Assembly: GCF_001438845.1 (NCBI RefSeq)
Contig: NZ_JQCL01000051.1
Coordinates: 1 to 43,960 of the forward strand
Origin: Lactiplantibacillus xiangfangensis
GTDB taxonomy: Bacteria > Bacillota > Bacilli > Lactobacillales > Lactobacillaceae
Direction of reading: 5' to 3'
Length of the DNA stretch: 43,960 bases
The position numbers were made by a program, and so were the translations under genes. Shown here piece by piece: positions 1 to 43,960 of this stretch. The stretch's first letter is position 1. Every line of letters begins with the position of its first letter. A model generated the notes under the pieces. The model was given only the letters and a program-made list of their open reading frames with translations, had not been told where the DNA came from and did no database searches.

Positions 1-223
1 CTAGACCAATTGATAAGAATGGGTTGTGAGTGTTGCACTTGATTTGACAATTCAGGAAAAATTTATGTATTATTTTTTAACCTTAGATTTTATTTTATAT
101 GTTATTTGATTATTTTTAACGATTAATTTATAAATTATACGGCAATGCGACTGAAAGTAAGACTTGCGAACACGTGTCTGAATCCTAGGCCTGCAGTAAA
201 ATAAGGCCGAGAGGTGAGAACGG

Positions 224-919
224 ATGAAAATAGTCGATCGCGGTCTGAACTGGATTTGGCGGGTCCTTATCATGGTAGGCTTGATCCTGGGGGTCATTAC
301 ACCACCAATGTTACTTAGGTTAATTAACCAACTTAAAGGAGTTCAAAGCATGATTGGCTGGCGTATCGCCATGACCATACTCTACTTTGTGGTCTTTTTC
401 CTGGTCAGCTTCGCTGCGGCCAATGCGATGCGCCACTATACCGGAGTATATCAGTTATCGAAGCTGCAAATACGCGACTGGCGCTTAATTTTCGGCGGCT
501 ATTTGCTCATTGTCATTCTTGAAAGTAGTTTTGAAATCATCAACCGGTTAATTTATCATCAGACACAGACTCAGAACAATCTTGCAATAAAAAATTTAAT
601 GAGTGGGAGTTCGCTAGCGTTCTGGATGATGGGTCTCAGCGCAATTTTTTTAACCCCTTTGATGGAAGAATACGTCTTTCGTGGTGCCTTGACGAATCTA
701 TTCTTTAACCGTGAGTGGCTAAAAGTTTTATTAAGTGGCTTGGTATTTGGGAGCTTGCATAATAGTTCTACGTGGCCTAGTTTTTTGACGTACGTCATGA
801 TGGGACTGATTTTAGCAACTGTCTACCGATTATCGGGTAAAATTCAAGTCGCCATTATTTTGCACTTTGTGATCAACGCCGCGGCCATTGGCTTGATGAT
901 GTTACAACTGAAATCATAA
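224..919 (+). CDS. CPBP family intramembrane glutamic endopeptidase (CAAX/bacteriocin-processing type)
   Basis: A 231-residue polytopic membrane protein of the CPBP (Abi, Rce1-like) family, which cleaves within the membrane and in lactobacilli is often linked to bacteriocin maturation or immunity. The family's motifs are visible: motif 1 EEYVFR at residues 148-153 (paired glutamates plus arginine), motif 2 around FGSLH with His179, and motif 3 HFVIN with His214 and Asn218. Hydrophobic segments lie near residues 12-32, 46-66, 88-105, 130-147, 165-178, 186-202 and 205-226. The ATG at 224 follows a gagaggtgag ribosome site with normal spacing. It stands alone: an AT-rich leader precedes it, a terminator follows, and the next gene converges. 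No bacteriocin gene is visible nearby, so its substrate is unknown. Confidence 0.9.
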   Translation: MKIVDRGLNWIWRVLIMVGLILGVITPPMLLRLINQLKGVQSMIGWRIAMTILYFVVFFLVSFAAANAMRHYTGVYQLSKLQIRDWRLIFGGYLLIVILESSFEIINRLIYHQTQTQNNLAIKNLMSGSSLAFWMMGLSAIFLTPLMEEYVFRGALTNLFFNREWLKVLLSGLVFGSLHNSSTWPSFLTYVMMGLILATVYRLSGKIQVAIILHFVINAAAIGLMMLQLKS

Positions 920-949
920 AAAGCTCCTGGACACTTGTCCAAGAGCTTT
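919..949. terminator. Bidirectional Rho-independent terminator
   Basis: An inverted repeat AAAGCTC..GGAC/GTCC.AGAGCTTT sits between the convergent CPBP gene and the MarR gene. The minus-strand reading ends in a short T-run, so it can serve both genes. Confidence 0.8.
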
Positions 950-961
950 CAGTGTAATCCT

Positions 962-1438
962 TTACAATTCGTCACCAGTAAATTTAACGGTACTTGGATC
1001 GGCTTTTTTAATTCGATCCGCCGCAAAGTTAACAGTGTCACGGGTCTCGTTATAGGTCTTTTCATCCATGCCTAATAATTCCATGCACGTATTCACGTGG
1101 GTAAAAATTTCGGGCTTAGTATCGATGGCCTTTTGGGATAGTGAAATATTCACTTGCCGTTCGTCGTTTTCGTCACGTTTCCGTTCGACCCATCCCTGTG
1201 TCTGCATCCGTTTGAGTAGCGGGGTAAGGGTCCCACTGTCCAAGTTGACGTGGGAACCTAATTCCCGGACCGTCATCGGACTATTTTCCCATAAAGCTAG
1301 TAGCGTAATGTATTGGGGATAGGTAAGCTTAAATGGCGCTAAAGCCTCGGCGTAAAAGTGGTTAAACCGCTTACTAGCGGTGTATAGGGCGAAACATAAT
1401 TGTTCGTCCAATAAAATATTTTTTGTTGGCGTTGCCAT
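962..1438 (-). CDS. MarR-family regulator of the OhrR (organic peroxide sensor) type
   Basis: A 158-residue winged-helix repressor. It matches the OhrR branch of MarR proteins: the N-terminal segment EQLCFALYTASKRFNHFY carries the peroxide-sensing cysteine at residue 15, the same place as in Bacillus OhrR. This is followed by LTYPQYITLLALWE, then the recognition region LDSGTLTPLLKRM and the wing with DERQV. Known family members lose DNA binding when that cysteine is oxidised by organic hydroperoxides and derepress ohr. No ohr peroxidase gene is next to it here; the upstream neighbour on the same strand is an uncharacterised protein. The ATG is preceded by a ggaggtca-type ribosome site. The 116-base upstream gap carries repeats that could be its operator. 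Exact target unknown; family assignment firm. Confidence 0.88.
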   Translation of the reverse strand: MATPTKNILLDEQLCFALYTASKRFNHFYAEALAPFKLTYPQYITLLALWENSPMTVRELGSHVNLDSGTLTPLLKRMQTQGWVERKRDENDERQVNISLSQKAIDTKPEIFTHVNTCMELLGMDEKTYNETRDTVNFAADRIKKADPSTVKFTGDEL

Positions 1439-1465
1439 TAAACTGACCTCCTTGAACTCTTTCTA

Positions 1466-1545
1466 GTACATTGTACGCAATTAATTAGCCAAATGCAATT
1501 AAATATCACATTTACTTATAATACTTAATGTAAATAATTATAAGT
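1466..1545. promoter_or_regulatory. Candidate operator region upstream of the OhrR-like gene
   Basis: Three repeat patterns are packed into this gap: the palindrome GTACATTGTAC at 1466-1476, a direct repeat GCAATTAA at 1477-1484 and 1495-1502 (18-base period), and a 9-bp inverted repeat ACTTATAAT/ATTATAAGT at 1514-1522 and 1537-1545. AT-rich CAATTAA-like half-sites resemble known OhrR boxes. The outermost repeat could instead be a weak terminator for the 1555-2067 gene. Confidence 0.4.
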
Positions 1546-1554
1546 GGGCAAAAA

Positions 1555-2067
1555 CTAGCTTGCGAGTGCAAGCGGACTATTCGCAATACACTTTAAAAAG
1601 AGTTTGGCCATGGCCGTTTGGTTGATGGCAAGGGTGTGATTGTCCGTAAAGGCATATAGCGGGACTTGATCAGGTAACGTTTTTGCCACGTGGTGTTCAA
1701 CTGGAATAAGGCAGTCGATGGTAACCTTGTCATGTTTGACTGAATCAGCCATTTTCGGAGCCGTTTTGATGGTCAAAGTTGTACGGACCTGGTAACTAGT
1801 ACGGGGCGCATTTGCCACGTGATGGACCCGAACACCGTGAAGCCGGGAACGTAACTGGAACCCGGAGCTGGCGGTCACTTGTAAACGTTGCTTCAATTCA
1901 AGCTCGTAGTCTTGTTGATTATCGATATTTTTCAATCGAATCTTAAAGTGACCAAATGGAATTTCACGGTCCTGATGTTGGACCGCTAAGGCGTGTTGTT
2001 CAAACTTAGTGGTGAGGGTCACCGGCTCGAACGTATATTGTTGTAAAAGTTGTGTTGCTGTTTTCAA
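1555..2067 (-). CDS. Hypothetical protein, 170 residues
   Basis: I do not recognise this protein. It starts with TTG at 2067, eight bases after a GGGAGTG ribosome site, and the frame shows the codon usage of its neighbours. There is no signal peptide or membrane segment. The sequence is hydrophilic with alternating charged and hydrophobic residues (for example HFKIRLKNIDN, YELELKQRLQV, SYQVRTTLTIK), which suggests a beta-rich soluble domain. It lies just upstream of the OhrR-like regulator on the same strand and divergent from the YbjQ-like gene. The 116-base gap to the regulator makes an operon uncertain. Confidence 0.7.
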   Translation of the reverse strand: MKTATQLLQQYTFEPVTLTTKFEQHALAVQHQDREIPFGHFKIRLKNIDNQQDYELELKQRLQVTASSGFQLRSRLHGVRVHHVANAPRTSYQVRTTLTIKTAPKMADSVKHDKVTIDCLIPVEHHVAKTLPDQVPLYAFTDNHTLAINQTAMAKLFLKCIANSPLALAS

Positions 2068-2185
2068 AATATCACTCCCTAAGCCCTAATTTAGTCTTTC
2101 TATTGAAAATGGTCAATTAATTTGCCAACGTTTGCGACCTAGGGGGATATCAAGTAAAATTAGAGTAAACAGGGGGTTGGTAACG

Positions 2186-2473
2186 ATGTTTATGACAACC
2201 GGAGATTTACAGCGAGCCCACATGATTAAAGGGGTCGTTTCGGTAACGAAACACTTAATGTTTGAATCGGACGAAATTGATCAGTTTGAACGTTTAGATG
2301 ATTTAATCGAACAAGTTAAACCAGCACTATTAAAAAAAGCGGAGGACAGTGGTGGCGACGGTTTAATTTACGTTAACTTCAATACGAATATTGCGCAAAT
2401 GAGTGTTGCACCGCGGTTTTTAGTCGTGACCGGCTACGGTACGGTAGTTAAACTGGTGGATGAGTCTGTTTAG
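2186..2473 (+). CDS. YbjQ/UPF0145-like small protein
   Basis: A soluble protein of about 95 residues. The pattern MTTGDLQ...IKGVVSVTKH, a charged central helix, DGLIYVNFNT and a C-terminal FLVVTGYGTVVKL strand resembles the YbjQ/UPF0145 fold, a small oligomeric domain sometimes described as heavy-metal binding. Its function is not established. The frame is open upstream to a TTG at 2132, but the ATG at 2186 follows an AGGGGGTTGG ribosome site and is the better start. It is a single-gene unit with a terminator. Similarity is judged by eye and is moderate. Confidence 0.65.
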   Translation: MFMTTGDLQRAHMIKGVVSVTKHLMFESDEIDQFERLDDLIEQVKPALLKKAEDSGGDGLIYVNFNTNIAQMSVAPRFLVVTGYGTVVKLVDESV

Positions 2474-2495
2474 TTCAGTTTTAGCTTAAAATGAC

Positions 2496-2528
2496 AAAGG
2501 GTTGAACTTCGGTTTCAGTCCTTTTTTT
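2496..2528 (+). terminator. Rho-independent terminator
   Basis: AAAGG..TTGAA / TTTCA..CCTTTTTTT forms an imperfect stem with a cttcgg-type loop and a seven-T tail, directly after the YbjQ-like gene and before the UvrA-like gene. Confidence 0.65.
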
Positions 2529-2562
2529 CGTGGTGCGCTCGTTCGCACGGGAAGGGGTTGCT

Positions 2563-4827
2563 ATGGCAACAAAATTTACACATGGGTTTATCGATGTTCA
2601 GGATGCACAACAAAATAATCTGAAGTCCGTTAGTTTGCGGGTGCCAAAGTACGCGACAACGGTATTCGTCGGCTTATCTGGTTCCGGTAAATCGTCGTTA
2701 GTATTTGATACGATTGCCGCGGCATCCCGGCGAGAACTGAACGAAACGTTTCCAAGCTTTACGCAACAATATTTACCCAAGTACGGGCAACCCCACGTTA
2801 AAGCAATTGAACATTTGCCCGTTGCCATTGTGATTGCTCAGCAGCGCTTAGGGAAAAATGCACGGTCGACCCTTGCGACTTATACGGGAATTTACTCCTT
2901 GCTGCGGTTGTTATTTTCACGCATTGGCCGGCCGTTTATCGGTTACTCTGACACGTTTTCATTCAACTTGCCCCAAGGAATGTGTCCCACCTGTCAAGGT
3001 CTCGGCTACGTTGACGATATCGATGAGCGCCAGTTAATTGATCCAGAGAAGTCACTGAATCAAGGCGCCATCACGTTTGTGAGCTTTTCGCCAGACACGT
3101 GGCGTTGGCGGCGGTACGCAACGAGTGGTTTATTCGACGATGATAAGCCCATTAAGGACTACACCGCAGCGGAGTACGAGTTACTGATGCACGCGCCCCA
3201 ACAAAAGCTGGATCATCCGGGCGAAGGATTTCCGCGTACCGCTTTGTACGAAGGCGTTGTCCCGCGGATTCGCCGGTCGATCATTGGCAAGAAGGAAGCG
3301 CAGCATCATCGCGATGCCATCGCGGCAATCGTAACGCGTAAACCATGTCCGGCTTGTCACGGCACCCGTTTAAAGCCGGAAGTACTGACGAACCAAATTA
3401 ATGGGAAGAACATCGCTGAAGTGAGTGCGATGGATCTTAAGCACTGTTTGGCCTTTTTAGCCGCCATTGACGTGCCATTAGCGGTCGACGTTGTGCGGGA
3501 GCTAACCACTAAGATTCAATCACTGGTGGATATTGGATTAGGTTATTTGACGCTTGATCGGGGGACCAGTTCGTTGTCCGGTGGGGAAGCGCAACGCATT
3601 AAGATTGCGAAATATTTGACGAGTGCCTTAGTGGACATGGTCTATATCTTAGATGAACCGAGTGTGGGGCTCCATCCGCATGACATTCAGTTAATCAAAC
3701 GGGCGCTGACTAAGCTAAAGGATAAAGGCAATACGATTCTGATCGTGGAGCATAACCCGGCGATGTTTGCGTTTGCGGATTACATTGTTGAAATGGGGCC
3801 TCAGGCGGGCGCAGCTGGTGGTCAGGTAACTTTCACGGGGACCTATCCCGAGTTACTGAAATCAGATACTTTGACTGGACGCTGGTTACGGCGTTCACAT
3901 ACTTGGCGAACAGAACGTGTCGCAACTGGTCAAATTTATTTAGCCCACGTACAAGAAAACAATTTGCACGACGTGAGTGTTGACGTCCCATTAGGAATCA
4001 TGACGGTGATTTCTGGGGTGGCCGGTTCGGGGAAAAGTTCGTTAGTAACGGCGTTAAAACAGGAATTGCATACGGATTATATTGACCTGGCACAGACACC
4101 GGTGGGCTTAAATATCCGCTCAACCCCGGCCACTTATTTAGGAATCTTAGATAATGTGCGCCAGTTGTTTGGTAAAGCGAACGGTGTGGCGACGAGTTGG
4201 TTTAGCTATAACGGTAAGGGCGCTTGTCCTCGGTGCAAGGGGAAGGGCGTCACGATTACGAACATGGCGTTTATGGATCCCGTCGTGCAGACTTGTGAGT
4301 TGTGTCACGGTCAGCGATATAACGAAACGGCGTTGTCTTATTCATATCATGGAAAAACCATTGCGGACGTTTTACAGCTGTCCGTAACGGCCGCAAAGGA
4401 CTTCTTTAAGGAGATGCCTAAAGTTGCGACCCAGTTAAATGATTTGGACCGGGTCGGTTTAGGTTATTTGACCTTGGCTCAGCCGTTGACAACGTTGTCT
4501 GGCGGTGAACTTCAACGGTTGAAGCTGGCGGTTGAATTAGGGAAAAAGGGGACCGTTTATTTGTTGGATGAGCCGACTGCAGGGCTACATTTGCAAGATA
4601 CGGCCCGGTTATTGAAGTTATTCGATGAACTAGTTGCGGCGGGCAATTCGTTAATTATTATTGAGCATAATTTAGCGGTGATTAGTCAGGCGGACTGGTT
4701 GATTGACGTGGGCCCAGATGCTGGCCGTTATGGTGGTCAGATCATGTACAGTGGAACGCCACGTGCATCGGTTGACGTTCCTACGTCACGGACGGGGATG
4801 GCCTTAAAAGAATGGTTTGAAGAATGA
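2563..4827 (+). CDS. UvrA-type ABC ATPase, short form (UvrA2-like excinuclease A subunit homologue)
   Basis: A 754-residue protein with two ABC ATPase halves fused as in UvrA, the damage-recognition subunit of nucleotide excision repair. Half one has Walker A GLSGSGKSS at about 37-45, zinc-binding CPTC at 141-144 and CPAC at 262-265, signature LSGGE at 338-342 and Walker B ILDEP at 362-366. Half two has Walker A SGVAGSGKS at about 484-492, CPRC at 555-558, CELC at 578-581, signature LSGGE and LLDEPTAGLH. Canonical UvrA is about 940 residues, so this is a short paralogue, probably lacking the UvrB-binding part. Such forms are linked to drug or DNA-damage tolerance in some bacteria. The ATG at 2563 follows GAAGGGG; the frame extends 11 codons further upstream. 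It is monocistronic. Confidence 0.9.
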   Translation: MATKFTHGFIDVQDAQQNNLKSVSLRVPKYATTVFVGLSGSGKSSLVFDTIAAASRRELNETFPSFTQQYLPKYGQPHVKAIEHLPVAIVIAQQRLGKNARSTLATYTGIYSLLRLLFSRIGRPFIGYSDTFSFNLPQGMCPTCQGLGYVDDIDERQLIDPEKSLNQGAITFVSFSPDTWRWRRYATSGLFDDDKPIKDYTAAEYELLMHAPQQKLDHPGEGFPRTALYEGVVPRIRRSIIGKKEAQHHRDAIAAIVTRKPCPACHGTRLKPEVLTNQINGKNIAEVSAMDLKHCLAFLAAIDVPLAVDVVRELTTKIQSLVDIGLGYLTLDRGTSSLSGGEAQRIKIAKYLTSALVDMVYILDEPSVGLHPHDIQLIKRALTKLKDKGNTILIVEHNPAMFAFADYIVEMGPQAGAAGGQVTFTGTYPELLKSDTLTGRWLRRSHTWRTERVATGQIYLAHVQENNLHDVSVDVPLGIMTVISGVAGSGKSSLVTALKQELHTDYIDLAQTPVGLNIRSTPATYLGILDNVRQLFGKANGVATSWFSYNGKGACPRCKGKGVTITNMAFMDPVVQTCELCHGQRYNETALSYSYHGKTIADVLQLSVTAAKDFFKEMPKVATQLNDLDRVGLGYLTLAQPLTTLSGGELQRLKLAVELGKKGTVYLLDEPTAGLHLQDTARLLKLFDELVAAGNSLIIIEHNLAVISQADWLIDVGPDAGRYGGQIMYSGTPRASVDVPTSRTGMALKEWFEE

Positions 4828-4861
4828 AAAAAAGGTGACTGGCTAGGGCCGGTCACCTTTT
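4828..4861 (+). terminator. Rho-independent terminator
   Basis: AAAAGGTGAC.GG / CC.GTCACCTTTT makes a strong stem directly after the UvrA-like stop codon, ending in a T-run. Confidence 0.85.
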
Positions 4862-4929
4862 GTGTTTGAAAATAAAAAAAGAACCCAACTTGTGAGTAGC
4901 TTTTTATATGGAGTCAAGAGTTTGTGTTC

Positions 4930-5112
4930 CTACGCTTTATGATCATTAAACGCTAAATGCAACCAATAAAAAAACAAAATACCAGTAATGATTATCGGTA
5001 AGATAGCATAGTGCCGGAGCGGTCCTAACACTATTACTTGCCAAATAAAAACTAGACTGATAATGAAAAAGATAATTGTTAAATCCAAAATTATATACTT
5101 TAACTTTGGCAT
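4930..5112 (-). CDS. Small two-helix membrane protein
   Basis: A 60-residue frame with two clear hydrophobic segments (about residues 6-30 and 38-53), a basic start (MPKLK) and a charged tail (FNDHKA). That is the usual shape of a small bacterial membrane protein. The ribosome site is weak (AAGAG about 12 bases before the ATG), and I recognise no family. It lies alone between the UvrA-like gene and tRNA-His. The hydrophobic pattern supports it, but such a short frame could be accidental. Confidence 0.5.
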   Translation of the reverse strand: MPKLKYIILDLTIIFFIISLVFIWQVIVLGPLRHYAILPIIITGILFFYWLHLAFNDHKA

Positions 5113-5188
5113 TTGTTTTTCATGCTCTTTTGTAATGGAATAAACTTATTAAATACATCACTTAAAAGCAACTTGTTTTACTTCTAAG

Positions 5189-5262
5189 GGCGGTATGTGG
5201 GAATCGAACCCACGCGTGCCGGAGCCACAATCCGGTGCGTTAACCACTTCGCCAATACCGCC
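5189..5262 (-). tRNA. tRNA-His(GTG)
   Basis: On the minus strand a cloverleaf of 74 nt starts GGCGGTAT and ends ATACCGCC, an 8-bp acceptor stem including the extra G-1:C73 pair typical of tRNA-His. The anticodon arm CCGGA-TTGTGGC-TCCGG gives anticodon GTG. The T arm contains GTTCGATTC. No CCA is encoded. Confidence 0.95.
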
Positions 5263-5422
5263 ATCACGTTGATTTCTTATCAACATTAACTAGTATACAC
5301 CTCTTTGGAAGCTTGCAAAGCCTGTTTCATGAAATTCTGAAACTTTTTTGCATAAATATAACAAAAAGAGTGGGTATGGGGGACTAAAGTACGTGAAATA
5401 GTGTTGGTGCAATATTTGCTAA

Positions 5423-5584
5423 CAGAATAAAGTTATTCATTGCACTGCAGCCCTTAATGTTTCGTCAGGAAACTATTGGGAATTCCAAGCAGGACAAAAT
5501 GAATATGTTTTTTATAATTATGAGGCGGTAAAAGTACACCAAGGTAATAATTCAGAACTATTAGAATCTTTTTTGGCAAAATAA
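5423..5584 (+). pseudogene. Orphan C-terminal gene fragment between two tRNA genes
   Basis: From the stop at 5420-5422 to the TAA at 5582-5584 the + strand is open for 53 codons without an ATG, GTG or TTG start. The translation reads like a genuine protein end, including SGNYWEFQAGQNEYVFYNYE and NNSELLESFLAK. I do not recognise it. Lying between tRNA-His and tRNA-Leu with no start codon or ribosome site, it is most simply the 3' remnant of a gene lost by deletion or left by an excised element. It could also be a chance open frame. Confidence 0.35.
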
Positions 5585-5608
5585 AAACCCCCGACAAGTC
5601 GAAGGTTT
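5580..5608 (-). terminator. Terminator of the tRNA-Leu transcript
   Basis: Read on the minus strand, AACC..CGAC-tt-GTCG..GGTTTTTATTTT forms a two-part stem with a T-rich tail, about 35 bases downstream of the tRNA-Leu 3' end. It overlaps the last codons of the + strand fragment. Confidence 0.65.
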
Positions 5609-5640
5609 GTGCCGGCCTAAACCGACTATCTGTTAAAAAA

Positions 5641-5724
5641 TGCCCCAGGCAGGATTCGAACCTGTACATTGTTGCCAATACAGCGACCTGAACGCTGCGC
5701 GTCTGCCAGTTCCGCCACTGGGGC
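5641..5724 (-). tRNA. tRNA-Leu(CAG)
   Basis: An 84-nt minus-strand tRNA with acceptor GCCCCAG/CTGGGGC and discriminator A. The anticodon arm CAGCG-TTCAGGT-CGCTG gives CAG. There is a long class II variable arm and a GGTTCGAATCC T arm. No CCA is encoded, and a T6 stretch follows directly. A TATAAT-like -10 lies about 20-27 bases upstream, in ttagttataatt near 5744-5751. Confidence 0.95.
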
Positions 5725-5980
5725 ATAAATATTTAACAACATTGTTAATTATAACTAAAAAGTAGAAAAAAAGAAACCTTTTTTGATGAATATCTAACGG
5801 TTAGTAATGGTTGCTTCAATTGATTTAGCTAAAAGATGAAAGGCAAAAATGATTACTAATTAACCGATATAACAACGTTAGTAACAATAAAATTTCCGCT
5901 TCCAGTCATCCGTGATTTCATTTGCCGTGGCGCTCGATTCAAGCCGAAAAGTGGTCCTGAATCTGACTTGAGAGTCAAAA
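5725..5980. other. Gene-free stretch between tRNA-Leu and the lipoprotein operon
   Basis: No coding frame is visible. It holds the tRNA-Leu promoter region and an imperfect inverted repeat, CGGTTAGTAAT at 5798-5808 against ATTACTAAttaACCG at about 5852-5866. The remainder up to the hairpin at 5981 shows nothing recognisable. Confidence 0.5.
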
Positions 5981-6026
5981 ACATCGCGTCCATTTCGTTA
6001 AGTAATAAACGAAATGGACGCGATGT
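5981..6026. terminator. Long perfect hairpin terminator
   Basis: A 19-bp perfect inverted repeat (arms 5981-5999 and 6008-6026, starting ACATCGCGTCC, 8-base loop) is flanked by AAAA on the left and TTTTTT on the right. It lies just past the lipoprotein stop codon and can terminate in both directions. The stem is unusually long for a terminator. Confidence 0.85.
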
Positions 6027-6038
6027 TTTTTGTCAGAA

Positions 6039-6467
6039 TTAATCGATCTGTTTAGTGGTAATTTTTCCATCTAAGTAAACGAAGTAGTGGGCTAAAGCTT
6101 GCCCCCGTTGGCCATTAGTTGTTTTGGCAAAGGCGTTCACCTGGTAATAGTGATGCCCACTACCATCAACGTTAACGTTTGGTACCGCAACGAAAAGTTG
6201 TGCTTTAGGGGCGTCCAAGACTTGATTGACCGCAGCGGCCGCTTTGTCAGCGCCAGTAATGTGGTCGTTGGTTGCTTGATACTGGGTGCCAGAACGTTTA
6301 GCCGCACTAGCATCTTCTGCCTTAGCTTGTTGGTCAGCCGCCGTTTTGCGGTTATTAGCGGCAATGGTATTTTCTTGGGTCGTCGATAGACTCGGTTGCG
6401 CCTGTGACGTGCATCCCGCTAATAATAAGAGCAAACTGCAAGCGCTGATGGTAAGCATTTTTGACAC
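6039..6467 (-). CDS. Small secreted lipoprotein
   Basis: A protein of about 142 residues with a lipoprotein signal: a short basic start, the hydrophobic run SLLLLLAG, then the lipobox cysteine at residue 19 (LAGC). The mature part begins TSQAQPSLS, is alanine-, glutamine- and lysine-rich and probably helical at first, then ends in a folded segment with paired aromatics (HHYYQVNAF, HYFVYLDG). The GTG at 6467 is chosen because an AAGGAGG ribosome site lies 8 bases before it; the open frame extends further upstream but would destroy the signal peptide. It is the last gene of a three-gene minus-strand operon, 22 bases after the 36-residue peptide gene. Family unknown. Confidence 0.8.
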   Translation of the reverse strand: MSKMLTISACSLLLLLAGCTSQAQPSLSTTQENTIAANNRKTAADQQAKAEDASAAKRSGTQYQATNDHITGADKAAAAVNQVLDAPKAQLFVAVPNVNVDGSGHHYYQVNAFAKTTNGQRGQALAHYFVYLDGKITTKQID

Positions 6468-6489
6468 GTCGCAGGCCTCCTTACGATGG

Positions 6490-6600
6490 TTATTGTTGCG
6501 ATAAACTCGGGTAGGGCGTTTGGCTAATGATTTGAACGTCGACATATGCCATGACCCCGATACTAATTAATAAAAGCGTGACTAATAGTAATTTTTTCAT
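6490..6600 (-). CDS. 36-residue membrane or secreted peptide
   Basis: A short gene between the 338-residue membrane protein and the lipoprotein. It starts with ATG at 6600 after AAGGACG (10 bases away) and ends with TAA at 6490. The peptide begins MKKLLLVTLLLISIGVMAYV, an ideal signal or single-pass helix, followed by the polar tail DVQIISQTPYPSLSQQ. The gaps to its neighbours are only 12 and 22 bases, so the three genes almost certainly share a transcript. It may be a small subunit or stabiliser of the large coiled-coil protein. Function unknown. Confidence 0.7.
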   Translation of the reverse strand: MKKLLLVTLLLISIGVMAYVDVQIISQTPYPSLSQQ

Positions 6601-6612
6601 CGGTAATCGTCC

Positions 6613-7629
6613 TTATTGTTTCCAGTTGGGTACCCAGATGACCCGGTCAATTTGCTCAGGAATGACGCTGACCTTACTGCCCAGCTTAGATCCCGCTTCA
6701 ACGGACACCGTATACGTGATTGGTGCGGCGTCCACTTGAACGACGGATCCCCGTTGGCCATCAATGGTATCCACGAGGCTATACAGTGGAATCTGATCGT
6801 TGTTGATTTCCATTTCGTATAAGGTGAATTGCAAGAAGTAGGATTTCTTCCCAGTCTTGATTCTCAGTGGGGTATCGATGGACCCGTAATCTTGCAAATC
6901 CCGGTGCTTAGCATTGGGATCATTTAAGTACTGCATTTCGTCAACCGCGTCAATGGCCATTTTCCATTCACCACCCGTTAAATGAGTCTTGGAAGACAAC
7001 GTCATGACGGAGTTAGCGTAAATATCAATGACGTTAAAGGCCTCGTTGACTTGTTTCTTAGGTAAGTAGCCAATGGTGTAGCCGTGATCAGCGACTTTTA
7101 ATTCGACGCGCACGGACCGTTGGGGCCCATCGACTTCTTCGACGAGTTGGATTTCACCAATGTTGGCGTTGGCGTCAACTTTGTACTTCTTATCATATAA
7201 GTAGTCGGCTTTGAGTCCGGATTCATTGTAGTCGTCGTACATTTTGAAGTACCCCCGTTTACTGGCATCGGCCAAGGCAGCTTCGAATTCCTTTTGATAA
7301 TAGTCCAACCCAATGACGTAGGACCGGAAAATTGCCCGTGAATTGGCGGTGATTCGCCGCGTATGTGGCACTTCGATCGGATGGGGTACCGATTGACGAA
7401 GGCGTTCACGAAAACCGTTGTTTTGGGTTTGTAGTTTTGTTAACCGCCGTTCTTGTTCTTGGTTTGCCAAACTTTGTTGAACTAACCGGGTTCGAATGGA
7501 TTTCAGTAAGGTGGCCTGTTTTTGTGCATCTTGTTTGACGCGGTGCCCGTGAACCAGTGCAACGATTAAAATCGTAAGCAGTAGTAGGCAGGCCAAACCG
7601 AGCCCCAAGATTAAAGGTAAAGTTGACAT
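6613..7629 (-). CDS. Membrane-anchored coiled-coil protein of unknown function
   Basis: A 338-residue protein with one N-terminal transmembrane helix (residues about 5-27) and then a heptad-rich coiled coil (about 30-78, with QEQERRLTKLQ). A globular domain follows. Within it, residues about 100-200 (YVIGLDYYQKEF to GYTIGYLPKKQ) loosely recall a HIRAN-like small beta barrel, though this is weak. The C-terminal part is beta-rich (YFLQFTLYEMEIN, VSVEAGSKLGSKVSVIPEQ). The ATG at 7629 follows GGAGTG. It is the first gene of the operon with the 36-residue peptide and the lipoprotein, which suggests a small envelope complex. I do not recognise a named family. Confidence 0.75.
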   Translation of the reverse strand: MSTLPLILGLGLACLLLLTILIVALVHGHRVKQDAQKQATLLKSIRTRLVQQSLANQEQERRLTKLQTQNNGFRERLRQSVPHPIEVPHTRRITANSRAIFRSYVIGLDYYQKEFEAALADASKRGYFKMYDDYNESGLKADYLYDKKYKVDANANIGEIQLVEEVDGPQRSVRVELKVADHGYTIGYLPKKQVNEAFNVIDIYANSVMTLSSKTHLTGGEWKMAIDAVDEMQYLNDPNAKHRDLQDYGSIDTPLRIKTGKKSYFLQFTLYEMEINNDQIPLYSLVDTIDGQRGSVVQVDAAPITYTVSVEAGSKLGSKVSVIPEQIDRVIWVPNWKQ

Positions 7630-7689
7630 ATGAATTCACTCCAAAAAGAATTGCAGATTAGTATAAGTATAATTGACGTTTAGAACGAA

Positions 7690-7720
7690 CACCAATTTTT
7701 GGTGCGTGCTTGTCAGCACG
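7690..7720. repeat. Two back-to-back hairpins in an intergenic gap
   Basis: CACCAA-ttt-TTGGTG (7690-7704) is followed without any gap by CGTGCT-tgtc-AGCACG (7705-7720). Neither has a T-run on the + strand. They lie between divergent genes, so they are not needed as terminators, and may be operators or a leader structure. Confidence 0.5.
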
Positions 7721-7790
7721 ACACTAAATGCGTTATGATATTGCTATTGTTTTAATAACTGGAACGATAATACTTTAGAAACGGCGGCGA

Positions 7791-8264
7791 ATGACAGTGC
7801 AGTGGTTAACAAAAGTCTACCGGCGATATCAGTATTTTTGGAAATACGCAATCTTTGGTTTTATGGCCGCACTCGTAAACGTGTTGGCCTTTTGGATTTT
7901 ACATTCTATTTTATTCGAACACTACTTGTTTTCAAACACAATTGCGTGGATTTTGGCCACTTTATTCAGTTTCTTTACCAATAAAGCGGTGGTCTTCCAT
8001 TCTAAATCGACTGACCTTTGGCATTGGTGCCGCGAGTTCATCGGGTTCATGCTGACACGGGGATTATCGTACCTATTTGATACCCTGATTATGTTCGTGG
8101 GAATCTCATTATTGTTCTGGGGACCATTACTGGTCAAAATCATTGACCAAGTCCTCGTGGGGTTGTTTAACTACGGAACCTCGCGCTTGATCTTTATGGA
8201 GCATAATCAAAAGATGCGCATGCGCCGCAATTTAATGAAACGTTTAAGTAATCGCAATTCGTAA
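7791..8264 (+). CDS. GtrA/GtcA family membrane protein
   Basis: A 157-residue protein with four hydrophobic helices and the GtrA pattern: YAIFGFMAALVNVLAFWIL, then the helix containing LATLFSFFTNKAVVF, then RGLSYLFDTLIMFVGI and a fourth helix near KIIDQVLVGLFNYGTSRLIF. Members (Shigella GtrA, Listeria GtcA) are thought to flip undecaprenyl-phosphate-linked sugars across the membrane for O-antigen or teichoic acid glycosylation. No glycosyltransferase is adjacent, but two GT2 genes of the matching kind lie elsewhere in this window. The start at 7791 lacks a good ribosome site (only gcggcga nearby), so initiation may be weak or the start slightly different. Single gene with its own terminator. 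Confidence 0.88.
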   Translation: MTVQWLTKVYRRYQYFWKYAIFGFMAALVNVLAFWILHSILFEHYLFSNTIAWILATLFSFFTNKAVVFHSKSTDLWHWCREFIGFMLTRGLSYLFDTLIMFVGISLLFWGPLLVKIIDQVLVGLFNYGTSRLIFMEHNQKMRMRRNLMKRLSNRNS

Positions 8265-8267
8265 TCT

Positions 8268-8302
8268 GAAGCACCTAGAACTTAAATTCTAGGTGCTTTT
8301 TT
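8268..8302. terminator. Bidirectional terminator
   Basis: AAGCACCTAGAA/TTCTAGGTGCTT is a 12-bp perfect stem with a 6-base loop and a T6 tail on the + strand. It lies between the convergent gtrA-like and yisL-like genes. Confidence 0.88.
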
Positions 8303-8660
8303 AGATCCAATTACCAGTCAGATTCCAGTGCAAGAGCGCACCACAAACCACCGTCACCAAAATACCAAGGCTGAGTAACGCCAGTAGGTGACCCGTGAGA
8401 TGACTCTCTTGTTTACGGGCAAAGGCGACTTCGATTAAACCGATTGTTCCGATACCCAAGACGGCCTTGATTAGCGTCAGCCACCAGTTGCCGGTGAACG
8501 TTTTAGTGGCCAAATAAACGCCCGTTACAATAAGAAGTAAATAGCCAAGCCGACTTAAAATTAAGTAGCGGTTAGCTGATTTGACCGCTTTACGGCTGAG
8601 TCCGAGGGCCACCATGACGGTTAACCACAACCAGCCAATAATATGAATTATGAGAAACAT
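8301..8660 (-). CDS. YisL/DUF1516 (UPF0344) family membrane protein
   Basis: A 119-residue protein with four hydrophobic helices (MFLIIHIIGWLWLTVMV, YLILSRLGYLLLIVTGVY, LIKAVLGIGTIGLIEVAF and LLALLSLGILVTVVCG). The third-helix segment (IGTIGLIE..FARKQ) fits the YisL/UPF0344 family. No function is known for it. The ATG at 8660 is taken because GGAGG lies 8 bases upstream; the frame also opens at a TTG that overlaps this ribosome site. It follows the methionine genes on the same strand with a 70-base gap and may be read from them. Confidence 0.82.
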   Translation of the reverse strand: MFLIIHIIGWLWLTVMVALGLSRKAVKSANRYLILSRLGYLLLIVTGVYLATKTFTGNWWLTLIKAVLGIGTIGLIEVAFARKQESHLTGHLLALLSLGILVTVVCGALLHWNLTGNWI

Positions 8661-8662
8661 CA

Positions 8663-8727
8663 AAAACGCCTCCAAGTTCGCAGTTCATGTCTAATTTTAG
8701 CATGAAAGTGAGCTTTAGAGGCGTTTT
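8663..8727 (-). promoter_or_regulatory. Long-range stem covering the yisL-like ribosome site
   Basis: AAAACGCCTC (plus strand 8663-8672) is perfectly complementary to GAGGCGTTTT (8718-8727), with a 45-base loop. On the minus-strand RNA the second arm is the GAGGCG of the yisL-like ribosome site followed by T5. It could be an attenuating terminator after the methionine operon or a ribosome-site mask. No experiment supports either. Confidence 0.4.
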
Positions 8728-8730
8728 GTT

Positions 8731-10587
8731 TTAATGGGTTGCCGTTAGATTCTTTTGTTGTACGTAGTTCACGAGTTCAATGGCCGTTTTAAAACGATTA
8801 AACGGGATGACAATGTGGACACCGTTAAAGACTTCACAAACTCCATCGATTAATTCTTTGGCAATTTGTAAACCGACTTCCCGTTCATTGCCGTCTAGTT
8901 CTGCTTGTGCCATCCGGTCGCGGACGGTTTTTGGTAGTCGAATACCGTGAACTTCGTGGTGCAGAAATTCAGCGTTGCGTTTGGATACGAGCGGCATGAT
9001 GCCAACGAATACCGGAACGTGAATATTGCTTGCTTTAAGGGCGTCAGCCATGGCGTAAATGTTGGCGAGGTCAAACACTGGCTGGGTAATAATGTAGTCG
9101 CACCCGTACGCGAGTTTACGTTCAATGGACTTAACGGAGACGTCGGTACGATAGGCGTTCGGGTTAAAGGCGCCGGCCACGCGAAAATCGCTGGCTTGCT
9201 TGAGGGATTTTCCAGTCGGACCAATGCCGCTATTGAACTGTTTGATGAGTTTGATGAGCTCAACGGAACGAACGTCACTGACGGAAGTGGCTCCGGGAAA
9301 ATCGCCTAACTTTGCGGGATCACCGGTCACTGCGAGAACGTCATCGATCCCGAGACTGTGTAAGCCCATGATTTCGGACTGAAGGCCAATCAAGTTATGG
9401 TCGCGGGTCGTCAGGTGAACGACTGGAGTGATGCTGTAGTTCAATTTTAACTGTGCGGCAATCGTAACGTTTGCAATCCGCACTTCGGCTAAGGAATTAT
9501 CGGATAGGGTAATCCCATCGACACCGGCGGCTTTCAGTCGTTGTGCGCCCTTAAAAAATTTAGTCGTGTCGAAGTTGCGGGGTGGGTCCATTTCCACCAA
9601 AACGGTTTTAGCCGTTGCAACTTTTGCTAGAAACGGGTGCTGCCCCTTGGCTGGGGCTAATGGCGTGGCTAGCGGCTGATGGGTCGGCGTCCGGTGGTGA
9701 ATGATCGTGCGACTCGTTAATCCGCGAACGGTTGCCGCGGTATGCAACGGTGTCGTGCCACAGCAGCCCCCAATAATGTTCAGTCCTAGCTGTCTGAATC
9801 GTTCCGCGTATTCTTCAAAGTAACTGGGCTCGCCGTCATAAACAACCGCGCCGTCTTGGTCGGTCCCCGGTAACCCGGAGTTGGGGTAGACCGCGAGTTG
9901 AACGTTTTCGGGAATCGCAAGGTGTTCAAACGATTGGGCCAGGTAGTACGGTCCCAGGCGGCAATTGGTGCCGACGACATCGGCGCCCGCCTTGGCGAGT
10001 TGCCGAATAGCCGCGGCAAACGTCGTCCCGTCCCGCAAGACGCCCGGCGCTAGCATTGAAACGTTGGTGATGACCGGTAAATCAGTTTTAGCTTTGACGA
10101 GTCTGAGCGCTGCCAGCAGTTCGGGTAAGGCGTAGTAAGTTTCGAGTAGGATGCCGTCCAACTGATTGGTTGCTAGGAGGGCGTCGAGCTGTTCCGTTAA
10201 ACTAGAAGCGATAGCGGCGGGGGTTGCCCGTTGAATCTCTTGGTCGGTATCACCAGCTAGCCCGCCAATCGTTCCTAAAATGTAGACCGGGTGATCAGCG
10301 TGCTGCCGGGCAGAGTGGGCGATTTGGACCGCCGCCTGATTAATGGCCGTCACTTGGTCTTGTAAGTCGTAGCGGGCTAGTTTTAAACGGTTAGCGGCGT
10401 AGGTGTTCGTCTGAATAATATCGGCCCCCGCACTGATATAGGCTTGATGGACGCGTAAAATCGTGTCGGGGTGGGTTAAGTTCAGATTTTCGAAAGCCGA
10501 TGAGATACCGTAGTTACCATATAAAAGGGTCCCCATGGCACCGTCCGCAACCAGGACGCGTTGTTTGAGTGCTTGTCTTAAATCCAT
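8731..10587 (-). CDS. Bifunctional homocysteine S-methyltransferase / methylenetetrahydrofolate reductase
   Basis: A 618-residue two-domain enzyme of the YitJ type. Residues about 1-295 form a homocysteine methyltransferase barrel beginning VLVADGAMGTLLY, with the zinc-binding cysteines at 209 (GTNCR) and 275-276 (GGCCGTTP). Residues about 328-610 are a MetF-like reductase, from VEMDPPRNFD onward, including DNSLAEVRIAN and DVLAVTGDP. The reductase makes 5-methyl-THF, the methyl donor for MetE next door; the first domain methylates homocysteine, probably from S-methylmethionine or a folate-linked donor. The ATG at 10587 follows AAAGGGG; an upstream GTG lies inside that site. Only 13 bases separate it from metE, so it is the second gene of a T-box-controlled methionine operon. 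Confidence 0.93.
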   Translation of the reverse strand: MDLRQALKQRVLVADGAMGTLLYGNYGISSAFENLNLTHPDTILRVHQAYISAGADIIQTNTYAANRLKLARYDLQDQVTAINQAAVQIAHSARQHADHPVYILGTIGGLAGDTDQEIQRATPAAIASSLTEQLDALLATNQLDGILLETYYALPELLAALRLVKAKTDLPVITNVSMLAPGVLRDGTTFAAAIRQLAKAGADVVGTNCRLGPYYLAQSFEHLAIPENVQLAVYPNSGLPGTDQDGAVVYDGEPSYFEEYAERFRQLGLNIIGGCCGTTPLHTAATVRGLTSRTIIHHRTPTHQPLATPLAPAKGQHPFLAKVATAKTVLVEMDPPRNFDTTKFFKGAQRLKAAGVDGITLSDNSLAEVRIANVTIAAQLKLNYSITPVVHLTTRDHNLIGLQSEIMGLHSLGIDDVLAVTGDPAKLGDFPGATSVSDVRSVELIKLIKQFNSGIGPTGKSLKQASDFRVAGAFNPNAYRTDVSVKSIERKLAYGCDYIITQPVFDLANIYAMADALKASNIHVPVFVGIMPLVSKRNAEFLHHEVHGIRLPKTVRDRMAQAELDGNEREVGLQIAKELIDGVCEVFNGVHIVIPFNRFKTAIELVNYVQQKNLTATH

Positions 10588-10600
10588 AGAAATCACCCCT

Positions 10601-12907
10601 TTACTTGGTAGGCGTGTTCAGTTGCGACTGAATGGCATCACGAGCGGCGACCATGTTGGCCAGTGCGGCGCGAGTTTCGGGCTCTTGTCGTGTCTTTAAG
10701 CCGCAGTCCGGGTTGATCCAAAATTGGTGAACGTCGATGACGCGTAAGGCCCGTTGGATATTGGTTTTGATCTCATCAACACTTGGGACGCGGGGACTGT
10801 GAATATCGTAGACCCCTAAACCGATTTCTTTGTCGTAGCCGGTCGTTTCAAAAGCGCTGATGATTTCGCCGTGTGACCGGGAAGTCTCAATCGAAATAAC
10901 ATCGGCGTCTAAGGCCTTGATGGTTCCAATAATGTCAGCAAAGTTCGAGTAGCACATATGGGTATGAATCTGGGTGTCATTTTGGACGCCGGTCGTTGTG
11001 ATTTTAAAAGAGTAGACGGCTTCGTCTAAGTAGGACTTCCAGTGGCGGGCCTTCAAGGGGAGTCCTTCCCGGAGTGCGGGTTCGTCTACTTGGATAATCT
11101 TAATGCCCGCCTTTTCCAAATTACCCACTTCTTGGCGCAAAGCGAGTGCAATTTGGTTTTGAACCTGGGCCTTAGGGATGTCGTCACGGACGAAGCTCCA
11201 GTTGATGATGGTCAGTGGGGCGGTTAACATCCCTTTGACCGGCTTAGTGGTTAAACTTTGGGCGTAAACTGAAGCGGCAACCGTGATTGGCTGCGTATAG
11301 GCGACGTCACCAAAGATGATTGGTGGCCGAACCCCGCGGGAGCCGTATGATTGAACCCAGCCGTTTTGGGTGGCGTAAAACCCGGTCAGCTTTTGTCCAA
11401 AGTATTCGACCATGTCAGTGCGTTCAAACTCACCGTGCACGAGCACGTCTAAGCCGAGCTGTTCTTGAATTTCAATCCAGCGTTTCGTTTCAGCGTGTAA
11501 AAAGGCTTGGTAGTCTTCATCGGACAGGTTGCCCTTACGCCAAGCTGCGCGTTTAGACCGGACTTCGCTGCTTTGCGGAAAACTCCCAATCGTCGTTGTC
11601 GGTAATAACGGTAAATTTAGCCGGTCGTGTTGTAACTGAATCCGAGTGGCAAACGGAGCCTGGCGTTCAAACGTCTGGTCAGTAAGGTGCGCTTCCGCTT
11701 CACGAACGGCCTGGTTATTGCGGTGACTGGATTGATTGAGGGCATCCAGGTTGGCACGGTTGCGGTCAAAAGCAGCTTGGACGCTGGCAGTCCCCTTATT
11801 GGCCGCGGTGGTCAGGGTACTGAGTTCAGCTAACTTTTGGTCCGCAAAAGCTAAGCCACCGAGTAAAACGGGATCGGCTTTCGTCTCATTAGCGGTCGTG
11901 ATTGGCACGTGTAGCAAGGAGTTGGCTGGTTGTAACCACAGGTGGTCACTAGGGACAACTGCTAATAGTTGTTGAATGAGGGCTAGTTTGGCTGATAAAT
12001 CGGACACCCAGACGTTGTGACCGTCAATGATGCCGGCTGCGAGAACTTTGTCAGTTGGAAAACCACGTTGTAAAAGATCGGTTAAGTTTTCACCGTGGTC
12101 GTGGACGAGGTCTAACCCGATGGCTTGAACCGGTAGCGTGACGATCTGATCATATAAATCTAAGCTGTCAAAATAAGTTTGTAATTCGATGTTCAACGTT
12201 GGGGCCGCTGCGTGTAGTTGTGTCAAAGCTTCCTTATAAGGTCTGAGTTCAGCTGACTGCGTAGTTTTGACGAGGGTTGGTTCGTCTAGTTGAATCCATT
12301 GGACGCCAGCTGCGGCCAACTCTTGAAAGACTTGCACGTAGAGTGGCAGCAGTTGGGGAAGCAGTTCGGTGACTGCCGCGTCGTCTAAGTATTGGCCATT
12401 ACGTTTACCGAGTTTTAAGAATGAGACGGGCCCTAAAATAACGGGCTTACCGGTAATACCGAGCTCATCTTTGGCTTCCTGGTAGTAGCGCAGCCACCGG
12501 TTATCTAATAATTGGAAGTGGACGTCGTCAAATTCGGGCACGATGTAGTGGTAGTTGATATTGAACCATTTCGTCATTTCAGAAGCCACCGCATCCTTTG
12601 TGCCGCGGGCGAGGGCGTAATAATCGTGTAAATCAAGTTGCTGGTCAAAGTGACCATAGCGGGCGGGGATGACCCCAAAAGCCGCAATCGTATCGAGCAC
12701 GTGGTCATAGTCGGAGTTATCGGCGACTGGAATGAGGTCAATGCCTAACGCTTGTTGTTTTTTGAGGTTAGCTAACCGGAGTTGTTTGGCCTGCGCGTGG
12801 AACGCGGTGGTATCCAGTTGTCCTTTCCAAAAGTGTTCCAATAAGTGTTTCCATTCGCGATGTTCGCCCAAGCGGGGGTACCCTAAATTACTACTAATAA
12901 CAGTCAT
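10601..12907 (-). CDS. metE: Cobalamin-independent methionine synthase MetE
   Basis: A 768-residue protein (family about 755-770) that transfers a methyl group from 5-methyltetrahydropteroyl-polyglutamate to homocysteine. The N-terminal half starts [16 protein letters not shown], and the catalytic half has [15 protein letters not shown] and [10 protein letters not shown]. The zinc ligands are visible in HTHMCYSNF (His and Cys, near residue 650), a downstream Glu in SIETSRSH, and NPDCGLKTR (Cys, near 730). The ATG at 12907 follows AAAGGAG; the frame opens three codons earlier. It is the first gene of the operon with the MTHFR fusion, which supplies its methyl donor, and is read through a Met-type T-box leader. 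Confidence 0.97.
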
Positions 12908-12934
12908 AATGACCACTCCTTTAATTTAGTGAGA

Positions 12935-13200
12935 ATAAAAAACGGCAACTTCGTCTCAAAAGGACGAAGTTGCCGTTCGCGGTACCACCTTAGTTTATCA
13001 ATACCTCACGATATTGATCTTATCCCGTACATTTCATACGGTAGCTGGGTAACAGGAGCTGGCTGTCATCACCTAGCAAATGCTCGGCGGTGCCGTTTAG
13101 AGGCCATTTTCATCAAGTGCTCGCCGACCTGGTTTCCACTATTCCAGGCTCACTGAACGGGATTGCAAGACTACTTTCCTCATCAAGACGTTCTATAATT
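12935..13200 (-). promoter_or_regulatory. T-box leader for methionine (metE operon)
   Basis: On the minus strand, the leader ends with the T-box core GGTGGTACCGCG (plus 12978-12989). It is followed by a 12-bp terminator hairpin GGCAACTTCGTC/GACGAAGTTGCC (plus 12944-12974) and a T6 tail. Stem I near its start carries GGAAAGTAG, an S-turn-like AGTA. Its other side has GATGAAAATGGCC, where GAA-A-ATG places an AUG methionine codon in the specifier position (plus 13105-13107). Uncharged tRNA-Met would stabilise the antiterminator and turn on metE. The specifier fits the downstream genes. Confidence 0.93.
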
Positions 13201-13212
13201 ATGCTTGATTAG

Positions 13213-13241
13213 AAAATACCACCATAATCTCATTTGGTCAA
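13213..13241 (-). promoter_or_regulatory. Promoter of the metE T-box transcript
   Basis: On the minus strand TTGACC (plus 13236-13241), a 17-base spacer, then TATTTT (plus 13213-13218), just ahead of the T-box leader. From here to 13412 the sequence is AT-rich and shows nothing else recognisable. Confidence 0.75.
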
Positions 13242-13412
13242 ACAAAAATTTAATCGTTTGCTCATTTAGATGAATTGATATTATTTTACTTATATCACGT
13301 TGTGAGCTGTCTTGGGTGCCAATTTAGGCTAGCTTGACTAATTATAGAAGATTAATAAATTATTCTTCAATTTTTAATTTATATTTTCTAATTAAAGGTT
13401 GGAAGGTGAATT

Positions 13413-14204
13413 TTAACGGTTGGTTAGGTACATTTGGCGGAGCTGTTGCTGTTTGGCCGGGGTGAGACCTAAGCGTCGGAGAAAATTAGTTAGTGACCCG
13501 TATTGATGATTGATTTCTTGGTAGGCGGCGTTAAGGTTCGCGGCCGTGACGTGTTTAAATGGTTGATTAGGCTTGGCGGGATCTTTGAAAGCGAGCCGGG
13601 ACCCCCGAGCGAGATTGACGTTTGAGTACAAGTAGTTTTGCAGGATGGTCTTTTTAGAAACGCCTAACGCGGATAAAATCAGCATCGTCGCAACTCCCGT
13701 TCGGTCTTTCCCGTACGTGCAGTGGTACAGCAAAGCGCCGCTATGATTGGTCAGGAGTTGGTGGAACAGGGCCGTGTATCCGCGACGTGCAACGGGGGTG
13801 GAGACGAGGTCGCGGTAGTATTGAAGCGTGTTGCCCGTTACCTGACCGTTAGCGACCACGCTGTCTTGGTCGTAAGCCGCATTTGCGAGTTCCACATCCG
13901 GTGCCGCTTGAATCTCATTACGGGCACGCAGGTCGGCGACCACTTTGACCTGGTAGTGGTTGGCCAAAATTTTAGTGTCCGCTTTTGTGAGGTGCGTCAA
14001 CTGATTACTGCGAATCAAACGGTGGGCTTTAATTTTACGGCCGTTAGTTGTTGTGATTCCGCCCAAGTCTTGGACGTTGCTACCACCTTGGAGACTAATA
14101 TGTTGACCATACGTGGTACTGATGGGGGCGGCTTGTGCCGTACAGCCTGTCAGTAAGCCGGTGGCCAGGAGAACGAGCGTTAATCGTTGTAGAAATTGTC
14201 GCAT
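13413..14204 (-). CDS. Secreted lipoprotein tyrosine phosphatase (Y_phosphatase3 family)
   Basis: A 263-residue exported protein-tyrosine/serine phosphatase. The N-terminus is a lipoprotein signal with lipobox LLTGC (Cys21). The catalytic P-loop HCTYGKDRTG is at 161-170, with nucleophile Cys162 and Arg168. The family's NVQDLGGI motif is at 43-50 and DLRARNE, the likely general-acid region, is near 91-97. These proteins are relatives of LipA/IphP-type phosphatases that act on phosphotyrosine or phosphoinositides outside the cell. A single gene with no operon partner; the natural substrate cannot be read from the sequence. Confidence 0.92.
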   Translation of the reverse strand: MRQFLQRLTLVLLATGLLTGCTAQAAPISTTYGQHISLQGGSNVQDLGGITTTNGRKIKAHRLIRSNQLTHLTKADTKILANHYQVKVVADLRARNEIQAAPDVELANAAYDQDSVVANGQVTGNTLQYYRDLVSTPVARRGYTALFHQLLTNHSGALLYHCTYGKDRTGVATMLILSALGVSKKTILQNYLYSNVNLARGSRLAFKDPAKPNQPFKHVTAANLNAAYQEINHQYGSLTNFLRRLGLTPAKQQQLRQMYLTNR

Positions 14205-14488
14205 AATATCACACTCCCAAATGATTTGGCTTTAGTATAGTTGCTTTTATTAGTCGTAACGTCGTGGGGGACTTCCTTTGTGCGGTAGGCTAATTTATTA
14301 CAATTATTGGGGAACGAATTCAGCAAAATGCGGATAAATGGTCATAAAAATAAGTACTTTAATATTTTCGGGTAAATCACTAGTATTCCCCATCTAAAGT
14401 TGATATACTAGCAAAGTTTGCTTAGCAGTTCGTCGATGTTGAAAACGGTTGCTTGGCTACCATCTTAATATATGAAAGGGGTGCGAAA

Positions 14489-15880
14489 ATGAACGATTTA
14501 ACAAAAGGGAAACCGTTAAAACTAATTTTTTGGTTTACGATTCCGTTACTAATCGGAAACATTTTTCAGCAATTTTACAGTTTATCAGACACACTGATCG
14601 TGGGACAGACGTTAGGCGTTAAAGCCTTAGCTGCCGTTGGGTCAACTGGTAGTGTCCAGTTCTTAATCATTGGGTTCGCTCAAGGACTCACGGCCGGACT
14701 TTCAATACTAACGGCCCAGTACTTTGGTGCCAAAGATTATAAGGGCGTTCGGCGTAGTTTTGCCATCAGTATTGTGGTTAGTCTGATTGTTGGGATGATC
14801 TTAACGATTTTGTCCATGTTCTTTGTGGATCATATCCTAGTCCTGATGCAGACACCACCAGACATCATGAATGATGCACGGACCTTTTTACAGATCATGC
14901 TGGGCGGGATGCTAGCCCCGATTGCGTTTAACTTGTTATCAAACATTATTCGTGCCCTGGGAGATAGTCGGACGCCGTTATGGTTTTTAATTATTAGTTC
15001 GTTAATTAACATTGGATTGGAACTTCTATTCATTTTAGGTTTCCATTGGGGCATTGCGGGTGCCGGTTGGGCGACCATCTTGGCACAGTTGATTGCAACG
15101 GTGATGTGTTTGGTTTACATCATTTTAAAAGTGCCGATTTTGCACATTGGCCGTCGTCATTTCAAGTTGGTATGGTCAGAAGTTAAGGCCCACTTGAACG
15201 TCGGGTTACCGATGGCATTTCAAATGTCAATCATTGCGATTGGAACGATTGTTTTGCAAGCTGCACTGAACAGTCTTGGGACTAATTCAGTGGCCGCAAC
15301 CACGGCTGCTCAAAAGATTGACCAGGTGGCGACCCAACCACTAATGTCGTTTGGTGTGACGATGGCAACCTTTGCCGCCCAAAACTTTGGGGCCCACAAG
15401 TATGAGCGAATCATCAAAGGGGTCAAACAGACGATGTGGCTGTCGGGAAGTTTTAGTGTCGCCGCTGGGTTGATCGAAATTATTTGGGGCAAACAGTTAG
15501 TTGGCTTATTCGTTGGTCATCAAGACATGGCCGTTTTGAACTTGTCACAGACATACTTCAACATTATCGGAAGTACTTATATTTTCCTTTCAATGCTCTT
15601 CATTATGCGGAATACGCTTCAAGGGTTGGGCCGCAGTGCGATTCCAACCTTAGCGGGGGCGGCGGAACTGTTCATGCGGGTCTTTGCGGCCTTGATTTTA
15701 GTTCGCCTTTTGGCTTATCCTGGGGCTTGTATGTCGGAACCCTTGGCCTGGATCGGGTCATGTGCCGTGTTACTGCCAGCGTACGTCAAAGCCGTTCGCG
15801 AACTGCGTCAACGGTCTAAGGACGAACAAGTGACCAACGGGGAAGCTGAATCAACGTTAGAAAATACCGTAAAAGAGTAA
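14489..15880 (+). CDS. MATE family multidrug efflux transporter
   Basis: A 463-residue, twelve-helix membrane protein of the MATE family (NorM/MepA/DinF), which exports cationic drugs using Na+ or H+. It starts LTKGKPLKLIFWFTIPLLIGNIF and carries the family's FQQFYSLSDTLIVGQTLG and PLMSFGVTMATFAAQNFGA segments in its two six-helix halves. The ATG at 14489 follows AAAGGGGTG; a longer frame from 14453 has no ribosome site. The upstream 285-base gap has a TATACT -10-like hexamer at 14404-14409 but no good -35. The last 20 residues are hydrophilic. The likely natural substrate is unknown. Confidence 0.93.
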   Translation: MNDLTKGKPLKLIFWFTIPLLIGNIFQQFYSLSDTLIVGQTLGVKALAAVGSTGSVQFLIIGFAQGLTAGLSILTAQYFGAKDYKGVRRSFAISIVVSLIVGMILTILSMFFVDHILVLMQTPPDIMNDARTFLQIMLGGMLAPIAFNLLSNIIRALGDSRTPLWFLIISSLINIGLELLFILGFHWGIAGAGWATILAQLIATVMCLVYIILKVPILHIGRRHFKLVWSEVKAHLNVGLPMAFQMSIIAIGTIVLQAALNSLGTNSVAATTAAQKIDQVATQPLMSFGVTMATFAAQNFGAHKYERIIKGVKQTMWLSGSFSVAAGLIEIIWGKQLVGLFVGHQDMAVLNLSQTYFNIIGSTYIFLSMLFIMRNTLQGLGRSAIPTLAGAAELFMRVFAALILVRLLAYPGACMSEPLAWIGSCAVLLPAYVKAVRELRQRSKDEQVTNGEAESTLENTVKE

Positions 15881-15947
15881 TTTGGGCTTGCATGCGCGGA
15901 ACTTTTTTGATAATATTTGTTATCAATTTTAATTAAGGAGTTATCAC

Positions 15948-16193
15948 ATGGCTGTAGAATTAAAAATTGGCGATTACGTCCAAGGTAAGAAATTTGCTTC
16001 ACTGGAACACGACTTTAAAGGTGAAATCGAAAAAGTGTATGAAAATTCAGTCTTGATTTTAATCAAGGAATTCACTAAATCCGATGAACCAGTCGTGAAT
16101 GAATATAATCACCGTGCAGTTGTTCGCAAGGGTGATGCAAAACTCATCAAGGCCGCACCTCAGCCAGTCAAAGTTCCAGAACCAGAAGCATAA
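15948..16193 (+). CDS. DUF2187 family protein
   Basis: An 81-residue soluble protein with a strong ribosome site (AAGGAG before the ATG). The pattern LKIGDYVQGKKFASLEHDFKGEIEKVYENSVLILI matches the small DUF2187 family of Firmicutes, a KOW/SH3-like barrel thought to bind nucleic acid or ribosome-related partners. The tail ends in a proline- and acid-rich stretch (QPVKVPEPEA). Single gene just upstream of two tRNA genes. Function not established. Confidence 0.82.
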   Translation: MAVELKIGDYVQGKKFASLEHDFKGEIEKVYENSVLILIKEFTKSDEPVVNEYNHRAVVRKGDAKLIKAAPQPVKVPEPEA

Positions 16194-16256
16194 AAAATTT
16201 ATAAATAACCATGACAACGGAAAAAATGTATGCTATACTAATTTCTGTTGTCGAAT

Positions 16257-16327
16257 GCGGGTGTAGTTTAGTGGTAAAATTCAAGCTTCCCAAGCTTGCG
16301 TCGCGAGTCCGATTCTCGTCACCCGCT
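16257..16327 (+). tRNA. tRNA-Gly(CCC)
   Basis: 71 nt, acceptor GCGGGTG/CACCCGC with discriminator T. The anticodon arm CAAGC-TTCCCAA-GCTTG gives CCC, and the T loop is in AGTCCGATTCT. No CCA is encoded. CCC is the rarer of the glycine isoacceptors. Confidence 0.92.
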
Positions 16328-16371
16328 TTAGTTTCAATACGGAGCAGTCGCGCACAGCTCCCGTAACCCAT

Positions 16372-16446
16372 GGTCCGTTGGTCTAGTTGGTTTAGGACGC
16401 CTGCCTGTCACGCAGGAGATCACGAGTTCGAGTCTCGTACGGACCG
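16372..16446 (+). tRNA. tRNA-Asp(GTC)
   Basis: 75 nt, acceptor GGTCCGT/ACGGACC with discriminator G. The anticodon arm CTGC-CTGTCAC-GCAG gives GTC, and the T arm contains GAGTTCGAGTCTC. It follows tRNA-Gly by 44 bases, so they are probably co-transcribed. Confidence 0.95.
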
Positions 16447-16451
16447 TCATT

Positions 16452-16478
16452 AAGGCATTCAGTTGAATGTCTTTTTTT
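16452..16478 (+). terminator. Terminator of the tRNA-Gly/tRNA-Asp transcript
   Basis: AAGGCATTCA/TGAATGTCTT stem with a tiny loop and a T7 tail directly after tRNA-Asp. Confidence 0.8.
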
Positions 16479-16553
16479 GTAGCTTTCAACCGGTGGCTAC
16501 CAGGCTGCTTAAAAGTGGGCATTGCACACCAAGGTATGGTTTTAGCGTTATGC

Positions 16554-16582
16554 TAGTCAAAGTTAGTAAAGTCTGTTATACT
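16554..16582 (+). promoter_or_regulatory. Promoter of argS
   Basis: TAGTCA, a 17-base spacer, then TATACT at 16577-16582, placed just before the argS T-box leader. Confidence 0.6.
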
Positions 16583-16599
16583 AACGCTTGGTTAAATTT

Positions 16600-16800
16600 A
16601 CACGTCTAATGAGAAAGAATAGTAGGACCAAGTACTGGTTTAGCGAGTTCGGGTTGATGAAAGCCGAGCCCAGTCCCGTTCGAAGCGCGCTTTTGAAGAC
16701 GACAATTCGATAATAAAAGTGGATGTAATATCAATTAGAGTGGTACCGCGGGAACGTCTCGTCTCTTACATATTTAACGATGTGTAGGGGACTTTTTTTT
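16600..16800 (+). promoter_or_regulatory. T-box leader for arginine (argS)
   Basis: The T-box core AGAGTGGTACCGCGGG lies at 16737-16752, followed by an imperfect terminator hairpin (GTCTCTTACA against TGTGTAGGGGAC) with a T8 tail ending near 16800. Stem I contains the S-turn AGTA at 16621-16624. On its other side GAA-G-CGC (16682-16688) places the arginine codon CGC in the specifier position. Uncharged tRNA-Arg should promote readthrough into argS. Confidence 0.93.
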
Positions 16801-16826
16801 GTTCCCAATACCCTGAGGAGGAAAAC

Positions 16827-18515
16827 ATGGATTACAAACAACTCGTGGCGGATGCATTAGCACCAGCCCTACCAGATTTATCAAAGGATGACATTTTAAG
16901 CAAAATTGAACAACCTAAGACGTCGAAACAAGGGGACTTGGCTTTCCCAACGTTTACGTTAGCTAAAATCATGCACAAAGCACCACAGATGATTGCTGGC
17001 GACGTGGTCGAAAAGGTTGACCAAAGTCAGTTTGAAAAGGTCGTTGCCATGGGACCATACGTCAACTTCTTCTTGAAAAAGGATGCTTTTTCAGCGGATA
17101 TCTTAAACCAAGTTTTGACGCAAGAAGGTCATTTTGGTGACGGTACTTTGGGTGCCAAAGGCCAAGTGCCAATTGACATGTCATCACCAAACATTGCTAA
17201 ACCCATTTCAATGGGCCATTTACGGTCAACTGTCATTGGGAATTCGTTAGCCAACATTTTAAGCAAATTGGATTACCAACCCGTTAAGATCAACCACTTA
17301 GGGGACTGGGGAACACAATTCGGTAAGCTGATCACCGCCTACAAGATGTGGGGGAGTGAAGAAGAAGTTAAAGCTGACCCAATCAATAACTTACTGAAGT
17401 ATTACGTACGTTTCCATAAAGAAGACGTGGACCATCCTGAAATGGACGACGAAGCCCGTGAATGGTTCAAGAAGTTGGAAAATGGGGATGAAGAAGCCAC
17501 CCATTTATGGTCATGGTTCCGTTCTGAATCATTAAAAGCATTCAAGAAGATTTACAAACGGTTGGACATTGATTTTGATTCCTTCAAGGGTGAAGCTTTC
17601 TACAACGATAAGATGGCCGAAGTTGTCGATATCTTGGAAGACAAGAACTTGCTCCATGAGAGTCAGGGTGCGGAAGTCGTTGATTTAAGCAAGTATGACT
17701 TAAACCCAGCCTTGATCAAAAAGTCTGACGGCGCAACGCTCTACATTACTCGGGACTTAGCGGCTGCCATTTACCGGAAGCGGACTTACGACTTCGTTCA
17801 ATCACTCTACGTCGTAGGAAATGAACAAACTAACCACTTTAAGCAATTAAAGGCCGTTTTAACGGAAATGGGCTTTGACTGGGCTGACCAGATCCACCAC
17901 ATCCCATTCGGCTTGATCACTTCTGGTGGTAAGAAGTTGTCAACGCGGAGTGGTCGCGTGATCTTGTTGGACAAAGTCTTAGACGACGCGGTCAGCTTAG
18001 CACATCAACAAATCGAAGCTAAGAACCCCGACTTAAATAACAAGGACGCCGTAGCCGACGCCGTTGGGATTGGCGCCGTGGTCTTCCACGACTTGAAGAA
18101 CGAACGGATGAACAGTTTTGACTTCAACTTGGAAGAAGTTGTTCGTTTTGAAGGTGAAACTGGCCCTTACGTTCAATACGCACACGCCCGTGCCGAAAGT
18201 ATCTTACGTAAAGCCGGTAGCCCAGAACTTGCCGCTGACGGCCAATCCTTGAGTGATCCCGCTGCTTGGGATACTTTGAAGTTATTGAGTGAATTCCCAG
18301 CAACGGTGGTTCGCGCTAGTGCCGAATACGAACCATCGATTGTTGCTAAGTACGCGATTCATTTAGCCAAGGCCTTCAATAAGTATTACGGTAACACCAA
18401 GGTCTTAGTTGAAGACGACGAATTGAATGCGCGTTTGGCCCTTGTTAAGAGTGTCAGCATCGTCTTGAAAGAATCACTTCGGTTATTAGGTGTTAAAGCA
18501 CCAGACGAAATGTAA
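16827..18515 (+). CDS. argS: Arginyl-tRNA synthetase
   Basis: A 562-residue class I aminoacyl-tRNA synthetase that charges tRNA-Arg. The HIGH-equivalent motif is in [17 protein letters not shown], the KMSK-equivalent is [14 protein letters not shown], and the C-terminal anticodon-binding helical domain starts near [10 protein letters not shown]. The N-terminal Add1 domain precedes the catalytic core. Length matches the family (about 560). TGAGGAGG lies just before the ATG at 16827. Expression is governed by the arginine T-box directly upstream. Single gene with a strong terminator. Confidence 0.97.
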
Positions 18516-18568
18516 ATTTGTGACATTTAAAATGACGTTATAATGGTTAGCGTCTGAGATAATATAAA

Positions 18569-18613
18569 AGAATCCGTTCAGAAATGTGGTCTATTTCTGA
18601 ACGGATTCTTTTT
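18569..18613. terminator. argS terminator
   Basis: AATCCGTTCAGAAAT / ATTTCTGAACGGATT is a 15-bp perfect stem with a 7-base loop and a T6 tail. AAAAG on the left gives a short T-run on the minus strand too, so it may also end transcripts coming from the TauE gene through the structured element at 18636-18850. Confidence 0.88.
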
Positions 18614-18635
18614 TAATTACTAAAGTTTGAAAGTT

Positions 18636-18850
18636 AAATTTAAGGATTAAGTACTGCTATATCAGTATCTAAGCCATGAAAATTAGCTATTTGTAAACTA
18701 TTCCGGTTGCCACTGATAACATGCGGTCTTGCCCCGATCCCGGAACAATTGCAAAAAACACAATTGTCCCGGACCTTCCGTGGTCTAAGGCCGGAAATTC
18801 ACCGGTCAAAGGTCACCTTCACGACCGATGTCATCAGTGGCAACCTCCGA
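18636..18850. repeat. Structured intergenic repeat element, copy A
   Basis: Copy A begins with the shared box AAATTTAAGGATTA (18636-18649). It then holds a long imperfect stem whose outer arms are 13 bp perfect: GGTTGCCACTGAT at 18705-18717 and ATCAGTGGCAACC at 18833-18845, continuing inward with ACAT and GGTC pairs. Inside is a second hairpin, CGGAACAATTG against CAATTGTCCCGG (18741-18772), and CCGG/CCGG at about 18790-18805. Shared words with the other copies include TGATAACATGCG and CGGACCTTCCGTGGT. It lies between argS and the 3' end of the minus-strand TauE gene. No coding frame fits it. Confidence 0.7.
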
Positions 18851-19018
18851 GCATCCGACTAGCATAAGCAACTTTCAGCTATGTTGAGGTTGCTATCAAA
18901 CTTGACTAATTTAGTAATGATAAGTAGTGTCGTGGCAACGATTGAACTAGTTTTAGCACTTTCAATCTTTAGTTAATTATAGTTATGGGTTGAAAGGTCT
19001 GAGATTTAAACCGGCGTG

Positions 19019-19756
19019 CTAAATAAACATTTTGACGCCAAAGTAAATGATCAGTAAACCGAGAAATGGTGTTAGGACCCGATTGACTTTGTCTAAATCT
19101 AATCGGCGAATCACAAGGGGTGTTATGACTGCACCGATAATGGCACCAATCATCAATAACCAACCAGCTTGCCAAGCAAAAGTACTGGTGAATAGGTGTC
19201 CGATTAGACTAATTGCCGACATCGTTGTTAGCACGTAGGTGGCAGTGCCGGCAGCTTCGACTGCGGTTAACCCTAAAATGGTGAGCCCAGCCGCCGTTGT
19301 CGCACCACCACTTAAGCCGCCGATACCAACCATTAGCCCACTGAGTAGGCCGAAACCACGGGCAATCCAAATTTGTTGAGCCGTTTTACGGGATTTCTTT
19401 TGACGCCGAATGGCTTTAAGTAATACCATGCCACCCATCACGATAAAGATGATGCCAACAATCCAGTTATATAACTTTTGTGGGATGAATTGCGCACTGA
19501 TGGTTCCTACCAATATGCCAGGAACAGCTGCTAGAATCATTTGATTGCCCACATGAAAGTTGACATTCTTGATACGCATTTGGGTCAGAAAACCGAAAAA
19601 CAATGCGGGAAGGGCTACCAATAAGGAAGTCGGCACTGCTACTGCGGTCGTTAAGCCAATTTGGCTGGTGAGGACGCCGAGGTATAAAGCTGCGCCACCG
19701 CCACCGATTAAACTGACAAAAATACCAATAATTAAACCATAGGCGAAAATGAGCAT
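19019..19756 (-). CDS. TauE/SafE family membrane exporter
   Basis: A 245-residue polytopic membrane protein (about eight helices) of the TauE/SafE (DUF81) family, proposed to export sulfite or organosulfonates. The duplicated signature is visible: FVSLIGGGGAALYLGVL near the N-terminus and LMVGIGGLSGGATTAAGLTILGL in the second half. The ATG at 19756 follows AGAAGG. The gene is divergent from a TetR regulator, and its near-consensus promoter holds a perfect TetR-size palindrome in its spacer, so it is very probably the regulator's target. Substrate not deducible. Confidence 0.9.
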   Translation of the reverse strand: MLIFAYGLIIGIFVSLIGGGGAALYLGVLTSQIGLTTAVAVPTSLLVALPALFFGFLTQMRIKNVNFHVGNQMILAAVPGILVGTISAQFIPQKLYNWIVGIIFIVMGGMVLLKAIRRQKKSRKTAQQIWIARGFGLLSGLMVGIGGLSGGATTAAGLTILGLTAVEAAGTATYVLTTMSAISLIGHLFTSTFAWQAGWLLMIGAIIGAVITPLVIRRLDLDKVNRVLTPFLGLLIIYFGVKMFI

Positions 19757-19791
19757 TTAGTTGACCTTCTTCAAAGAGTAAAAGTAAATTG

Positions 19792-19821
19792 ATTATAAGT
19801 GGAGTGTGCTCCACTTGTCAA
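19792..19821 (-). promoter_or_regulatory. TauE promoter with TetR operator in its spacer
   Basis: On the minus strand TTGACA (plus 19816-19821), an 18-base spacer and TATAAT (plus 19792-19797) form a perfect-hexamer promoter. The spacer is almost entirely a 20-bp palindrome, AAGTGGAG-tgtg-CTCCACTT (plus 19797-19816). Binding there would directly block RNA polymerase. Confidence 0.88.
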
Positions 19822-19871
19822 GCGAGTTTAGTTAGCGTAAGCTGAGAGCGAAACGTGAGGTGGGTGTCAAG

Positions 19872-20453
19872 ATGCGTAAAGATGCAGTAGAAAATCGAGC
19901 CAAAATCTTGGCGACGGCGGCTAAATTATTTCAACAGCGCTCAGTCAGCGCGGTGAGCATGAAGGATATCGCCAGCACAGCACAGATTGGTACGGGAACG
20001 CTTTATCGTAACTATCCCAATAAGAGCGAATTATGCCTGGCCTTGTCATTGGACTTTATTCGCCAGTTTATTACAACGAGTCAACAGTATCTGGCTCAAA
20101 CGACGGCTAAACCGGTGATTCAATTTCAGCAGGTGTTAGCGCAATACTTGGCTTTTCGTGAGCGGCGCATACAATTGTTAACGGCGGTTGAGACAGGTCC
20201 AACTGTGATGGCGACTTATTATCAGAGTCCGTTGTACCAACAGTTGGTCGAGCTATTCAAACGCATTTTGTTTCCTATTAGCGGTGAAATCAGTGCGACC
20301 GAACTCACTTTTAGAGCTGACATGGTCCTTGCGATGCTAAAAAGTGACAGCTATGCCTATCAACGACAACAACAGGGGTTGTCACAGGCACAAATTGCCG
20401 CATTAATTAGTCATTTGATGATTAGGTCGGATCAATCGATTAGTGGGAATTGA
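19872..20453 (+). CDS. TetR/AcrR family transcriptional regulator
   Basis: A 193-residue repressor with an N-terminal helix-turn-helix: RAKILATAAKLFQQRSV, MKDIASTAQIGTGTLYRNYPNKSEL (about residues 10-55). A variable, mostly helical ligand-binding domain follows. The ATG at 19872 is preceded by GAGGTGGG; the frame also opens at a GTG at 19860, inside the ribosome site. It faces the TauE gene across a 115-base gap that carries a 20-bp palindrome over the TauE promoter, so it probably represses that exporter and perhaps itself. It might also act on the ABC transporter downstream on its own strand. Confidence 0.92.
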   Translation: MRKDAVENRAKILATAAKLFQQRSVSAVSMKDIASTAQIGTGTLYRNYPNKSELCLALSLDFIRQFITTSQQYLAQTTAKPVIQFQQVLAQYLAFRERRIQLLTAVETGPTVMATYYQSPLYQQLVELFKRILFPISGEISATELTFRADMVLAMLKSDSYAYQRQQQGLSQAQIAALISHLMIRSDQSISGN

Positions 20454-20563
20454 TTTAAATGACTTGAAATCAGCTATGACAGAATGAGCTTCCTTAATAG
20501 CCGCTAATGCCTTGTTAATGCTCATAAACCAATTTACGCACTACTAAATAAGTAAACATGCGG

Positions 20564-20623
20564 TACCAACGGGTCAATTCCCCCGTCTAAGCTAGTGGGT
20601 GCTAAGCTTAGACAGAATTGGTA
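20564..20623 (+). promoter_or_regulatory. Inverted-repeat leader before the ABC transporter
   Basis: Nested inverted repeats: TACCAA (20564-20569) with TTGGTA (20618-20623), and GTCTAAGCT (20585-20593) with AGCTTAGAC (20605-20613). AATT pairs between the two. The structure ends about 20 bases before the ATG at 20645. It has no T-run, so it looks like an operator or a 5' leader structure. Confidence 0.5.
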
Positions 20624-20644
20624 TAGGAAAATGGGGGCAACGGT

Positions 20645-22648
20645 ATGGCTTATTTGGAAGTTCAGGATGTCCGCAAAAGTTACTACATTGGTAAGCAGGC
20701 CTTTCCGGTTTTGAAAGGCATTAATTTATCAGTTGAGCTAGGTGAATTTGTCGCAATTTTAGGGGAATCTGGCGGGGGCAAGACCACCCTGATGAATATT
20801 ATTAGCGGGCTGGATCGCAACTTTGATGGGACGGTTACCGTCCACGGACAGACGTTGGATCACTTACGGGAACGCCAACTAGACCGCTACCGTCGTGAAA
20901 CGATTGGCTATGTTTCACAAAGTTATAATTTAATCCAACATTTGAACGTCCTAGAAAACGTGATGCTGGCTTTGGATATGACAAAATTAGGGCGTGCAGC
21001 ACGACTGCGCCGGGCGCACGAGTTATTAAGACAGGTGGGGTTAGCGGACCAGGTCAAGAAATATCCCAATCAGCTTTCTGGTGGACAGCAACAGCGGGTT
21101 GCCATCGCTCGGGCCCTTGCCGGTAACCCGCCGATTGTCGTGGCGGACGAACCAACCGGCGCCCTCGATGCTGAAAATACGGCCGAAGTGATGCGCATCT
21201 TACAAAAAATTGCCACGGATGGGCGGATGGTCATTTGCGTGACGCATTCTGAGAAAGTCGCCCAAGCGGCTAACCGCGTGGAACACTTGGTTAACGGCCA
21301 AATTAAGAACGAACACGTTTTACGCCCCGCAACCCCAGCGCAAGATCCAGCCGAAACGCCACAGCAAACGATTGCTGCCCGACCTTTGCCATGGCACGTG
21401 TCGTTTGCGACGGCATTTCGGCACATGCGTTTTACTTGGAGCTGGAACAGCTTAATCGTGCTAGGAACCGCTATCGGTTTATTTGCGGTGATGCTTTTTA
21501 CCGGTCTTGGCAATGGAATTCGGGGGTATATTAATCATCAAATCAATAACGTGGTTGATCCGCAATCGATCACGGTCATGCGCTATAGTAGCAACGGTAA
21601 GGACCAAGAGGAACAGTCAGTCGCAGTTGACCCGGCACTTGCGGGGACGATTGCCTCGCACATGAAGACCTTTTCGCAAAAGCAATTACAGACCTTGCGG
21701 GAACTGCACCACGTGATTGACGTTGAACCCGGAATTTCTGCGACGAATGCGACCGTGATGGTGGGCAATGACCGGTATTCAGCGCCAGAATTGACGACCT
21801 GGACTAGCACGGACCCCAACTCAAGCTTGAAAGTGGGTCACCGTCCTTCTGGGAATAATCAAATTGTTTTGGATAAGCGGACGATTGCCCAAAAATGGTC
21901 CGCAACGAATTGGCGGGACTTGGTTGGTCGTACGGTGACCGTATCCTATCAGACGGCTAACGCGAAGGGCAAACCGGTCACGGTGAAACGGCAACTGACG
22001 GTTTCCGGCATTGTGGATAGTCCGTCGGGTGCGAGCCTAAATGCCGTCAACTATGCGACCATGCAAGCGATGGCGCAGGGGGCCGGGACGTCGAAGCAGC
22101 CGACCTTCGCAACGGTACGGGTGTCAATGCGTGACCAAAATGAAGCAGTCGTGGATGAAATCAACCAGTTGAAAGTGAATGGCCGCCAACAATTTTCCGC
22201 CAACAGTATTTCAACGACCTTAGACCGTGTCAACACGTACGTAGGAATCGCGACGACGGTACTTGCGGCCATTGCTGGTATTTCGCTGATTGTGTCGGCA
22301 CTGATGATCATTGTCACGATGTTCATGTCTGTCAGCGCGCGGATGAAGGAAATCGGGGTTCTACGTTCGCTTGGTGAGAGTCGCCGCGATATTCGGCGGC
22401 TATTTACCAGTGAAGCGTTGATGTTAGGCGGCCTGAGTGCGGTCTTAGCGACCAGTTTGACTTACGGATTCGGAGCTGTGCTCAACCATTGGCTGTATAA
22501 GATTGCGGGGTACCCGCTAGTTCAGATTCATCTGCAAAGTATTGGGATGATTTTTATTTTGGCAATTGTCATTGCGTGGTTGGCCGCGATTTTACCAGCC
22601 CGGCGCGCTGCACGCGCTAACCCAATTAAGGCGTTAGCTGCCCGGTAG
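20645..22648 (+). CDS. MacB-like ABC transporter, fused ATPase and permease
   Basis: A 667-residue fusion. Residues about 1-225 are a LolD/MacB-type ATPase with Walker A GESGGGKTT, signature LSGGQQQRVAIARAL and Walker B VVADEPTGALD. Then comes an FtsX-type permease: a first membrane helix at about 265-290 (SLIVLGTAIGLFAVMLFTGLG), a large extracellular MacB-type domain at about 290-535, and three further helices at about 537-565, 590-610 and 635-655. Such mechanotransmission transporters act on peptides, antibiotics or lipoproteins rather than moving solutes through a channel. GGGGG precedes the ATG. It stands alone downstream of the TetR gene behind a nested inverted repeat. No partner permease or two-component system is adjacent. 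Confidence 0.92.
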   Translation: MAYLEVQDVRKSYYIGKQAFPVLKGINLSVELGEFVAILGESGGGKTTLMNIISGLDRNFDGTVTVHGQTLDHLRERQLDRYRRETIGYVSQSYNLIQHLNVLENVMLALDMTKLGRAARLRRAHELLRQVGLADQVKKYPNQLSGGQQQRVAIARALAGNPPIVVADEPTGALDAENTAEVMRILQKIATDGRMVICVTHSEKVAQAANRVEHLVNGQIKNEHVLRPATPAQDPAETPQQTIAARPLPWHVSFATAFRHMRFTWSWNSLIVLGTAIGLFAVMLFTGLGNGIRGYINHQINNVVDPQSITVMRYSSNGKDQEEQSVAVDPALAGTIASHMKTFSQKQLQTLRELHHVIDVEPGISATNATVMVGNDRYSAPELTTWTSTDPNSSLKVGHRPSGNNQIVLDKRTIAQKWSATNWRDLVGRTVTVSYQTANAKGKPVTVKRQLTVSGIVDSPSGASLNAVNYATMQAMAQGAGTSKQPTFATVRVSMRDQNEAVVDEINQLKVNGRQQFSANSISTTLDRVNTYVGIATTVLAAIAGISLIVSALMIIVTMFMSVSARMKEIGVLRSLGESRRDIRRLFTSEALMLGGLSAVLATSLTYGFGAVLNHWLYKIAGYPLVQIHLQSIGMIFILAIVIAWLAAILPARRAARANPIKALAAR

Positions 22649-22699
22649 CGTTAAGCTGGTTTGTGAAACAAGTTCTTCGCAAATAGCTGTTACAAGACT

Positions 22700-22740
22700 A
22701 AAAAAGTCCGTTCAGAAATACTTCTGAACAGACTTTTTTC
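22700..22740. terminator. Bidirectional terminator
   Basis: GTC.GTTCAGAA (22706-22717) pairs with TTCTGAAC.GAC (22722-22733). It is flanked by A6 and T6 and lies between the convergent ABC transporter and oxidoreductase genes. Confidence 0.87.
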
Positions 22741-22764
22741 GATTATTATGGTCGAAACATGCTT

Positions 22765-24120
22765 TTAGCTACGAGCATAGCCGTTTTCTTGTGTTACAGC
22801 AATTTGGCCCACTAAATTCAAATAGTCAAAGGGATTGTTGAAATTAAGTGAGAATAACATGTCAACCATGGCTAACTGATCAATGGTACCGTGGTTTTGA
22901 ATCAACATAGAGACCACGTTGGCTGATTGGGAGACGTCGTGTTGGCTCATCAGTTGTACACCGAGTACCCGACGATTATTACGGTCATAAACCAGATTAA
23001 TGTTGACTTCGTAGGCGTCCGGCATAAAGTTTGGCCGGTAAGGACCTTCATAGTGTGCGGTTGCAGCGTTTAAGTGGGCCGCTTTGGCTGCTTCTAAAGT
23101 CAGCCCGGCTTCAGCAATGGTGTGACCAAAGACTAACATGCCGGAAGTGAGCTGAGAGCCCAGCGTCCGAACGCGGCGTTCACCAACGTTCATTCCAGCA
23201 AGTGTGCCTTGACGAACGGCTTGTGAGGCTAAGGGCAAATAGGTATTTTGATCGGTGATGTTTAAGCGAACGGCCGCCACATCTCCAGCGGCCAGAATAG
23301 CTTCATCGGAGGTGTACATGTAGTCATCCGTAATGATTGCACCATCGGGCGTGGTCTCAATTTGGCCTTTAAGTAGCTTAGTGTTAGGTAACATGCCGGC
23401 ACTAACCGCTGCCATGTCGACGTGGTAACGGTCATCCTGAGTCGCAATGACTAAACTACCATCTGGGTCTTCATCAAAACTTGTGACCGTTGTATTGGTC
23501 AACACTTTAATTCCGTGTTTCGTGAGCAGTTTAGCGGTCGCTAACGATAAATTCGGTTCGACGTATTTATCGAGTAAGTATTTAGGTCGCTGGAATAGGG
23601 TGACTGCATGGCCACTTTTGGCATAGCCTTCTGCCAGTTCAATCCCAATTCGGCCGCCACCTAAAATCCCAATCCGTCGTTGTGACACCGTTTTTTGGCA
23701 AAGGTCGTGGGCTTGATCATAAGTTTTACAGAGCAGTACCCTAGGGTTCTCAATACCCGTAATTGCTGGAATAGCGGTGGTTGAGCCAGCTGCCATGATT
23801 AATTTGTTGTAAGTGTCGTTGAAAAATTCTTTGGTGATTAAGTTTTGGACTAGTAGTGTGTGTGTCGCAGCATCGATTTTAATGACATCGTGCCTGATAC
23901 GCATGTTGACGCCTTGTTTCACAAATTCGTCTGGTTCAGCGTAAAAAGTCTCATCCAGACTTTTTACGGTCCCCTCTATATGTAAGTATGTGGCACAAGA
24001 GAGGTAAGAAATATTCTCTTGACGTTCATAGACGGTGATTTCAGCCGTTGGATAATTGATTAAGATCTGCTTGATGGCGGCAATTCCCGCGTGCGTACAA
24101 CCAATGACGATAACTTTCAT
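22765..24120 (-). CDS. FAD-dependent NADH oxidase/peroxidase-type pyridine nucleotide-disulfide oxidoreductase
   Basis: A 451-residue flavoprotein of the NADH oxidase / NADH peroxidase / CoA-disulfide reductase group. It begins with the FAD-binding strand MKVIVIGCTHAGIAAI. It has the single redox cysteine at residue 42 (ISYLSCATY), the NAD-binding GILGGGRIGIELAEGY near 147-165, and the second FAD motif AILAAGDVAAV near 275-290. Family members use the Cys42 sulfenate to reduce O2 or H2O2 with NADH, which serves redox balance in lactic acid bacteria. Which activity this one has cannot be told from the sequence. The ATG follows AAAGGGGC. The upstream gap has TTGACT with a 17-base spacer to GTAAAT, and a TATAG/CTATA repeat at 24160-24175. 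Confidence 0.9.
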   Translation of the reverse strand: MKVIVIGCTHAGIAAIKQILINYPTAEITVYERQENISYLSCATYLHIEGTVKSLDETFYAEPDEFVKQGVNMRIRHDVIKIDAATHTLLVQNLITKEFFNDTYNKLIMAAGSTTAIPAITGIENPRVLLCKTYDQAHDLCQKTVSQRRIGILGGGRIGIELAEGYAKSGHAVTLFQRPKYLLDKYVEPNLSLATAKLLTKHGIKVLTNTTVTSFDEDPDGSLVIATQDDRYHVDMAAVSAGMLPNTKLLKGQIETTPDGAIITDDYMYTSDEAILAAGDVAAVRLNITDQNTYLPLASQAVRQGTLAGMNVGERRVRTLGSQLTSGMLVFGHTIAEAGLTLEAAKAAHLNAATAHYEGPYRPNFMPDAYEVNINLVYDRNNRRVLGVQLMSQHDVSQSANVVSMLIQNHGTIDQLAMVDMLFSLNFNNPFDYLNLVGQIAVTQENGYARS

Positions 24121-24258
24121 AAAAATGCCCCTTTAATTAATTTACAGATAAGATTACTATATAGTCAAGTCTATACGTTTAATTGTATTTACGCACTAAA
24201 TTAGCACACTATATTAATCTTTTTTAGTGAAAACAAGTTTGTGAGCGGGGGGATTCAT

Positions 24259-24960
24259 ATGGAACCAGTTTATCGCTTCTTTGTGCAACCACAAATTGAT
24301 ACACAAACGAAAATGATTAGTGGTTTTGAACTTTTGATTCGGCAAAAAACGGCCCAAGGTTGGCGGCTACCGGATTCATTTGATGACATTGATCCAGAAG
24401 TCTTTGCCAAATTATTAGTCGTGACGACAAGGGTGCTAGCCCCGAAAGTTGAACAATGCTCGGTGAACATTAGTCGCCAGCAGTTAATGACTACAACAAT
24501 CGCAAATGCACTCGTTAAGTGTCAGGAGCAACTTTATCCGACTAAGCTGGTTGTTGAATTAACTGAAGATGAGAGTACCCAAACGTACTGTACCGATTCG
24601 GTGCTAAAACACATTAAAACTTTTTTGCAAAATGGCATGGAAGTCTCGTTGGATGACGTTGGTAGCGGGGAAAACTACTTTACTGAAATTCGGGAGTTAC
24701 TTCCCTATGCAAGTGAAATTAAATTTGCGCTACAAAACTTCAAACAAGATTTTCAAGAACCAGAAATGCAACGTCGCGTTCATTTTTGGCGGGCAATTAG
24801 TGCTGAATATGGCGTGCGCTTAGTTTTGGAAGGCATTGAAACGCAAGCGGACAATCAATTGAGTAAAAAAATTGGGATCGAAGTCAAACAAGGTTATTAC
24901 TTCGGCAAGCCACGTTTACTGACGTTGCCGCAAAACAGTGAGAGAATCCTTGCACATTAG
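24259..24960 (+). CDS. EAL-domain protein (possible cyclic-di-GMP phosphodiesterase)
   Basis: A 233-residue protein that is a single EAL domain with no sensor or GGDEF part. The catalytic signatures are largely kept: GFELLIR (the EAL Glu), VNISRQQL (Asn), VVELTEDES (Glu), SLDDVGSG (the DD pair), EIKFALQN (Lys), LEGIET (Glu) and KQGYYFGKP (Gln). These would coordinate two metals and hydrolyse c-di-GMP to pGpG. DDVG-S-G-EN departs from the usual DDFGTGYSS loop. The ATG at 24259 follows GCGGGGGG. A TTTACG-16-TATATT promoter lies just upstream. No diguanylate cyclase is in the window; the downstream neighbour, after 604 bases, is a P-loop protein. Confidence 0.9.
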   Translation: MEPVYRFFVQPQIDTQTKMISGFELLIRQKTAQGWRLPDSFDDIDPEVFAKLLVVTTRVLAPKVEQCSVNISRQQLMTTTIANALVKCQEQLYPTKLVVELTEDESTQTYCTDSVLKHIKTFLQNGMEVSLDDVGSGENYFTEIRELLPYASEIKFALQNFKQDFQEPEMQRRVHFWRAISAEYGVRLVLEGIETQADNQLSKKIGIEVKQGYYFGKPRLLTLPQNSERILAH

Positions 24961-25564
24961 CTGGTTTATTAATCATGAGCTTAACGCAATCAAACCAAAC
25001 ACGATGTCGCCTTTGGTTGGTATTTAAATATTAATCGATCGTCTGAAATTAAGTTTCGGGTGATCTTTTTATTTGCCCTAAAAGTTAGTCAAGAATTGAC
25101 ACTTCAAATTAGTAGCTGTGGGACCAATTTAAATGAAAAATTGTCTGGTTTAAGAAGAGGCAGCGCCAATATAGCAGTATTGACAACGGTTTCATTAATT
25201 CCAACCTTGGCCATGAGATTGAAATCCAATTAGTTAGTTAACCATTAAAACACAAATTGTTAGTAAAAATTCATTTAACGGTTGATAAACTAACCTTTGT
25301 TGAAATTAATAGTGTCAGTTTTAATTGTACACGTCCTACATAAATGAGTCGCGTGACAATTTAACTTGTTGGCAGCCGGGTTGTTAGTTCACTTTTGTGA
25401 GTGAACGTCCAATATTTAACCACAGATTTAATTTGCCAACAAAATTATCAGCGAGTTCTCATTAATTATTTTTCAACCCCGTTAAGGGACGGTAAGTGGC
25501 TAGCTTTTAGTTGCATCACCGGGTATGCTGTGGGTAATTCAAAAAGAAATTTGGGGTAATTAAT
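24961..25564. other. 604-base stretch without a gene
   Basis: No convincing coding frame. It holds an AACCAAA/TTTGGTT repeat at about 24995-25020, the EAL-gene terminator at 25037-25071, and a palindrome GTTCACT..AGTGAAC at 25387-25406. A short open run at about 25129-25236 has no start codon. The rest is AT-rich and unremarkable; decayed genes are possible but not shown. Confidence 0.5.
25037..25071 (+). terminator. Rho-independent terminator after the EAL gene
   Basis: GATC.TC.GAAA / TTTC.GG.GATC with a 5-base loop and a T5 tail. Confidence 0.65.
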
Positions 25565-26224
25565 TTGAGAAAAGAACCGCGTACACTGCTCATTGGTGGT
25601 ACGCAAACGGCGAGTGGTAAGAGTTTATTAACACTCGCACTGGCAAACGTTCTGTGTGATCAGGGCAGATCTGTCACCATCGTTCATTGTGACTACGACG
25701 TCGCAACGTGGACTCAGGTGATACCAGCCAAGCGACAACATCAATGGCAATCAGAATTAAAATCGACTGACCAATTAGAAAACTTTTGGATGGACTTACA
25801 ATTTGTTAAAACTGACGATTTATTAATTGATTTGAAATCATCTGGACCGACATATACGAACTATACTTGGCTCTTAAACCATTGTTGGCTACCACTAGCA
25901 GATGAAATTATTTTAACCTACTCGGAAAATATTGACTTGAATCAGCAACTATTTGAAGATCTAGGAACGTTGCAATTTAGCATGGAGTACACTGCAACCA
26001 ACCCAGCAATTTATACCGTCATGAACACTTACCCGTCTCCAGCGGCAGTTTGTCAGGCGATTCCCGCCAAAGAACTGGTGCCTTTTCACCGTGATTTTCA
26101 GTCCCGGCACGTTGAGTTTGCCGCAATGAAACTCCAGCCACTGGGCACTTTAAGGGACGCGCGTGAGGACCCGAAACAGGTGCTCGTTGATGCGGAACAA
26201 TTGTTGGCTAAAATCACAGCGTAG
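25565..26224 (+). CDS. P-loop NTPase resembling the ParA/MinD or BioD/CobQ class
   Basis: A 219-residue soluble protein with a Walker A loop GGTQTASGKS at residues 11-20, followed by LLTLALANVL and SVTIVHCDYD, the strand-D pattern of SIMIBI-class ATPases (ParA, MinD, BioD, CobQ). The leading lysine of the true ParA deviant Walker A is absent, so it sits closer to BioD/CobQ-type loops, but the rest does not look like a biosynthetic enzyme. DDLLIDLKSSG could be the Walker B strand. It starts with TTG at 25565 after TTTGGGGTAA. Between the EAL gene and a secreted hydrolase, it has no operon partner. Function unknown. Confidence 0.7.
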   Translation: MRKEPRTLLIGGTQTASGKSLLTLALANVLCDQGRSVTIVHCDYDVATWTQVIPAKRQHQWQSELKSTDQLENFWMDLQFVKTDDLLIDLKSSGPTYTNYTWLLNHCWLPLADEIILTYSENIDLNQQLFEDLGTLQFSMEYTATNPAIYTVMNTYPSPAAVCQAIPAKELVPFHRDFQSRHVEFAAMKLQPLGTLRDAREDPKQVLVDAEQLLAKITA

Positions 26225-26252
26225 TGACGCATTTGATTATCAGGCATAACAG

Positions 26253-26286
26253 AGCGGTTGCGGCTATCGGTCGCAGCCGTTTTTTG
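26253..26286 (+). terminator. Rho-independent terminator
   Basis: CGGTTGCG (26254-26261) and CGCAGCCG (26272-26279) form a stem with one G-T pair, followed by T6. Confidence 0.8.
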
Positions 26287-26346
26287 TGCGCCAATATAGA
26301 CGGTAGAAAAGCAGTTGTTATTCGAATATAAAATAAAAAATATCCG

Positions 26347-26375
26347 TTTCATTTATTAATTAATTAACCTATAAT
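26347..26375 (+). promoter_or_regulatory. Promoter of the secreted serine hydrolase
   Basis: TTTCAT (26347-26352), a 17-base AT-rich spacer, and a perfect TATAAT (26370-26375), 50 bases ahead of the start codon. Confidence 0.65.
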
Positions 26376-26425
26376 TATAGTCAGTCAAACAGGTTTTAGA
26401 TTGATAAATGAAAAGGGGAATCATC

Positions 26426-27895
26426 ATGAGTTTTGCTCAGGGAGATCGGGGATTGACGCTCGGTCTTGCAACCGTTATTGGTGGCTTGACCTTGTTAGCA
26501 CCTACGTTAGCAAGCGCTGCGACGACACCGAATACGGACAGTCAGAGTAGTAGTCAAGCATCAACACCAACTGAAGTCACAACAAGAACGGCAACGGTCT
26601 CAATGCCAGCGACAGCCTATTACGGGACTAAGGGTGAGACCTACGTCTTGTCAGGTAGCAACGACCAAGTCAAGATGCGGTCAAATCACAATTTAAAGAA
26701 CTACACGAAAACGACTTGGACGGCTACTGCTCAAACGGATATTACGACGCCAGACGGTCAAACGGCTCGTTACTTATACGTTAAAAACGCTAAGAACGGT
26801 GCAAATGGCTGGGTATTACAAAGTAGTTTAAAGGCGGGTCGTAATTATCAAGTTACGGCGACTAAGAAGATCAAAGCTAAAAATTACATTAAAGCTAAGC
26901 AATTCAAGAAGGCCAAAGCACCAACCCAAAAGATTTACCAATTATCCGGTAAGAAATCGGCGATGACTTGGACTAAGGGCAAGTCTCTTAGCAAGACTAA
27001 GACTTATAAAGCCACTAAAAAACGGATGTATTACCAAAAGGGTAAAGCCTACTCGTACTACTACGTCACTAGTGGCAAGACTAAGGGCTGGGTCTGGCAT
27101 AAGGATCTAAAGAAGGGTACTTACTACGACGTTGCTAAGCACCGAACAGCTTTGAAGAAGAAGATCAAGAAGTACTTAACCTCTGTCACTAAGGATAAGA
27201 CAGCTGAAGTTGCTTATTATAACTTAACTCCAGTAAAGGGGAGTAAAGCGGCTAAAGCGAAACACGCCTCACTTTATAAGAGTGGTAAGCTAGCGGTTAA
27301 TTCCCGTGGCAACCACGTCACCACTTCTGCTAGCACTTATAAGCTCTACATTGCAGCGTACTTGATGAACTTAAAGAAACAACATCAGTTCTCATGGACT
27401 AAGGCTAACCGGGCTGGGATGACACGGATGATCGTGGACTCAGCCAATGATTACCCGGTCAGCATCTTGAACAAGTATGGTCGGACTAACGTTAACCGCT
27501 GGTTGGCTTCACAAGGGTATTACGGCACACCATTTAGTTCAAATCGTAATACTGTGACGACGGCTAACAGTTTGGTCAAAGTCTTAAAAGACCTACAATA
27601 CGGGAAAAAGGCCTTCACGAATAAGAAGGACCGGGCCTTTATCTTGAGCCTGATGAAGCGCCAAGTTTACCGTCGCGGGATTCCAACCGGTGTGACGCGG
27701 GCTAACAAGGGCACGGTTGTCAGAGATAAAGTTGGCTTCTTGGATGATAACAACGGCGACGCCGGAATTGTCACCATGCCAAATGGGCAACGGTACATCC
27801 TCGTCGTTCTTACTTGGGGACACGGGCAACACGGCTTTACTGGCTTCCCACGGATTGCCAATATTGCTGAACACGTCCAAAAGATCGCTTACTAG
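26426..27895 (+). CDS. Secreted class-A beta-lactamase-fold serine hydrolase with cell-wall-binding repeats
   Basis: A 489-residue exported protein. A signal peptide occupies about 1-31 (LLAPTLASA-A cleavage). A Ser/Thr linker is at 32-60, and two GW/SH3-like repeats are near 62-140 (ending GANGWVLQSSLKAG) and 165-232 (ending KGWVWHKDLKKG), both very lysine-rich, suited to wall polymers. The C-terminal half is a beta-lactamase-type transpeptidase fold with S303-T-Y-K306 (SxxK), S339-A-N341 (SxN) and K435-V-G437 in place of KTG. The family acts on D-Ala-D-Ala peptides or beta-lactams. The ATG at 26426 follows AAAGGGG and gives the best signal peptide; an ATG at 26408 precedes that site. Confidence 0.88.
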   Translation: MSFAQGDRGLTLGLATVIGGLTLLAPTLASAATTPNTDSQSSSQASTPTEVTTRTATVSMPATAYYGTKGETYVLSGSNDQVKMRSNHNLKNYTKTTWTATAQTDITTPDGQTARYLYVKNAKNGANGWVLQSSLKAGRNYQVTATKKIKAKNYIKAKQFKKAKAPTQKIYQLSGKKSAMTWTKGKSLSKTKTYKATKKRMYYQKGKAYSYYYVTSGKTKGWVWHKDLKKGTYYDVAKHRTALKKKIKKYLTSVTKDKTAEVAYYNLTPVKGSKAAKAKHASLYKSGKLAVNSRGNHVTTSASTYKLYIAAYLMNLKKQHQFSWTKANRAGMTRMIVDSANDYPVSILNKYGRTNVNRWLASQGYYGTPFSSNRNTVTTANSLVKVLKDLQYGKKAFTNKKDRAFILSLMKRQVYRRGIPTGVTRANKGTVVRDKVGFLDDNNGDAGIVTMPNGQRYILVVLTWGHGQHGFTGFPRIANIAEHVQKIAY

Positions 27896-27913
27896 TTAAA
27901 GATTAGACTAAAC

Positions 27914-27955
27914 AAAGCACCGCAAAATCATGTCGATTTTGCGGTGCTTTTTGCG
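27914..27955. terminator. Strong terminator
   Basis: AAAGCACCGCAAAATC (27914-27929) and GATTTTGCGGTGCTTT (27935-27950) form a 16-bp perfect stem with a 5-base loop and a T5 tail on the + strand. Confidence 0.9.
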
Positions 27956-27977
27956 TGGGTACTGAAGTTTGAAACAT

Positions 27978-28187
27978 AAATTTAAGGATTAGTTATTCCG
28001 GTTGCCACTGATGACATGCGGTCGTGGGACCGGGTTAAGCCTGAGGAGCGGTCTTAATCCTCGCCCGAAACACTTGCAAAAAACGCAATTGTCCCGGACT
28101 GTCCGTGGTGTAGATGTGGAAAATCACCACCTCAACGCCACCTTCACGACCGATAGCACGCAAGGCTACCCGACGGAGCGGCTAATT
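27978..28187. repeat. Structured intergenic repeat element, copy B
   Basis: It starts with the same AAATTTAAGGATTA box (27978-27991) and ATTCCGGTTGCCACTGATGA-type arm as copy A. It has GCAAAAAACGCAATTGTCCC and CGGACTGTCCGTGGTGTAGA (28095-28114), then CACCTTCACGACCGAT. The 3' arm of the long stem has diverged, while a GTGGTG/CACCAC pair replaces one of copy A's inner stems. It ends 16 bases before the stop codon of the minus-strand yfhO gene. Confidence 0.7.
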
Positions 28188-28202
28188 TTTAGTTGGTTAT
28201 CG

Positions 28203-30770
28203 TTAAGCTTGCCGGTCTCGTCGCCACCACCAAGTGATGCCACTAAAGCTCGCTAAACTGAATAGTGAGATTAGTGCGCCGAGGTGACCACCGGGGACGT
28301 GATAGACCATTTTGACTTGATTTTTTCCAGGCTGAATTGGAATGGCCTGCATGCCACCAAGGACCGTCTTCTCTTTGCGAGTCACGTCGTGCCCGTTAAC
28401 CGTCACGTGCCAGCCGGTGTCAGCGGGGATGGCCACGTACAGCCATTGTCGGTGGTTATCGTTAGTCATGTGACCCGAAACGACGGTGTTTAGGCCGGAC
28501 GCGTGGTATTCAGGAATAAAGGCACTTCCTTGTAAACCATGATAAATTGTTCTGAAGGCAGCCTGATCCAAACTAGCCAGATGAAGTCGGTTAGTGAGCT
28601 TAGCGTGGGTCGTTTTGACGGTTAATTTAACGAGGCTGCCCTTGTTAAAGAAGCCTAGGTTACGTAGAACCACGCCGCCATTAGCATTGAATTTAGTTTT
28701 GACCAGTTGCCCATTCACGCGCATCGTCGTGTACTTGCTGGATGCTGAAGGATCATCATAATATAAGTTACCGGTATGGTTGGCCTTGAGCCACAGGGTA
28801 TGGCTATAAGGATATTCTTTAGCCGTTTTGTTGTGTTTAACCAGCTGCTTCACGATTGTAGCGTTGGCAAAGTACGGTGTGGCACTCGGACGTAAGCGTT
28901 GCAAGATTGCCTCTTGATTGACGATTGCACTATCGGCATGCAGCGATAAGGTCGTCAGATCAGTCGGAACGGCGAAGCCCATGCCAGCGTGACTGGCCAA
29001 CGTCTTGGTTGAGGCCTCACCGGTCGTATTGAGCATCACGCTGTACTTGACGCCTAGCAGCATGGCGCTGACCCGGTTGAGACCTTCCGAGCTGACTCGG
29101 CGGGCGTTTTTGCTGAAAAAGCCAAGTGATTTAAGCATCAACCTAGTCTGGTTGTTGAAGGTGGAACTGTAGTAGGTAATATCATGAAAGTTAAATAACA
29201 TGGGGTCGTTATAGTTACGGTACTGACTATTGTAATTATAGGCTTTGTTAATAAGCGTATTGCGATTTTCAACCCGGTAAAGTTGACCGTCGGGATCGTT
29301 GACTGCCTGCATTTGTCGGTATTCTGATTGGTAAGCCCGTTGAAAGACGGCTTGGTTACCGAACGGTGATTTTTGCATGGTTAAAATGCCGTTACCGACT
29401 AGTTCTGCGGTGACAACACCGGTCAGTAAGCCGGCTCGGACGAGGTGCCGAGTGGTAAATAAAATTAGAGCGGTCACGATGACAAAGCACAGGCTAATCA
29501 TCAGGGTCTGCTTAGACACTGATGACGTTGAAGGCAGCTGATGTCGCCACCCGATGACTAACGCCCCCATCAGGATTAGTGGGAGGCCCCATTGCCATTT
29601 GCGTTCAATCTTTTTAGCGCCGGCTTGCCAGGCTTCAAACGCGACCATTACCATGACAAAACTAAAGAAGAAGGCTTCGCGGTATGGAAATCCCGCTGGC
29701 CGTTGGAACATGTGCCAGGCGGTGTCAAGGGTACGAATGGCCATGCTTAGAAATAAGATCAGTAGTAGCGCAAGCACGTGGGCTTTATGGGCCCGCTTAA
29801 CTTGGGGATGTACAAAGAAGACTAGGACTAGTAAGACCACGAACGTTGTACTGAATAAGGTCGGGTCGTGTTCAAGCCGAGTTGCGTAGTTATTCGCGCC
29901 CAGACCAAACTGACTCAGGACACTCAATCCGAATTGTGGCGTGGGGTAGTAGCTTGATTTTTCAACCGTGGACTTAGCGGTCTGTAGCATGCCTAGCAGT
30001 GTCGGAATCAGTAAGAAGAGGGTGCTGATTCCGCTCAAAAGCGCGGTCACAACGACTCGTCGAATCAAGTGGGCACGTTGTTTCAGGACTTGCCACAGTG
30101 AAGTGCCAGGGGCCTTCATTTCAAATAGTAAGTATGCGAAGTAGCAGATAACAAATAGGCACGTCATGTAGCCGAGGTAATAGTTCGTGATGATGCTGAT
30201 CCACAACCACCAGAAAAACATGGCGGCGTGACCAGTCATGATCAAGTGCTCTAAGCCAATCAAAATTAATGGCAGCCAGATTAGTGCGTCTAACCACATA
30301 ATCGTGAAGTAGTTCAGGGCAACAAAGCCGGACAGACTGAATGCGAGGCCAAAGAGGCACGCGGCCCAGCTCGTTGTTCGGTAGTGCCGCTGTAAGAAGA
30401 GGGTAGTCGTTCCCGCAATGGCCGCAATCTTAATTATGATAAGTATGCTGAGTCCGGTTGGTAGCGCCGTGGCGGGAAATAGCAAAATAATCAGGTTGAA
30501 CGGACTCATCAGGTAGTAAGCGATGGTGGGAACGGCACTACCGCCTAGTGACTGTGAAAATGAATATAATTGGAAATTGTGCTCTAGCAGAGCGTGACGG
30601 TAGGCGGTGAAGAAGGACAGGTATTGGCCCCCCATATCGCTGATTAATAAATTATGATTACCAAACGGCGTAATGCCTTCAGCAGTAAAAATAATGGTCA
30701 CGGTCATTATGGCAAGTAGCGCAGCACAGAGTGGTCGTAGCCAGTCGCGTTGTTGTAATGATTTCAACAT
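28203..30770 (-). CDS. YfhO family GT-C-type membrane protein
   Basis: An 855-residue membrane protein with about 13 hydrophobic helices in its first 470 residues and a large extracellular domain, then a final helix near the C-terminus (LGALISLFSLASFSGITWWW) and a basic tail. The early loop LISDMGGQYLSFFTAYRHALL, with its acidic residue, and LGGSAVPTIAYYLMSPFNLI are typical of YfhO proteins. B. subtilis YfhO works with the GT2 enzyme CsbB to glycosylate lipoteichoic acid. GT2 and GtrA-type partners lie at 33.3 and 39.4-40.8 kb. The ATG at 30770 follows GGAG at 10 bases. Single gene, with structured element copy B just past its stop. Confidence 0.9.
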   Translation of the reverse strand: MLKSLQQRDWLRPLCAALLAIMTVTIIFTAEGITPFGNHNLLISDMGGQYLSFFTAYRHALLEHNFQLYSFSQSLGGSAVPTIAYYLMSPFNLIILLFPATALPTGLSILIIIKIAAIAGTTTLFLQRHYRTTSWAACLFGLAFSLSGFVALNYFTIMWLDALIWLPLILIGLEHLIMTGHAAMFFWWLWISIITNYYLGYMTCLFVICYFAYLLFEMKAPGTSLWQVLKQRAHLIRRVVVTALLSGISTLFLLIPTLLGMLQTAKSTVEKSSYYPTPQFGLSVLSQFGLGANNYATRLEHDPTLFSTTFVVLLVLVFFVHPQVKRAHKAHVLALLLILFLSMAIRTLDTAWHMFQRPAGFPYREAFFFSFVMVMVAFEAWQAGAKKIERKWQWGLPLILMGALVIGWRHQLPSTSSVSKQTLMISLCFVIVTALILFTTRHLVRAGLLTGVVTAELVGNGILTMQKSPFGNQAVFQRAYQSEYRQMQAVNDPDGQLYRVENRNTLINKAYNYNSQYRNYNDPMLFNFHDITYYSSTFNNQTRLMLKSLGFFSKNARRVSSEGLNRVSAMLLGVKYSVMLNTTGEASTKTLASHAGMGFAVPTDLTTLSLHADSAIVNQEAILQRLRPSATPYFANATIVKQLVKHNKTAKEYPYSHTLWLKANHTGNLYYDDPSASSKYTTMRVNGQLVKTKFNANGGVVLRNLGFFNKGSLVKLTVKTTHAKLTNRLHLASLDQAAFRTIYHGLQGSAFIPEYHASGLNTVVSGHMTNDNHRQWLYVAIPADTGWHVTVNGHDVTRKEKTVLGGMQAIPIQPGKNQVKMVYHVPGGHLGALISLFSLASFSGITWWWRRDRQA

Positions 30771-30893
30771 CAATTCTCAACTCCGATACCTTGTTGATGA
30801 GGGTTAATTTGATATAAAAATAATAATTATCATGGCTTTTGGGTAGCTAAGAAAGCTAACTGAAAGAACCGCCATGAAATAAGGGAAAATTAA

Positions 30894-30921
30894 AGACACC
30901 TGGAAATAATCACAAGTGTCT
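30894..30921 (-). terminator. Possible terminator of the two-component operon
   Basis: AGACAC (30894-30899) and GTGTCT (30916-30921) flank a 16-base loop just past the histidine kinase stop codon, with TTTAATTTT following on the minus strand. Short stem, so weak. Confidence 0.4.
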
Positions 30922-30927
30922 AAAATG

Positions 30928-32322
30928 TTAAGCGTCAGCTGGCGGTGTCGTGGCGAGTTGAATGGTAAAGACGGTGCCACGGGGATAATTGTCACTTACC
31001 GCGATGGTGGCGTGGTTCAAATCAACTAAACGGCTGACAATGGATAGTCCTAGTCCGTTTCCGGGAATCTTTTGGGAGCGGGCTTGATCGACGCGATAGA
31101 AGCGTTCAAAAATGTGAGACTTATTCTCATTTGGAATGCCAAGACCACCATCAGCTACTTTAATGGTTGGATGACTGTCAACCACGGTCAGGGAGACCGT
31201 TATGGGAGCGTCGGTGGGCGAATATTTGCTAGCATTGCTCAGTAACGCAATGAGAATCTGTTGCAGACTATCCGCATTGACATAAACTGAAACGGGCTGC
31301 TTCGGTAAGTTCAACGTGATGGGCTGTGGTAGCTCATCTTGGTAATTAGTAATCGTTGATTGAATTAATTGGGTTGCGTCGTAAAAGTCACCAGTGAGGT
31401 CGACGTGGTCCATTCTGGATAAACGTAACAGGCTTTCCACAAGGGTTTGCATGCGCGCCGACTCGTGATCAATAAAGCTTAATGAGCGGGGAACGACTTC
31501 AGGATGTTGCTGTCCCCGGCGCTTGATAAGACTCACGTGCCCCCGGATAGCCGTTAACGGGGTACGGAGCTCGTGGGACGCGTCGGAAACGAACTGGTGG
31601 TCACGGAGAACCTGCTCATTCAGAGACCGTAGTAAGTCGTTGATTTCTAGTCCTAATTCGTGAACTTCATCAGGATGTAGTGGTACCGGCAAGGCTTCGT
31701 GGTAAGAAATGTTGTCGGCGTGGTTGATTTGTTGGGCGGCTTGAGTCAAGTTTGCAAGTGGCCGGTTAAGGTGTTTAGCCAACCATCCCATCACAAAGTA
31801 GCCTAACACGCTACAAATAAGTAGCACCAGTAACATGTCTTCCAAAATTAGGCGGAAAATGTGAAGCACCGAATTTAAACTCGTCCAAGTCTCGTAATTG
31901 ATTGTGTGTTTATCGGAAACTAGATGGTAAAACAGACCATATCCGTGGCGGTAGCGAACGGATGGAAAGCCTGGTACCGCGGTTTCACTAGCTTTTAAAA
32001 AAGATTTGGTTTTTGGCGAGTAGTAAATGTGGGCGGCGCGTTTTGGTGCGGCCGTTTCTACCTGGACGTACGTATCCTTTGTGTTAATTGGACTTCTTAA
32101 GCTCCACTGATTCCAATCAGGGTCGTCATCCGTGACTGAACGTTTTAAGCTTTTCATGAGTGTGTGCGCGTCCTCAACACGGTTACGGGTTAGACGCAGG
32201 CCAATGACGGTAGAAACCGACAAGCCGGTAATAAAAATAATAATTAGCATCATTATCGTGAAAGTTCGCGTGATTTCAGCGGTGTTGGAATGTCCCCGGA
32301 TGAGTTTAAGCATTGGCGTCAT
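30928..32322 (-). CDS. Sensor histidine kinase
   Basis: A 464-residue membrane kinase. Two transmembrane helices at about 20-42 and 157-180 bracket an extracellular sensor domain of about 115 residues. Then come a HAMP linker (about 180-235), the phosphoacceptor FVSDASHELRTPLTAIRGH with His250, the N box LLSNASKYSP (Asn363) and GLGIPNENKSHIFERFYRVD, and the G box GNGLGLSIV. It phosphorylates the regulator whose gene it overlaps by 17 bases. Of two close ATGs (32322 and 32313) neither has a strong ribosome site, which suggests translation coupled to the regulator. The layout resembles ArlS/CiaH-type kinases. The signal sensed is unknown; the location beside yfhO and glycosyltransferases suggests envelope stress. 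Confidence 0.93.
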   Translation of the reverse strand: MTPMLKLIRGHSNTAEITRTFTIMMLIIIFITGLSVSTVIGLRLTRNRVEDAHTLMKSLKRSVTDDDPDWNQWSLRSPINTKDTYVQVETAAPKRAAHIYYSPKTKSFLKASETAVPGFPSVRYRHGYGLFYHLVSDKHTINYETWTSLNSVLHIFRLILEDMLLVLLICSVLGYFVMGWLAKHLNRPLANLTQAAQQINHADNISYHEALPVPLHPDEVHELGLEINDLLRSLNEQVLRDHQFVSDASHELRTPLTAIRGHVSLIKRRGQQHPEVVPRSLSFIDHESARMQTLVESLLRLSRMDHVDLTGDFYDATQLIQSTITNYQDELPQPITLNLPKQPVSVYVNADSLQQILIALLSNASKYSPTDAPITVSLTVVDSHPTIKVADGGLGIPNENKSHIFERFYRVDQARSQKIPGNGLGLSIVSRLVDLNHATIAVSDNYPRGTVFTIQLATTPPADA

Positions 32323-32998
32323 CTCGCAAACAATAGCCAATCCCACGAACGGTATGGATTAATTTGCGTTCCTGTTCCGTATCTACCTTTTGACGTAAAT
32401 AGCGCACGTAAACGTCAACGATGTTGGGTTGGCCTTCAAAGTCAACGCCCCAGACTTGGTCCAATAACTCGTCACGGGTTAAGGTAGTGGGTGCATTTTT
32501 GAGTAAGACTAATAATAAATCGTATTCTCGCTGGGTCAGTTGAATTGAGCGGTGGTTACGTTGAACTTGCCGGGACTTAGTATCAAGTGCCAAATCGGCA
32601 AATTGGTAGACCTTTTGCGGGGTCTTCGCACGTTGCTCGTGACGAAGAATCACACGGATACGGGCTAATAGTTCTTCGGTGTCAAACGGCTTGGTGATGT
32701 AATCGTCAGCGCCACCATCTAGGCCTGCCACCTTGTCGCCCACGTAATCACGGGCAGTCATCATAATGACGGGGATGTCATCGTGTTTACGAATTCGCCG
32801 CAGAACTTCCAAGCCGTCCATTTTAGGAAGCATCCAGTCCAAAATAATGAGGTCTAAATCGGATTTTTGATCTTGGTACGTCTGTAAAGCTTCGTGACCA
32901 TCCATTGCCGTAACAACGTGATAATCTTCAAAGGTTAGTTCTTGTTCCAAAAAGTCGATGACACTAGCTTCGTCGTCGACAAGCAGTATTTTTGCCAT
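32306..32998 (-). CDS. OmpR/PhoB-family response regulator
   Basis: A 230-residue regulator. The receiver domain has acidic Asp8-Asp9 (LLVDDE), phosphoacceptor Asp54 (IILDWMLPKMDG) and Lys103 (ITKPFD). The C-terminal winged helix (about 130-228) ends with VDVYVRYLRQKVD and TVRGIGYCLR. It is paired with the overlapping histidine kinase downstream. The start codon at 32998 lacks a clear ribosome site. The 274-base gap to the divergent glycosyltransferase operon may hold its binding sites, so it could control those genes, but no direct-repeat site is obvious. Confidence 0.95.
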   Translation of the reverse strand: MAKILLVDDEASVIDFLEQELTFEDYHVVTAMDGHEALQTYQDQKSDLDLIILDWMLPKMDGLEVLRRIRKHDDIPVIMMTARDYVGDKVAGLDGGADDYITKPFDTEELLARIRVILRHEQRAKTPQKVYQFADLALDTKSRQVQRNHRSIQLTQREYDLLLVLLKNAPTTLTRDELLDQVWGVDFEGQPNIVDVYVRYLRQKVDTEQERKLIHTVRGIGYCLRDDANA

Positions 32999-33146
32999 GG
33001 GTTAAATGTCACTTTCATGTCTTTTTATTTTCAGTATAGCGGTTTTTATCGTTGCTTGAAGTAGGAATCCGTTTGATATTTCAACTATCATAATAGTTCC
33101 ATTTTAGCGAACCCGCGTTAAATCAGCCATTATGATTAACTAAACG

Positions 33147-33169
33147 TTTTCTGAGATTTTTTCAGAAAA
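33147..33169. repeat. Inverted repeat in the divergent regulator/glycosyltransferase gap
   Basis: TTTTCTGA (33147-33154) and TCAGAAAA (33162-33169) form an 8-bp perfect repeat with a T-rich 7-base loop. It lies between the response-regulator gene and the GT2 gene; operator or small terminator. Confidence 0.45.
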
Positions 33170-33272
33170 TATGTAGGCGCAATGACTAGTTTTTCAATTT
33201 GTGGTTTTCTATACTAATCTTGAGTTAGTCTAAAGTGAGTTAGGTTTATGGGACAAGAAAGGGGTCGTTACG

Positions 33273-34265
33273 ATGCAACAGCCACGTTTAACGATTATTG
33301 TACCCTGCTACAACGAAGAAGAAATGTTGCCGACCTCCGCTAAAGTATTAGGGGAGATCTTACAGAAAATGATTCAAAGTAACCAACTTAATCGGGACAG
33401 TTGCGTGTTATTTGTGGATGATGGCAGCGCCGATCAAACCTGGGCACTTATTAAAGGCCTAGAACAGCAATCGGCACTTTATTGCGGTCTGAAATTTAGT
33501 CGAAATTTTGGGCATCAAAATGCGTTAATGGCGGGGATGAAAGTTGCGGGGGAGACTTCAGACGCCGTGATTACCATTGATGCCGATTTACAAGATGATC
33601 CAACGGTGATTCCGGAGATGGTGGCCCGCTTCAAGGCTGGGAGTGACGTTGTTTTAGGGGTCCGCAATGACCGGTCTAGTGATTCGCGGTTCAAACGGTG
33701 GACGGCGGAGACTTTTTATACCGTCATGCGTAAAATTGGCGTCCAGCTGGTGCCCGACCACGCTGATTTTCGGTTGTTAAGCCAACGGGCGGTCACGGCC
33801 TTGATGACTTATTCCGAAACCAACTTATTTCTGCGGGGAATCGTCCCACAATTGGGTTTTCCAACGACTAAGCTGTATTACCAACGCAAACCGCGGCTGG
33901 CGGGTGAGTCCAAGTACCCGTTAAAGAAAATGATTAGTTTTGCGATGAATGGCATCACGTCGTTTTCAATCGCCCCAATCAAAGCGATTCTTTCAATTGG
34001 CGTGGTCATTAGCGGCGTGAGTCTGCTAATGATGATTTTTGCGTTGGTTCAACATCTACTTGGAAACACGGTCGATGGTTGGGCGTCCTTGATGACTAGT
34101 TTATGGTTCCTAGGGGGCGTGCAACTGATTGGCATTAGCATTGTCGGGGAATACGTCGGCAAAATTTTTGCTGAAGTGAAGCACCGGCCACGCTATATTA
34201 TCGAAACGGATGATTATACTGCGACGCAGCAACCCGCGGTATTAACTAAGAAAATTCAGCCATGA
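33273..34265 (+). CDS. GT2 polyprenyl-phosphate glycosyltransferase (GtrB/DPM1 type)
   Basis: A 330-residue enzyme with the GT2 start LTIIVPCYNEEEMLP, the nucleotide-sugar motifs FVDDGSADQTW and DADLQDD (DxD), and RNFGHQNALMAGM. Two C-terminal membrane helices lie near 235-258 and 270-295. Such proteins load a sugar onto undecaprenyl phosphate on the inside of the membrane. AAAGGGG precedes the ATG. The stop codon overlaps the start of the next gene (ATGA), so the two are translationally coupled: this enzyme makes the lipid-linked donor and the GT-C protein next to it probably uses it outside. Confidence 0.92.
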   Translation: MQQPRLTIIVPCYNEEEMLPTSAKVLGEILQKMIQSNQLNRDSCVLFVDDGSADQTWALIKGLEQQSALYCGLKFSRNFGHQNALMAGMKVAGETSDAVITIDADLQDDPTVIPEMVARFKAGSDVVLGVRNDRSSDSRFKRWTAETFYTVMRKIGVQLVPDHADFRLLSQRAVTALMTYSETNLFLRGIVPQLGFPTTKLYYQRKPRLAGESKYPLKKMISFAMNGITSFSIAPIKAILSIGVVISGVSLLMMIFALVQHLLGNTVDGWASLMTSLWFLGGVQLIGISIVGEYVGKIFAEVKHRPRYIIETDDYTATQQPAVLTKKIQP

Positions 34266-36316
34266 ATCGTATTTTAAAGGGAATTAATTGGCTAGCTGCG
34301 GGGGTATCAGGCTGGGCCGGGTTGGTGGCTTGGTTGCAGCCCGTTAATTTTTTAGGTGACCCGGACCTAGCCTCACCCGTCGTGGTGGGCTGTTTGACCT
34401 TAACGTTGCTCCTACTAATTAATGGCAGCCAGGGATGGATTCGGCGTTGGTCACCGCAGACCGTTCAACGCGTGATGTGGAGCTTAGTAGCGTTGCTGGT
34501 TGTTATCCAGTTAGTCGTGGCGTGCAGTTTTATTGATGTTAGCCGCGCCGACGCTTTTTATGTCCGAACGCAGGCGTTAGCGTTAGTTCAAGGCCAGCAC
34601 CACTGGTTGCACTATTTTTTGATTTATCCTAATAACGTCAATTTTACGTTGCTGGAAGCTAGTCTGATAAAAACGATTACTTCAGTTATTGCGAGTCCGT
34701 GGGTCGTGTTGAACGGGCTGCGCTTTTTATGGATTGATACGGCGTTAGTAAGCGGCTACTACTTATTAAAACGTTGGCACTGTGGCCGCACCGTAATGCT
34801 GGGATTACTCATCGTTTGGTTGGTGAGCCCGCCAGTCTATGCTTACGCGTTGTACGCGTACACCGACGCGCTAGTCATGCCATTAGTCATTGATGTGTTA
34901 GCAGTGTTAACTTGGGCACTGACACGTTCTGGTTGGCAAAAATGGGGTGGCGTGATTGCCGGCGAATGGTTGCTAGCAATCGGGGTCGCAATGAAATCGA
35001 ACCTGGTGGTTTTTGAAATTGCCTTTATCTTAACGAGCCTAGTTTTAGGCCTTCAACACCGGGTGACTTGGCAAACGGTTAGCGGTTGGCTATTGAGCAC
35101 TGCCGTGACCCTAGGTGTTGTGTTTAGTTTGTTCAGCGTGTGGCGGCAACAAGCGGGATTTCATGCGGATGCTAATTCACAATTACCCGCAACCAGTTGG
35201 ATTGCAATGAGCTTGAATCCTAAGTATAGCGGACAGTATGTCCACGCTGATTTTGAATCGGTCAACCAACAACCCACGGCGGCGGCCAAGCAACGGCGGG
35301 CCAAAACAATGATCACTCAGCGCGTTAGACAACTGGGTGTGACTGGATTTGTGGGCCACCTAACGAAAAAAATGCGGGTCTTTTGGGCCACTGGTGATTT
35401 TGACAGTTTTAAATTGACAACCCAGTGGATCCGAGCGCCACGTTTTTACGTCACTCATCAGCGGCAAGTCCAATTCTGGTTAGTACTGATGACACAGGCG
35501 GGCTACTTAACGCTTTTGATTGAAGCCGTGCTTGCTTTGTTGACGGCACGCGTGGATCGTCATGGCATGTTACTGATTGCGTTGACGATTTTAGGATTGA
35601 CGGCCTTTCACGTCTTTTTCTGGGAGGCGGAGCCGCGGTATGCGTTACCGTTGTTACCGGGACTCGCCTTATTAGGGACTATTGGCATGAGCGAACGGGC
35701 ACAATGGACGCTGAATGCCCGCGGTTATTGGCCAGTGTTGATGATTTTTGGTGGCTTAGCTGTGTTTAGTGGGGTTAGTCTGTGGCAGACGAGTCGGCGG
35801 GTGCAACTTGCGCAAACGACGGTCGCTATTCAGGGGAATGGTCATTACGTTGAGAACATGACGCAGCGCTTGAAACCTGAACAGGCGGTGACCCAGACGA
35901 TCCAAACGGCTGGTCCTAGCAATCAATTAGATTTATCGCCCATCCGACCACAAACGGGGGTGGTGGCGATTCAGATCGAGGCGGGTAACCGGCTGTTAGT
36001 GAGCAAAGTGGGCACGCCCCGTGAGCTGAGAACGATGCGTTACGTGACCACTAATCAATCCTCGTTACGAGTGACGGTGACCAACGTGGGCCATCAAACT
36101 ATTAAATACGGGACCGTCAAAGCGTTTTATAATCCAACGACGGGTGCGTTGACTCGGCGACCACAAAATTACTTGCGGTACGTTGTTCGGGATAATCATG
36201 TCGCACGACCGTTGAGTCCGATGGTGGTTAGTGTGATCGTTGCAGCCGGGCTGTTTGGAAGTGCCTGGCTGGGGTTAAACATGAGTACTGACCGGAATCG
36301 TAAGTATAAAAAATAA
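34262..36316 (+). CDS. GT-C (GT39/ArnT-like) membrane glycosyltransferase
   Basis: A 684-residue protein with about 12 hydrophobic helices in residues 1-500, an early extracellular loop containing FIDVSRADAFYVRTQALAL (acidic residue after helix 2, as in GT-C enzymes), a periplasm-facing C-terminal domain and a final helix near 650-670. It likely transfers a sugar from undecaprenyl phosphate to a surface acceptor such as teichoic acid or a protein. It overlaps the upstream GT2 gene by 4 bases. The acceptor cannot be told from the sequence. Confidence 0.82.
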   Translation: MNRILKGINWLAAGVSGWAGLVAWLQPVNFLGDPDLASPVVVGCLTLTLLLLINGSQGWIRRWSPQTVQRVMWSLVALLVVIQLVVACSFIDVSRADAFYVRTQALALVQGQHHWLHYFLIYPNNVNFTLLEASLIKTITSVIASPWVVLNGLRFLWIDTALVSGYYLLKRWHCGRTVMLGLLIVWLVSPPVYAYALYAYTDALVMPLVIDVLAVLTWALTRSGWQKWGGVIAGEWLLAIGVAMKSNLVVFEIAFILTSLVLGLQHRVTWQTVSGWLLSTAVTLGVVFSLFSVWRQQAGFHADANSQLPATSWIAMSLNPKYSGQYVHADFESVNQQPTAAAKQRRAKTMITQRVRQLGVTGFVGHLTKKMRVFWATGDFDSFKLTTQWIRAPRFYVTHQRQVQFWLVLMTQAGYLTLLIEAVLALLTARVDRHGMLLIALTILGLTAFHVFFWEAEPRYALPLLPGLALLGTIGMSERAQWTLNARGYWPVLMIFGGLAVFSGVSLWQTSRRVQLAQTTVAIQGNGHYVENMTQRLKPEQAVTQTIQTAGPSNQLDLSPIRPQTGVVAIQIEAGNRLLVSKVGTPRELRTMRYVTTNQSSLRVTVTNVGHQTIKYGTVKAFYNPTTGALTRRPQNYLRYVVRDNHVARPLSPMVVSVIVAAGLFGSAWLGLNMSTDRNRKYKK

Positions 36317-36342
36317 ATCGAGCTACAAAGTAGTAATCAGAA

Positions 36343-36380
36343 AACCCCCAATGTTGGATTATTGTCCAACATTGGGGGTT
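36343..36380. terminator. Long hairpin between converging genes
   Basis: A 16-bp perfect stem, AACCCCCAATGTTGGA against its complement at 36365-36380, 6-base loop. The minus-strand side ends GGGGGTTTTC, the plus side only GGTTCACTT, so it suits the MazEF transcript at least as well as the glycosyltransferase operon. Confidence 0.75.
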
Positions 36381-36490
36381 CACTTCACAACGTAAGTAGT
36401 TGTGTGACACCTTGTTTTTATTTTTTTAGATTTCTGTATTCTCAAATGGTATTTATTGGTTTGTAGATGTGACTGAAGTCTTTGAATAGT

Positions 36491-36841
36491 TTAAAACGGA
36501 AAATCGAAGTTGTAGTAAACAATCTGTGCGGCCCGGTAAAAATCTTCATCACGCATGGTCTCAATGTAATCAATTTGACGATTGGCAGTGGGTGAGGCAT
36601 CAAATGAGTAAATTTGTGCAGCCACAACCTGACCATGAGTTTGGTAATTGTCACCCAAGGTTAGATAACCTGGCAGATCTCTAATTGTGGATGTAATTGG
36701 TGCGACAATAACAAAGCCAGTATTCTTGTTGTAAAGGTCACTACTGAGTATAAGGGCAGGGCGGTGTTTTTTAATTTCTCGGCCACGCTGCGGATCAAAA
36801 TTTATCCAGATGAGGTCTTTTTGCTTAGGAGTATATGCCAT
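36491..36841 (-). CDS. mazF: MazF/PemK family toxin (mRNA endoribonuclease)
   Basis: A 116-residue protein with the MazF beta-barrel pattern: KQKDLIWINFDPQRGREIKKHRPALILSSDLYN (the RPALIL strand and the preceding loop with its arginine), VIVAPITSTIRDLPGY, and GQVVAAQIYSFD. MazF toxins cut mRNA at short sequences. One base separates its ATG from the antitoxin stop codon, the usual antitoxin-first order. It is placed beside the glycosylation genes without any functional link to them. Confidence 0.93.
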   Translation of the reverse strand: MAYTPKQKDLIWINFDPQRGREIKKHRPALILSSDLYNKNTGFVIVAPITSTIRDLPGYLTLGDNYQTHGQVVAAQIYSFDASPTANRQIDYIETMRDEDFYRAAQIVYYNFDFPF

Positions 36842-36842
36842 T

Positions 36843-37061
36843 TTACTCTACTTCACTCCAATTAACGTCAGACCATTCTTCCGTCATGGGTTTTGAGCCT
36901 TTAGTTTTAAGGTATGGATTTTCCATTCTGGGAACCAAAGTGAATGATTCTCCATCTGTGGAGGGGATTAACAGCCAACGTTGACCTTTTTTGAAACGAT
37001 TATCTTTTGGCAAGCTCAATGCTAAGGAGTTACCGCGACTCACTGTTTTTACTTCCATCAT
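36843..37061 (-). CDS. mazE: MazE-like AbrB-fold antitoxin
   Basis: A 72-residue protein whose first part, MEVKTVSRGNSLALSLPKDNRFKKGQRWLL, is the swapped-hairpin AbrB/MazE DNA-binding domain. The acidic tail (MTEEWSDVNWSEVE) is the part that usually neutralises the toxin. Two consecutive ATGs (37061 and 37058) follow a GAAAGGGG site. Directly upstream of mazF, it should repress the operon; a GTATAAC/GTTATAC inverted repeat lies in the promoter region. Confidence 0.9.
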   Translation of the reverse strand: MMEVKTVSRGNSLALSLPKDNRFKKGQRWLLIPSTDGESFTLVPRMENPYLKTKGSKPMTEEWSDVNWSEVE

Positions 37062-37087
37062 GTTAAGCGCCCCTTTCTTGTAACTGA

Positions 37088-37113
37088 GTATAACATGTAT
37101 TACGAAGTTATAC
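37088..37113. promoter_or_regulatory. Candidate MazE operator
   Basis: GTATAAC (37088-37094) and GTTATAC (37107-37113) are a 7-bp inverted repeat 27 bases upstream of mazE, overlapping a TATACT-like -10 on the minus strand. A further TTATAAC half-site follows nearby. Confidence 0.5.
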
Positions 37114-37187
37114 TACTTTATAACCTATGACCTAATCTAAATAAAACATAATATTGACAAATTCATTACATCTGTTTTAGTTGGCCT

Positions 37188-37308
37188 TGATAACATGCGA
37201 TTTCGGACTTTCCGTGGTGTAAAGACCAGCAAAAGTACTTCCCAAACACCACCATCATGGCTGGGACTGTCCCTCATAGCACACCGGTTCTGTTCAACGA
37301 AGCGGTGA
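37188..37308. repeat. Structured intergenic repeat element, copy D (5' truncated)
   Basis: It shares TGATAACATGCG (37188-37199) and CGGACTTTCCGTGGTGTAAA (37204-37223) with copies A and B, has a TGGTGT/ACACCA stem, and ends CCGGTTCTGTTCAACGAAGC, similar to the end of copy C. The AAATTTAAGGATTA box is missing. It ends 15 bases before the stop codon of the minus-strand hxlR-type gene. Confidence 0.6.
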
Positions 37309-37323
37309 ATAGGCTAGTTTGTT

Positions 37324-37686
37324 TTATAGGTCGTCACGATGTAATAACGTGATGGCTTCGCCCTGGTCGCGGCGGCGATCAATGTTTTCTTCGCCCCAAA
37401 CGCAAAGCTGGTGCAGAACGCCTGACAAGCTGTGTCCGTAATCGGTCAAACGGTAGTCGACCCGTGGCGGCACTTCTTGGTAAACGTGACGTTGAACAAT
37501 GTTAGCGGCTTCCAGTTCTCGCAACTGTTGGACAAGCATTTTTTGAGAAATTTGGGGAATTGCCCGTTCCAACTCACTGGTGCGCATGGGCTTCAGACGG
37601 AGATGGCACAGGATGATGGATTTCCATTTGCCACCAATCACTTCCATGGTCGCTTCAACCCCAATTTGATAAGTCTTTTCTGGCAT
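37324..37686 (-). CDS. HxlR family transcriptional regulator
   Basis: A 120-residue winged-helix protein with the HxlR pattern: YQIGVEATMEVIGGKWKSII near the N-terminus, TSELERAIPQISQKMLVQQLRELE as the recognition region, and PPRVDYRLTDYGHSL as the wing. HxlR proteins often respond to aldehydes, quinones or thiol stress. The only cysteines are at residue 27 (IILCHL) and in the C-terminal VWGEEN region's preceding LCVW. A strong AAGGAGG lies before the ATG. It is divergent from an MFS exporter, with a palindrome between them, so it very likely controls that gene. Confidence 0.92.
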   Translation of the reverse strand: MPEKTYQIGVEATMEVIGGKWKSIILCHLRLKPMRTSELERAIPQISQKMLVQQLRELEAANIVQRHVYQEVPPRVDYRLTDYGHSLSGVLHQLCVWGEENIDRRRDQGEAITLLHRDDL

Positions 37687-37709
37687 AGTTAGCCTCCTTA
37701 TGCATACTT

Positions 37710-37738
37710 ACTTTTTAGTGGGTATCCCACTTTAAAGT
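37710..37738. promoter_or_regulatory. Operator between hxlR-type gene and MFS exporter
   Basis: ACTTT-tt-AGTGGG-tat-CCCACT-tt-AAAGT is a palindrome of 11 paired bases per arm interrupted by two mismatches, 24 bases upstream of the regulator start. It is a good binding site for a dimeric winged-helix protein. Confidence 0.75.
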
Positions 37739-37812
37739 CGGTACTTGTTCTTAAGTTACTTGCTAGTATAATCATTATTTATCACGTTAGCAAGTTAAGG
37801 AGATGTAGAGAA

Positions 37813-39018
37813 ATGAATCAAAAAATCAATCCAACTTGGACACTGTTAGCACTCGCAATTAGCGCGTTTGCCATCGGGTCCACGGAATTTATTAGTGTCG
37901 GTTTAATGCCACTACTTGTCAGTCACTTTCATATTAACTTAGCCCAGGCGGGGTTAACCGTTTCGGTTTACGCCTTAGGAATCATGGTGGGGGCACCCGT
38001 CATGACGTTATTGACCGGACGCTTGAACCGGCACCGGTTGATGATGCTAATCATGGGACTATTTATTGTTGGTAATTTATTAGCAGCGCTCGCGCCAACG
38101 TTTAGTATTTTATTGTTAGGGCGCATCGTTGCTGCCTTAGCGCACGGTATTTTTATGACGGTCGCTTCCGTTATCGCGGCGGACGTGGTTGCACCGGAAA
38201 AACGGGCCTCCGCAATCGCGGTCATGTTCACTGGCTTGACGGTTGCAACGGTTACCGGTGTGCCGTTGGGTACGATGATTGGTCAGCTGGGCGGCTGGCG
38301 GTGGTCCTTTATCTTCATTAGTGGGATTGGGGTCTTAGGATTGTTGGCCGACTACTGGTTGATTCCACGTAATTTACCGTTACCTGCAAAAGCAACGGCG
38401 CGGGGAATTATCCGGGTCTTAACGAATCCGCAATTGTTATTGGCGTTATTAGTGACTGCGTTAGGGTACGGTGGAACCTTCGTGGCTTACACGTACCTGT
38501 CACCGTTGTTGGAACAAGCAATGGGGTGGTCCGCCAACGCCGTGGTCGTTATCTTAGTCGTTTACGGTTTGATGGTTGCTTTAGGAAATACGCTCGGTGG
38601 TCGGTGGGCTAACCAGCGCCCGTTGACGGCACTCTTTAAGATGTTTGTCGGGTTATTGATCACGCTATTGGTCTTAGCCGTAACGGCACATAGTCACTGG
38701 TTAGGCCTATTTACGGTCCTCGCCATGGGTATCTTTGCCTTTATGAACGTACCGGGGCTACAACTTTACATTGTGCAATTAGCAGAAGTGCATACGCCAC
38801 AAGATATTACGATGGCTTCAGCGTTAAATATCTCAGCGTTTAACGTGGGAATTGCGCTAGGGTCGGGAATCGGGGGTCAGGTCACGACCCGGTTTGGTTT
38901 AACGTGGACACCGATTTTCGGTGCTTTGATGGTGGCCATTAGCTTGATCTTACTAGCCGGTTTGATCTGGTTAGCACGACCAGTTGAACGCCGGGTATCT
39001 GGGGATTGCGAAGATTAG
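37813..39018 (+). CDS. MFS efflux transporter (DHA1, AraJ/YdhP-like)
   Basis: A 401-residue, twelve-helix major facilitator protein. ISAFAIGSTEFISVGLMPLL at the N-terminus is the typical first helix of the AraJ/YdhP/CmlA group of drug or sugar exporters, and GRLNRHRLMM matches the loop 2-3 motif A in degenerate form. VTGVPLGTMIGQLGGWRWSF resembles the proton antiporter motif C in helix 5. AAGGAG precedes the ATG. It is transcribed away from the HxlR-type regulator and probably induced through it. Substrate unknown. Confidence 0.93.
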   Translation: MNQKINPTWTLLALAISAFAIGSTEFISVGLMPLLVSHFHINLAQAGLTVSVYALGIMVGAPVMTLLTGRLNRHRLMMLIMGLFIVGNLLAALAPTFSILLLGRIVAALAHGIFMTVASVIAADVVAPEKRASAIAVMFTGLTVATVTGVPLGTMIGQLGGWRWSFIFISGIGVLGLLADYWLIPRNLPLPAKATARGIIRVLTNPQLLLALLVTALGYGGTFVAYTYLSPLLEQAMGWSANAVVVILVVYGLMVALGNTLGGRWANQRPLTALFKMFVGLLITLLVLAVTAHSHWLGLFTVLAMGIFAFMNVPGLQLYIVQLAEVHTPQDITMASALNISAFNVGIALGSGIGGQVTTRFGLTWTPIFGALMVAISLILLAGLIWLARPVERRVSGDCED

Positions 39019-39050
39019 TTTTCCCGTTTAGTTATAATGATTAGCAGTCA

Positions 39051-39090
39051 AAAAAATGGCGTCTCAGAAAATTCTGAGGCGCCATTTTTT
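39051..39090. terminator. Bidirectional terminator
   Basis: AATGGCG.CTCAG / CTGAG.CGCCATT with A6 before and T6 after, between the convergent MFS and dltC genes. Confidence 0.9.
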
Positions 39091-39098
39091 GGTGTTGA

Positions 39099-39335
39099 TT
39101 AAGCCATACTTTCAACTTTAGCAACGATTTTAGCGGGTGTGTCCCATTCTGAACGTTCGAATTCAGAAACGGGGACTTCAATTCCTAATTGATTTTGTAA
39201 TTCAAGTAAGAGTTGAACGGAGCCCATGGAGTCCAAAATACCTTCATCAAAAAGGTTGGTGTCCATATTACCGGAAACGTCTTCCCCCGTTAAGTCTTGT
39301 AAAATTGATAAAACTGTTGCTTTTGTATCATCCAT
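39099..39335 (-). CDS. dltC: Stand-alone D-alanyl carrier protein DltC
   Basis: A 78-residue acyl-carrier-type protein that matches DltC closely: [20 protein letters not shown] holds the phosphopantetheine attachment serine (Ser36 in DSMG), followed by [18 protein letters not shown], which is diagnostic for DltC over fatty-acid ACP. DltC is charged with D-alanine by DltA and passes it to DltB/DltD for teichoic acid D-alanylation. None of dltX, A, B or D is nearby, so this is a second copy separated from the main operon; L. plantarum is known to have more than one dltC. AAGGGGA precedes the ATG. It lies 98 bases behind the gtrB-like gene on the same strand. Confidence 0.93.
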
Positions 39336-39432
39336 AATAATAATTCCCCTTATCGTTTAATAGATTTAAATCCTTTATAGCTTAGCATAGTTTCGACGAA
39401 CTGAAGCTTTCTGACGCTTTTTTAAGTAAGTT

Positions 39433-40377
39433 TTAACGTTCAAGTTTGCTAACGTAGACTGGCCGGTGTTTTGTTTCCAAGTAGATTTTGCCGATATATT
39501 TACCAACAATGCCAAGGCAAAACAATTGAAGCCCACCTAGCATCAGGATAATTGTTACCATGGACGGCCAGCCGCCAGTGGGGTCGCCAAATATTAAGGC
39601 ACGGACAACAATGAAGATGGCTGCAATTAAAGCGAGGACAAAGGTTACCAAGCCTAAGAATGAGGCGACGGCTAAGGGCTTGTCGGAAAAATTAATGATG
39701 CCATCCAGTGAATAGTTGACTAAGTCCCAAAAAGACCAGTGGGTATTACCGGCAACCCGGTTACGATTGTAGAAACTGATGGATTTGGTTTTGAAACCGA
39801 CCCAGGCAAACATTCCCTTAGAAAACCGGTTATATTCAGGCAAAGCTAGGATGGCATCGGTTACTTGACGGGTCATCATACGGTAGTCACGGGCACTGGG
39901 TTCAATCTTAGTTTTTGAAATGTGGTTAATCAGTTTGTAAAAGGCGTTGGCAGCAACCGAACGGATAACCGGTTCACCCTTACGATCGACGCGTTTGGTA
40001 CCGACCACGTCGTAGCGCTCCTCGAGAATGCCGGATATCATCCGGGGTAATAGAGTCGGTGGGTCCTGTAAGTCCACGTCCATCACGACAACTAGGTCAC
40101 CGGTCGCGTGCTGGAGACCGGCATAGAGGGCGGCCTCCTTACCAAAGTTGCGTGAGAATGAGAGCAAGTGAACGTGGTCGGCATCAAGTTGCTGAATCAG
40201 GTCTAAAAGGACTAAGGTGCGATCCGTTGAGCCGTCGTCGATGAACCAGTATTCCAGTTGGTAAGGCGGCCAAATGGGGGCAATCTTTTCACGGTAGACG
40301 GTTTGAACGGCGTCGTAAAACCGTTGAACGGTAGCTTCCTCGTTGTAACACGGCACGATAATTGAAATTTTTTTCAT
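39433..40377 (-). CDS. GT2 polyprenyl-phosphate glycosyltransferase (GtrB/CsbB type)
   Basis: A 314-residue enzyme with ISIIVPCYNEEATVQRFYDAV, WFIDDGSTDRTL, DVDLQDPPTLLPRM (DxD) and RNFGKEAALYAGL, and two C-terminal helices near 232-260 and 265-292. It should attach a sugar to undecaprenyl phosphate at the inner face. The gtrA-type gene lies 29 bases upstream on the same strand, the classic GtrA-GtrB pair that makes and flips a lipid-linked sugar. AAGGGAAGG precedes the ATG. The pair lacks its own GT-C transferase here; YfhO or the 34.3 kb protein could serve. Confidence 0.93.
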   Translation of the reverse strand: MKKISIIVPCYNEEATVQRFYDAVQTVYREKIAPIWPPYQLEYWFIDDGSTDRTLVLLDLIQQLDADHVHLLSFSRNFGKEAALYAGLQHATGDLVVVMDVDLQDPPTLLPRMISGILEERYDVVGTKRVDRKGEPVIRSVAANAFYKLINHISKTKIEPSARDYRMMTRQVTDAILALPEYNRFSKGMFAWVGFKTKSISFYNRNRVAGNTHWSFWDLVNYSLDGIINFSDKPLAVASFLGLVTFVLALIAAIFIVVRALIFGDPTGGWPSMVTIILMLGGLQLFCLGIVGKYIGKIYLETKHRPVYVSKLER

Positions 40378-40406
40378 AGATCCAGACCTTCCCTTTTAGA
40401 ACGATA

Positions 40407-40814
40407 TTAATTTTTAAAAATGAAATATTTACTGAAGATCCAGTTAATCAAAACGATAATGATTTGGTCGATCAATTTAACAATCAAGCCGTTACCAGCC
40501 AATAAGCTAATCCCGATAAACATGATGAGTTCATCAACACCCAAGCTAAGAACGCGGTACCCGAAGAAACTAACGACCTCGCGAAAGCGTGCTTGAAACG
40601 TATTGGCCTGACTGTCGAAGACCCAGCGACGGTTAGTGGTGTAGGCGAATAAGATGGAACCGAACCACGCAAGTACGTTACTGATCAAGTAGGGACAATT
40701 AATGGCGGGAAGGGTCAGAAGGCCAAATAGAATAAAGTTCATCGCGGTAGTTAGGCCACCAAAAATAAGGTAAGCGACCACGTTTTTATACTGGCTATAA
40801 ATGCGTTGAAGCAT
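40407..40814 (-). CDS. GtrA/GtcA family membrane protein
   Basis: A 135-residue four-helix protein with NVVAYLIFGGLTTAMNFILFGLL, the second helix with LAWFGSILFAYTTNRRWVF, GYRVLSLGVDELIMFIGI and a last helix ending NWIFSKYFIF, all typical of GtrA. It is the presumed flippase for the sugar lipid made by the GT2 enzyme directly downstream. AAGGAG lies 8 bases before the ATG. It is distantly similar to the single GtrA-like gene at 7.8 kb (the same TTNRRWVF / FTNKAVVF segment). Confidence 0.92.
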   Translation of the reverse strand: MLQRIYSQYKNVVAYLIFGGLTTAMNFILFGLLTLPAINCPYLISNVLAWFGSILFAYTTNRRWVFDSQANTFQARFREVVSFFGYRVLSLGVDELIMFIGISLLAGNGLIVKLIDQIIIVLINWIFSKYFIFKN

Positions 40815-41010
40815 GCTGTACGCTCCTTATGTGACTGACTTTTAATATAAGCGTCGATGGTAGTCACTGCCCTTATCTTGACTGAATAAAAATGATAAGC
40901 TCTCATAAATTATTTGATGTTTGTTAAGCTTAAAGCTAGTAAGGTCGAAAGGACAGTAAACTCGATTGTTTGGAATCGAAACTAAAACAGATAGTTAACT
41001 TGAGAATAGT
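40815..41010. other. Gene-free stretch upstream of the gtrA-type gene
   Basis: No coding frame. It holds the gtrA-type ribosome site and presumed promoter, and a small TCGAT/ATCGA hairpin near 40972-40989. Together with the terminator and copy C it makes the 679-base gap to the MocR gene. Confidence 0.5.
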
Positions 41011-41046
41011 AAAAAGCGCCTGAAATTAACTTTCAGACGTCTTTTA
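41011..41046. terminator. Imperfect terminator hairpin beside element copy C
   Basis: CTGAAA/TTTCAG plus GCG/CGT pairs, flanked by AAAAA and CTTTT. It is best read on the minus strand, where it would end transcripts leaving the MocR gene through copy C. Confidence 0.5.
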
Positions 41047-41066
41047 ATGCAGTTAGGGTAAAACTT

Positions 41067-41430
41067 AAATTTAAGGATTAGTTACTGTTGTATCAATGAC
41101 TGGATTAACAAAATCAAGCTATTCCGGTCGCCACTGATGGAAATAACAATAGTAAGATTATTTCACCTGCCACGGAAGATTTATCATGGTCGACCTCCAG
41201 CTAAGTTGATCTTTCGATGGAAATTGATTTAGCTCGCTTTTAACCAATCCTAGCGTAGCCGGTAGAATCAGTGGGCAGTGTCGGTCATGTCGCCTTGCAT
41301 ATCCTGCCTGGCGACATGGCGGGGCGTCTTGGAAGACTTGGGCTTTAGGCTTACAAGTGAGGCGGAAGCCCGTACCTTGGCTGTAGCCGACCCCACAGCC
41401 CACTGATTCTGTCCGGCGGAGCGATGAAGC
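41067..41430. repeat. Structured intergenic repeat element, copy C (largest)
   Basis: It starts with AAATTTAAGGATTA (41067-41080) and GTTACTGTTGTATCA as in copy A, then CTATTCCGGTCGCCACTGAT. Several stems are visible. The outer one is GAATCAGTGGGC (41265-41276) with GCCCACTGATTC (41398-41409), 12 bp perfect. Inner ones are CATGTCGCC/GGCGACATG (41286-41294, 41310-41318), GTCTT/AAGAC (41326-41337) and GGGCTT/AAGCCC (41340-41345, 41366-41371). It ends about 64 bases before the MocR stop codon. Confidence 0.7.
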
Positions 41431-41493
41431 ATCCTATTTTTTATCTTTGATATAACAGCGATTGTGCCTAATTTAATGCTTTTAGCCTTGAGT

Positions 41494-42945
41494 TTAAACG
41501 TTAAAGTGCTCATGAATCAGGTTGGTCAAAATTTGAATGCCCTGTTCAAACCGCGCTGAAGATTCGTAAGAAAAGCTCAGCCGAATATACTGGTTCGGCT
41601 GAAAATCGTAAATACTGCCCGGATTAAACAGGACGTTTTGCGCGGTTGCTAGGTCGAATAATTTGGGGATGTTGATGGCATCGTCTAAGCGTACCCATAA
41701 ATAGAAGCCACCGGTTGGCGCTTGCCAAGTTGCAAAGTCATCCCAGTACCGGTGCAAGATGGCTTGTGCGGCCGCGGCTTTTTTCGCGAGGACCGTTCGA
41801 AAGTGTGCCTGGTAAGTATCGTACTCGGGGTCGGCCAAAATTTCAGCAAGCACGAGTTGGGACAGTGAGCTGGCACCGTAATCGGTTTGCATCCGCACAT
41901 CGGTCAACCGGTCAATAACGGGTTTCGCCGCAACCGTCCAACCGATACGCAACCCGGGTGCCAAGGACTTTGAGATGCTACCGAAGTAGATGACGTTACC
42001 CGTAGTGTCCAACGCTTTTAAAGGCTGGGGTGGCTGCTGATTGAACCAGACATCTTGATAAGCGGCGTCTTCTAAGATGGGGAGACGGTGTTCCTGAGCA
42101 TATTGGAGTGTCTGTTGCCGCCGTTCTGCACTCATCACGATCCCGGTCGGGTTGTTAAACGTTGGGATTGAATAAATGATGGCGTGCTCGTCCTTAGCTG
42201 GCGGCGTCATTTGCCAATAAGCCAACCCCTGACTATCCATGGGAATGCCGGTTAAGTGAGTTTGTGCTGATTGAAAAACGTGTAACGATTTGACGTAGGT
42301 TGGTGCCTCGGTATAAATAGTTGCGTTAGTTGGAAATAGCGACATCGAGACGAGTTGGAGTGCCTGCAGCGAACCAGAAGTAATTAGGATATTTTCTGGC
42401 TGCGTGTGAATACCAACCTTGAGTAAGTGGCGCGCGATTTGTTCCCGCAAAGCCAAAATCCCGGCTGGTTCGGTATAGTTCAGACTAGTCAGGTTGTGCC
42501 CGAGGTGGTCGAAGGCTTTTTGAAATAGTGCTTGGGGAAACTGTTCGGGTGCTGGTTCGCCGGTGCTCAGTCTAATCACGGCGTCAGTTTCAAACTGATT
42601 GATTTTTTGTAGTGCGTGGGAGTTGGGTTTAAACTGACCCGCCTTAACGTATTGCGACCAATTGACGTGCTCAGCTAGTAAGCTTGACCAGTGGTTCCCA
42701 GAAACGACCATGCCAGAACCGGGATTACTAGTAATCAGGCCAACGGCGATCAATTCGTCGAGGGCGGTAATTAACGTACTCCGGTTGACAGCGAAGACTT
42801 CAGCCAAATGCCGTTGGGAAGGTAGTTTGGCGCCGACTGGCCAGTCACCGCGGGTAATCTGGCGTTGAAAATAATTCGTGATTTGTTGATAAATTGGGGT
42901 TGTGGCCGCCTTATCGGGTTGCCAGTTGATTTTAAGCGTTTGCAT
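41494..42945 (-). CDS. MocR-type regulator (GntR DNA-binding domain fused to aminotransferase fold)
   Basis: A 483-residue fusion. Residues about 10-80 are a GntR winged helix (TPIYQQITNYFQRQITRGDW, LPSQRHLAEVFAVNRSTLITAL). From about 110 on it is a class I aminotransferase fold with YTEPAGILALREQIARHL, ITSGSLQALQLVSMSLF, IPTFNNPTGIVMS, and the pyridoxal phosphate lysine in FGSISKSLAPGLRIGW. MocR proteins use the cofactor as an effector sensor; PdxR (vitamin B6) and GabR are known types. The ATG at 42945 is chosen because the protein then begins as in the family; the frame is open further upstream. Its own promoter region holds an 11-bp inverted repeat. Confidence 0.92.
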   Translation of the reverse strand: MQTLKINWQPDKAATTPIYQQITNYFQRQITRGDWPVGAKLPSQRHLAEVFAVNRSTLITALDELIAVGLITSNPGSGMVVSGNHWSSLLAEHVNWSQYVKAGQFKPNSHALQKINQFETDAVIRLSTGEPAPEQFPQALFQKAFDHLGHNLTSLNYTEPAGILALREQIARHLLKVGIHTQPENILITSGSLQALQLVSMSLFPTNATIYTEAPTYVKSLHVFQSAQTHLTGIPMDSQGLAYWQMTPPAKDEHAIIYSIPTFNNPTGIVMSAERRQQTLQYAQEHRLPILEDAAYQDVWFNQQPPQPLKALDTTGNVIYFGSISKSLAPGLRIGWTVAAKPVIDRLTDVRMQTDYGASSLSQLVLAEILADPEYDTYQAHFRTVLAKKAAAAQAILHRYWDDFATWQAPTGGFYLWVRLDDAINIPKLFDLATAQNVLFNPGSIYDFQPNQYIRLSFSYESSARFEQGIQILTNLIHEHFNV

Positions 42946-42973
42946 CGCAAGACCTGCTATGCAAAATATGGAG

Positions 42974-43006
42974 AAATGTAGAAAAACATTACTGATTTCT
43001 ACATTT
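42974..43006. promoter_or_regulatory. Candidate MocR operator
   Basis: AAATGTAGAAA (42974-42984) and TTTCTACATTT (42996-43006), an 11-bp perfect inverted repeat with an 11-base spacer, 29 bases upstream of the MocR start. It probably allows autoregulation. Confidence 0.75.
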
Positions 43007-43147
43007 AGAAAGATTACATATTTCCTTTCTTGATTTTTGCTTGCTACCGTTATAACGCCGGTGTTCCGATATTCCATAGGGAGTAATCGTATGGACCAAC
43101 TATGACAGCTTAAGGGCTTTAGCCGGCCCCGTTAAATTATTGTTTTT

Positions 43148-43960
43148 TTAGATTAAATCTAGTAAGTTGGCAACAGCATTTTCATCACGGTCAAGCACTG
43201 CACCGCAGCTATAACAAACGTATTCATTATGCTTAGTACAGTGTCTCTCATTACCTTGTAAAGTGATTTTGTCGTCCCCAACTTTGATATGACCACACTT
43301 TGAACAGCGCTGCGTTGAAGGATATTGGTGATCTGCCAGAATAAGCTCTTTACCGTACCAGTCACACTTATAGCTTAATATTTGCCGGAAGTAGCCAAAC
43401 ATTGACCGTTGCAAACCTTTAGAAGCAACGTGACTCATCTGCATCGCCTTAACGGACAAGTCTTCAATCACAATTTTGTCGTAATCGTTGACTAGCTGTG
43501 TCGTAAACTTTTGCATGATGTCGTGTTGGATATTGGCAACTCTACGATAGTCACGCTGCAATTTGGCTCTCATTGCAATGTAACAACCGCTCTTAGTTGC
43601 ATTATTCCCATTCACGACTCGCTTATGAGCTAACTGCTTTTGGTAGAATTTGATCCGCTGATACAGCTTACGTAATCGTTTCGGCAAGGTGTTAATAACA
43701 CCAGCCGTGTAATTTAAATGACCAACGTTCACGTCAACGGCTGAATTATCACCAGTTTGTGGCTTGTCATCAAGCTTAACTTCAAAGGGAAAACTAGCCC
43801 AGTATTTACCATTTTCACGGTAAATACTGACCACCTTCAGTACACCTGACAAATCAACGTGTTTACTAATCCTGATGTCATACCAATTCTTAACGCCATG
43901 TGGCTTATCCAGCCTAAGCTTACCAGCGACAATTTTTGCCCGGTCAGTTTTAAATCCTTG
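43148..43960 (-). CDS. tnpB: TnpB (OrfB) of an IS200/IS605-family element, 5' part outside the window
   Basis: The frame is open from the stop at 43148 to the window edge, so the start of the gene is missing. At least 270 residues are present. The RuvC-like catalytic residues are visible: Asp in SAVDVNVGHLNYTAG (usually GIDLG), Glu in IVIEDLSVKAM, and Asp in LDRDENAVANLL. The zinc ribbon CSKCGH...CYSCG lies between the last two. TnpB is an RNA-guided DNA endonuclease, ancestor of Cas12, that helps retain the transposon. All catalytic acids are kept, so it may be active. Read from upstream, the frame starts QGFKTDRAKIVAGKLRLDK, inside the N-terminal domain. The element's right end should lie just left of 43148. 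Confidence 0.93.
   Translation of the reverse strand, partial: QGFKTDRAKIVAGKLRLDKPHGVKNWYDIRISKHVDLSGVLKVVSIYRENGKYWASFPFEVKLDDKPQTGDNSAVDVNVGHLNYTAGVINTLPKRLRKLYQRIKFYQKQLAHKRVVNGNNATKSGCYIAMRAKLQRDYRRVANIQHDIMQKFTTQLVNDYDKIVIEDLSVKAMQMSHVASKGLQRSMFGYFRQILSYKCDWYGKELILADHQYPSTQRCSKCGHIKVGDDKITLQGNERHCTKHNEYVCYSCGAVLDRDENAVANLLDLI

Follow-up and report, generated by a model that had tools for sequence, protein, structure and literature searches.

Structured intergenic repeats of Lactiplantibacillus xiangfangensis are very probably copies of a MITE-like element with a probable IS4-type helper

Four intergenic stretches of the DNA analysed here (the window; 43,960 nucleotides of contig NZ_JQCL01000051.1 of Lactiplantibacillus xiangfangensis) share short sequence blocks and stems, and they raise the question of whether a structured RNA family or a mobile repeat lies behind minus-strand genes. 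A reading of the sequence alone had offered three roles: a 3′ UTR element, a 3′-derived small RNA, or a repeat that inserts at gene ends. The last of these was borne out by terminal repeats, target duplications, empty sites and IS4-family elements with the same ends. Based on the comparisons below, the four stretches are very probably copies of a single MITE-like transposable element, which is non-autonomous and has a probable IS4-type helper. The family has defined ends, target duplications, empty sites, many copies, internal deletions and no long ORF, and congeners carry IS4 elements with the same ends.

Copy A (18620–18972, plus strand) is the only one of the four with both ends and a duplication. 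It comprises both terminal repeats, the left arm, a first module (M1) with an internal deletion and a second module (M2) that is mostly lost. The end-pattern scan placed the left terminal inverted repeat at 18620–18633 (plus strand, one mismatch to CTAAAGGTTGAAAG) and the right one at 18959–18972 (minus strand, one mismatch). The target duplication TTAATTA was read directly at 18613–18619 and 18973–18979 (no strand assigned), and M1 was found at 18702–18850 (plus strand) by the covariance model R2 with 107 bits. Upstream, an intrinsic terminator-like hairpin of argS with its T-run was read at 18570–18614 (plus strand); by the terminator scan, the T-run ends 5 nt before copy A. Copy B (27962–28187, plus strand) includes the left end CTGAAGTTTGAAAC, the left arm, M1 (module at 27997–28175, plus strand; R2, 139 bits) and a stub of M2, and lacks the right terminal repeat. 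It also follows a terminator-like intrinsic hairpin of the upstream gene (27915–27952, plus strand, read from the sequence). Copy C (37181–37308, plus strand) is the weakest, with pieces of M1 fused to the tail of M2 and unrecognisable ends; its homology leans mainly on shared blocks seen by eye, because R2 gives only 13 bits there (37205–37257, E 0.15). Copy D (about 41053–41492, plus strand) has an eroded left end and arm, an M1 stub, a minus-strand module of a third type (M3; 41253–41420, R2, 82 bits) and a right end ...CCTTGAG adjoining the stop codon of the MocR-type gene, and no target duplication was seen in its flanks. Three of the four copies are thus truncated or eroded.

These assignments confirm the homologous blocks that the sequence-only reading had noticed in all four stretches, by R2 modules in A, B and D and mainly by eye in C. 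They shift the bounds it had drawn: A covers 18620–18972, B starts at 27962, D covers about 41053–41492, and C has no recognisable ends. The hairpin terminators it had taken as the end of the element precede the left end in A and B and belong to the plus-strand neighbour. Each copy does adjoin a minus-strand stop codon, as claimed; as a rule this is only local, and the genes flanking A and B converge, so that the statement is true there for either orientation. The supposed common orientation holds in part, since in D the left arm is on the plus strand and the recognisable module on the minus strand, and C and D have the minority orientation in comparison with tandem sites elsewhere. A gene for a PemK/MazF-like toxin of a type II toxin–antitoxin pair (Pfam; 36491–36841, minus strand) adjoins copy C. 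Rfam annotated one T-box and four tRNAs in the whole window; the T-box leader (12957–13195, minus strand) is upstream of the ORF at 10601–12916.

The family is abundant in its own genome (G000, 2.99 Mb, 103 contigs). Stretch A as a blastn query matched at least 71 pieces (40 of 100 candidates scored), and the element is therefore dispersed. The fetched G000 DNA contained at least 80 distinct M1-type sites, far above chance. Genome-wide copy numbers are lower bounds, as a limited number of candidates was scored. One plan was common to 17 aligned G000 copies: the end CTAAAGGTTGAAAG, a left arm, M1 (~180 nt), a linker, M2 (~170 nt), a right arm and the inverted end. The full unit measures about 470–570 bp and its terminal inverted repeats 14 bp. 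For the covariance model R1, 31 M1 copies were used (25 from G000 and six from five relatives); R2 is broader. Since R1 also picks up M2, on the other strand of the elements that hold M1 (198 + 65 bits in L048, 139 + 98 bits in L074), a unit consists of two modules of a single type in inverted orientation. Interiors of M2, of M3 type (by eye) or with deletions were seen in seven end pairs without M1. In single-stranded DNA folding, a full copy from the congener G020 formed two adjacent branched modules with paired ends (z −9.7). In eight full G020 copies, no stop-to-stop frame exceeded 84 aa, and no transposase ORF was found inside. The G+C content of the modules is mostly 0.5–0.6, so the A+T richness that is a usual, although not strict, trait of MITEs is missing. 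G020 (L418–L426) also has a second module subfamily of ~164 nt (80–100 bits), present in dozens of places and apparently outside IS4-type ends.

The ends behave as those of a transposon. The terminal repeat pattern gave 57 matches in G000 and one for the reversed control. Both ends were recognisable at 25 of 80 G000 sites, and one or both were missing at the other 55. At the 25 two-ended sites, the flanking 7-mers matched at 3.92 of 7 positions on average, versus 2.46 for cross-pairs (permutation p 5e-5), with a peak at 7. Six of these sites had perfect, mutually different duplications (TAACAAG, TTAATAA, ATTGAAA, TTACTTA, TTAATTA and TTGTTGT), and a perfect duplication was absent in the remaining 19. 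Among the seven end pairs without M1, as read from the flanks, three had a perfect 7-bp duplication, one a perfect 8-bp and one a 6/7 duplication, and two had none. In G020, both ends were found at 8 of 10 loci, with perfect 7–9-bp duplications at five (the 9-bp one read from the flanks), a 7/8 match at two and none at one. Accordingly, the duplication length is near-constant at 7–9 bp, and the target is mostly AT-rich.

The joined flanks of six G000 insertions were searched in the nearest relative, G004; its hit coordinates are identical to those in the genome of the uncultured MAG L095, and the two were therefore treated as one genome. For three of the six insertions, G004 has the flanks joined around a single target copy, as expected of an empty site; the other three loci were a shared insertion, a rearranged site and a site at a contig end. 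The flanks also gave partial matches in L. garii. The shared insertion (L377 / G004 C69) is a 137-bp deletion derivative that has both ends and the same CTCAGAC duplication as the 612-bp G000 copy. At two further sites common to both genomes, an element of ~400 bp is inverted in place between collinear flanks (L332 and L347 versus C100:106556-109683 and C53:79586-82766). ArgS of G000 is 100% identical to that of L095 and 95% to that of L. garii. When the argS site was compared in other named species, the flanks differed, and only L095 had the same site, which was occupied. The gene preceding copy A in the window is argS, and a strongly diverged module with the same kind of fold is also located behind argS in L. 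fabifermentans (L097 11742-11923), ~50 nt past the stop codon.

A candidate for the enzyme was found in related genomes. IS4-family elements of ~1.57 kb with the same ends are present in three congeners: G020, L. dongliensis (G008) and G019. In G020, the facing end pair CTAAAGGTTGAAAC/CTTTCAACCTTTAG spans 1567 bp, encodes a 457-aa transposase and is flanked by ATAGGAG twice. The transposase was assigned to the IS4 family by NCBIfam (NF049925, 460 bits, cut-off 250), with DDE domains in Pfam. Its L. dongliensis relative (56%) has an open frame, ends identical in 14 of 14 positions and no clear duplication; these perfect ends make the helper claim slightly stronger. The G019 relative (57%) has one internal stop, nearly the same ends (T/CTAAAGGTTGAAAG) and a 7–9-bp duplication. 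The four plasmid relatives examined have the end variant CTGAAACTTGAAAG, and a shorter relative in G020 (L437) has no such ends. At E 1e-10, transposase relatives were found in 7 of 35 genomes, several in pieces, and none in G000 or G004. None of the seven M1-less G000 end pairs that were read contained a transposase, and none of the G000 end pairs matched by eye spanned more than 700 bp. The congener elements with the same ends point to a MITE-like non-autonomous transposon, and an IS4-type transposase of this group likely moves it in trans; we infer this movement, because G000 and G004 have no transposase relative. The sequence-only reading had held that a match to a known IS remnant or to an Rfam family would refute it. 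The IS match was largely obtained, the IS being located in relatives. At gathering score, Rfam gave no match at the four window stretches or at four full loci, and only sub-threshold miRNA/CsrC matches inside the elements; a known RNA family was thus rejected.

In two species, the position behind genes holds across the genome. The 75 G000 sites with both neighbours included 35 convergent, 37 tandem and 3 divergent ones, versus 22, 112 and 43 among 177 element-free control gaps from the same fetched DNA; the convergent excess (35/75 vs 22/177) had a p of 1.4e-8. Neighbours came from our own simple gene finder, and sites without a neighbour were dropped (5 of 80 in G000, 3 of 61 in G004). None of the 80 G000 sites was inside a called gene. 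At tandem sites, M1 was in the sense of the upstream gene in 26 of 37 cases in G000 (p 0.02) and in 29 of 32 in G004, a count that is not fully independent, as many sites are shared. Of the left ends, 10 of 56 in G000 and 4 of 18 in G004 had the T-run of a terminator ending no more than 12 nt upstream, compared with 29 and 31 of 4000 random positions, which were mostly coding; the end patterns are fuzzy, with overlapping left and right patterns and possible false ends. Insertions often lie a few bases past an intrinsic terminator, and copies therefore accumulate behind genes and between converging genes. In S. silagei (L187 1501-1677) and S. pentosiphilus (L203 1501-1675), a module lies between the same converging pair of genes, thioredoxin-reductase-like and aldo/keto-reductase-like by eye, which makes this an old copy.

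The remaining question is what keeps the fold. The sequence-only reading had seen stems that vary while pairing is kept, which is correct and very strong, and had taken this as a hint of RNA structure, which is not supported. Across 44 sequences, which come from three or more genera, changes on both sides were seen in 55 of 58 pairs. Paired cells made up 92.8%, versus 67.4% in shuffles, and the covariation score was 0.637, versus 0.174 in shuffles and at most 0.094 in slid controls; fitting the alignments (A4, A5) to the structure of the model increases pairing, but not to the observed extent. Selection on a sense RNA is expected to leave more G-U than A-C cells in stems. The counts of G-U and A-C cells were 53 and 44 in 31 copies, 52 and 55 in the 44 sequences, 49 and 51 in G020, and 23 and 32 in Furfurilactobacillus, Secundilactobacillus and G035. 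For the acceptor and T stems of tRNAs at the same loci they were 39 and 2 (p 4e-8 vs 52 and 55), where a pairing filter that itself lowers A-C counts kept 38 of 61 distinct sequences; unfiltered acceptor stems gave 5 and 1 (n=41). At 20 matched G000/G004 sites, single changes were G-U in 32 and A-C in 40 cases, and double changes numbered 63 against 12.4 expected, 44 of them from one Watson–Crick pair to another. The 12 pairs with at least 88% identity gave 15 and 28 single changes and 23 double changes against 4.1 expected. These sites came from 63 G004 module matches, of which 29 had a counterpart in the fetched G000 DNA; nine were dropped (two from L095, three with own copies lacking M1, four with own modules below 120 bits), and some of the 20 pairs are as diverged as paralogs and perhaps converted or independent. 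That G-U is no commoner than A-C, unlike in tRNAs, speaks against an RNA of the sense strand and in favour of maintenance at the level of DNA. The fold thus seems to be kept at the DNA level and not by a working sense RNA. Pairing restored in this way, with no preference for wobbles, may reflect DNA-level selection, repair templated by the other arm, a need for RNA from both strands, or decay from well-paired master copies combined with gene conversion.

A functional structured RNA family, be it a 3′ UTR element or a small RNA, that has spread through the genome would account for the very strong covariation across genera and for the sense placement at tandem sites, and the supermotifs of L. 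plantarum are reported, second-hand in the accessible part of PMC5643018, to be transcribed and stable. All four G-U/A-C counts and the single changes at matched sites go against it when set beside the tRNA stems, as do the location of some copies beyond a terminator and the lack of an Rfam match at threshold. We therefore find such a family very improbable, and the 3′ UTR and 3′-derived small RNA roles appear to fall with it. Inverted pairs of palindromic modules in high intergenic copy number would also suit a REP/BIME-type element mobilised by a RAYT (Y1) transposase. This is barely credible: PF01797 had no match in the own genome while 5 of 14 control genomes were positive, direct 7–9-bp duplications and IS4-type partners indicate DDE chemistry, and the modules are far larger than REPs; the reading was largely refuted.

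A more serious possibility, which we rate somewhat short of an even chance, is a transposon whose fold is wholly unselected, palindrome mismatches being corrected from the other arm by template switching and copies being homogenised by gene conversion. The strand-symmetric mismatches and the excess of double changes, also in the 12 best pairs, agree with it, and the two in-place inversions show that the inverted structure is recombinogenic. Template switching is known for RNA genes, as described in the accessible part of PMC8794818. Multi-base switching predicts clustered adjacent double changes, whereas four were seen against 1.6 expected (none against 0.26 in the best pairs), and the clustering, taken as a sign of template switching, was not significant. 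Moreover, stems change less than loops (0.098 vs 0.141 per site), and the branched architecture is kept across several genera despite sequence divergence, beyond the needs of pairing repair.

The modules are spread widely. R1 matched in 13 of 60 genomes, the own genome included, namely 11 of 20 congeners and one genome of another genus (G035), and in 17 of the 29 genomes to which named loci gave access. These 17 included Furfurilactobacillus milii, Furfurilactobacillus rossiae, four Secundilactobacillus and Loigolactobacillus bifermentans. R2 was run on 19 genome handles (16 distinct by identical coordinates) and matched in 12 (9 distinct), adding L. garii, L. plajomi, L. plantarum EGD-AQ4 and Schleiferilactobacillus perolens. 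Combined, the models matched in 18 of the 20 congeners G001–G020, and neither matched in G001 or G002. IS4-type ends were located beside modules in G000, G004, G020, L. daoliensis, L. mudanjiangensis and L. pingfangensis, weakly in L. herbarum, and were not seen in the few loci examined of other species. A blastn search with one full element found no copies on plasmids or phages.

In the plantarum group, an element of ~770 nt from G005 has inverted modules and other ends, and as a DNA query, with 40 candidates scored, it gave at least 61–80 matching pieces in each of four plantarum-group genomes. R1 had found nothing in L. plantarum EGD-AQ4, which suggested two unrelated families, but one R2 match and this DNA search overturned that view. 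In the G005 copies (L387–L406, 602–882 nt), the outer arms pair mutually and their sequences differ between copies; the 20 copies (5 convergent, 5 divergent, 6 sense, 4 antisense) have no gene-end bias. The plantarum-group relatives (0.6–0.9 kb) lack IS4-type ends as well as this bias, and the module family is therefore wider than the transposon. According to the second-hand description in the accessible part of PMC5643018, the L. plantarum supermotif (LPSM; Wels et al. 2009) is a large intergenic cruciform element of 800–1000 nt, reported as specific to L. plantarum. Compared through that description, the 0.6–0.9-kb elements fit LPSM. The window family, at about 470–570 bp when full, falls short of the 800–1000 nt given; the G005 relatives measure 602–882 nt.

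Returning to the MITE-like transposon, we suggest the following course. An intact unit would consist of a 14-bp terminal inverted repeat, left arm, M1, linker, inverted M2, right arm and second terminal repeat, some units having M3. It would insert as a whole and duplicate 7–9 bp of a mostly AT-rich target, mobilised in trans by an IS4-type transposase. Target choice together with the loss of harmful insertions would lead to the accumulation at gene ends. Either selection or repair that copies the other arm would keep the fold, as a hairpin or cruciform in DNA. The element is expected to be mainly a genomic parasite with no gene of its own. A tentative and rather unlikely extension is that selection has long preserved the ~180-nt module as a device of DNA and not of RNA. 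Compensatory changes, symmetric between the strands, would maintain it as a multi-arm cruciform in at least five Lactobacillaceae genera. It would occur as inverted pairs both in the large plantarum-group supermotifs and, after capture between IS4 ends, in a mobile unit, and it would do a job at the DNA level. Candidate jobs would then be the binding of structure-specific proteins, handling by transposase or replication, and absorption of supercoils beyond terminators.

What looked like a new RNA family is thus recast as a mobile element for which a candidate helper can be named. It should be noted that covariation alone is no proof of RNA; the balance of G-U and A-C is a simple check, which here points to DNA. 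The puzzling L. plantarum supermotifs, as far as the accessible part of PMC5643018 describes them, are suggested to be members of a module family present in several genera, and their origin, movement and upkeep become testable in laboratory strains of food grade. In a literature search that largely covered papers available without subscription, none was recognised as describing the element.

Among known systems, the element is most readily compared with bacterial MITEs such as RUP, Correia and ERIC. As far as the accessible parts of PMC2229807 and PMC10969869 go, it shares with them terminal inverted repeats, target duplications, the lack of a long ORF, high copy number, a folded interior and an IS with matching ends as the probable source of mobility. 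It differs in exceeding the length of about 100–200 bp and in lacking the TA motif at the ends given in PMC2229807, and in carrying G+C-rich, inverted multi-stem modules conserved across genera. With the IS4 family (NF049925) it has in common the 14-bp ends (G020, G019, G008) and the 7–9-bp duplications (G020, G019), but it lacks a transposase and its interior is different. The pneumococcal BOX, RUP and SPRITE repeats, in the part of PMC3049150 available, are likewise structured, over-represented between converging genes and read as parasitic; BOX, however, consists of tandem boxB units and not of an inverted pair of one module, and its host and sequence are other. YPAL of Yersinia, as the accessible text of PMC2229807 has it, is also mobile, with targets beside dyad symmetry and known empty sites, but its duplications vary from 3 to 26 bp and it has no terminal inverted repeats. 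LPSM, in the second-hand account cited above, is likewise a large, intergenic, cruciform-like repeat, and the G005 elements, which may correspond to it, carry the same module pair. The window family differs from it in its shorter length, its IS4-type ends and its bias towards gene ends.
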